Origin: Chloroflexota bacterium
Lineage (GTDB): Bacteria; Chloroflexota; Dehalococcoidia; SHYB01
NCBI GenBank assembly: GCA_016875535.1
Contig: VGPF01000023.1
Coordinates: 1 to 36,937 of the forward strand
Direction of reading: 5' to 3'
Length of the DNA: 36,937 nucleotides
Shown in pieces: positions 1 to 36,937 of the stretch. The notes beneath the pieces were generated by a model. It saw only the letters and a list, made by a program, of their open reading frames with translations. It searched no databases and was not told the origin of the DNA. The translations under genes and the position numbers were made by a program. Numbering within the stretch: position 1 is the stretch's first letter; each line of letters begins with the position of its first letter.

Positions 1-1
1 C

Positions 2-1030
2 GATCCGCAGGTGGCCCCGGTGCCGCAGCTGCGCATCGCTGTGGAGGTCTTCGCCGCGCGCCACAACGCCCGTCGAAACGCCGGCCTCCCTCAGCTTCGA
101 GACGACCTCTTCCACCGTCTGCGGCTGCGTCCACTCGCCGATGATGCGGTCGAGCGCCTCTTCATGCCGCTTGCGCGCCAGCAAGGTGGCGAAGCGCTCG
201 TCCGCCGCCAGCGCGGGCATGCCCATCGCGCGGCAGAGGGACGACCACATCGCGTCGCTCATCACCGCGATGGCCACCCACCGGTCAAAGCCCCGGCAGG
301 GGTAGACGTTGTGCGGCGCGGCGCCGGGCGTCCGATTGCCCACGCGCTTCTGGCTGCGCCCGTTCACGAAGTAATCGAGGATGGCGGGCTCCAAGAAATG
401 CTCACTCGCCTCCAGCTGGGACATGTCTATGTACTGCCCGCGCCCGGTGGCGCTGCGATGGCGCAGGGCGGCTATGACGGCTGAGACGGCGAACCAGGGG
501 ACGATGAGGTCGGTGTAGGGCTGGTTCGGCGCGGCGGGGTTGCTGTTGGGCCAGCCGGTGAGGTTGTCTACCCCGGCGAGGCCGCCCAAGGTGCGCCCAA
601 AGCCGACGTGATGGGCGAAGGGGCCCGTCTGCCCCTGCATCGTGAGACTGATCATGATGATGTCCGGCTTCAGCTTCTTCATCTCGTCGTAGTGGAGGTT
701 GTGCTCGCGCAGGACCTTGGTGCTGAAGCTCTCCGAGACGATGTCCGCCGTCTCCACCAGCCGACGGATGAGGGCCTGGGCCTCCGGCTTGGAGATGTCC
801 AGGCGGATGCTCATCTTGGACGGGCTGTGGGTGGCGAAGTAGCCGCTCTTGTTGACGCCGGGCTTCCCCTCGATGAAGGGGTTGCCCAGCCGCCCGCCGT
901 CCAGCCGCGCGCGGCTTTCGATCTTGATGACCTCCGCGCCCATGATCGCGAGGTACTTGGCGGTCACCGGGCCGGCCACAGCCCAGCAATAGTCCACCAC
1001 GCGGATGCCGGAGAGCGGGAGGGACGCCAT
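2..1030 (-). CDS. CaiB/BaiF family (class III) CoA-transferase, C-terminus cut by window edge
   Basis: The frame is open from ATG 1030 through 343 codons to the window edge with no stop, so the 3' end is missing. The start (MASLPLSGIRVVDY), GAEVIKIES near residue 32 and TGRGQYIDMSQLE near residue 195 are class III CoA-transferase signatures. D174 in QPYTDLIVP sits where the family's acyl-carrying aspartate is expected, so this subunit looks catalytically competent. Known family role: moving CoA between carboxylic acids. The substrate cannot be read from sequence. The ATG shares one base with the TGA of the upstream paralogue (TGATG), which suggests translational coupling and probably a heteromer. 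A different-frame reading at 402-989 is a shadow of this gene. Confidence 0.9.
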   Translation of the reverse strand, partial: MASLPLSGIRVVDYCWAVAGPVTAKYLAIMGAEVIKIESRARLDGGRLGNPFIEGKPGVNKSGYFATHSPSKMSIRLDISKPEAQALIRRLVETADIVSESFSTKVLREHNLHYDEMKKLKPDIIMISLTMQGQTGPFAHHVGFGRTLGGLAGVDNLTGWPNSNPAAPNQPYTDLIVPWFAVSAVIAALRHRSATGRGQYIDMSQLEASEHFLEPAILDYFVNGRSQKRVGNRTPGAAPHNVYPCRGFDRWVAIAVMSDAMWSSLCRAMGMPALAADERFATLLARKRHEEALDRIIGEWTQPQTVEEVVSKLREAGVSTGVVARGEDLHSDAQLRHRGHLRI

Positions 1031-2253
1031 CAGATGACCCCCGCGCTCTTTAGGCTGATGATCTGCTGCTTGGAGAGTCCCAAGTCCTTCTCGTAGACCT
1101 CGGTGTTGTGCTCGCCCACCAGCGGCGGTCGGCGCCTCAGCGACCACATGTTGGACGTGGTCTGCACAAAGGGACCAGGGTAGGTGACCTTCACGCCAAG
1201 CTCCGGGTGCTCCACCTGCTGCCAGTAGTTCCGGGCGCGAAGCTGTTCATAGCTCGCCAGGTCGGACGGCTCATAGGTGGGGAAGAGCATGATGCGACGC
1301 TTGAGCGCCTGCTTGTAGATCTCGGCCTTGGTCTGCGTCTTGAAGAAGGCGCCGAAGACGTCCTCCCAGTGGTCCACTTCCTTCTGGGTCAGCTCCGCCG
1401 TGCTCTTCTCTTCCCACGGCTGGTCCCACAGGTCGCCCTGCATCCCCATCTCGGTCATCCACTCCAGCAGCGGGTAGTTTTTCTGCCCCCAGCCGGGCGC
1501 GACCCACCAGCACCAGTTGATATAGCCGTCCTTGCAGGGCCAGCTATACCGCCCGATGACCTTGCCACGCACCTGGGAGGTGCCGCGGCGCTCGTTGACG
1601 CGGAGGATGTCCCAGTGGGACTGCACGGAGATGAGGGCGTTGGCCACCGCCTCCTGCATGGAGACGTCTATGTGCTGGCCCACGCCGTAGCGGTCGCGGT
1701 GGTGGAGCGCCAGGGTGGTGACCATGGCGGCCTGCGCCCCGGCCTGGTTCCAGGACTGGGGGACGCGCGTGCGGCCGGGAGGGCCGTCCGCCTCGCCGGA
1801 CATATAGAGGAGGCCGCCGCGCGCCATCAGCACCAGGTCGGAGTCGTCGTACTGGGCGTCGGGGCCGGTCTGGCCGTAAGGCGTGATGGAGGTGACGATG
1901 ATGCGCGGGTTCACGGCGCGCAGGTCCTGGTAGTCAAGGCCCCAGGCCTTCATCTGCCCAGGCATGAAGGACTCGACGACTACATCGGCTCTGGCGGCCA
2001 ATCGCTTGAAGAGGGAGCCGCCATCGGCGGTGGCGAGGTTGAGCGTCACGCCCAGCTTGTTGGTGTTGTACGACCAGAAGTGAAGGCTTTTGTTGGGATG
2101 AGGCTCGTCATGATAGAAGGGGCCGATGCGGCGCGAGCGGTCTCCGCCGGGCGGCTCTACCTTGAGGACGTCTGCGCCCAGATCGCCCAGGATGCGCGAG
2201 CAGAGAGGACCTTTCTCGTCCGTCAGGTCAAGGATGCGATAGCCGGTGAGCAA
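1030..2253 (-). CDS. CaiB/BaiF family CoA-transferase, likely non-catalytic partner subunit
   Basis: A 407-aa protein of normal family length with the N-terminal fold signature (GYRILDLTDEKGPLCSRILG, then GADVLKVEPPGGDRSR) and GQHIDVSMQEAV near residue 210. At the position where the family carries its catalytic Asp (normally D-x-x-x-G before the conserved helix) it reads W168-N169-Q-A-G, so the aspartate appears absent. The next gene, a paralogue with the Asp, starts inside this gene's stop codon. Two-subunit class III CoA-transferases such as the benzylsuccinate enzyme BbsEF are established; assigning this pair to that pattern is inference. It is the fourth gene of the minus-strand operon descending from 4922. 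Confidence 0.9.
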   Translation of the reverse strand: MLTGYRILDLTDEKGPLCSRILGDLGADVLKVEPPGGDRSRRIGPFYHDEPHPNKSLHFWSYNTNKLGVTLNLATADGGSLFKRLAARADVVVESFMPGQMKAWGLDYQDLRAVNPRIIVTSITPYGQTGPDAQYDDSDLVLMARGGLLYMSGEADGPPGRTRVPQSWNQAGAQAAMVTTLALHHRDRYGVGQHIDVSMQEAVANALISVQSHWDILRVNERRGTSQVRGKVIGRYSWPCKDGYINWCWWVAPGWGQKNYPLLEWMTEMGMQGDLWDQPWEEKSTAELTQKEVDHWEDVFGAFFKTQTKAEIYKQALKRRIMLFPTYEPSDLASYEQLRARNYWQQVEHPELGVKVTYPGPFVQTTSNMWSLRRRPPLVGEHNTEVYEKDLGLSKQQIISLKSAGVI

Positions 2254-2342
2254 GCGCGCGCCTCAGGAAGTCTGGAGATGGAAGGATAGTAGCGATTGCA
2301 ATGGAGAGGGGCAAGGGATGTGTGTACGAAGAGAGCCGCCGT

Positions 2343-2849
2343 TTACTCCCACTTCTTGTTGCCGTAGGTCTCCTTGGAGACCAGCTCGCTCAGCGGCAGT
2401 CGCTTCTTCCCCGCCTCGGCATCTGTCCGGTAGCCGAAGTCCATGACGGTGACCAGCTCCATCGCCGCCGGGATGCCCAAGGCTTGCTTCACCGCATCCT
2501 TATCAAAGCCGCCCACGAAGCACATCCCCAGGCCTAGCGACCAGGCCATCAGCTCCATCTGCTGGACGGCGCGGCCCGCGTCTATCTGATACATGCCCTT
2601 CGCCTCCGTCATCACCATAGCAATGGCGACGGGCGCTTTGGCGATGTGGCCTGCCGAGCCGGAGAGAGCGGCGATGCGCTCCAGCATGGCCCTCTCCTGG
2701 ATGACGATGAACCGCCACATCTGACGGTTCCGCTGGCTGGGCGCCCAGCGCGCCGCAGAGAGGATCTTTTCGATGACGGCCTTTGGGACCGGGTCAGGCT
2801 TGAAGTCGCGGACGGTGACGCGCTGCCGTATCGCCTGCTCAACGTCCAC
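2343..2849 (-). CDS. Nitroreductase-family FMN oxidoreductase
   Basis: A 168-aa protein of the compact nitroreductase fold. The N-terminus (AIRQRVTVRDFKPDPVP) carries the arginine-rich FMN-phosphate loop, followed by AARWAPSQRNRQMWRF, the usual S-x-x-N/Q-x-Q-x-W stretch, and SLGLGMCFVGGF near residue 107. Known members are cytoplasmic NAD(P)H-dependent flavoenzymes acting on nitroaromatics, quinones or enoates; the substrate here is unknown. The start is GTG at 2849, five nucleotides after the stop of the upstream gene, so the two are co-transcribed. The length is at the short end of the family but the domain appears complete. Confidence 0.88.
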   Translation of the reverse strand: MDVEQAIRQRVTVRDFKPDPVPKAVIEKILSAARWAPSQRNRQMWRFIVIQERAMLERIAALSGSAGHIAKAPVAIAMVMTEAKGMYQIDAGRAVQQMELMAWSLGLGMCFVGGFDKDAVKQALGIPAAMELVTVMDFGYRTDAEAGKKRLPLSELVSKETYGNKKWE

Positions 2850-2854
2850 GGCGG

Positions 2855-3649
2855 CTACTTCTTCCCCTTGGGCTTCTCATCGAACCAATCGAACTTTGAG
2901 TCCGGCGGGATGGTTTTGTAGAGACTGCCCAGGATGGGCTTGTAGGTATCGCTGTAGTCCATGATGCGACCCTGCTTCTTCCAGGTGGGGAGCTTGGCCT
3001 TCATATCGTCCAGCATCTCCATAGGATCGCCGTCCAGGTAATAGACGCGGATGGTGCGCCCGGGCGGGTTGGCGGGCCCGGTGCGGCCGCCCGGCGCATC
3101 ATGCTTGGCCCGGAACCAGTAGATGCCGGCCACGTGCTTCACCGTCAGCAGGTCCGGGATGTGAACCTGGTCGAACCACTGGTTCACCCGCTCGATCTTC
3201 AGCGGGTCTTGAGTCACAAGGTCGGTGGCGGCGACGAAGAGACCCGTGTTGGGACGATAGGGAACGGAGCCGGGAGAGACCAGGACGCGCGGCGAGGCGT
3301 AGGCCTTGATGAGCATGTACGTCCCGCCCATATAGGAGGTGCGGTACTGGTTGAAACGCCCCACCGCCTCAAGCTGGGGACCAAGGTCCAGGAAGTCCTT
3401 CAAGGTGCGGTCGGCCGGCTCCTGCATCAGGTAGAGCGTCATGTACTGGTGCCCTGCGATGCTCGGCATGGCGGTGCGGATCTTTTGGTACTCGGGCGGG
3501 CAGACCCACCGCTGGCCGTAGGCAACGCCCTCCAGGGCCATATTGTCCGGGATATGGTCGTACATATGCCAGAAGTTGTACGACTGGTGCTCCCCAGCTT
3601 TGGTCACCGCGCCGAAGGAGAAGAAGCCGAGCTTTACCTTGGTGAACAT
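2855..3649 (-). CDS. Two-domain EthD-like (dimeric alpha-beta barrel) protein, function unknown
   Basis: A 264-aa protein without a recognisable enzyme motif. It has two similar halves, each with a W/F-x-x-x-H-I-P-D type motif: NFWHMYDHIPDNMAL near residue 26 and NQWFDQVHIPDLL near residue 156. That arrangement is typical of tandem ferredoxin-like (EthD/DUF4286-like) domains. Proteins of this kind accompany degradation genes and may act as small-molecule-binding or ring-cleavage accessory factors (inference). The C-terminus is lysine-rich (EKPKGKK). It sits between the amidohydrolase (40-nt gap) and the nitroreductase (5-nt gap). A paralogue with the same architecture is the last gene of the 17-19.7 kb operon. 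Confidence 0.75.
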   Translation of the reverse strand: MFTKVKLGFFSFGAVTKAGEHQSYNFWHMYDHIPDNMALEGVAYGQRWVCPPEYQKIRTAMPSIAGHQYMTLYLMQEPADRTLKDFLDLGPQLEAVGRFNQYRTSYMGGTYMLIKAYASPRVLVSPGSVPYRPNTGLFVAATDLVTQDPLKIERVNQWFDQVHIPDLLTVKHVAGIYWFRAKHDAPGGRTGPANPPGRTIRVYYLDGDPMEMLDDMKAKLPTWKKQGRIMDYSDTYKPILGSLYKTIPPDSKFDWFDEKPKGKK

Positions 3650-3689
3650 AGCCTATCTCTCGCTCCTGTTTGTGGGATCTTGCCGATGC

Positions 3690-4922
3690 CTAGTTCTTGC
3701 CGTACTTCGGCAGGCCGTAGAGCTCCGCGGCATTCTCGCCGAAGATGCGCGCCTTCTGCTTGGGCGTTAGGCCGGCGCAGTTCTCCGCAAGCTCCTCCGT
3801 GACGCCAGGGTACTTGGCGTCCGGGTGCGGGTAATCGCTCGCCCAGATGATGCGGTCGGCGCCCACCAGCGGGTTGTTGGCGGTAAAGGGCAGAGTGCTC
3901 TCATCGGCGTCAAAGCTGATCCAGCACTGCCGCTTGAAATAGTCGGAGGGCTTCATCTTCAGGTTCTTCACGTCCCAGCTGAAGGTGGCGGCGTGATGGT
4001 CCAAGCGCTCGAGCCAGGGTACGATCCAGCCGCCGTTGGCCTCAAGAAAGAGGAGCTTGAGCTTGGGGAAGCGCTCGCAGACGCCGCCCGCCAGGAGATA
4101 CGTGAGGGAGAGCATCATATCGAAGGGGTTGGCGATGGCCTGGGTGAAGAGGACGTTGCCCAGGTTCACCTGGTTGCGCCAGGCCTTGTTGCCCCGTTGG
4201 TTGCCTTGCAGCGCCGTGGTGGTATCGCGGTGCTGCAGGTGCAGGGCGCGGCAGGCGCCGGGCATGTCCGGGTTCAGGAAGGGGTGGAGGCCCACGGGCA
4301 GGCCCGTCTCCTCGCAGGCCTTCCACAGGGGGTCATAGAACGGGTCATCAAAGAACTGGCCCTCCTTGAGCGGATTGGGCCGCAGGAAGACGCCTACATG
4401 GCCCGTCTCCTTGGCGCGGTAGATCTCTTTGACGGCGCGCTTGAGGTCCTGCTGGGGGATGGCCGCCACGCCGAAGAGGCGCTTGCGGTCGGCGCTGCAA
4501 TACTCCTGCAGCCAATCGTTGTAGACCTGGCACTGGACCAGGGCAAAGTCCGGGTCCTTGATGGAGACCAAGCCCAGCATCATGGTGGGATAGAGGACGG
4601 ACTGGTCAATGTGGTCCGTGGTCATATCGGCCAGGCGGGGCTTGGAGTTGTACCCGGCCGGGCGTGTCTCCGTGTACTTCAACTTTCCTTCAAAGGCGGC
4701 CTTGCGCTTCTCCGGCGTCATCCCCGCGACGCCCGCGCTGGCCATGAACCTGGCCGGGCGCTCCTGCCCATCAAAGCGCAGCCACTCGCTACCATCGGCT
4801 CGTGTTTCGATGTGCCAGATGCGGTCCTTGTACTGCTTGGGGGCAAGCTCCACATAGCGAGTGGGGTGCTCCAGAACATGCCCGTCCGCATCCACGAACC
4901 GGAAGCCGTTTGCCTTTGCCAT
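3690..4922 (-). CDS. Amidohydrolase-2 family metal-dependent hydrolase/decarboxylase
   Basis: A 410-aa TIM-barrel protein of the ACMSD-like amidohydrolase-2 family (PF04909). Visible metal-site elements are D11-A-D13-G-H15 at the N-terminus, GLHPFLNP mid-protein and ASDYPHPDAKYPG near the C-terminus, whose aspartate is the usual catalytic residue. Known members decarboxylate or hydrolyse aromatic and carboxylic substrates; the substrate here cannot be read from sequence. The start is ATG 4922 with a strong AGGAGG five bases upstream. It is the first gene of the minus-strand operon that continues into the EthD-like, nitroreductase and CoA-transferase genes. A second family member lies at 35759-36898. 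Confidence 0.88.
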   Translation of the reverse strand: MAKANGFRFVDADGHVLEHPTRYVELAPKQYKDRIWHIETRADGSEWLRFDGQERPARFMASAGVAGMTPEKRKAAFEGKLKYTETRPAGYNSKPRLADMTTDHIDQSVLYPTMMLGLVSIKDPDFALVQCQVYNDWLQEYCSADRKRLFGVAAIPQQDLKRAVKEIYRAKETGHVGVFLRPNPLKEGQFFDDPFYDPLWKACEETGLPVGLHPFLNPDMPGACRALHLQHRDTTTALQGNQRGNKAWRNQVNLGNVLFTQAIANPFDMMLSLTYLLAGGVCERFPKLKLLFLEANGGWIVPWLERLDHHAATFSWDVKNLKMKPSDYFKRQCWISFDADESTLPFTANNPLVGADRIIWASDYPHPDAKYPGVTEELAENCAGLTPKQKARIFGENAAELYGLPKYGKN

Positions 4923-5049
4923 GAGACCCTCCTGGTTCCTCTGTTGAACTGTCGCCGCATGCTACACAGCGCTACCCAGGCCGTCAAGGGGAAAATTGAC
5001 ACGCCCTCCAGGGGTTCGTATCCTCTCGCTGCCGGGTGGAACAACCGAC

Positions 5050-6249
5050 GTGATCTTCACTTCACTCAAAGACATCCGAGTCTTAGACCTGACGAATGCC
5101 ATCGCCGGGCCGCACTGCACCAAACTGCTGGCTGATTACGGCGCGGACGTCATCAAGGTGGAGCGTCCTCGCACCGGCGACCCATCACGCGGCGCGGGCC
5201 CCTTCCCCCGGGATGTGTCGCACCTGGAGAAGAGCGCCCTGTTCCTGGGCCTCAACACCAACAAGCGTGGCGTCACGCTGAACCTGAAGCATCCCGAAGG
5301 CGCAAGCATCCTGAAACAGCTTGCGGCCAAGGCGGACATCCTTGTGGAGAATTTCCGCCCGGGGACGATGGCGAGGCTGGGCTTTAGCTATGAAGTCCTG
5401 AGCGCGAGCAATCAAAACCTGGTCATGGTCTCGATCTCGGACTTTGGTCAGTGGGGGCCATACAGCAACTACAAAGGGTCGGAGATCGTTGACTATGCCA
5501 TCGGCGGGGCGATGTATGCGGCCGGAGCAGCGGATAGGGAGCCGCTGAAGCTAGGGGGCAACGTGGTGCAGATGCTGGCGGGCACCCACGGCGCAGCAGC
5601 GGCGATGGTGGCGCTGACCGGGCGAGCGGTCCGTGACAGAGGCGATCACATTGATATCGCCATCATGGAGACCCAGGCCGGCAGCCCCGACCGGCGGACG
5701 CCCATGCTCCTTGGGCATCAGTACACGGGCCTTATCAACAAACGCGGTCAGGGAGTCCCCCCATCGGTACGCCCGGCGAAGGACGGCTACCTCAATATCC
5801 AGTTCGGCATCTTTATGATTGAGCGCATCGCCAAGATGCTGGGAAAGCCCGAGATCGCCACCGACCCGCGCTTCGCCGATCCGACGGAGGCCAGCAAGCC
5901 GGAGAACATCGCCCTGTTGGAGGAGATCTACCTGACCTGGCTGGGCAAGCGCACCATGGCCCAAGCCTGGGAGGCGGCCCAGAAGGCAGGGGTCCTTTCC
6001 GGCCCCATCTACACCATGGCGGATGTGCTGAAGGACAAACATCTGAAAGGTCGCGGGTTCTGGGAGCAGATCCACCATCCCATCGCAGGCAAACATACCT
6101 ATCCCGGCCGACCCTTCTTTTCACACGGCGAACGCAAGACGCCTAGACGCCCGGCCCCCCGTCTGGGCCAGCACAATGCCGAAGTGCTCAAGGACCTGGG
6201 CTATGAGAAGGGCGACCTTGCCCGGTTACAAAGGGAAGGCGTGATCTAA
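5050..6249 (+). CDS. CaiB/BaiF family CoA-transferase, stand-alone, catalytic Asp apparently replaced
   Basis: The family signatures are clear: LKDIRVLDLTNAIAGPHC, YGADVIKVERPRTGDPSRG, GDHIDIAIMETQ and a C-terminal RLGQHNAEVLKDLG. GTG 5050 is chosen because homologues begin only a few residues before the LKDIRVLDL motif. An in-frame TTG at 4996 with AAGGGG just upstream would add 18 residues and cannot be excluded. At the catalytic aspartate position the protein reads Q-M-L-A-G (in GGNVVQMLAG), so the Asp seems to be Gln. It is divergent from the amidohydrolase operon and has no adjacent partner subunit. It may be non-catalytic, pair with a subunit encoded elsewhere, or use another residue. 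Confidence 0.85.
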   Translation: MIFTSLKDIRVLDLTNAIAGPHCTKLLADYGADVIKVERPRTGDPSRGAGPFPRDVSHLEKSALFLGLNTNKRGVTLNLKHPEGASILKQLAAKADILVENFRPGTMARLGFSYEVLSASNQNLVMVSISDFGQWGPYSNYKGSEIVDYAIGGAMYAAGAADREPLKLGGNVVQMLAGTHGAAAAMVALTGRAVRDRGDHIDIAIMETQAGSPDRRTPMLLGHQYTGLINKRGQGVPPSVRPAKDGYLNIQFGIFMIERIAKMLGKPEIATDPRFADPTEASKPENIALLEEIYLTWLGKRTMAQAWEAAQKAGVLSGPIYTMADVLKDKHLKGRGFWEQIHHPIAGKHTYPGRPFFSHGERKTPRRPAPRLGQHNAEVLKDLGYEKGDLARLQREGVI

Positions 6250-6305
6250 CCCGGGCATCGCCGCTTCCCTTGACTCCCCGCCCGTGGGCATCTAGCCTTG
6301 AACGG

Positions 6306-6860
6306 ATGCGCATAGGCCTCCTGACCGATACCCATCTCCCAGGCACCATCCGCGAACTCTGGCCGGAGGTCCACAAGGCCTTCACCGGCTGCGACCTGAT
6401 CCTCCACGGCGGCGACATCGTCAGCCAGGGCGTCCTCGATTGGCTGGAGCAGATCGCGCCGGTACTCGCCGCCAAGGGCAATAACGATTGGGATTGGGGC
6501 GACTCCCGCGTGAAGGATACCCACTTCCTTGACGTGGAGGGCTGGCGGCTGGGCATGGTCCACGATATGGAGCCGGAGGACCGGCCCATCGAGTACCTGC
6601 GCAAGCAGTACCTGAAGGGCGAGCGCGTGGACGTGATGGTCACGGGCCACACCCACTTTGAGCGGCTCACCTACCGCGATGGAGTGGTGCAAATCAACTC
6701 GGGCAGCCCCATCCACCCGCACCTGTGGAGCACTCGCCTGGGCACCGTGGGCGTCCTGGACATCACGCGAAGCCGCATCCAGGCGCAGGTGGTGAAGCTT
6801 GGCGAGACGCCGGGGATGCGGAATCCAGGCCTGGACCTGTCCGTCACCGTCCGCCGCTAG
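6306..6860 (+). CDS. YfcE/MJ0936-type calcineurin-like metallophosphoesterase
   Basis: A 184-aa protein with the full metallophosphoesterase signature: D8-x-H10 (LLTDTHLP), G-G-D37, G-N59-N-D61, H86 (VHD) and the C-terminal G-H115-T-H117 dimetal ligand pair. Family members are small cytoplasmic phosphodiesterases; the natural substrate is unknown. ATG 6306 (MRIGLLTDTH) is preferred over an in-frame TTG at 6270 because the fold starts with this strand. Its stop codon overlaps the stop of the convergent pyruvate kinase gene in a CTAG tetranucleotide (6857-6860), so the two transcripts must run into one another. Confidence 0.9.
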   Translation: MRIGLLTDTHLPGTIRELWPEVHKAFTGCDLILHGGDIVSQGVLDWLEQIAPVLAAKGNNDWDWGDSRVKDTHFLDVEGWRLGMVHDMEPEDRPIEYLRKQYLKGERVDVMVTGHTHFERLTYRDGVVQINSGSPIHPHLWSTRLGTVGVLDITRSRIQAQVVKLGETPGMRNPGLDLSVTVRR

Positions 6861-8305
6861 CCTTTCTTCCCGCGCTTCAACTTGTGGACTTTGAGGAAGT
6901 TCGTGCGCCCCCGCGCGGCTAACGGAGTGGAGCCGATGATGACGATGGTTTCCCCGGGCCTTACCAGCTTGGCCTGCACGAGCGAGTCCTCCACATAGTC
7001 AATCATCTCATTGGTGCGGGCGGAGAACGGCGTCTGCACCGGCGTGATGCCCCACGATAGGGCAAGGCGACGGTAGACCTCCTCCTCCATGGTAAAGGCG
7101 AAGGCCGGGAGATTGGGACGATACTTGCCCAGGAACTGGGCCGTCCTGCCGAAGGTGGTGAAGATGACGATGGCCTGGGCGCGCACCTCCTGGGCCAGGT
7201 TGTGGGCGGCGTGGATGACGGCGCGGGCCGGGTCCTCCGCGCCGAAGGAGGGCGGCAGGATGTGCGGGGGCACCTTATCGGCCTCCGCGGCGATGCGATC
7301 CATATAGCGCACAGCTTCGATGGGGTACTGGCCGATGGAGGTCTCCGCGCTCAACATCACGGCATCCGTGCCGTCAAAGATGGCGTTGGCCACGTCCGAA
7401 GCTTCGGCGCGGGTGGGCTCAGGATTGTGGACCATGGTCTCCAGCATCTGCGTGGCCGTGATGACGGGTTTGAGCAGCGCCGTGGCCCTCGCGATGATGC
7501 TCTTCTGTAGCAGGGGGACGCGCTCCGGCCCCATCTCCACGCCCAGATCGCCCCGGGCGACCATGACGCCATCAAAGGCTCGCAGGATATCGTCTATGGC
7601 GTCCAGCGCCTCGGCCCGTTCGATCTTGGCGATGACCGGGATGCGCCGCTTGCGCTTAGCCATCTCAGCACGTACGAGTTGGGCATCCTTCGGCCCGCGC
7701 ACGAAGCTCAGAGCCACAAGGTCAACGCCCCGCTCCAACCCAAAGGCCAGATCCGCCTTGTCCTTCTCCGTCAGTGATGGGGCTCTGATGGCAACGCCCG
7801 GCAGGTTCATCCCCTTATGCCCGCTCAACTGGCCGCCGGTGACGACTTCGCACTCCACGTCCGTCCTTGTCTTGCGAAGGACCTTCAGCCGGACATGGCC
7901 GTCATCGAGCAAGATGGCATCGCCGGGGCGGACATCGCGCGGGAGAGCGGGGTAGCTGACGGAGACCCGGTGGCTGTTGCCCGTGACGGGGCGGGTGGTC
8001 AGCGTGAAGCGATTTCCCTGGTGCAGCGTGACGGCGCGCTCTTCAAAGAGGCCGATGCGCAAGCGCGGCCCCTGCAAGTCCTGAAGCAGGGCAAGGGGAC
8101 GCCCCATCTCCTTGGCGATGCGCCGGGCATCCGCGATGGCCTTGCCGTGCTCCTCATAGGTGCCGTGGGAAAAGTTCAGCCGGATGACGTCAACGCCCGC
8201 CTCAAGGAGCCCGCGCAGCATCTTGGGACTGCGCGTGGCGGGACCGATGGTGGCGACGATTTTGGTGCGACGCCGTCCAGGCAACGATGGATACGTAAGA
8301 GCCAT
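6857..8305 (-). CDS. pyk: Pyruvate kinase
   Basis: A 482-aa glycolytic enzyme converting phosphoenolpyruvate and ADP to pyruvate and ATP. Diagnostic segments are RRTKIVATIGPATRSP at the N-terminus, VIRLNFSHG, VMVARGDLGVEMG, and the active-site stretch from KPVITATQMLETM to DAVMLSAETSIG. ATG 8305 (MALTYPSLPG) places the protein start where the family starts. An upstream in-frame TTG at 8356 would add 17 atypical residues. No good Shine-Dalgarno precedes ATG 8305. It lies 53 nt after the JAMM gene on the same strand and is probably co-transcribed with it. Confidence 0.95.
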   Translation of the reverse strand: MALTYPSLPGRRRTKIVATIGPATRSPKMLRGLLEAGVDVIRLNFSHGTYEEHGKAIADARRIAKEMGRPLALLQDLQGPRLRIGLFEERAVTLHQGNRFTLTTRPVTGNSHRVSVSYPALPRDVRPGDAILLDDGHVRLKVLRKTRTDVECEVVTGGQLSGHKGMNLPGVAIRAPSLTEKDKADLAFGLERGVDLVALSFVRGPKDAQLVRAEMAKRKRRIPVIAKIERAEALDAIDDILRAFDGVMVARGDLGVEMGPERVPLLQKSIIARATALLKPVITATQMLETMVHNPEPTRAEASDVANAIFDGTDAVMLSAETSIGQYPIEAVRYMDRIAAEADKVPPHILPPSFGAEDPARAVIHAAHNLAQEVRAQAIVIFTTFGRTAQFLGKYRPNLPAFAFTMEEEVYRRLALSWGITPVQTPFSARTNEMIDYVEDSLVQAKLVRPGETIVIIGSTPLAARGRTNFLKVHKLKRGKKG

Positions 8306-8358
8306 GAAAAAATTATGAGGCCCGAACCCGCAAAAGGGTAGGGGGAAGACCCGCAAGC

Positions 8359-8943
8359 CTACGCCGGGTTGAAGCCCGTGGCGTAGGCGCAGTTGACGCG
8401 CAGGCGGCGGGGGCGGCCGGACTCGGTCTTCATATAGGCGGCGACGACGAGGTGGTAGCTGCCCAACGTCCCCGAGACGGTGCCGTCCGCGTTTTGACGC
8501 CAGCTCACGCGCTTGCGGCGGCTGTGGATGCCCATGACGAGGATGACTTCGCCAGGTTTGGAGATGTCCAAGTCCTGCTCGGAGACTTCGGGCACGGCGA
8601 TCTCGCCGCCGCGCTCAGGGTGGGAGTGGAACCAGCCGATGGTATGCTCGCCCAGGAAGAGCGACTTCATCGCGCCTTCGATGCGCTGGCGAGCGGGAGC
8701 ATGGGGCGCCACCCACGAATAGGAGCGCTGAGCCGTTTGATGAGGGATGGCCCGCTGGAGGATCCACTTGTCCTTGCCTTGATAGCCTACCAAGAAGCCG
8801 TAGCACTCCTTGCGGAAGGTCTCCACAGCGGCGAGGCAGAGCGACCAAAAGGCGTCTTCGGAAATGTAGACGTCCGAGAGGAAATGCGGAGCATGTCCAT
8901 TGCGCTGGCCGTTGTGGCCATTGGCGTGATTGTAGCGATACAT
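8359..8943 (-). CDS. JAMM/MPN (JAB) domain metalloprotease-like protein
   Basis: A 194-aa protein with a JAMM zinc-protease motif: the upstream glutamate in ECYGFLVG, then GWFHSHP, followed by S-x-x-D (SEQD). The spacing between the second His and the Ser is 12 residues instead of the canonical seven, with ERGGEIAVPEV inserted. The family cleaves isopeptide or C-terminal tags; prokaryotic members often act on small ubiquitin-like or sulfur-carrier proteins. No ubiquitin-like partner is adjacent, so the substrate is unknown. The start is taken as ATG 8943 (MYRYNHANG); a TTG at 8967 is the alternative. The short N-terminus is rich in Asn, His and Gly. Confidence 0.8.
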   Translation of the reverse strand: MYRYNHANGHNGQRNGHAPHFLSDVYISEDAFWSLCLAAVETFRKECYGFLVGYQGKDKWILQRAIPHQTAQRSYSWVAPHAPARQRIEGAMKSLFLGEHTIGWFHSHPERGGEIAVPEVSEQDLDISKPGEVILVMGIHSRRKRVSWRQNADGTVSGTLGSYHLVVAAYMKTESGRPRRLRVNCAYATGFNPA

Positions 8944-8954
8944 ATGCCCTACCG

Positions 8955-8989
8955 ATAAAAGAACCAAGGACCTTTTTGGCGTCCTTGGT
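8955..8989 (-). terminator. Rho-independent terminator downstream of tRNA-Arg
   Basis: On the minus strand a perfect 9-bp stem (ACCAAGGAC / GTCCTTGGT, 8963-8971 with 8981-8989) with a 9-nt loop is followed by TCTTTTAT. It lies just after the 3' end of tRNA-Arg and before the JAMM gene, so it should end the tRNA transcript. Confidence 0.75.
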
Positions 8990-9008
8990 CTCTATTAATC
9001 TTGTGTAC

Positions 9009-9085
9009 TGGCGTCCCCGCTGGGATTCGAACCCAGGACCCACTGCTTAGAAGGCAGTTGCTCTGTCCGCCTGAGCTACGGGGAC
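9009..9085 (-). tRNA. tRNA-Arg(TCT)
   Basis: A complete cloverleaf on the minus strand: acceptor GTCCCCG/CGGGGAC, D-arm, anticodon stem ACTGC/GCAGT enclosing CTTCTAA (anticodon TCT, reading AGA and AGG), T-arm CTGGG-TTCGAAT-CCCAG, discriminator G. CCA is encoded at 9009-9011. A partial copy of its anticodon region occurs at 34211-34246. Confidence 0.97.
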
Positions 9086-9093
9086 ACATCACC

Positions 9094-9122
9094 ATTATTG
9101 CACCCACCTAGCCAGGCTACAA
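9094..9122 (-). promoter_or_regulatory. Promoter of tRNA-Arg
   Basis: The minus strand carries TTGTAG (9122-9117), a 17-nt spacer and AATAAT (9099-9094) preceded by TGC, an extended -10. Transcription would begin within a few bases of the mature tRNA 5' end. Confidence 0.6.
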
Positions 9123-9746
9123 ACGTCGTTTGACTCTAGCGGCAAATCATATGCAAGCGGCCTTTTGCACTTGGTGATCGACCGCAGGCAGTAAGAGGAT
9201 TGGACGGTCGTGCGTTATGACAAGAACATCGCCTATCTCCACATCCTCCAATGAGTCGGTCTCTGCATCACTTCGTTCGAAAACTTGATCCACTTTGCGA
9301 GCCACGCTCGCTAGCATTTCGATGAGCGGACCCCGCACAACGATGCATGCCCAAAAGCACGCCAGTCGCGTGGCACATTCTCGTCCGGCGCGGTGTCCGC
9401 TCTTGTCACCGCGAGGGGCCAGCCTCCAGCGCGGCTGAGGCAATGCAGCCGACGTTGGAGCTGCAGGCTTCGCGGGGTATCCGAAGGGCAAATCCTGCTT
9501 GGCAGGGCGGCAGTCTAGCCGAGGTATTTCGGACGGTCAATGGATGGCTGTCTCTCAGACTGGCTCTGTACTTGTTTTAGAGGCAATCAAAGGGGTAGAG
9601 ATCCAAAATTTTGCGTTGTGCTTAGCATAAATCAACTCGCAGAAACCTTTAGTCCAGTAACCTACTGAGAGTCCCTTCAGTCGAACAGAATAGCAACTGT
9701 TTTGAACAATTTCTCAAAACTATATCGAAACGTTTTTAGTACGGTA
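9123..9746. other. Intergenic stretch, no recognisable gene; AT-rich in its right half
   Basis: There is no convincing gene. A 114-codon frame on the minus strand (9147-9491) has a protein-like second half but a proline- and arginine-rich first half, no ribosome-binding site and no recognised family, so it is not called. From about 9590 the base composition falls well below the flanking GC, typical of an upstream regulatory region for the small HTH gene. Confidence 0.4.
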
Positions 9747-9798
9747 TTGACACCCCTCTTGACCAGGTGCTAGATTGAAGATGTCTCGAACAGGAGGT
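9747..9798 (+). promoter_or_regulatory. Consensus sigma-70-type promoter and ribosome-binding site of the small HTH gene
   Basis: TTGACA at 9747-9752, an 18-nt spacer, TAGATT at 9771-9776 preceded by TGC (extended -10), then a perfect AGGAGGT at 9792-9798 five bases before ATG 9804. It is the strongest promoter/RBS pair in the window, suggesting high expression. Confidence 0.75.
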
Positions 9799-9803
9799 TA
9801 CAC

Positions 9804-10031
9804 ATGATGCGTAAGACGAAGTTGATGCAGCAGGTGGAGGCGAAATACAACAAGCCGCTGGAGAAGCTCCTTCCCGAACTCTATAACGAGAAGGGCCTTC
9901 CCGCGATGGCGGCTGAGCTTGGTATCAGCAAAGGCACGCTGTGGTACTGGCTCCTGAAATTTGGAATCAACGTCCGGCGCGTGGCGCTTGCCCCTGGTGA
10001 GGAAATCCAGGTCTCGCAAGCCAAGCGCTAG
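9804..10031 (+). CDS. Small helix-turn-helix protein (75 aa)
   Basis: A 75-aa basic protein whose centre (AMAAELGISKGTLWYWLLKFGI, about residues 34-55) is a clear helix-turn-helix, with A-x-x-x-G-I-S-x-x-T-L-x-x-W spacing typical of sequence-specific DNA-binding helices. No other domain is present. It is monocistronic: consensus promoter, ideal RBS and its own terminator. The initiator may be Met1 or Met2. The target is unknown. The strong expression signals suggest an abundant regulator or nucleoid-associated factor (inference). Confidence 0.85.
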   Translation: MMRKTKLMQQVEAKYNKPLEKLLPELYNEKGLPAMAAELGISKGTLWYWLLKFGINVRRVALAPGEEIQVSQAKR

Positions 10032-10054
10032 CCCTCCGCAACTGTCCGGCTCGG

Positions 10055-10087
10055 AAAAGGCCCCGCTCTCCCGGGGCCTTTTTCTTT
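10055..10087 (+). terminator. Rho-independent terminator of the HTH gene
   Basis: A GGCCCCG/CGGGGCC stem (10059-10065 with 10072-10078) with a 6-nt loop, followed by TTTTTCTTT. Confidence 0.9.
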
Positions 10088-10098
10088 GTCCACAAATC

Positions 10099-10106
10099 TA
10101 TAGAAT
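10099..10106 (+). promoter_or_regulatory. Probable leaderless promoter (-10 box) of the pilin-like gene
   Basis: TATAGAAT (10099-10106) contains TAGAAT, five of six to consensus, and ends only six bases before ATG 10113. There is no Shine-Dalgarno, so the transcript probably starts at or next to the start codon. Confidence 0.45.
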
Positions 10107-10112
10107 AGCCGC

Positions 10113-10592
10113 ATGCCCAAGATGACCGCTCCGCCAAAGCCAGCGCCGGTCAAGCGCCGCTTTACTGCCGTAGAGATCGGCGTCATCTCTGCGATCGTCG
10201 TCCTCCTCCTCATAGTCGTTATCCCTGTCGTCCTGGACGATAGCCGCGACCCGGTGAAAGAGAAGGAGGTCACGCTGGTCCAGGACGCCATCCGCCGCTA
10301 CAAGCAGGAGACGGGTGTCTACCCGACCTTCGCCACCGTGGCGGCGCCGGGCAAAGAGGCAGCGAGTCCTTGGGTGGACGGCGGAGCGCCGGCACAAAAC
10401 TCTTCGCCCGCACATGCGGGGATCAACTTTGAGGCAAAGGCCACTCGCGGCGATCAGACGGTCTCGTTCGTGCCGGACTACATCAGCCTGCGACCACGCT
10501 ACGCCGGCGATGTGGCGAACGACGGGACCAGACGCTGGCGCATCGCGGCGGACGGCGGCGTGACGATCGAGCTGGACGGTCGTTCATACTAA
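10113..10592 (+). CDS. Pilin-like single-pass membrane protein
   Basis: A 159-aa protein with a basic, proline-rich N-terminus (MPKMTAPPKPAPVKRR), one long hydrophobic segment (GVISAIVVLLLIVVIPVV, about residues 23-40) and a periplasmic/extracellular remainder beginning with an amphipathic helix (LVQDAIRRYKQETGVYPT). FTAVE directly before the membrane segment mimics the mature start of type IV pilins and pseudopilins (F1, E5), and the A-x-x-x-Y-x-x-x-x-G-x-Y-P pattern is also pilin-like. Arg replaces the usual Gly before F1, so processing by prepilin peptidase is uncertain. No other pilus gene is nearby. Confidence 0.7.
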   Translation: MPKMTAPPKPAPVKRRFTAVEIGVISAIVVLLLIVVIPVVLDDSRDPVKEKEVTLVQDAIRRYKQETGVYPTFATVAAPGKEAASPWVDGGAPAQNSSPAHAGINFEAKATRGDQTVSFVPDYISLRPRYAGDVANDGTRRWRIAADGGVTIELDGRSY

Positions 10593-11142
10593 GCGAAACG
10601 CAAAAAGCTGCTTAGGTGACGTCCGGATGAGTAGGCGTGCGTTGATCAGCGCAGGCTCATGCCCAGCTCGATGATGCGAAGACCTTGCCCACTCACCACG
10701 CATCCGTGACTCCTCGCCGCATCGTGTGGGACGCGCGGATGAGTGCTCGTCGGCGGGATGCGGGGCGCAGCGAAGCTTCCACGCCACGCCGCAAAAAGCT
10801 TGGCAGCGGCTGCGTGCGAAAGGCGCGAGAATTTAGCTGTGGATCCTCCACAAAAACCGCGCCATTTTTGGTCCGAACTGACGGTCAATCTGCTGAACGT
10901 TAGGGACGGTTAGATTCGTCAACGGAGATATTTGAATCACTACCTAACGGCTGGCAGATAGAGACAACTTGGCTCTGCGTGAACTGGCAATCGTTATGTC
11001 GCGAGTTAGCGAATTGTCCCTTAAATCCAGGAGCAGACTGGTTAAACAGCTGTCGTAGGCCAAGTTGCCTTATGGCTGGTTGAAAATGCTTATGGAAAGC
11101 AATTTTCGGCTAGATGGGAGGCCATTGGTCCAGCGAGAGGGC
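10593..11142. other. Intergenic stretch of 550 nt without recognisable gene
   Basis: Short frames on both strands (for example 10646-10888 minus and 10685-10903 plus) have arginine/serine-rich shadow composition and no ribosome-binding sites. I see a small GTGGA/TCCAC hairpin near 10840 but no convincing terminator, RNA gene or repeat. The right third is more AT-rich than the flanks. Confidence 0.35.
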
Positions 11143-11544
11143 CTACTCCATCAACTGAATTAGGGCGCCGTGAGCGCTTTTTGGATGAATGAAGATGCCG
11201 CCGCGACTGTCGTGGGAGGCGGCCTGCTCGGCACCGACGACTCGCGCGCCTTTGGCTTGCAGAGCCTTCACCGCCTCAATCATGTTCGTGACTTGCACGC
11301 AGACAAGGTAGAGACCTTCGCCGCGTTCCTTAATAAAGGTAGCCATAGGGCTGTTGGGGTGGAGCGGCTGCGCCAACTCGATGTAGGCATTGCCCGTGAA
11401 TATCTTCTGCGTGCGGACACCGCGCCGCAGGGAGGAGATGATGACGCCTGCGGACATACCGTAGACGTCCGTGTAGAGCTTGGCCGTCTCTTCCACGCTG
11501 TTCACGGCGATGATGACGTGGTCAATGCGCTTGTAGAAAGACAT
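11143..11544 (-). CDS. VOC-fold protein (methylmalonyl-CoA epimerase/glyoxalase-like), paralogue 1
   Basis: A 133-aa single-domain VOC protein: MSFYKRIDHVIIAVNS with the first-strand His, AYIELAQPL with the mid-domain Glu, and FIHPKSAHGALIQLME at the end. The methylmalonyl-CoA epimerase-type pattern H-P-K-x-x-x-G is present, but the usual His of the third ligand strand is replaced in LYLVCVQV, so epimerase activity is uncertain. It is strikingly similar to the next gene upstream (11585-11989), a tandem duplication 40 nt away. It lies at the end of the minus-strand run methyltransferase, broken MFS, VOC, VOC. Confidence 0.85.
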   Translation of the reverse strand: MSFYKRIDHVIIAVNSVEETAKLYTDVYGMSAGVIISSLRRGVRTQKIFTGNAYIELAQPLHPNSPMATFIKERGEGLYLVCVQVTNMIEAVKALQAKGARVVGAEQAASHDSRGGIFIHPKSAHGALIQLME

Positions 11545-11584
11545 GACCCAAACAGGCTATCACACCGCAGGAGGCGTGTGTACT

Positions 11585-11989
11585 CTAGCCTTCCAGGAGA
11601 CGAATGAGGGCTCCGTGGGTGCTTTTCGGATGGAGAAAGACGCCGGGGCTGTGATCGGGCAGGGCCGTCATTTCGGCGCCGATGATCCGGGCGCCTTTTT
11701 CCTGGAGAGCCTGCACGGCGCCCGGCAGGTTGTGTACCTGGATGGCGATAAGGTATATGCCCTCGCCGCGCTCGCGAAGGAACTTGGCCACAGGGTTGTC
11801 CTGCTCAAGGGGCTGGACGAGCTCGATATAGGCGTTGCCGGCAAATATCTTCTGCGAACGGAGACCCAGCCGAAGGGAAGAGATGATGACGCTTGACGGC
11901 ATGCCGTAAACGTCCGTATAGAGCTTGGCGGTCTCTTCGATGCTGTTCACCGCGATGAAGACGTGGTTGATGCGCTTATAGAAAGACAT
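11585..11989 (-). CDS. VOC-fold protein (methylmalonyl-CoA epimerase/glyoxalase-like), paralogue 2
   Basis: A 134-aa paralogue of the 11143-11544 product: same start (MSFYKRINHVFIAVNS), same TAKLYTDVYGM helix, AYIELVQPL and LHPKSTHGALIRLLEG. Divergence is concentrated in surface loops. The His of the third ligand strand is again missing (IYLIAIQV). Its 5' end overlaps the degraded 3' end of the MFS gene by 43 nt, consistent with the transporter frame having run past its original stop. The role of the pair is unknown; a heterodimer is possible. Confidence 0.85.
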   Translation of the reverse strand: MSFYKRINHVFIAVNSIEETAKLYTDVYGMPSSVIISSLRLGLRSQKIFAGNAYIELVQPLEQDNPVAKFLRERGEGIYLIAIQVHNLPGAVQALQEKGARIIGAEMTALPDHSPGVFLHPKSTHGALIRLLEG

Positions 11990-13336
11990 GCTCGCCGCTC
12001 CTCTTGGGGCACCAGCCTATCACAAGGAACCAGGAGAAGGCCACGGATCGCGTCACTGGGCAGGGTCGCCTTGGCCGGAGCCATCGCACGTGATGCGGCT
12101 GCGGTCAGGAAGATGGCGAGAATGGATAACCCGGCATAGGCGACCAGCATCGGCGAATAGCTGCCGACGTGGTCACGGACGACTGCCGCGATCTGCGGCC
12201 CGGCAAAGGCGCTCAGGGCAAAGACGGCCGTGAGCAGGCTAAAGACCCTGCCTCGATGCTCTTCGCTATAGTAATCGGCAATGGCGGCGGAGACGAGGGT
12301 GGTGACCGAGCGGGCAAAGGCACCATTACAGACGACAAAGAGAACGAGCATCCATATGGATGAGACGTAGGCAAAGACAAGCAGCCCCACGGCTTGCAAG
12401 ACCATCGTGAGAATCATGAGGCGCTTCCGCCCTACCCTGTCCGAATACCAGCCAGTCGTAAAGATGGCAACCGCGCCCGTAACGCCGAGCACCAGAGCCA
12501 CCCAGCCGCCGGTGGCGGCAGAAAAGCCCCGCTCCTCAAGGTGGGGAATAAGGAAAAGATTCGCTGTGGTGTTCCCTATGGTTATACAAGCCTGCGCCAA
12601 GAGGGTGACGATAAGGAACCTGTTTCGGAAGACGAGCTCGCCCGCGCTGAGACGGTGGCTCCTCTCTTCCAAAAGACGCGGTGAAAGCCTCTCAGCCGAG
12701 CCGCCTCCCGCTGTCTCCTCGTCCTCCGGTTTCAGGCCTAACTCGCTCGGGGAGCGCTTGATGAATCTCGCCAGCGGCCATGTGACCACCACCGCGCCGA
12801 CGGCGATCACAAGGGCTGTAGTCCGCCAACCGTACGCTCCTTCCAGCCAAACGACACCGCGGACGATAAAGCACGGCCTATCCCGCCGCTGGCATTGAAC
12901 ATCGCGATGGCCAGGCCGCGCTTCTTCTTGAACCAGGCGGCAAGGATCGCAAGTCCGAGGCCGGAGAAGACGATGGATGCACCTAAAGAGGAAATGGCGA
13001 AGCCGATGGAGAGAAGCCAGGTGGAATGGGCCAGAGCCACCAAGAAAAAGCCGGCGGCACCGAAGACCGTGGCGATACAGAGAAGCGCCCTTGGGCCGCT
13101 GCGATCCAGCCGCCGGCCCACAGCGGGGGCGACGACTACCGCTATAGAGGCTGCTTCATGGAGAAGGCAAAGGTAACGGCCGCTGCGGAGAGACCGAAGG
13201 CCGATTGGATAGGCGTAAAAAGGGCGGTCATCCCGGTGCTGAAGGTGCCCGTCCAGTACATCGCGATGCCGCCTAACGACTGGGCGACCCACCAGCCATA
13301 GTAGGTGTCGCTCGGTTTAGGCTTTGTTGGGGGCAC
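11947..13336 (-). pseudogene. MFS transporter split over three reading frames
   Basis: Three consecutive frames together make one major facilitator protein. Frame 1 (from GTG 13336, YYGWWVAQSLGGIAMYW) runs to about 13158, where ATG-AAG should read ATG-GAA-GCA, consistent with a lost G. Frame 2 carries EAASIAVVVAPAVGRRLDRSG (the loop-2/3 region) to about 12870 (MFNASGGIGR). Frame 3 continues VVWLEGAYGWRTTALVIAVG through the remaining helices. The C-terminus also runs on atypically into the VOC gene. It lies 13 nt after the methyltransferase. This is either recent gene decay or two sequencing indels; the coding signal is otherwise intact. Confidence 0.8.
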
Positions 13337-13349
13337 GATGCCTTCGGCC

Positions 13350-14087
13350 TCAGGGTTCCGGCTTAGGCCGCACCGCGAGAAAGAGCCTGCGGCCGTATCT
13401 GTCTGTCAGCGCTCTGGATTGAAAGCCAACCTGGTGAAGGAGCCTCATCCAGGTGCGCTCAGGAAAGAGCCCAAAGAGATGCCGTTCATGCTCCACGCGG
13501 ATCTTGCCCCTTTCGTCTCGCAGAAGGCAGGCAAATTCGACGGTGCAAACGGTGTCTGCTGGGTCTGGGTCATATGTCCATTCCGGGTAGCGCAGGCCGC
13601 GCATACCATCATCGCTACCGCCGTGGTCCGTGGAGGGCTTGAACGTCTCTTTCATGTGATCGGGCGTAAAAAGAGCGATACCGCCTGGCTTGCAGTGGAG
13701 GAAGGCGGTCTCCATCGCAGCACGCAGGTCTATTTCTGTGGTCATATATTCAACGGCGTCATGAACAAAGACGGCATCAAAGGTGCGCCCAAGGCGAAGG
13801 GTGCGCATATCTCCTTGCACATGTTCGCATTCGGGGTTCAACGTGCGGCTGACGGCCAGCATCTCCCGCGAGAGGTCAGAGAGCGTCATCCTGAAGTGCC
13901 GCTTAAGGTGGCTTGCATTGTTGCCGCCGCCCGAGCCGAGCTCAAGCAAGGTGGGGCGCTTAGGAAAGCCTGGGCGCTTGAGCAGTGGAAGATAGATCTC
14001 CACCTCCTCCGCGTACTCCGCCGGAGGCGTTAGAAGATGGAACCAAGAGCTCATTTTGGTGTAGAGCTTATGCTGACGCTGGGCCAC
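13350..14087 (-). CDS. Class I SAM-dependent methyltransferase
   Basis: A 245-aa Rossmann methyltransferase. Motif I is LLELGSGGGNNASHL (about residues 47-61), followed by the acidic strand end LSDLS, VQGDMRTLRLG (motif II) and FDAVFVHDAVEYM (motif III/IV). Substrate specificity cannot be read. The start is GTG 14087 with a GGGGG purine run upstream. A terminator separates it from the thiolase gene, so it likely heads its own transcription unit with the MFS and VOC genes. A -10-like TATAAT lies in that terminator's loop. Confidence 0.88.
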   Translation of the reverse strand: MAQRQHKLYTKMSSWFHLLTPPAEYAEEVEIYLPLLKRPGFPKRPTLLELGSGGGNNASHLKRHFRMTLSDLSREMLAVSRTLNPECEHVQGDMRTLRLGRTFDAVFVHDAVEYMTTEIDLRAAMETAFLHCKPGGIALFTPDHMKETFKPSTDHGGSDDGMRGLRYPEWTYDPDPADTVCTVEFACLLRDERGKIRVEHERHLFGLFPERTWMRLLHQVGFQSRALTDRYGRRLFLAVRPKPEP

Positions 14088-14103
14088 GAAAGACCCCCTG
14101 GGG

Positions 14104-14141
14104 AAAGAAAAAAGGCCAGGGGGATTATACCCTGGCCTTTT
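14104..14141 (-). terminator. Rho-independent terminator of the thiolase operon, loop containing TATAAT
   Basis: A perfect 12-bp stem (AAAAGGCCAGGG 14110-14121 with CCCTGGCCTTTT 14130-14141). On the minus strand the stem is followed by TTTTTTCTTTC, giving a strong terminator after the thiolase. The 8-nt loop reads TATAATCC on that strand and could serve as a -10 for the methyltransferase. Confidence 0.88.
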
Positions 14142-14165
14142 GACGCTCTCAGACGGCCCGCTTCG

Positions 14166-15383
14166 CTACTTGCCCTTGCCGGTGGTAGCTACTGAGGAGC
14201 TGATGGTGGGCGTGGGCGCGGCGTTGCCCAGGATGGCGACGCAGGAGACCTGCGGAGGGCCACCCAGGGTGTGGCAGAGGCCGAGCTCGGCATCTTTCAC
14301 CTGGCGGGGGCCAGCTTTGCCCTGGAGCTGCTTATAGATTTCGTAGGCCGTGCGGAGGCCGCTGGCGCCCACGGGGTGGCCGAAAGCCTTGAGGCCGCCA
14401 TCCGTATTCACGGGCAGCTCGCCTTCCAGCGTGAAGGTGCCTGCGCGAACCTCTTCCGGCCCGTGGCCGGGCTTGGTGAAGCCCAGGTCTTCATAGATGA
14501 CCATCTCCGTAATGGTGAAGCAGTCATGGACGACGGCCAGGTCAATCTCCTTGCGCGGGTTGGCGATGCCCACTTGCTCATAGGCCTGCTTGGCGGCGCT
14601 GCGGTTGGCACCGAAGCCCAGGTAATCGAAGCCGGGGCGGATCATGGGGAGCATGGAGTCCACGGAGAAGCCGATGCCCTTGACGTAGATGGGGTCCTGG
14701 CGGAACTTCCGCGCGATATCGGCGCGGCAGATGATGGCGCAGGCGGCGCCATCGGTGGTGGGGCAGCAATCGAAGAGGCCCAGAGGCCAGGCGATGATAG
14801 GGGCCTTGAGGACCTGCTCCATGGTCACCGGCTTTTGGAAGTGGGCCTTTGGCGAAAGGGAGCCGTTATGGTGGTTCTTCACCGCGATCTGGGCCAGGAG
14901 CTTTTTGCCCTCTTCCTCGGAGATGCCGTAGTGGTGGAAGTAGCGGTTGGCGATGAAGGAGAAGTAGGTGGGCGCAGTGGCGCGGGCCTGAAGGACAGGG
15001 TTGGTGCCGCGGCCGACGCCCAAGCCGCCGAATCCGGTATCCTTGAGTTTCTCATAGCCCACGGCCAGGGCGATGTCATACATGCCGGAGGCTACGCCGA
15101 AGGCAGCGTTGCGTAGGGCTTCGTGACCGGAGGAGCACCAGTTCTCCACGCGAGTCACCGGGATGTTCTTGAGCTTGAGGGCATCGGCGATGATGCCGCC
15201 CGCCTCGCCGGAACGCAGGGTGCCGACCCAGGCGGCTTCGATATCATCCGGCTTGATGCCAGCGTCGTCGTAGGCCTCATAGACGGCCTCAATAATCATA
15301 TCTTCCGGGCTGCTATCCCAGCGCTCGCCGAACTTGCTGCAGCCCATGCCGATTATCGCGACTTTGTCCTTGATGCTTCCCAT
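14166..15383 (-). CDS. SCP-x / archaeal-type thiolase (acetyl-CoA acyltransferase-like)
   Basis: A 405-aa thiolase-fold protein. The nucleophile is C83 in ENWCSSGHEA. H286 (VVHDCF), H336 (GGLKAFGHPVGASG) and C381 (QVSCVAILG) complete the SCP-x type active site, so it looks catalytically intact. Known relatives carry out acetoacetyl-CoA formation or side-chain thiolysis, often in complex with a DUF35 protein. Here the DUF35 domain sits in the neighbouring upstream gene, 41 nt away. The last 17 residues (PTPTISSSVATTGKGK region) are a low-complexity tail beyond the fold. ATG 15383 has GGAC-type purines upstream. Confidence 0.9.
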   Translation of the reverse strand: MGSIKDKVAIIGMGCSKFGERWDSSPEDMIIEAVYEAYDDAGIKPDDIEAAWVGTLRSGEAGGIIADALKLKNIPVTRVENWCSSGHEALRNAAFGVASGMYDIALAVGYEKLKDTGFGGLGVGRGTNPVLQARATAPTYFSFIANRYFHHYGISEEEGKKLLAQIAVKNHHNGSLSPKAHFQKPVTMEQVLKAPIIAWPLGLFDCCPTTDGAACAIICRADIARKFRQDPIYVKGIGFSVDSMLPMIRPGFDYLGFGANRSAAKQAYEQVGIANPRKEIDLAVVHDCFTITEMVIYEDLGFTKPGHGPEEVRAGTFTLEGELPVNTDGGLKAFGHPVGASGLRTAYEIYKQLQGKAGPRQVKDAELGLCHTLGGPPQVSCVAILGNAAPTPTISSSVATTGKGK

Positions 15384-15424
15384 GTCTGTCCTTTCTTCTC
15401 GCCAGCGGTGTGAGAGGCAGTCGC

Positions 15425-16843
15425 CTAGCTCTGGATGGGCCGAACCTTCCAGTAGTAATTATGAAAACCTGCGCCTTCATGCATCTTTCGGAAGGTGAAC
15501 TCCACACGGAGGCCGACTTTAGCCGACATGGCGTCTAGGTCAGTGCCCATGGTGAAGATGCGGCACTTCCCTTCATCGGACTCCACGACGCAGTTGACAG
15601 TTGGCGGCTCCAGGCCCCCGGCAAGGTTATCCCGGGTGAAGGAGTAGATATCGCCGGGCTTATCGTAGAGGCGGACCTCTGTGAAATCGTCCTTGGCGCG
15701 GCAGGTGTAGCAGATCTTTTGGATAGGGTGATGGACGGTGCCGCACTTGTTGCACTTGCTGCCGTGGAGCCGGAGGGTTTCCGCTTGGTCGCGCCAGGAG
15801 GTGGTGGAGGCGGCCCAAGGCTCCACGCGCAAGGGCTGTTCCGGGTTGGTCTGCAGAATGCCGCGGAAGGCGAGCATCTTATCGTAGGAGGGGAGGGTCT
15901 TCTTATACTTCAGATGGCCGCTGACGGCCTTTGCCTTTTTGGGCGTGGCGTGCACCTGCAGGAGGAAAGCGTCCGCCCCATCGCCGTAGCTGGCGACGAG
16001 AATCTTATCGCCGTTCTTGGCCTCTTCGAGCGCCGCCACAAGCATCAGCAGGGCGTGGGCCGCGCCGGTATTGCCCACTGTGCCAATCATGGGGTCCTGG
16101 GCCTGCTTCGCAGGGTCAAAGCCCAAGGTGCGCACCATGCCCTGGTGGCTCCGCGCATCGGGCGTGTAGACGACGGCCTTGGTGATCTGGGAAGGAGCAA
16201 CCTTGGTCTTATCCAACAGGGCCTTAACGGCCTTCTTGGTCCACTCCTCATAGCCGTGCTGGACGACGAAGCGATCTTCCCAGGTGCGGACAAAGGAGTC
16301 CGCATCGCGACGCCAGACATCGGCCACTTCATTCGAGAGGCTGACGTGGCCGACGATCTCCACCGCGACGTTCGTCTTGCCGATGAGGAAGGCCGCCGCG
16401 GCATCACCGAAGGTGGACTCCTGGTCCGACTTGGGGTAGCCGCGCCGCATATCAGAGGCGACGACGAGGACGCTTCGGGCGGAGCCCGCGTTCACGGCAT
16501 CTAGGGCCGCCATAAGGGCGTTGGCGCCGGAGCGGATGGAGTTGCCGAAATCGGCGGTGCGGACGGTGGCGGGGAAATCGGCCGCGGCGGCGATGAGGGA
16601 GGCCGACATCTTTTCGCGGTAGGAGGCCGTGGTGGAGGCGAAGTAGATGGCGTCTATGCCTTCTCGGCCTGAGGCGTTGAGGAGGTCAACGACGGCGTTG
16701 ACCGCCAGGGTCATCGTATCTTCATCGTGGTTCGCCACTGCCCGCTCGCCTGCGCCGCCGCCCGAGCCCCAGGCCTGGGCGAAGGCCTGCCGGGGCAGGC
16801 GGTACCAAGGGATATATGCGCCGATGGCTGTGATGCCTGACAT
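15425..16843 (-). CDS. HMG-CoA-synthase-like domain fused to DUF35 (zinc ribbon/OB-fold), catalytic Cys absent
   Basis: A 472-aa fusion. Residues 1-310 have the HMG-CoA synthase/KAS III fold (GITAIGAYIPWYRLPR start, FGDAAAAFLIG, GTVGNTGAAHALL). Residues 345-472 are DUF35: a zinc ribbon with C364-x2-C367 and C378-x2-C381 followed by an OB-fold (DIYSFTRDNLAGG). There is no cysteine at all before residue 364; the nucleophile region reads DFGNSIRSGANAL, and the expected acid Glu and His are also not evident. HMG-CoA synthesis is therefore unlikely. In archaea, HMG-CoA synthase, thiolase and DUF35 form one complex; a structural or CoA-channelling role for the adjacent thiolase is inference. Confidence 0.88.
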   Translation of the reverse strand: MSGITAIGAYIPWYRLPRQAFAQAWGSGGGAGERAVANHDEDTMTLAVNAVVDLLNASGREGIDAIYFASTTASYREKMSASLIAAAADFPATVRTADFGNSIRSGANALMAALDAVNAGSARSVLVVASDMRRGYPKSDQESTFGDAAAAFLIGKTNVAVEIVGHVSLSNEVADVWRRDADSFVRTWEDRFVVQHGYEEWTKKAVKALLDKTKVAPSQITKAVVYTPDARSHQGMVRTLGFDPAKQAQDPMIGTVGNTGAAHALLMLVAALEEAKNGDKILVASYGDGADAFLLQVHATPKKAKAVSGHLKYKKTLPSYDKMLAFRGILQTNPEQPLRVEPWAASTTSWRDQAETLRLHGSKCNKCGTVHHPIQKICYTCRAKDDFTEVRLYDKPGDIYSFTRDNLAGGLEPPTVNCVVESDEGKCRIFTMGTDLDAMSAKVGLRVEFTFRKMHEGAGFHNYYWKVRPIQS

Positions 16844-16999
16844 CAGATCAATCGTCTCCTTTGAAGCATGCGGCGACCAGTATACAAGAAGGACACCTGG
16901 GCACGCGAACGGCTACCAGTAGGATGCGACGGTTGACAGAGAGGATGCAGCGAGGCGTGCTCAGACCCAATCCTCACCCCAGCCCCTCGCCCATTTGCC

Positions 17000-17028
17000 T
17001 TGTTCCCGGCCCCGCCTCGTGCTACCAT
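17000..17028 (+). promoter_or_regulatory. Promoter of the LLM-cupin-VOC operon
   Basis: TTGTTC (17000-17005), a 17-nt spacer and TACCAT (17023-17028) with TGC immediately before it (extended -10). It lies 32 nt before GTG 17061, in the gap divergent from the HMG-CoA-synthase-like gene. Confidence 0.55.
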
Positions 17029-17060
17029 CCCGCGCACACCAGGGCTAGCGAGGCTGCGGC

Positions 17061-18119
17061 GTGCGGTTTTCCACCTTCAACCTCTTTCAGCAGATCGGCA
17101 AGATATCCGAGCCGGAGGTCTTTGCCCAGGGGATCGAGCAGATCATCCTCTCGGAGCGTCTGGGCTTTCACCAAGCGTGGATAGGCGAGCACCACTTCCA
17201 TGGGTATGCCATCGCCGCTGACCCATTACTGGTCGCGGGGCACATCGCCGCAAGGACGAAGCGGCTCCGGCTGGGCATCGCCGCCACCATCCTGCCGCTT
17301 CACAACCCTGTCCTTCTTGCGGAGCAGGCATCGCTCGTGGATATCCTGAGCGGCGGCCGCCTGGACTTAGGGCTGGCCCGGGGTTATGCGCCCATGGAGT
17401 TCGCCGGCCTTGGTGTTCCGCTCAAAGATCTCTATGACCGCTTCGATGAAAACCTGGCGATCTTGCAGATGGCGCTCACGGAGCGAACCATCGCATATAC
17501 GGGCAAGTTCCACAATATCCCGGAGGTGCATCTGCTTCCAGGGCCGCTGCAGCGGCCCCACCCGCCCATCTACCTTGCCATCAGCGGCCAGCTGGACTCC
17601 TTTCGGGACGCGGCCAGGCGCGGCTTGCCGGTGCTCATCGGCGCGGCTGACGCCCAGACGACGCGCGAACGGGAGAAGGCCTACCGCGAGGCTGCCGCAG
17701 CCGCAGGGCACAGCCCGGCGAAGGTGCAGGCGCTCATACGGGCCACAGGCTCCATGTGCCGCGTCTACGTGGCGAGGACGGACGAGGAGGCATGGAAGGA
17801 TGCAAACCCATCCATCGAGCGGTTCGCGGTGAGCCTGATGGAGCACTCGATGCCGGTACACCCATCCTTATATACCGAGGCGGAGTTCGCAGAGCATGCG
17901 GGGCGCGCCCGGGCGATGGCCGAGCGGACCCGCGAGAACGAGCGCCCCGGCGGACGGGCAATCATCGGCAGTCCAAAGACCTGCCTCGCGAAGGTACGGG
18001 AGCTGAAACGGCTGGGCGTCCGGAACCTGATCTGCTGGATGAACTTCGGCGGCTTGCCGCATGAGAAGATCGTCCGATCCATGAGGCTCTTTAGCCGGGA
18101 GGTTATGGCAAAGGTATGA
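17061..18119 (+). CDS. LLM-class (luciferase-like) flavin-dependent monooxygenase
   Basis: A 352-aa bacterial-luciferase-fold protein (F420 or FMN dependent). Signatures are RFSTFNLFQQ at the start, LGFHQAWIGEHHFHGY (the W-x-x-E-H-H element), TKRLRLGIAATILPLHNP, SGGRLDLGLARGY and a C-terminal GSPKTCLAKVRELKRLGV that closes the cofactor pocket. Family members oxygenate small ketones, aromatics or sulfonates using reduced flavin; the substrate here is unknown. The start is GTG 17061. Its TGA overlaps the ATG of the cupin gene (ATGA), the first of two such couplings in this operon, so it is likely translated together with cupin and VOC proteins. Confidence 0.92.
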   Translation: MRFSTFNLFQQIGKISEPEVFAQGIEQIILSERLGFHQAWIGEHHFHGYAIAADPLLVAGHIAARTKRLRLGIAATILPLHNPVLLAEQASLVDILSGGRLDLGLARGYAPMEFAGLGVPLKDLYDRFDENLAILQMALTERTIAYTGKFHNIPEVHLLPGPLQRPHPPIYLAISGQLDSFRDAARRGLPVLIGAADAQTTREREKAYREAAAAAGHSPAKVQALIRATGSMCRVYVARTDEEAWKDANPSIERFAVSLMEHSMPVHPSLYTEAEFAEHAGRARAMAERTRENERPGGRAIIGSPKTCLAKVRELKRLGVRNLICWMNFGGLPHEKIVRSMRLFSREVMAKV

Positions 18120-18514
18120 CGACCAAAGACAAGAACCGCAACCAGGGCGACCAGGTGGGCGACTACATCATGTGGGAAGACAAGCGCTTCCGCGTGTGGG
18201 ACCAGGTCATCCAGCCGGGAGAAACGGTAGGCCCCCACAGGCACATCCTGGACTATTTCATCGTGACGCTGGAGCCTTCCAAGATGACCGCAGAGCGGCT
18301 GGGGGGCGGCAGGAGCGCCTATGCCCGCATAGACGACCGGCTGATCTGGGTGACCAGCAACGGCGAGGAGCACACAGCCACGAACGTGGGCGATGCGAAG
18401 TGGCGCAATCTCATCATCGAACTGAAGGAGCCGAAGCTCATGCGCAAGCTGGCGGCGTGGAGACGCGCAACCAAGGCCAGGGCGAAGGGGCCCAAGGCAA
18501 GGAGGAAGGCATGA
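18116..18514 (+). CDS. Small cupin-domain protein
   Basis: A 132-aa protein with a cupin barrel: RVWDQVIQPGETVGPHRHILDYFIVTLE contains the G-x-x-x-x-x-H-x-H first motif, and the second half (TNVGDAKWRNLIIEL) matches the usual second motif only weakly. The C-terminal 25 residues are a basic Lys/Arg/Ala tail (RRATKARAKGPKARRKA). A metal-binding enzyme or ligand-binding accessory role is possible; the function is unknown. It overlaps the LLM gene by four bases and the VOC gene by four bases, implying coupled translation. Confidence 0.82.
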   Translation: MTTKDKNRNQGDQVGDYIMWEDKRFRVWDQVIQPGETVGPHRHILDYFIVTLEPSKMTAERLGGGRSAYARIDDRLIWVTSNGEEHTATNVGDAKWRNLIIELKEPKLMRKLAAWRRATKARAKGPKARRKA

Positions 18515-18933
18515 CGAACCTGGTTCAGAAGTTCAACCACATCGGCCATTGCGTGGGTGACCTGGAGAAGACGCAGAAGTTCTATACGGAGTGCCTTGAG
18601 TTCAAGCACGACCGCGATCTGACGGTTGAGGGCGATTCCCCAGCCAAGCTCCTGCGCCTCAAGACGCCCATGAAGCTGAAGGCCGTCTACCTGGTCCGTG
18701 AGGGGTTTGTGCTGGAGCTCCTCCACTACCCCACAGGCACGGCTCCACGCCAGCGCCGGGTGATGAACGAGCCGGGGCTGACGCACATCTCGCTCAATGT
18801 GACGAATATGGCGGAGATCCTCAAGCGGGTGCCCACATACGGCGGCAAGGTGCTGGAGGATACGAACCTCGGCGCGGCGGCGTTCATCGAAGACCCGGAA
18901 GGCCAGCTCATCGAACTCATCCAGGCGCGATAA
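18511..18933 (+). CDS. VOC-fold (glyoxalase/extradiol dioxygenase superfamily) protein
   Basis: A 140-aa single VOC domain: FNHIGHCVGDLEKTQKFYTE with the first ligand His, FVLELLHYP with a mid-domain Glu, GLTHISLNVTNM with the second-half His, and AAFIEDPEGQLIELIQ with the final Glu. The H/E/H/E ligand pattern is complete, so a metal-dependent isomerase, lyase or dioxygenase activity is plausible. ATG 18511 sits in an ATGA overlap with the cupin gene and has GGAGGAAGG upstream. A longer same-frame opening from 18172 is a shadow of the cupin gene. Confidence 0.88.
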   Translation: MTNLVQKFNHIGHCVGDLEKTQKFYTECLEFKHDRDLTVEGDSPAKLLRLKTPMKLKAVYLVREGFVLELLHYPTGTAPRQRRVMNEPGLTHISLNVTNMAEILKRVPTYGGKVLEDTNLGAAAFIEDPEGQLIELIQAR

Positions 18934-18945
18934 GGAGAGACCCCC

Positions 18946-19686
18946 ATGGAAGACCGCTCACCTGCAGGCGTTATCATCGAGATGGCCAACTGCACGGACC
19001 CGGCGCAGGAGGCCGCATTCAACGATTGGTACGAAAAGACCTACATCCCCAAAATGGTGGGCACCGGCGCGCTCTATAGCGGCATCCGCTTCAAGAACTG
19101 CGCGCCGAACCGGCCGGAATACCCCCGCCGCGTCCCTGAGGCGATGTTTACAACAATCTACGAGACGGACTGGCCGGACCAGCGCAAGGCCTACGAGACG
19201 ATGAAGCGGCGGTGGGACGAATGGAAGCGCGCGGGCCAGCTTCACCCGGCCCTGCAGGTGACCTTCCAGACGATGTTCTGGCGGCGTCCCGAACCTGGGC
19301 AGGGCCACGTCTCAGAGAAGCCGATCAACGGCATCTCGCTCGTGATGATCCGGGGTGATAAGGACTTCACCCGCTGGGCGGAGCATACGCACATCCGCTA
19401 CATCGCCCGGGGGATGCCCAAGGGCTTCACGATGATCACGCGATATGAAAACGCCCTCTCTCAGACGGAGGGGCCGCTGTGGCTGCACCTCTACGAGCTG
19501 GACAGCGAGGACCCGGATACGGACGTGCGCCACATGGTGGACCCGGTGCGGAAGATGCTGGGAGATAATACGCCCGCTTTTAAGGAGTGGGCCCAGCATC
19601 CATCGCTGGAGATCTGGTACGTGAACACCTTCAAGCGCGTCAGCCCTGTTGGGCACATCCGGCCGATGCAGAAGTCGCCGTACTAG
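18946..19686 (+). CDS. Two-domain EthD-like (dimeric alpha-beta barrel) protein, function unknown
   Basis: A 246-aa protein built like the 2855-3649 product. The first half begins AGVIIEMANCTDP with the motif FNDWYEKTYIPKM. The second half begins GISLVMIRGDKDF and has FTRWAEHTHIRYIARG. No signal peptide or known catalytic motif is seen. Its position 12 nt after the VOC gene, in an operon with an LLM monooxygenase and a cupin, suggests an auxiliary role in the same catabolic or modification step (inference). GGAGAGA precedes ATG 18946. Confidence 0.78.
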   Translation: MEDRSPAGVIIEMANCTDPAQEAAFNDWYEKTYIPKMVGTGALYSGIRFKNCAPNRPEYPRRVPEAMFTTIYETDWPDQRKAYETMKRRWDEWKRAGQLHPALQVTFQTMFWRRPEPGQGHVSEKPINGISLVMIRGDKDFTRWAEHTHIRYIARGMPKGFTMITRYENALSQTEGPLWLHLYELDSEDPDTDVRHMVDPVRKMLGDNTPAFKEWAQHPSLEIWYVNTFKRVSPVGHIRPMQKSPY

Positions 19687-19699
19687 CGGTGCGTGCTCC

Positions 19700-20452
19700 T
19701 TACGGGGCCATCGTCAGGCCGCCATCCACGCTCAGGGTAACGCCTGTGACGTAGGCGGCGGCATCTGAAGCCAGGAAGGCCACCGCGGCGGCCACCTCTT
19801 CCACTTTGGCGGGGCGCTTCATAGGGATGCGCTCAAAGAAGGCCTTGGCTTTTTCCGGGTCGCGCTGTTGGAAGCGCTGGAACATCGGCGAGTCCACCGG
19901 CCCGGGGGCGATGCAGTTCACGGTGATGCCCTGTTTCCCGTGCTCCTTAGCCAGGGACTTGGCCAGGCTGATGAGCGCACCCTTCGCTGATGAGTAAAGG
20001 GAGGCCGAGGCTTCGCCCATCGTCCCGGATGAGGAGGAGATGAAGACGATGCGCCCGTACTTGCGCTGGGCCATCTGCTTCACAACGGCCTGGGAGACGT
20101 AGATATGCCCCTTCAGATTCACATCCAGCATTTCCTCTATCTGGGCATCGGCATGCTCAAGGAAGGGCCCGCTCGCGCCCTTGCCGGCGTTGTTCACCAG
20201 GACGTCCACCCGGTGGAGATCGGCGATGACCTGGCCGATGGCCCGGTCAACTTCGGGGCGGCGCGTGATATCGCAGGCGTAGGCCCTGGCTGAGCCGACG
20301 GCGGCGACGAGCTTCGCCGTCTCTTGGGCAGAGGCGGCATCCTTATCCAGAACGGCAATGCTTGCGCCCTGCTTCGCCAGCTCCAGCGCGCAGGCCCTGC
20401 CGATGCCGCTGCCCGCGCCAGTGACGAGGGCAACTTTCCCCTGAAAAAACAT
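19700..20452 (-). CDS. Short-chain dehydrogenase/reductase (FabG-like)
   Basis: A 250-aa classical SDR. The cofactor loop is TGAGSGIGRA, followed by VLVNNAGKG, the catalytic Ser in FISSSSGTMG and Y-x-x-x-K in SLYSSAKGAL, and a typical end (YVTGVTLSVDGGLTMAP). It uses NAD(P)H; a conserved D in VLDKDAAS after the second strand favours NAD(H). The substrate is unknown. ATG 20452 has GGAG six bases upstream. It is monocistronic, convergent with the EthD-like gene and divergent from the cNMP-domain gene. Confidence 0.93.
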   Translation of the reverse strand: MFFQGKVALVTGAGSGIGRACALELAKQGASIAVLDKDAASAQETAKLVAAVGSARAYACDITRRPEVDRAIGQVIADLHRVDVLVNNAGKGASGPFLEHADAQIEEMLDVNLKGHIYVSQAVVKQMAQRKYGRIVFISSSSGTMGEASASLYSSAKGALISLAKSLAKEHGKQGITVNCIAPGPVDSPMFQRFQQRDPEKAKAFFERIPMKRPAKVEEVAAAVAFLASDAAAYVTGVTLSVDGGLTMAP

Positions 20453-20562
20453 ACGATTCTCCAGAAGAGTACTCCTGAAGATGATACCAGATTCGCCCCG
20501 AGTCTCCGCGCCCTGAGCCGTGCTACACTACCCCGACGCTCAAGCCGGAGATAGCCATAGCC

Positions 20563-21051
20563 ATGTCTAGAAAGCACATCAAGGCCGCCTCTATCTTTCA
20601 AGGATTGAGCGACGAGCATCTCGCCGCTTTTGAGGCCATCGGCAAGACGCAGATGGTGGAGCGGTGGACCCGCATCTTCAACGAGGGCGACCCTGCGCGA
20701 AACCTCTACATCGTCGGGACGGGGCGCGTGGCGCTGGAGGTGGCCCTGGAGCGGCCGGACGGCAGCCATACGCCGCGCACCACGGTGGCGAGCCTTGGGC
20801 CGGGAGACGCCTTCGGCATCTCAGCCCTAGTGGAGCCCCACGTGCTGACCATGTCCGCCTACGCCGTGGAGCCGAGCGAGCTTCTGCTCTTTGAGGGCCA
20901 CAAGCTGCGGGATATCCTGGAAGGGAACAAGGCCGTGGGCTATGTGGTGATGCGCAACCTGGCCCAGGTCCTGGAAAAGCGTCTGGCCGGCGCCAGGGAG
21001 GCCTTTGTCTATGACCGTGCCCTGCTGCGACGGCAGATGAGCGATTCTTAG
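20563..21051 (+). CDS. Stand-alone cyclic-nucleotide-binding-fold protein (CRP-like without HTH)
   Basis: A 162-aa protein with a single cNMP-binding barrel (SIFQGLSDEHLAAFEAIG, RIFNEGDPARNLYIVGTGRVAL, LGPGDAFGISALVEP) and a C-terminal helix, but no DNA-binding domain. The phosphate-binding cassette reads GISALVEPHVLTMSA, lacking the Glu and Arg that hold cAMP in CRP/PKA, so canonical cyclic-nucleotide binding is doubtful. Its stop overlaps that of the convergent VOC gene by four bases. A TGCTACACT extended -10-like site lies about 35 nt upstream. Confidence 0.85.
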   Translation: MSRKHIKAASIFQGLSDEHLAAFEAIGKTQMVERWTRIFNEGDPARNLYIVGTGRVALEVALERPDGSHTPRTTVASLGPGDAFGISALVEPHVLTMSAYAVEPSELLLFEGHKLRDILEGNKAVGYVVMRNLAQVLEKRLAGAREAFVYDRALLRRQMSDS

Positions 21052-21410
21052 AGCTCGATGGTGTAGCCGTCCAAGTCAGCCACATAGGCGTATGGGCGGC
21101 CCGGCGCATGTTCGCCGCGCTCAATGAATTTGCCTCCGGCCGCGACGACGGCCCTTATCGCCTCGTCAAGGCTTTGGCTCTCCGCTCGACGGAAACCGAA
21201 GTGCACCACGCCGCCGCCCGCGATGGCCGATCCCTTGCCCGCTTGGGCAAGGGTGATGGTGTCCTTAGCCCCGGGCGTCCGCAGGAAGACCATCTTTGAG
21301 CCGTGCCAGTACTGCACTTCCATGCCGAAGACACCCTGGTAGAACTTCAGGGAGCGGTTCACATCCCTCACCGTGAGCTGGATATGGGTCAAGCCTTGGG
21401 TTTTAATCAT
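21048..21410 (-). CDS. VOC-fold protein
   Basis: A 120-aa glyoxalase/VOC domain: GLTHIQLTVRDVNRSLKFY with the first ligand His, VVHFGF with the second-half His, and a C-terminus ending ADLDGYTIEL, which supplies the final Glu. YWHGSKMVFLRTPG replaces the usual mid-domain Glu strand. The substrate is unknown. It is followed 3' by a convergent gene overlapping at the stop codons. The XRE regulator gene ends into the same strand just upstream, 11 nt away, so the two may be co-transcribed. Confidence 0.87.
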   Translation of the reverse strand: MIKTQGLTHIQLTVRDVNRSLKFYQGVFGMEVQYWHGSKMVFLRTPGAKDTITLAQAGKGSAIAGGGVVHFGFRRAESQSLDEAIRAVVAAGGKFIERGEHAPGRPYAYVADLDGYTIEL

Positions 21411-21421
21411 GGCGGGCCTTT

Positions 21422-21913
21422 CTAGCTCACGAGCAGGTCGCGAAGGGGGCGCTTGAGGGCTTTGGCTATCGCCGCTAGGGTAGCAAAGCGAGGCGACTGT
21501 TCGCCACGCTCGATGCGCAGGAGCGTCACCCTCCCGACCTTTGCGGCTCTAGCAAGCCTATCTTGGGTGAAGCCCGCCTCTTCGCGCATCGTCCTCAGGC
21601 GGTAGCCCATGGCCTGCCTGCCGCGCACTGCGCTGCGTTCCGCCTTGGGACGGTGGGAGGCATCACAGAAGTGGCGGACAAAGTCCCAGGGCATTTCGGC
21701 AACCTTGCCCGATGCGCCGCGGACAATGAGGAGGTAGGGATTGGGGAGTTCGATAGTGCTGACAGCCACGTCACCGCGTACCTCAGGCAGAGCGGCGAGG
21801 GGCACAAGACCGGCTGCGCCATCCGCATAGGTCACTTCGATGCCGCCTGGAACCGCTCGGGCATGCGTCATCATACGGTGGGCATCCGCGACGTGAACTG
21901 CTAGCTGAGCCAC
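21422..21913 (-). CDS. DUF2442-like domain fused to an XRE-type HTH regulator
   Basis: A 163-aa protein. Residues 20-85 resemble DUF2442 (IEVTYADGAAGLVPLAALPEV, ending in MPWDFVRHFCD). Residues 103-160 are a Cro/C1-type helix-turn-helix (RLRTMREEAGFTQDRLARAAKVGRVTLLRIERG). Such fusions resemble antitoxin/regulator proteins, but no toxin gene is recognisable next to it. GTG 21913 has AGGAGA upstream. The gap to radC is about 70 nt and AT-rich, so it probably has its own promoter and may be autoregulated (inference). Confidence 0.82.
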   Translation of the reverse strand: MAQLAVHVADAHRMMTHARAVPGGIEVTYADGAAGLVPLAALPEVRGDVAVSTIELPNPYLLIVRGASGKVAEMPWDFVRHFCDASHRPKAERSAVRGRQAMGYRLRTMREEAGFTQDRLARAAKVGRVTLLRIERGEQSPRFATLAAIAKALKRPLRDLLVS

Positions 21914-21986
21914 GGCCTATCTCCTGTGTGGCTCATTTGTTTCACAGGAAATTTATCACAAACGATACTATCGCGCCACCCATCCC

Positions 21987-22703
21987 CTAAAAGCCTACGC
22001 CTTTCTCTTTCATACTCACCCACGTCGTGTGCCCGATGATGATGTGGTCCATCAACTCGATGTTGAGGAGGCGGCCTGCCTCGGCAAGCTGTCGCGTGAG
22101 GTCAATGTCTTGCTGGCTGGGCGTGGGATCGCCCGACGGATGGTTGTGGACGATGACGATGCCGGGGGCGTTCTCCCTGATGGCCGGGCGAAAGACCTCC
22201 GCCGTGCGCACCAGCGAGGTGTTGACGGTGCCCACGTAGATATCGCGGACGCCGATGAGCTGGCGCTTGGTGGAGAGCAGGACGGTCTTCAGCTGTTCCT
22301 GGCTCAGAAGGGCCATCTCCGCCATCAGCAGGGCGGCGACGTCCTTGGGAGAGGTGATGAACGGCCTATCCTCTCCGCTGAGGGAGGCCAGCCGCCGGCC
22401 AAGCTCCATCGCCGCGGCGACCTGGCAGTATTTCGCCTCGCTGATGCCGCGCTCGCCGCTCATCTCGCCGTAGCTGGCCGTGGCGATGCCCCGCAAACCG
22501 CCGAAGCGCGAAAGGAGGCGCTGGGCCACTGCCAGAACGTTTTCGCCCTCCACCCCGGTGCGAAGGAGGATAGCAAGCAGCTCGGCGTTGCTCAGGACGC
22601 CTGGGCCGAATTGGAGCAAGCGCTCCCGGGGACAATCGCCATTGGGCAGGTCCCGGATGCGCGGCAAGACTTCGTTTTGGGAAAGGGTCAATTCCTGCAC
22701 CAT
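21987..22703 (-). CDS. radC: RadC family JAMM-domain protein
   Basis: A 238-aa RadC: N-terminal helix-hairpin-helix-like region (RDLPNGDCPRERLLQFGPGVLSNAELLAILL), then the JAMM domain with VHNHPSGDPTPSQQD carrying the H-x-H-x(7)-S-x-x-D metal motif, and a typical end (IIGHTTWVSMKEKGVGF). The biochemical role of RadC remains unsettled despite its name. The length is normal for the family. It is divergent from the MEMO1-family gene. Confidence 0.95.
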   Translation of the reverse strand: MVQELTLSQNEVLPRIRDLPNGDCPRERLLQFGPGVLSNAELLAILLRTGVEGENVLAVAQRLLSRFGGLRGIATASYGEMSGERGISEAKYCQVAAAMELGRRLASLSGEDRPFITSPKDVAALLMAEMALLSQEQLKTVLLSTKRQLIGVRDIYVGTVNTSLVRTAEVFRPAIRENAPGIVIVHNHPSGDPTPSQQDIDLTRQLAEAGRLLNIELMDHIIIGHTTWVSMKEKGVGF

Positions 22704-22791
22704 CGCCAGCCTCCACCGTTAGCCTGCGCTAAGGCTACCGTGGCGCATGGCCTTGGCGGAAGTGGCGGATGGCAGAGGGTGCGCCGACAGG

Positions 22792-22797
22792 TATAAT
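22792..22797 (+). promoter_or_regulatory. Consensus -10 box of a leaderless promoter (MEMO1-family gene)
   Basis: A perfect TATAAT ends eight bases before ATG 22806, with a weak -35 (ATGGCA) 17 nt upstream. There is no Shine-Dalgarno. The predicted transcription start falls on or beside the start codon. Confidence 0.6.
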
Positions 22798-22805
22798 CGC
22801 GGGCG

Positions 22806-24035
22806 ATGCCGCCTCACCCGAAGCTTCGCCCGATAGACGTTAAGCGCATCGTTGATAATGGGCAGCCGTACTTTGTCCTGCGCGACCCGCTGGGGATCTC
22901 CAGCCAGATGGCTGTGATGCCCGAAGCCATTGGCCCGCTCTTAGCCAAGTGCGATGGGACGCGAGACACCTCCGCCCTTGCGGCGGCCTTTCACCTGGAG
23001 ACTGGCTATCCGATGACGGCCGCCCAAGCGGGCCAGATCATCGAGGGGTTGAGCCAGGGCCTGCTCTTGGACGATGAGCGCTTCAAGCAGGCTCTGGAAG
23101 AGGCGCGACGGGACTACCTGAGCAGGCCCTTCCGCCAGCCCGCCCTTACGGACAAGGTCTACCCCGCCGACCCAGGTGAGCTTGAAGCGACGATGCGGCG
23201 CTACATCCAAGAGGCGGGAGGCCGGCCGGGCACGGCCGCCTCCCGGTTCGTGGGCGTCATCTCGCCGCATATTGACTACCACCGGGGTTGGAAGACCTAC
23301 GCCCAGGTGTGGAGCCAAGCGGCCCCCGCCATAGCGGAGGCGGAGCTTGTGGTCATCTTCGGCACTGACCACGCCGGGAGCGCAGGGCGGCTGACGCTGA
23401 CGCGCCAGAGCTACGCCACCCCCTGGGGCATCCTGCCGACTTCGCAGGCCATCGTGAATGAGCTTGCGGAGGCCATCGGCCAGGAGCGGGCCTTTGCCGA
23501 AGAGCTGCACCACAAGAATGAACACTCCATCGAGCTGGCCGCAATCTGGCTCCACTACTTCATGCGCCCGCGCCGGTGCGAGGTGGTGCCCATCCTGTGC
23601 GGCTCCTTCCACGAGTTCATCGCGGGGATGGACGACCCGCAGAGCTACGAGCCGTTCCAGCAGGCGATGGCGGTGCTGCAGCGCGCGGCGGCGGGGAAGA
23701 GGACGGTCGTCGTCGCGGCGGCGGACCTGGCGCACGTCGGCCCCAACTTTGGGGATGCCTACCCGTGGTCGCCGCCGCTGCGGGCGGGGCTAAAGGCGAC
23801 GGATGCCTCGCTGATGAACGCGGTGACGCAAGGCGACCACGCCGGCTTCTTCCAGCGGGTGAAGCAGGACTTCGACCAGCACAAGGTCTGCGGCCTGCCG
23901 CCGATCTACCTGACCTTGCGGATGCTGGATGGGGCCACAGGCCATTCCATGGGCTACGACCAGTGCCCCGCCGATGAGCAGCGGGCCAGCCTGGTCTCCA
24001 TCGCCGGGGCGGTTATCGCGAAGGAGGCATCGTGA
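22806..24035 (+). CDS. MEMO1 / AmmeMemoRadiSam system protein B family, with N-terminal extension
   Basis: A 409-aa protein. The MEMO1-type dioxygenase-like fold starts near residue 150 (FVGVISPHIDYHRGWKTYA) and continues with VVIFGTDHAG, a HHKNEHSIELAAIWLHYF segment holding the conserved His residues, and VVAAADLAHVG. The first ~130 residues (KLRPIDVKRIVDNGQPYFVLRDPLG) form a separate domain resembling PqqD-like or winged-helix folds; this is uncertain. In other genomes the family is linked to AMMECR1 and a radical SAM protein, neither of which is adjacent here. It is probably translated from a leaderless mRNA. Confidence 0.85.
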   Translation: MPPHPKLRPIDVKRIVDNGQPYFVLRDPLGISSQMAVMPEAIGPLLAKCDGTRDTSALAAAFHLETGYPMTAAQAGQIIEGLSQGLLLDDERFKQALEEARRDYLSRPFRQPALTDKVYPADPGELEATMRRYIQEAGGRPGTAASRFVGVISPHIDYHRGWKTYAQVWSQAAPAIAEAELVVIFGTDHAGSAGRLTLTRQSYATPWGILPTSQAIVNELAEAIGQERAFAEELHHKNEHSIELAAIWLHYFMRPRRCEVVPILCGSFHEFIAGMDDPQSYEPFQQAMAVLQRAAAGKRTVVVAAADLAHVGPNFGDAYPWSPPLRAGLKATDASLMNAVTQGDHAGFFQRVKQDFDQHKVCGLPPIYLTLRMLDGATGHSMGYDQCPADEQRASLVSIAGAVIAKEAS

Positions 24036-24068
24036 GCGCGCCGGGTTGGCATCCGCCCGCTGCCGCTC

Positions 24069-24731
24069 CTAGGCGGCATATTCGCCGCGAGCGTGGGCCA
24101 GGCTCACGGGAGCGTTGATCTCATCGGGGCTGCGCAGCTCCAGCTCTTTGCCGATCTCGCGGACCGCGGGAAGCACCTCTTGACCCATGAGCCGCAGGCA
24201 GGCCTTGCTCCGCTCGGGGCTGATGCGCCCTTCGTTCGCCCAGAGGACAAGGATGCTGGGGCGCAGCTCTTCAAATAGATAGCGCAGCTTCTTGACCACC
24301 GTCTTGGGACTGCCTGCCACGATGCGGTAGGTGGAAAGCAGATCGTCAAAGGACGTTTGTCTCATCTCCGAGCCGAAGTACTTGACGCCGAAGTGGCGGG
24401 CGAACTGGCTCGCGGCCATGCGACTACCGTAGCCGGATGGATGTGCCCACTCGGGGCGGCCATGGTCCCTGAACTCGTTGATGAAGAGGAATTCCCTGGC
24501 TCCTTCCAAGGCCTTTTCATCCGTCTCAGCCACGTGGCACTTGAGCAGGTAGCCGCGATGCTCCGGCCCTGCGGTGTAGCCGGCCTCTTCAAGGTAGCGC
24601 TGGAAATAGGCGCTCGCCTTCTCCCGATCCAGATGGGCATTGGAGAAGGTGAGGGTATTGGTTCCCACCTGCACCGTGGCATCGCGGGGGTAGTCCTTAT
24701 AGGAGAACTCGGTGAAGTAAGCGAAGAACAC
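24069..24731 (-). pseudogene. C-terminal half of an LLM-class flavin monooxygenase (5'-truncated)
   Basis: The 220-aa frame covers only the second half of an LLM monooxygenase: YLLKCHVAETDEKALEGAREFL, SFDDLLSTYRIVAGSPKTVVKKLRYLFEELRPSILVLWANEGRISPERS and the closing helix. The N-terminal ~150-200 residues with the flavin-entry motifs are missing, and upstream sequence does not supply them. A short protein-like frame of 47 codons (24735-24878) ends three bases before this frame's GTG but does not look like LLM sequence. Most likely a truncated gene; expression as a small protein cannot be excluded. Confidence 0.65.
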
Positions 24732-24916
24732 GGATCAGCCCCCGGCGGCCTGTGGACGGCCGACGCTGGGGGAATGGTAATCCCAAACAGGGATGCGGTC
24801 AAAGAGTTCGATGACCAAAGCGTGGAGACGGCGCGGAAGGATGGGGGCAAGATCGGGCCGTGGTTGTCCATGCCACACTAGAGGCGTCAGGATGACAGAA
24901 AGGGCGGCCTGCCCGC

Positions 24917-25813
24917 CTAGTCAAAGACCACGGTCTTGTTCCCGTAGACCAGGACGCGGTTGCCCAGGTGGAGGCTCACGGCGCGCGCCAGCGTCACCTT
25001 CTCCAGGTCGCGCCCCTTGCGCACCAGGTCGCTCACCGTATCGCGGTGGGTGACGCGCGCCACTTCCTGCTCGATGATGGGGCCTTGGTCCAGATCGGCC
25101 GTGGCGTAATGGGCCGTGGCGCCGATGAGCTTGACCCCGCGCTCGTGGGCCTGCTGGTAGGGCTTGGCGCCCACGAAGGCCGGCAGGAAGGAGTGGTGGA
25201 TATTGATGATGCGCTCCGGGTAGCGCTCCACAAAGCCCCGGCTGAGGATCTGCATATAGCGGGCCAGCACCACAAGGTCTATCTTCTTCGACTCGATGAG
25301 CCGGATGATCTGTTCTTCCTGCTTGGCCTTGGTCCCCGGCGTCACGGGCAGGCAGTGGAACTCTGCGCCGAAGCTCTCAGCTGCCGCCTTGAAGGTAGGG
25401 TGGTTGCTGATGACCACAGGGAAGTCGGCCTTGTACTCGCCCATCTGGGCGCGGGCGATGAGGTCGTACAGGCAGTGGCCTTGGTTGGAGACGAGGAGCG
25501 CGACCCTGGGCCGCATGTCAGAGAAGCGCAGGCGCCAGGACATGCCGAACTTCTCGGCCAGCGGCTCGAAGGAGGCGGCGATGCCTTCCCTTGGGACGCC
25601 GAAGCCGTTCATCTCCCATTCGATGCGCTGAAGGAAGAGGCCCTGCTCCTCATCCGAATGCTGGTCGGCATGGACGATGTTGCCGCTGTTGCGATAGATA
25701 TAGTTCGAGACTTCAGCGACGATGCCCCGCTGGTCGCGGCACGAGATGAGGAGCGTCGCCGTGACCGGCTCCGCCTTGGCCGGGGCTTTACTGGTTGGCT
25801 TGGGCGACGGCAT
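24917..25813 (-). CDS. purU: Formyltetrahydrofolate deformylase
   Basis: A 298-aa PurU: an N-terminal ACT domain (TATLLISCRDQRGIVAEVSNYIY) followed by the formyltransferase-like hydrolase domain (RVALLVSNQGHCLYDLI, VVISNHP, VVLARYMQILS). The catalytic elements IINIHHSFLPAF and DLDQGPIIEQ contain the conserved His and Asp. It hydrolyses 10-formyl-THF to THF and formate. ATG 25813 is preferred to a TTG six bases upstream. The gene begins 26 nt inside the 3' end of the HD-domain gene, so the two are translated from one mRNA. An Ala/Pro/Lys-rich 16-residue N-terminal tail is unusual. Confidence 0.95.
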   Translation of the reverse strand: MPSPKPTSKAPAKAEPVTATLLISCRDQRGIVAEVSNYIYRNSGNIVHADQHSDEEQGLFLQRIEWEMNGFGVPREGIAASFEPLAEKFGMSWRLRFSDMRPRVALLVSNQGHCLYDLIARAQMGEYKADFPVVISNHPTFKAAAESFGAEFHCLPVTPGTKAKQEEQIIRLIESKKIDLVVLARYMQILSRGFVERYPERIINIHHSFLPAFVGAKPYQQAHERGVKLIGATAHYATADLDQGPIIEQEVARVTHRDTVSDLVRKGRDLEKVTLARAVSLHLGNRVLVYGNKTVVFD

Positions 25814-26417
25814 AGCCAAGGCTGGTGATGCTGCGCCCTTCGCGGGCGGTCTTGGAGGCGGAGAATGGCTCCCGGGCGAAGAGGCGCTTCACCGCAGGGA
25901 GGAAGTGTTCCAGGGCCTTGGCGGGCATCTTGGGGTCAAAGGCGCACTGGTCGTACTTGGCGCAGAAGTCCACGCAGGCCTGGTAATAGTCGTGGCCTTT
26001 GAAGGTATCGCGCAGGTTGCGGTCCTTGCCGAAGTGGTGGAGGTAGTAATAGCCCTGGAAGAGGCCGTGGTGGAGGACGATCCAGTGGGTGCGGTCGCTC
26101 ACGTAGGGCTGGAGGACAGCCGCCGCGAGGGCCGAGTGGTTCTCGGGCGCGACGCTATCGCCGATGTCATGCAGCAGGGCGGCGACGACGTACTCTTCGC
26201 TTTCGCCCGCCGCCTCAGCCAGGGTGGCCGATTGGAGGGAGTGGTGGTAGCGCGAGATCTGGTAGGAGGGGTTGACGGTCTGGAGCTTCTCCAGAAGCTC
26301 CAGGACGTGGCCGACGATGTGGGGCCGGTCGCGCCGGGTGTTGTCCATGACGATCTGGTAATCGGCGGCCGTGCCGTCCGCCATCCGGGTGAAGCCGACC
26401 TTTTTGTAGTCTGCCAT
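25788..26417 (-). CDS. HD-domain protein resembling mixed-valent diiron oxygenases (PhnZ/MIOX-like)
   Basis: A 209-aa HD protein with candidate metal ligands H58/H59 (YHHSLQSA), H83-D84 (LLHDIGD), H94 (ENHSAL), H116/H117 (VLHHGLF) and D156 (KYDQ). The 24-residue spacing from H59 to HD, and an H-H-G-L-F-x-G-Y-Y-Y-L-H-H segment, match the PhnZ-type oxygenase arrangement better than simple HD phosphohydrolases. This is inference; phosphohydrolase activity remains possible. AGGAGGTG precedes ATG 26417. It overlaps purU downstream and follows the DUF2442 gene by 29 nt. Confidence 0.8.
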   Translation of the reverse strand: MADYKKVGFTRMADGTAADYQIVMDNTRRDRPHIVGHVLELLEKLQTVNPSYQISRYHHSLQSATLAEAAGESEEYVVAALLHDIGDSVAPENHSALAAAVLQPYVSDRTHWIVLHHGLFQGYYYLHHFGKDRNLRDTFKGHDYYQACVDFCAKYDQCAFDPKMPAKALEHFLPAVKRLFAREPFSASKTAREGRSITSLGYAVAQANQ

Positions 26418-26446
26418 CGCCGCACCTCCTGAAAGAGCGAGTCTTG

Positions 26447-26725
26447 TTACCTTCGCTTAGCCCTTGCCTCAAGCCAGCGTTTGAAGGAAGCCTGGCTTTC
26501 GCCGGAGTGGCGACCGGCAAGCAGGCCCTCCACGCTGATGTCTTCATCCAAGTCAGGCCAGTGGATGCCCCGGCCCTTGCCGATGAGCCGCCAGTTGGCG
26601 CGCTCCTTTGAAGCGGCATGCTCCAGCCGGGGGTACCAGGCCAGAGGCGCGGAGACGGTGCGCCCATCGCTCAGTTGAGCGGTGAGCGCATCGTTCAGAA
26701 CCCTGGCCATGACGGCACTTGGCAT
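26447..26725 (-). CDS. DUF2442 domain protein
   Basis: A 92-aa protein matching DUF2442: TAQLSDGRTVSAPLAWYPRL, KERANWRLIGKGRGIHWPDLDEDISVEGLLAG. The function of the family is unknown; many copies sit next to DUF4160 genes in toxin-antitoxin-like pairs, but no partner is visible here. The C-terminus extends about 20 basic residues (SQASFKRWLEARAKRR). ATG 26725 with AAAGG six bases upstream is preferred to a TTG at 26743. It is preceded by a 14-bp-arm palindrome that may hold its promoter. Confidence 0.88.
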   Translation of the reverse strand: MPSAVMARVLNDALTAQLSDGRTVSAPLAWYPRLEHAASKERANWRLIGKGRGIHWPDLDEDISVEGLLAGRHSGESQASFKRWLEARAKRR

Positions 26726-26744
26726 CCTTAGCCTTTCCACCAAG

Positions 26745-26779
26745 AAGGACGCATGCCCAATTATAGGGCATGCGTCCTT
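26745..26779 (-). terminator. Long perfect hairpin after rplL with TATAAT in the loop
   Basis: 14-bp perfect arms (AAGGACGCATGCCC 26745-26758 with its complement 26766-26779) and a 7-nt loop. It lies 40 nt after the rplL stop, so a terminator role is likely, though the T-run is poor (CTTCTTGG). The loop reads TATAATT on the minus strand and lies about 35 nt before the DUF2442 start, so it could instead be an operator around a -10 box. Confidence 0.6.
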
Positions 26780-26818
26780 GCACGCGAGTCAGAGCCGATT
26801 GTAAGGCGGAGCCGCTGA

Positions 26819-27202
26819 CTAGCTGATGGTGACGACGGCGCCTGCGGCCTCGAGCTTCTTCTTGGCGTCTTCAGCGCCGGCCTTGTCCACGTTCTCCTTG
26901 ACCGGCTTGGGGGCGCCCTCAACCAGGTCCTTGGCTTCCTTGAGGCCCAGGTTCGTGACCTCGCGGACGGCCTTGATGACGTTGATCTTGTTGGGGCCGG
27001 CCTCCTTGAGGGTGACGGTGAAGGTCGTCTTCTCCTCAGCGGGGGCGGCAGCAGCGGCGCCGGCGGCAGGGGCGGCGGCCACGGCGACGGGCGCGGCGGC
27101 GGAGACGCCGAACTCCTTCTCCAGCTGCTGCACGAGCCAGGCTACGTCCATGATGGTGAGGCCCTTGATGCCATCGAAAATCTCTTCCTTCGTTGCGGCC
27201 AT
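26819..27202 (-). CDS. rplL: 50S ribosomal protein L7/L12
   Basis: A 127-aa stalk protein: N-terminal dimerisation helices ([26 protein letters not shown]), an Ala/Pro-rich hinge, and the C-terminal domain ([41 protein letters not shown]), which recruits translational GTPases. TGGAGGA precedes ATG 27202. It is the last gene of the ribosomal cluster; rpoB, its usual neighbour, does not follow. Confidence 0.98.
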
Positions 27203-27286
27203 TGTGTTCCTCCAGGTCCTTTATTGCTCTATTGGGATGTCTTTCGCGTCACAGCCCCGGTCGCCCAAGGCTGGTGATTCCGGTGG

Positions 27287-27826
27287 TTACGATGCCTTGG
27301 GCGCGGCGGCCTCCAGCTGCTTGCGGCGGCCTTCCAGCACGCGGGCGAGCCCCGCGGTGTGGAAGCTGAGGCCGTGGACCAGGCCGTATAGGGGGCTCTT
27401 CATGCTCCCCATCATCTTGGCGATGAGCACCGGCTTGGGCGGAAGCGCGGCCAGGGCCTTCACGCCGCCTTGGTCCAGCACCTGTCCGTCCATCACGCCA
27501 CCGTGGACGGTGAGCGGGATCTTGGTGGCGGCGATGTGGTCCGTGACGATTTTGGCGGGTTCGTTCACATCGCCGTAGCCGATGACGAGAGCCGTGGGGC
27601 CCTTCATCACCTTATCCAGGCCCTTCTTGCCCACCTTATCGGCGGCGATGCGGACCAGGGTCCGCTTGGCGACGATGTATTCGATCTTTTTCTTGCGAAG
27701 CTGGCGGCGCAGCTCGGAAACGTCCTTCACCGTGAGGCCGCGGTACTCAGCTGAGAGGACGATGGTCGCCTTCTTCAGCTTCTCTTCCAGCATCGCGATC
27801 TGTTCTGCTTTTTCCTGCGTCGGCAT
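27287..27826 (-). CDS. rplJ: 50S ribosomal protein L10
   Basis: A 179-aa L10: KAEQIAMLEEKLKKATIVLSAEYRGLTVKDVSELRRQLR and YIVAKRTLVRIAAD are typical, and the C-terminal helix binds L12 dimers. ATG 27826 with GGAGG seven bases upstream is the correct start. The same frame stays open to 28006, but that extension is the non-coding L10 leader. Expression is probably set by the leader/attenuator upstream, which binds the L10-L12 complex in other bacteria. Confidence 0.97.
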   Translation of the reverse strand: MPTQEKAEQIAMLEEKLKKATIVLSAEYRGLTVKDVSELRRQLRKKKIEYIVAKRTLVRIAADKVGKKGLDKVMKGPTALVIGYGDVNEPAKIVTDHIAATKIPLTVHGGVMDGQVLDQGGVKALAALPPKPVLIAKMMGSMKSPLYGLVHGLSFHTAGLARVLEGRRKQLEAAAPKAS

Positions 27827-27830
27827 CCTT

Positions 27831-27965
27831 GCCTCCAAATAAAAGCGCCCTGTGCTGTGAGACACAGGGCGCAGCAAAAGCCTTCGTGAAGCTTCCGTCC
27901 GTGCGCCTTCTTGCCTCGGCGGGATGATTAAGGCTTGCGCCCCCCGCTGTCTTGAGCACGATGGC
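27831..27965 (-). ncRNA. L10 leader (ribosomal protein autoregulatory leader) with attenuator hairpin
   Basis: The minus strand carries the L10-leader core: AAGACAGCGGGGGGCGCAAG, then a CTTAATC...CCGAGGC segment, and later a 10-bp GCGCCCTGTG/CACAGGGCGC hairpin (27845-27872) followed by TTTTATTT and then the rplJ GGAGG. This matches the known leader bound by L10(L12)4, and the hairpin plus T-run is an attenuator or RBS-controlling element. Confidence 0.85.
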
Positions 27966-28032
27966 CAGTATGTAGTATAGCCGATTTCTTCTTCGCGGGC
28001 GACCATGCAGGATCGCCCTGGAGTCTCTTCCT

Positions 28033-28749
28033 TTACTTCGCCTTGAGCGAAGTGAGGGCGGGGATATCGAGCCTGATGGCGGGGGCCATGTTGGCGTTCA
28101 GGCTGGCGCGGGTGACATAGACGCCCTTGATGGCGGCGGGCTTGGCCTGCATCACGGCCTCCATCACGGCGCCCATGTTGTCCAGGAGCTTCTGCTCGTC
28201 AAAGCTGACCTTGCCGATGACAGCATGGATGGCGCCGGAGCGATCCAGGCGGAATTCCACGCGGCCGCGCTTGGCTTCGCCGATGGCCTTGGCGATGTCC
28301 TGGGGCTGAACCACGGTGCCGGACTTGGCGTTGGGCATGAGGCCCTTGCGGCCCAGGACGCGGCCGAGCTTGGCCACCTTGGTCATCATATCCGGCGTGG
28401 CGATGGCGACTTCGAAGTCAGACCAGCCGCCTTCGATCTTCGCGATGGTCTCGTCGTCGCCGATGTGATCGGCGCCGGCGTCCTTAGCGGCGCGAACCAA
28501 CTCGCCGCCGACGAAGGCCATGACGCGGATGGTCTTGCCCAGCCCGTGGGGCAGGGAGGCGGTGCCGCGCACCTGCTGATCGGCCTGCTTGGGATCGGCG
28601 CCCAGGGTCATGTGCAGCTGGACGCCCGCATCGAACTTGGCCGAGGAGGTCTTCTTGGCTAGGGCCACAGCCTCCTTGGGCGCATAGCGCTTGGCCTTGT
28701 CTATCTGCTTGAGGGATTCTCGATATTTCTTGCCGTGTGCGATTGCCAT
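28033..28749 (-). CDS. rplA: 50S ribosomal protein L1
   Basis: A 238-aa L1: GKKYRESLKQIDKAKRYAPKEAVALAKKTSSAKFD start, FDAGVQLHMTLGADPKQADQ, GTASLPHGLGKTIRVMAFV, and MPNAKSGTVVQPQDIAKAI, the conserved domain II. It binds 23S rRNA at the L1 stalk and usually represses its own operon mRNA. It lies 19 nt downstream of rplK. The length is close to the family norm. Confidence 0.98.
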   Translation of the reverse strand: MAIAHGKKYRESLKQIDKAKRYAPKEAVALAKKTSSAKFDAGVQLHMTLGADPKQADQQVRGTASLPHGLGKTIRVMAFVGGELVRAAKDAGADHIGDDETIAKIEGGWSDFEVAIATPDMMTKVAKLGRVLGRKGLMPNAKSGTVVQPQDIAKAIGEAKRGRVEFRLDRSGAIHAVIGKVSFDEQKLLDNMGAVMEAVMQAKPAAIKGVYVTRASLNANMAPAIRLDIPALTSLKAK

Positions 28750-28768
28750 GCCGATACTTCCTGTCTGC

Positions 28769-29191
28769 TTATTGAACGGTGATGCCCATGGAGCGGGCCG
28801 TGCCGGCGATGATCTTCTCAGCGGCGGCTACATCGTTCGCGTTGAGGTCCTTCAGCTTCAGCTCCGCGATCTCCTTCACCTTGGTCTTGGTGATGACGCC
28901 GGCCTTTTCGCGGCCGGAGAGGCCGGAGCCCTTCTCCACGCCGGCGGCCTTCTTGATGAGGGCGGAGGCGGGGGGCGTCTTGGTGACGAAGGTGAAGCTG
29001 CGGTCCTTATAGATGGTGATTTCGGCGGGGATGACCTGTCCCGCCATCTGCGCCGTGCGGGCGTTGTAGTCCTTGACGAACTGCATGATGTTCACGCCGT
29101 GCTGGCCCAAGGCGGGGCCCAGGGGCGGCGCCGGAGTGGCCTTGCCGGCCTCCAGCTGAACCTTCACGATTGCGGATACTTCTTTAGCCAT
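28769..29191 (-). CDS. rplK: 50S ribosomal protein L11
   Basis: A 140-aa L11: [36 protein letters not shown] (N-terminal, thiostrepton-site domain) and the RNA-binding C-terminal domain [36 protein letters not shown]. It forms part of the GTPase-associated centre. GGGGGAGGAG precedes ATG 29191. A small CTTCCCT/AGGGAAG hairpin sits just upstream in the nusG-rplK gap, a possible regulatory element. Confidence 0.98.
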
Positions 29192-29242
29192 CGTCGTGCT
29201 CCTCCCCCTTCCCTCGCAGGGAAGAGGACAGGGAATAGGTGC

Positions 29243-29821
29243 TTACAGCTTTTCGATCTGCAGGTTGTCCAGCTCCACCGGCGTCTCACGGCCGAAGAAG
29301 GAGAGCAAGACGCGGACCTTGCCCTTGTCCGGATAGAGCTCGTCCACGGTGCCGATGAACTCCGCGAAGGGACCATCGGTGATGCGGACGCTCTGGCCTT
29401 TCTGGAAGCCCACCTTGACGCGGGGCGCCTCCGCCTCCATCTGCTTGAGGATCGCCTTCACTTCGGCGTCCTCCAGGGGCACCGGCTTGTTGCCGTGGCC
29501 CACAAAGCCGGTCACGCCGGGCGTATTGCGCACCACGTACCAGCTGGCATCGTCCATCTTCATATTAACCAGGATATAGCCGGGGAAGACCTTCTTGGCC
29601 ACGGTGCGGCGCTGGCCGTCCCGGATCTCGATCTCGTCTTCCGTGGGAACCACCACGCTGAAGATCTTGTCCTTCACATCCATCGTCAGGACGCGCTGGT
29701 CAAGGTTCTTCTTGACGCGGTCCTCATAGCCCGAGTAGGTGTGGATGACGTACCATCGCACATCCTTATCCTTGGGCAGTTCAACCGCCTGGTTCTGCTC
29801 TATCTGCTCTGCCATGGTCAT
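29243..29821 (-). CDS. nusG: Transcription termination/antitermination factor NusG
   Basis: A 192-aa NusG: NGN domain from WYVIHTYSGYEDRVKKNLDQR through KKVFPGYILVNMKMDDASWYVVRNTPGVTGFVG, then a KOW domain (KGQSVRITDGPFAEFIGTVDEL). It links RNA polymerase with ribosome or Rho. The first ATG at 29821 (MTMAEQ) is chosen because GGTGA lies four bases upstream; ATG 29815 is the alternative. A same-frame opening to 30124 is a shadow of secE. Confidence 0.97.
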   Translation of the reverse strand: MTMAEQIEQNQAVELPKDKDVRWYVIHTYSGYEDRVKKNLDQRVLTMDVKDKIFSVVVPTEDEIEIRDGQRRTVAKKVFPGYILVNMKMDDASWYVVRNTPGVTGFVGHGNKPVPLEDAEVKAILKQMEAEAPRVKVGFQKGQSVRITDGPFAEFIGTVDELYPDKGKVRVLLSFFGRETPVELDNLQIEKL

Positions 29822-29841
29822 CACTTCACCGCGGCCTTCCG

Positions 29842-30084
29842 CTAGATGAAGACCTTCCTGACGAGGTTTGAGAAGCCGATATCGAAGAGGCCGAGGACGA
29901 GGCCCACCACAAGGGAGACGGTGACGACCATCACGGTGAGGCGCGTGGCCTCTTCCCTGGTGGGCCAGGTGACGCGCCGGATCTCCGCCACGGTGTCCCG
30001 GATGAAGCCGAAGGGTGAGCCCGCGGCATTCTTGGGGATGATGGAGGCGGGCGATGAGCTTTCGCGGCCGGGGCGCGTGGTCAT
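29842..30084 (-). CDS. secE: Preprotein translocase subunit SecE
   Basis: An 80-aa SecE: FIRDTVAEIRRVTWPTREEATRLTVMVVTVSLVVGLVLGLFDIGFSNLV has the conserved amphipathic helix with W-P-T/S-R-E-E followed by one membrane-spanning helix. It clamps SecY in the translocon. It starts three bases after the rpmG stop and ends 20 nt before nusG. Confidence 0.97.
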   Translation of the reverse strand: MTTRPGRESSSPASIIPKNAAGSPFGFIRDTVAEIRRVTWPTREEATRLTVMVVTVSLVVGLVLGLFDIGFSNLVRKVFI

Positions 30085-30087
30085 GGC

Positions 30088-30255
30088 CTACCGCACCTCT
30101 CGGTGCATCTTGTGGGTGCGGCACCGGGGGCAGAACTTGTTCCGCTCCAAGCGTCCGCTATCGTTACGCTTGTTCTTCTCCGTGCTGTAGGAGCGCTCTT
30201 TGCAGTCCGTGCACGCCAGGGTGATGATGACCCTGTTTTCGCCTTTTTTCGCCAT
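30088..30255 (-). CDS. rpmG: 50S ribosomal protein L33
   Basis: A 55-aa L33 starting [18 protein letters not shown]. Two cysteine pairs (C15-x2-C18 and C43-x2-C46 in FCPRCRTH) make this the zinc-ribbon (C+) form rather than the zinc-free form. It lies between tuf and secE, the usual place. It is shorter than a 60-codon cut-off and so easily missed; a different frame at 30081-30389 is a shadow. Confidence 0.95.
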
Positions 30256-30303
30256 AGCCGTTCTCTCGGTTCTTTCCCACAGGGCGGCTTGAGCCGCCCG
30301 TCC

Positions 30304-31509
<1,206 letters not shown>

Positions 31510-31528
31510 GTGCCTACTCCTTCATTTC

Positions 31529-31604
31529 TGGAGCCCAGAACCGGGATTGAACCGGTGACCTCGTTCTTACCAAGAACGTGCTCTGCCAACTGAGCTATCT
31601 GGGC
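31529..31604 (-). tRNA. tRNA-Thr(GGT)
   Basis: A full cloverleaf: acceptor GCCCAGA/TCTGGGC, anticodon stem CGTTC/GAACG around TTGGTAA (anticodon GGT), T-arm ACCGG-TTCAATC-CCGGT, discriminator T, and encoded CCA at 31529-31531. It directly precedes tuf. Confidence 0.97.
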
Positions 31605-31650
31605 CTAATGATGATTACGGGCTGGTGCCCTATAAGTTCCTTTATATCTA

Positions 31651-31736
31651 TGGTGCAGGGGGTAGGATTCGAACCTACGTAGCCGTTAGGCAGCAGATTT
31701 ACAGTCTGCCGGTTTTAGCCGCTCACCCACCCCTGC
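31651..31736 (-). tRNA. tRNA-Tyr(GTA)
   Basis: A class II tRNA with a long variable arm: acceptor GCAGGGG/CCCCTGC, anticodon loop CTGTAAA (GTA), T-loop TTCGAAT, discriminator A, CCA encoded at 31651-31653. The 46-nt gap to tRNA-Thr(GGT) holds no tRNA-Gly. Confidence 0.97.
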
Positions 31737-31832
31737 AAGCCGACCTCTTGCAGGCTGTCCAGCGACCCTGCAATCACACGATCGTCAAGTATATCTTTCG
31801 CTCCTCTGTCCGTAAAGGGCTAGCCGGGAGGC

Positions 31833-31908
31833 TGGAGCCCGAGAGGGGATTCGAACCCACTAACCCCCCGATTACAAATCGGGTGCGCTGCCGTTGCGCC
31901 ACTCGGGC
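31833..31908 (-). tRNA. tRNA-Thr(TGT)
   Basis: Acceptor GCCCGAG/CTCGGGC, anticodon stem CCCGA/TCGGG around TTTGTAA (anticodon TGT), discriminator T, CCA encoded at 31833-31835. The T-stem (GTGGG against CCCCT) contains one mismatch. It is the first gene of the tRNA-tuf transcript. Confidence 0.95.
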
Positions 31909-31993
31909 CTGGATCCAACGCCTCCCCGGCGCCGCCGACCTGTCCCTTGGAAGGCAACACGGTATCGGGCTGCGCTTCACGGGGGACGCTACC

Positions 31994-32022
31994 AGTATAT
32001 AGGAAGAGGCACACGGGCGCAA
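31994..32022 (-). promoter_or_regulatory. Candidate promoter of the tRNA-tuf operon
   Basis: On the minus strand TTGCGC (32022-32017), a 17-nt spacer and TATACT (31999-31994) lie about 85 nt upstream of tRNA-Thr(TGT). It is the only promoter-like pair in this gap. Confidence 0.45.
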
Positions 32023-32176
32023 GCCGGGTCCGGCAGGAGACGGGGACGACACGGGGATTCAGGAAGCGGAGAGCAGGGTTCGCCCCGCCCAGCAGGGCCT
32101 TTCCACTCACGCCATCCGCCACTAGACAGTGGCTCCTATACTTATAAGTAGAGGAAGTCCTAAACGAGAGGTGATT

Positions 32177-32551
32177 GTGGAAGATCACGCGGAGCGGCAT
32201 GTTTCGGCGGAGCGGCTGATGCAGAAGATCACGATGCACGTCCTCAACCATCCCGAGCGGGAACGCCTCCTCAGGCAGCTGCGCTCCTTCTACGGCCTGC
32301 GGATCCCCTTCGCCGCCATCGCGCGGAGCTTCAACATCGCCCTCACGGAGCGAGAGCGGCAGATGGTCTGCGAATGGGACCGCGTCAGGGAGGCGAACGA
32401 GGCCTCCCGGCGCCTCGATTCGGCCATCGCCGACGTCCTGGGCGAGGAGCCGGACGATCCCCCGGAGGCGCCTCCGGCGCGCCTGCCCCCATCGCCCCCA
32501 AAGCCGATGCCGCTTTGGAAAAAGGAGAGGAGGAACGCCTACGGCCAATAG
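32177..32551 (+). CDS. Unknown small protein of the accessory island
   Basis: A 124-aa protein, not recognised. It is mostly helical and charged (MQKITMHVLNHPERERLLRQLRSFYG, then IPFAAIARSFNIALTERERQM, which could be a helix-turn-helix), ending in a proline-rich stretch and a basic tail (PLWKKERRNAYGQ). GTG 32177 is chosen because GAGAGGTG lies just upstream; the frame is open to 32129. AT-rich TATACT/TATAAG sequences upstream may be its -10. Its place directly before the decayed RepA-type gene suggests an element-encoded accessory or regulatory gene (inference). Confidence 0.6.
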   Translation: MEDHAERHVSAERLMQKITMHVLNHPERERLLRQLRSFYGLRIPFAAIARSFNIALTERERQMVCEWDRVREANEASRRLDSAIADVLGEEPDDPPEAPPARLPPSPPKPMPLWKKERRNAYGQ

Positions 32552-32599
32552 GCCAACCCCGGTTCCGTCAACCCATCGAATGTTGCGGAGTTTCGGCAA

Positions 32600-32690
32600 G
32601 CCTCTGGTGCGAAGCATCGGATCAGCCGAAGGAGCCACGGAATAGTAGACCCGTTCGCTTCCTTGCAGACAAGGAGCGCTCAGGGTGACA
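32600..32690. repeat. REP-like element, copy A
   Basis: It shares GCCTCTGGTGCGAAGCATCG, then GTAGACCCGTTCGCT and GCTCAGGGTGACA, with copy B at 34248. A hairpin (TCCTTG-CAGA-CAAGGA) lies in the middle. The left terminal repeat is degenerate. The right end runs into GGTGAC-AAAAG-GTCACC just before the RepA-type start codon. Confidence 0.75.
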
Positions 32691-32700
32691 AAAGGTCACC

Positions 32701-33979
32701 ATGCCGCCCACCTACGAATGGTCGAACAACCGCGTCACCTCCAGCGTGACAAGGAGCTACGACGGCTTCACCGCCCTCACCATCACCTTCGCCGCCGAGT
32801 CCGTCCGCCTCGATCGCGGGCGCGTCCACGCCCGGCTGAGCGTCTATGTGAACGGCGCCAATTACGGCTGGACCTTCTGCAACGTGGAGCGCGTGGAGGA
32901 CCGCAACCGCCTCATCAAAAGCGTCTATGACGCCTTCCAAACCCCGGAGGAGCGCGCCGCCTACGCCTACGAGGAGATGCGGCACGATTTCCACGCCTTC
33001 TGCGGCGGCCTCTGGGAGGCCTGGATGGCCCGGGACCAGCCGGAGGCGCTCCAGGGCAAGCTCAGCCCGCCCAGCTTCATCCTCACGCCCTAACTCCTGG
33101 AGCACAGCTCCACCATCCTCTTCGCCCAGGGCGGCAAGGGCAAAAGCACCCTCGCGCTCCTCATGGCCGTCTCCGTGGATGCCGGCGTCCAGACCTTCTG
33201 GCCCGTCCTGCAGCGCAGGGCCCTCTTCGTCAACCTGGAGCGCAGCCGCGAATCCGTCCGCAACCGCATCGCCCTCGTCAACCGCGCCCTGGGCCTGCCG
33301 GTGGAGCGCGAGCTGCTGACCCTCAACGCCCGGGGCCGCCCCTTTGAGGCGCTGGTGGAACCCCTGCGGGAGGCCATCGCCAAGCGCGCGGTGGGCCTGG
33401 TGGTGGTGGACAGCATCTCCCGCACGGGCTACGGCAAGCTGACGGACGACGACACGGCGAACCGCGTGATGGACGCCGGCAACGCCCTTGGGGTGGCGAT
33501 ACTGTGGATCGGCCACACGCCCCGGGCCGATGAATCGCAACTCTTCGGCTCTACGATGTTCCGCAACGGCGCCGATGTGGAGGTGCGCGTCCCACAGCCA
33601 GCAGCGCGAGAACCTGATGGGCCTGGGCCTGGAGATGACCAAGGCGAACGATGTGCGCCCGCGCCCCATGCAGGTGCTGGCCCTGGAGTACGACGAGGCG
33701 GGGCTGAAGCAGGCGCGCAGCTCCAGTCTGGCGGAGTTCCCGGAGCTGGACGCCAACCGCACGCCCACCATGGCGGAGGTGATCGAGGCCTATCTCCTGG
33801 AGAACAAGGCAAGCACGCCGGTGCAGATCGCGAAGGACCTGGGGCTGAACCCCAAGAGTGTGCGCGTGCTCCTCACGCGGGAAAGGAACCGATTCGTGCC
33901 CATCGAAGGCACGGTGAACGATAAGCGAGTGACGCTTTACGGCCTCGCCTACAAAGAACAGGCCGATCGAGCCGCGTGA
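32701..33979 (+). pseudogene. RepA-type AAA/RecA-fold ATPase, broken by an in-frame stop and a frameshift
   Basis: One gene is spread over three pieces. Piece 1 (32701-33093, from MPPTYEWSNN) ends at TAA 33091-33093 in SFILTP-stop, but the same frame continues at once as LLEHSSTILFAQGGKGKSTLALL with a Walker A (GKGKST), then VGLVVVDSISR (Walker B) up to DVEVRV near 33590. From there the coding signal moves to another frame (SHSQQRENLMGLGLEMTKAND) and ends at 33979 with a winged-helix-like tail (QIAKDLGLNPKSVRVLL). This matches plasmid/phage RepA-like hexameric ATPases. The TAA probably replaced a Tyr codon. AAAAGG precedes ATG 32701. Confidence 0.75.
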
Positions 33980-34125
33980 GCGCTACAGCTGCGCTACAAA
34001 GCGCTACAAACCCATGCCTGCGACCTCTCCACCAGATGAAAATGACACCGCTACAAGTGCACATCGCCGCTCGAAAGAGGGCGCTTCTGTTGGACCTTCG
34101 CGGCAGCGCTTCAGTCGCCGTTCGC
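33980..34125. other. Non-coding debris between the RepA-type pseudogene and the palindrome
   Basis: No gene, promoter or hairpin is convincing. GCGCTACA recurs (GAGCGCTACAGCTGCGCTACAAAGCGCTACAAA near 33977-34009 contains three GCGCTACA units), a short tandem-like pattern of unknown meaning. Confidence 0.4.
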
Positions 34126-34157
34126 GTAAGAAATATCCCTGGAGGGATATTTCTTAC
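34126..34157. repeat. 32-nt near-perfect palindrome
   Basis: 15-bp perfect arms (GTAAGAAATATCCCT and its complement) around a central GG, with a further imperfect CGCG extension on both sides. It is AT-rich inside a GC-rich area and followed by no T-run. It could be an operator, a recombination site or a transposition scar. Confidence 0.8.
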
Positions 34158-34210
34158 CGCGAGGGAACAGGCGGCTGGGGGAAGCAGCTGTTTCATGAAC
34201 AGCAGGTCGT

Positions 34211-34246
34211 GGAGCAACTGCTTAGAAGGCAGTGGGTCTGTCCGCC
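34211..34246. repeat. Partial tRNA-Arg(TCT) copy (attachment-site-like remnant)
   Basis: 32 of 36 bases match 9036-9071 of the tRNA-Arg region, including the entire anticodon stem-loop (ACTGCTTAGAAGGCAGT). The four mismatches are exactly those that exchange the 5-nt flanks on the two sides of the anticodon stem (see findings). No acceptor or T-arm is present, so it is not a functional tRNA. Confidence 0.7.
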
Positions 34247-34247
34247 C

Positions 34248-34359
34248 CTGTCATCCTGAGGCCTCTGGTGCGAAGCATCGGGTTGCACAAGCAACCCCAG
34301 CCAGGGTAGACCCGTTCGCTTCTCCAGTGCTCTGCACCGGAGAAGGCTCAGGGTGACAG
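34248..34359. repeat. REP-like element, copy B (complete, with terminal inverted repeats)
   Basis: CTGTCATCCTGAG (34248-34260) and CTCAGGGTGACAG (34347-34359) are 12/13 inverted repeats. The inside holds GGTTGC-ACAA-GCAACC and TTCTCC...GGAGAA hairpins. It is non-coding and of MITE/REP size. Confidence 0.8.
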
Positions 34360-34366
34360 GGAGATG

Positions 34367-34413
34367 CTTGCGTCGAATAGCCGCGCTAATCTACGCAGAT
34401 TCTGCGTAGATTA
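34367..34413. repeat. Direct repeat 1 flanking fic, with palindromic operator-like site
   Basis: CTTGCGTCGAATAGC, 5 variable bases, then a perfect palindrome (TAATCTACGCA, centre GATTC, TGCGTAGATTA; 34387-34413). The same 47-nt unit recurs at 35581-35627, downstream of the gene. Confidence 0.85.
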
Positions 34414-34438
34414 TCTGCCTGGCGCGGCGCGCCTGTGC

Positions 34439-34466
34439 TATAATCTACGCACGTTATGCGTAGAAT
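34439..34466 (+). promoter_or_regulatory. fic promoter -10 and overlapping operator palindrome
   Basis: TATAAT (34439-34444), preceded by TGC, overlaps a third copy of the palindrome (TAATCTACGCA 34441-34451, then TGCGTAGA 34457-34464), which also covers ATG 34456. A protein bound here would block both RNA polymerase and initiation. The mRNA would be nearly leaderless. Confidence 0.75.
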
Positions 34467-35565
34467 CTATGTCCATCAACAGCCCGGCTGGCCCAAGCTC
34501 ACCTGGGACGCGGCGCGGCTCGCCGAGCCGATGGCGGACCTGCGCCACCGGCAGGGCAGGCTCATCGGCCGCATGGCGGCCCTGGGCTTCAAGCTCCGCC
34601 AGGAGGCCTCTCTCCATACCCTCACCGCCGACGTGGTGAAGACCAGCGAGATCGAGGGCGAGCGCCTCAACATCGAGCAGGTGCGCTCCTCCCTGGCCCG
34701 CCGGCTCGGCATCGAGATCGGCGCCCTCAAGCCGGCCGACCGCCATGTGGACGGCGTGGTGGAGATGATGCTGGATGCCACGGGCAACCATGCCAAGCCC
34801 CTCACGGCAAAGCGGCTCTTTGCCTGGCACGCCGCGCTCTTCCCCACGGGGCGCAGCGGCCTCAGCACCATCACCGTGGGCGCGTGGCGCACCGGGCCTA
34901 TGGAGGTCGTCTCCGGCCCCGTGGGCAGGCGGCGCGTCCACTTCGCCGCGCCCTCCCCGGCCAGGCTCAAGCGGGAGATGGCGGCCTTCCTCAAGTGGTT
35001 CAACGGCCCCGAGCCTATGGACAACGTCCTCAAGTCGGGCATCGCCCACCTCTGGTTCATCACCATCCACCCCTTCGACGACGGGAACGGCCGCATCGCC
35101 CGCGCCATCGCCGATATGTGCCTCGCGCGCTCGGAGAAGAGCTCCCAGCGCTTCTACAGCGTCTCATCCCAGATCCGCCAGGAGCGCGCCCGCTACTACG
35201 AGGTCCTTGAGCGGACGCAAAAGGGAAGGCTGGACGTGACGCCGTGGATGGAGTGGTACCTGGGCTGCCTGGGCCGCGCCATAGACAGCGCAGAGGGCCT
35301 CCTGGCCCAGGTGCTCGCCAAGGCGAGGTTCCTGGAGAGCATCCAAGGCATCACCTTGAACGAGCGGCAGTCGCTGGTCTTGAACCGCTTCCTGGACGGC
35401 TTCCAGGGCAACCTCACGACGGCGAAGTATGCGAAGCTCGCCAAGTGCTCCCACGATACCGCCCTGCGCGATATCCAGTCCCTGGTTGAGCGCGGCGTCC
35501 TGGCCGCCGGCCCCGAAGGCGGGCGGAGCACCAGCTACGCCCTCGCCCCGCGCAGGAAAGGGTAG
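34456..35565 (+). CDS. Fic-domain protein (predicted AMP-transferase) with N-terminal inhibitory motif and C-terminal winged helix
   Basis: A 369-aa protein. N-terminal DUF4172-like domain (IYVHQQPGWPKLTWDAA), then an inhibitory motif T63-S-E-I-E67-G68 of the (S/T)-x-x-x-E-(G/N) type on the helix before the Fic core. The catalytic loop is HPFDDGNGRIAR (205-216), complete. The C-terminal part (about 305-365, AKYAKLAKCSHDTALRDIQSLVERGVL) is a winged helix likely to bind DNA. Fic enzymes usually transfer AMP to target proteins. Palindromes at the promoter suggest self-repression (inference). No separate antitoxin gene is visible. ATG 34456 lies inside the operator. Confidence 0.92.
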   Translation: MRRIYVHQQPGWPKLTWDAARLAEPMADLRHRQGRLIGRMAALGFKLRQEASLHTLTADVVKTSEIEGERLNIEQVRSSLARRLGIEIGALKPADRHVDGVVEMMLDATGNHAKPLTAKRLFAWHAALFPTGRSGLSTITVGAWRTGPMEVVSGPVGRRRVHFAAPSPARLKREMAAFLKWFNGPEPMDNVLKSGIAHLWFITIHPFDDGNGRIARAIADMCLARSEKSSQRFYSVSSQIRQERARYYEVLERTQKGRLDVTPWMEWYLGCLGRAIDSAEGLLAQVLAKARFLESIQGITLNERQSLVLNRFLDGFQGNLTTAKYAKLAKCSHDTALRDIQSLVERGVLAAGPEGGRSTSYALAPRRKG

Positions 35566-35580
35566 CGTCCCTTTCCCCTC

Positions 35581-35634
35581 CTTGCGTCGAATAGCTGTCC
35601 TAATCTACGCAGAATCTGCGTAGATTAGGACAGC
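35581..35634. repeat. Direct repeat 2 flanking fic, palindrome with 18-bp arms
   Basis: CTTGCGTCGAATAGC again, 5 bases, then the palindrome TAATCTACGCA-GAATC-TGCGTAGATTA (35601-35627). Here the arms extend to 18 bp (35594-35611 with 35617-35634). It follows the fic stop by 15 nt. There is no T-run, so a simple terminator role is unlikely. Confidence 0.85.
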
Positions 35635-35647
35635 CAACCCAGCTAAC

Positions 35648-35694
35648 GTAGACCCGTTCGCTACCTTGCAGACAAGGAGCGCTCAGGGTGACAG
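35648..35694. repeat. REP-like element, copy C (right half only)
   Basis: GTAGACCCGTTCGCT, the CCTTG-CAGA-CAAGG hairpin and CTCAGGGTGACAG match the right half of copies A and B; the left half is absent. It marks the right edge of the island. Confidence 0.75.
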
Positions 35695-35702
35695 GGGAAA
35701 GA

Positions 35703-35730
35703 AAAGAGGCCCGCGGGGGCGGGCCTCTTT
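35703..35730 (-). terminator. Rho-independent terminator of the amidohydrolase gene
   Basis: 12-bp arms (AAAGAGGCCCGC with GCGGGCCTCTTT) and a 4-nt loop. On the minus strand a TCTTTTCTTT tract follows. It lies 28 nt after the amidohydrolase stop. Confidence 0.85.
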
Positions 35731-35758
35731 AAGCGAGCTTCGCGCGAGAGGGCGGCGC

Positions 35759-36898
35759 TTAGTTCAGCAGGCCGTAGGTCTTGCCGATGTTGCCGCAGAC
35801 GATCTTGTAGCGCTCCTCCTCCGGCACGTTCACGAAGTGCTCGTCAATCGTGCGGCGGGAGTAGGGGAAATCGTTCCCGTGGTGCGGGAAGTCCGTGGAC
35901 CAGGCTATGTTATCGAGGCCGACGGCATGGCGCACCTGGACGCCGATCTTGTCAATGATGAAGGTGGCCAGGAAGTTGTCATACCAGTACTGGCTGGGCA
36001 CCTTCTTCAGCTGGGTCTTGGCCCAGTTGCGGTTGCGCCAGTAGCGGTCGTCCATCATCTCCAGGAAGTGGGGCACCCAGCCGCCGCCGACCTCCACGCC
36101 GATGACCTTGAGCTTGGGGAAGCGGTCAAAGACGCCGAAGAAGATCATCTCCACGATGATGGGCATGAAGTTGCCGAAGGCCGTGGAGCCCATGGCGGGG
36201 CCGGCCTCCTGGATCTTGCTCTTGCGGGGCGGCTGGCCTGTGTTCGCGAGGGAGATGTGGATGCTCACCGGGGTGCCCGTCTCCTCCGCGGCGGCCCAGA
36301 AGGCATCGTCCGCCTTGGAGATGGACTGCCCGCCGCTGGGCCAGGTGCTGATGACCACGCCGCGGACGCCCTGCTTCCGCGCCGCCTTCAGCTCGGAGAC
36401 CATCGTCTCCACGCCCAGATTCGGCATCTGCACAACGCCGAAGAGCCGTTTGGTGTCTGCGGAGCAGAAGCCCTCCACCAGCCAGCGGTTATAGGCGCGC
36501 ATGCCCGCCAGGTGCGCCTCCTGGTCCGTCTGCCGCATGAAGGTGTTCATGGCGCGCTGGGGCGGGTAGAGGAACTCGGCGTCCACGCCGTCTATGTCCA
36601 GGAGCTTCAGGCGCTCCTTGCCGTCGTGGCAGCCGGGGTGGATGTTCACGCCGTACTTGGAGCCTGTCCACTTCAGCTGCTCAAAGCTGCCGCCCACGCG
36701 GGTCACCAGGCCCAGGGGCTCGGCCACGCCGCCGGCCTCGTACTGCCAGGCGTCTCCGCCCTCTTCGTCCTTCACCAGCTTTGGGGCGCGGTCCTGGTAC
36801 TTCTTCTCCAGCCACTTGCTCCAGAGGTCGGGCGGCTCGATGGTGTGGGAATCGCCCGAGATGATCTTGTAAGGGTGACCCGTCGTGGACTTGTACAT
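35759..36898 (-). CDS. Amidohydrolase-2 family metal-dependent hydrolase/decarboxylase
   Basis: A 379-aa TIM-barrel protein related to the 3690-4922 product. The metal motif is D16-S-H18 (IISGDSHTIEPPDLW); PVSIHISLAN supplies a barrel His; the C-terminal Asp lies in WSTDFPHHGNDFPYS. ATG 36898 is preferred over the TTG one codon upstream because AGGAG lies five bases before it. The substrate is unknown; SAR202-type genomes carry many paralogues. It has its own terminator and appears monocistronic within the window. Confidence 0.9.
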   Translation of the reverse strand: MYKSTTGHPYKIISGDSHTIEPPDLWSKWLEKKYQDRAPKLVKDEEGGDAWQYEAGGVAEPLGLVTRVGGSFEQLKWTGSKYGVNIHPGCHDGKERLKLLDIDGVDAEFLYPPQRAMNTFMRQTDQEAHLAGMRAYNRWLVEGFCSADTKRLFGVVQMPNLGVETMVSELKAARKQGVRGVVISTWPSGGQSISKADDAFWAAAEETGTPVSIHISLANTGQPPRKSKIQEAGPAMGSTAFGNFMPIIVEMIFFGVFDRFPKLKVIGVEVGGGWVPHFLEMMDDRYWRNRNWAKTQLKKVPSQYWYDNFLATFIIDKIGVQVRHAVGLDNIAWSTDFPHHGNDFPYSRRTIDEHFVNVPEEERYKIVCGNIGKTYGLLN

Positions 36899-36937
36899 CA
36901 ATACTCCTTTATTTCCTAGCGCGAGGCTCGCCCCGCG

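Follow-up and report, generated by a model that had tools for sequence, protein, structure and literature searches.

The closest described relatives of the gene pair reported here are multi-component enzymes in which a DUF35 protein or domain accompanies a thiolase-fold partner. The archaeal acetoacetyl-CoA thiolase/DUF35/HMG-CoA synthase (HMGS) complex (PDB 6ESQ, 6ET9) is encoded by three genes, operates in the mevalonate pathway and has an active HMGS subunit with the catalytic residues Cys114 and Glu82. PhlACB (PpATase, PDB 5M3K/5MG5; CsATase, 9SKH), also the product of three separate genes, combines an HMGS-like part without the Cys and Glu, a DUF35 zinc ribbon and an active thiolase-like part in one complex that is needed for activity (PMC6392133, PMC12955522). 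PhlA has been published as lacking the HMGS Cys and Glu, so that the residues of PhlC alone act in this CoA-independent C-acylation of phenols, yet activity requires all three subunits; the PhlC active-site residues listed include Tyr298 and no second Cys (PMC6392133). The phl operon was described in 2010 as encoding a DUF35 protein together with an active and an inactive member of the thiolase superfamily, and DUF35 fused to thiolase-superfamily domains was already noted at that time (PMC2954200). MucABC (PDB 9VBO, 9VBT) is likewise a three-component acyltransferase encoded by separate genes, which performs natural-product C-acetylation and whose HMGS/KAS III-like chain lacks Cys at the catalytic column of a phmmer alignment. 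In the steroid-degrading ChsH1-ChsH2-Ltp2 complex, an inert domain of ChsH2, which is of the MaoC rather than the HMGS type, is fused to a C-terminal DUF35 domain, and this domain docks on a partner with the thiolase fold (PMC11321319), in this case an aldolase with a remodelled active site; the corresponding motifs of Ltp2 and Sal are YDHF and YDCY (PMC12329534). Finally, the benzoylsuccinyl-CoA thiolase BbsAB (PDB 7PXP) pairs DUF35 with a thiolase in acyl-CoA catabolism. Given the precedents of PhlA, the phl operon and ChsH2, the principle of an inert partner for a thiolase-fold enzyme is therefore already known; what we did not find described in the open-licence literature is the fusion family itself: a two-gene family, broadly distributed and tied to catabolic operons, whose sampled members have all lost the catalytic residues.

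Here, we analysed a window of 36,937 nucleotides (contig VGPF01000023.1) from the genome assembly (2.5 Mb, 86 contigs) of a member of the Chloroflexota (class Dehalococcoidia). Two open reading frames on the minus strand are arranged in the order fusion–thiolase with a spacing of 41 nt. The first (15425-16843) encodes a protein of 472 aa that Pfam (ACP_syn_III_C and zf-ChsH2), NCBIfam and phmmer resolve into an HMGS/KAS III-like domain and a ChsH2-type zinc ribbon/OB (DUF35) region, and the second (14166-15383) encodes an SCP2-type thiolase of 405 aa. Long plus-strand open frames run antisense to the fusion (15719-16504) and to the thiolase (14271-15116); frames of the same sort are also present in relatives and seem to be a side effect of GC-rich coding.

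The DUF35 region (approximately residues 358-470; 15434-15772) comprises a zinc ribbon with four Cys and, after it, an OB fold. The zf-ChsH2 model scores above its Pfam cut-off at residues 353-384 and the phmmer match to the DUF35 chain 6esq_E (E 4e-11) spans residues 348-470, while the Pfam OB model gave no score on the fusion. Residues 1-363 hold no Cys at all, just as the earlier note had stated, and the first four of the protein are those of the zinc ribbon (C364, C367, C378 and C381; 15701-15754), which 127 of the 129 family members retain. This region also matches the BbsA model weakly, and the window thiolase is a relative of BbsB; to our knowledge BbsAB has no HMGS-like subunit, which sets it apart from the pair. 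The HMGS/KAS III-like domain (approximately residues 1-330; 15854-16843) was aligned by phmmer to 6esq_I and PhlA. An AlphaFold model of the fusion (pLDDT 86, pTM 0.89) has the HMGS/KAS III fold, with a TM-score by target length of 0.90 and an rmsd of 1.7 to the best structural match, 6et9_I, and the ten best PDB matches in Foldseek are exclusively HMGS-like chains of three-component complexes of the thiolase/DUF35 type (6ET9/6ESQ, 9SKH, 5M3K/5MG5, 9VBO/9VBT). The other subunits of the archaeal complex are homologous to the DUF35 part of the fusion and to the window thiolase. Both the persistence of the fold and zinc ribbon and the kinship with the DUF35-bridged archaeal complex had been proposed in the earlier note, and both are borne out; the published precedent of PhlA as an inert HMGS-like subunit goes unmentioned there.

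With the archaeal HMGS of 6ESQ as the alignment reference, the columns of the catalytic Cys114, Glu82 and His are occupied in the fusion by Ile103 (codon at 16535-16537), Thr71 (16631-16633) and Tyr226 (16166-16168), the alignment being less certain at the His column than at the other two. The fusion also falls below both curated HMGS equivalog cut-offs (PRK04262, 203 versus 244 bits; TIGR00748, 149 versus 353). Judged by its residues, HMGS chemistry is impossible in the synthase-like domain, in agreement with what had been claimed of the Cys-His-Glu chemistry, and residues and score together rule out that the gene is the HMGS of a mevalonate pathway. No ordinary HMGS was found in the host genome at E ≤ 1e-20, where the search returned three Cys-less fusions only.

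The loss extends to the whole family as sampled from whole-genome searches, a scan of GTDB contigs (among the matches listed) and plasmid records, which together yielded 129 distinct HMGS-like–DUF35 fusions spread over at least ten phyla of bacteria as well as archaea. Not one has the catalytic Cys (0/129) or Glu (0/129), and three have the His; the Cys114 column is taken mostly by Leu (89), Thr (17) or Ile (8). Among unfused ordinary HMGS from the same searches, by comparison, all three residues are intact in 19/19; for Chloroflexota taken separately, the count of intact unfused HMGS is 18/18. Absence of the catalytic Cys is therefore a family trait, and a lone mutant, the outcome that would have overturned the original proposal, is ruled out. 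Eleven fusions have a Cys no more than three columns away from the catalytic site, but at inconsistent positions, so that a nucleophile relocated by a few residues is rejected as well. The completely Cys-free domain of the window protein is partly incidental because only 8 of the 129 members share it, most others carrying one to five Cys before the zinc ribbon; the same cannot be said of the loss at the catalytic positions.

Three further unfused sequences lack the Cys, of which one is a fusion truncated at the end of its contig (L123), one a frame-broken copy (L162) and one a true exception (L108; 13904-16546, plus strand), a Dehalococcoidia MAG locus with separate genes for DUF35, a thiolase and a Cys-less HMGS-like protein. 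A second exception comes from a Bathyarchaeota MAG (L160; 1012-2523, plus strand) and has the reversed architecture: a zinc-ribbon/OB region, identified by its CxxC motifs and below the Pfam threshold, precedes an HMGS domain with intact Cys, Glu and His, and the gene sits directly after a thiolase. This is an independent fusion and, taken together, the two exceptions show that fusion and catalytic loss are separable.

The thiolase of the window scores 540 bits against NCBIfam PRK06157, above the curated cut-off of 403 for this acetyl-CoA acetyltransferase/thiolase, and its best solved relatives in phmmer include the archaeal acetoacetyl-CoA thiolases 7yvy and 6esq_A. Its active site is intact, with the Cys nucleophile C83 (15135-15137), H286 and C288 of the HDCF motif (14520-14528) and H336 of the GHP motif (14376-14378), as in SCP2-type thiolases. 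A full-length thiolase on the same strand lies within 400 nt of the fusion in 110 of 129 cases, 103 times downstream (median gap 16 nt) and seven times upstream, the latter comprising five haloarchaeal pairs in the order thiolase–fusion with overlapping genes and two tandem arrays. Tandem fusion–thiolase pairs, two in a single locus, were seen at L045 and L044. The position of C83 is Cys in 110/110 partner thiolases, and each of the 109 that could be aligned has H286, C288 and H336. The active-site set given in the earlier note, C83/H336/C381, thus stands for its first two residues; C381 corresponds to a Cys in just 19/110 partners and, since HDCF is invariant, C288 is almost certainly the residue that serves as the second catalytic Cys.

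Fusion and thiolase are also inherited together: their distance matrices correlate with r = 0.80, the highest of 500 permutations reaching 0.19, which shows co-inheritance but is no proof of contact and is not fully separable from vertical descent. Many of the 19 fusions without a paired thiolase lie at a contig end or beside a broken or truncated thiolase, leaving few true orphans. Linkage is not absolute: for several fusions the surrounding sequence is long enough to include a partner, yet no thiolase is present. One of these is a Cys-less paralogue in the host genome (L182; contig C50, 2925-4325, minus strand, of G000) with no thiolase within 14 kb, which may share a thiolase encoded elsewhere in the genome. 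A triple fusion that includes the thiolase was not found among the fetched loci.

The genes that recur beside fusion–thiolase pairs are mainly those of catabolic acyl-CoA metabolism. Among the named loci, acyl-CoA dehydrogenase is found at 18, short-chain dehydrogenase/reductase (SDR) at 17, enoyl-CoA hydratase at 12, CoA-transferase III at 11 and 3-hydroxyacyl-CoA dehydrogenase at seven, acyl-CoA ligases and MaoC proteins recur as well, and annotated plasmids show neighbours of the same kind. The host's other fusion–thiolase pair (contig C10) lies among enoyl-CoA hydratases, CoA-transferases, acyl-CoA dehydrogenases and an amidohydrolase, assignments made partly by eye from the sequence. The window pair itself is flanked by methyltransferase, major facilitator superfamily (MFS) transporter and VOC genes and by a divergent luciferase-like monooxygenase, with CoA-transferase III and amidohydrolase genes about 10 kb away, and this is not a clear beta-oxidation operon. 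The MFS transporter is spread over two minus-strand frames (11947-12810 and 12807-13292) with a 4-nt overlap, due to either a frameshift or an error of assembly. Downstream of the pair, two similar genes of the VOC fold (glyoxalase-like) stand in tandem (11143-11544 and 11585-11989, minus strand), and the relatives in two other genomes (G002 and G003) have a VOC gene of the same type downstream of theirs. Farther away, a plus-strand gene (34456-35565) encodes a Fic/DOC-family protein with a DUF4172 N-terminal domain.

We consider it probable (roughly 0.7) that the pair encodes a putative thiolase complex with a non-catalytic pseudo-synthase, a two-gene version of the three-part thiolase/DUF35/HMGS plan. 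Thiolase-like, DUF35 and HMGS-like parts are encoded together, two of the three fused, and the HMGS-like part lacks Cys and Glu next to a thiolase that keeps its nucleophile, as in PhlACB. The two genes would then specify a holoenzyme that follows the design of both the archaeal complex and PhlACB. The thiolase, acting through C83, H286/C288 and H336, would cleave or form a C-C bond on an acyl-CoA, and its most likely role is to cleave a 3-oxoacyl-CoA as part of a beta-oxidation-like pathway. Docking of the pseudo-synthase onto the thiolase would fall to the DUF35 domain. The pseudo-synthase, devoid of HMGS chemistry, would complete the oligomer as a structural or binding partner and would probably line a shared cavity, either to bind the CoA ester or to influence substrate specificity.

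An alternative that we regard as unlikely is that the pair forms a CoA-independent C-acyltransferase of the PhlACB/MucABC type, transferring acyl groups from one small molecule to another during biosynthesis. The chains of PhlA, CsATase A and MucABC are among the closest structures, and PhlA shares with the fusion the absence of both Cys and Glu. In a phylogenetic tree, however, the HMGS that carry the Cys group in a single well-supported clade, to which PhlA is sister, and the fusions lie outside. Because PhlA is the sister of true HMGS, its Cys loss looks separate from that of the fusions, and with the root unknown separate losses in the two lineages would be the simplest reading. Further, R191 and R/K231 are common to the fusions and the CoA-using HMGS, whereas PhlA has Ser at these positions, a hint of a putative CoA site retained in the fusion. 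The partner thiolases also keep HDCF, in contrast to the PhlC site with its Tyr298 (PMC6392133), the window thiolase passes the acetyl-CoA acetyltransferase cut-off, and the neighbours encode catabolic acyl-CoA enzymes but no polyketide or peptide synthases.

It is very unlikely, in our judgement, that the pseudo-synthase has acquired a catalytic activity of its own through the newly conserved T71, R104, R133 and D147. The old Glu column is Thr in 114/129 fusions, which places it at the 88th percentile of conservation, and at 14 positions, among them T71, E77, R133, D147, E189 and G260, the fusions and HMGS each show strong conservation but of different residues. The Cys and His columns, by contrast, are variable or hydrophobic (Leu, Thr and Ile in the former; Tyr, Pro and Asp in the latter), a conserved nucleophile is absent, and a binding or packing role predicts the same pattern of conservation.

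Less probable still is a retro-aldolase complex like Ltp2-ChsH2 or Sal-Shy in which the pseudo-synthase replaces the MaoC domain. The logic of the assembly is the same, as ChsH2 also presents an inert domain and DUF35 to a thiolase-fold enzyme (PMC11321319), and thiolase-like aldolases had been suggested in the earlier note. The retained Cys nucleophile and the HDCF and GHP motifs of the thiolase speak against that idea; where Ltp2 and Sal have the remodelled YDHF and YDCY sites (PMC12329534), HDC is found in 109/109 aligned partner thiolases, which is the pattern of a thiolase.

The dead domain is under strong purifying selection, the dN/dS ratios relative to the nearest relative being 0.07 for the fusion, 0.06 for the thiolase and 0.07 for the HMGS-like part alone, values that are rough because dS exceeds 1. 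Such a ratio, together with new conserved residues at the dead site, indicates that the domain is selected and not decaying. That the fusion is an eroding paralogue or a functionless pseudogene is hardly credible despite the loss of all three HMGS catalytic residues, given a dN/dS of 0.07, which rules out decay of the dead domain unless the alignment is wrong, intact open reading frames in 129 distinct sequences and linkage to a thiolase across many phyla.

Beyond the preferred reading of a thiolase complex with a non-catalytic pseudo-synthase, we offer only tentatively the wider proposal that the fusions could form a large undescribed class of pseudoenzymes, in which the emptied HMGS site might be a conserved binding or gating chamber that sets the specificity of the thiolase for unusual acyl-CoAs and the cassette might have diversified across many bacterial and archaeal catabolic pathways. 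Relatives occur in very many prokaryotes, with at least 570 confirmed stretches in the scan of GTDB contigs, and are currently labelled as OB-fold domain-containing protein, KAS III or even HMG-CoA synthase. The Cys-less unfused protein of the Dehalococcoidia MAG (L108) exceeds the curated NCBIfam HMG-CoA synthase cut-off (292 versus 244 bits) and such proteins are therefore likely to be misannotated. If the preferred reading is right, these labels would mislead pathway reconstruction. The family, in which active HMGS can be compared with unfused dead, fused dead and reversed-fusion relatives, is a natural test of why a thiolase keeps an inactive partner.
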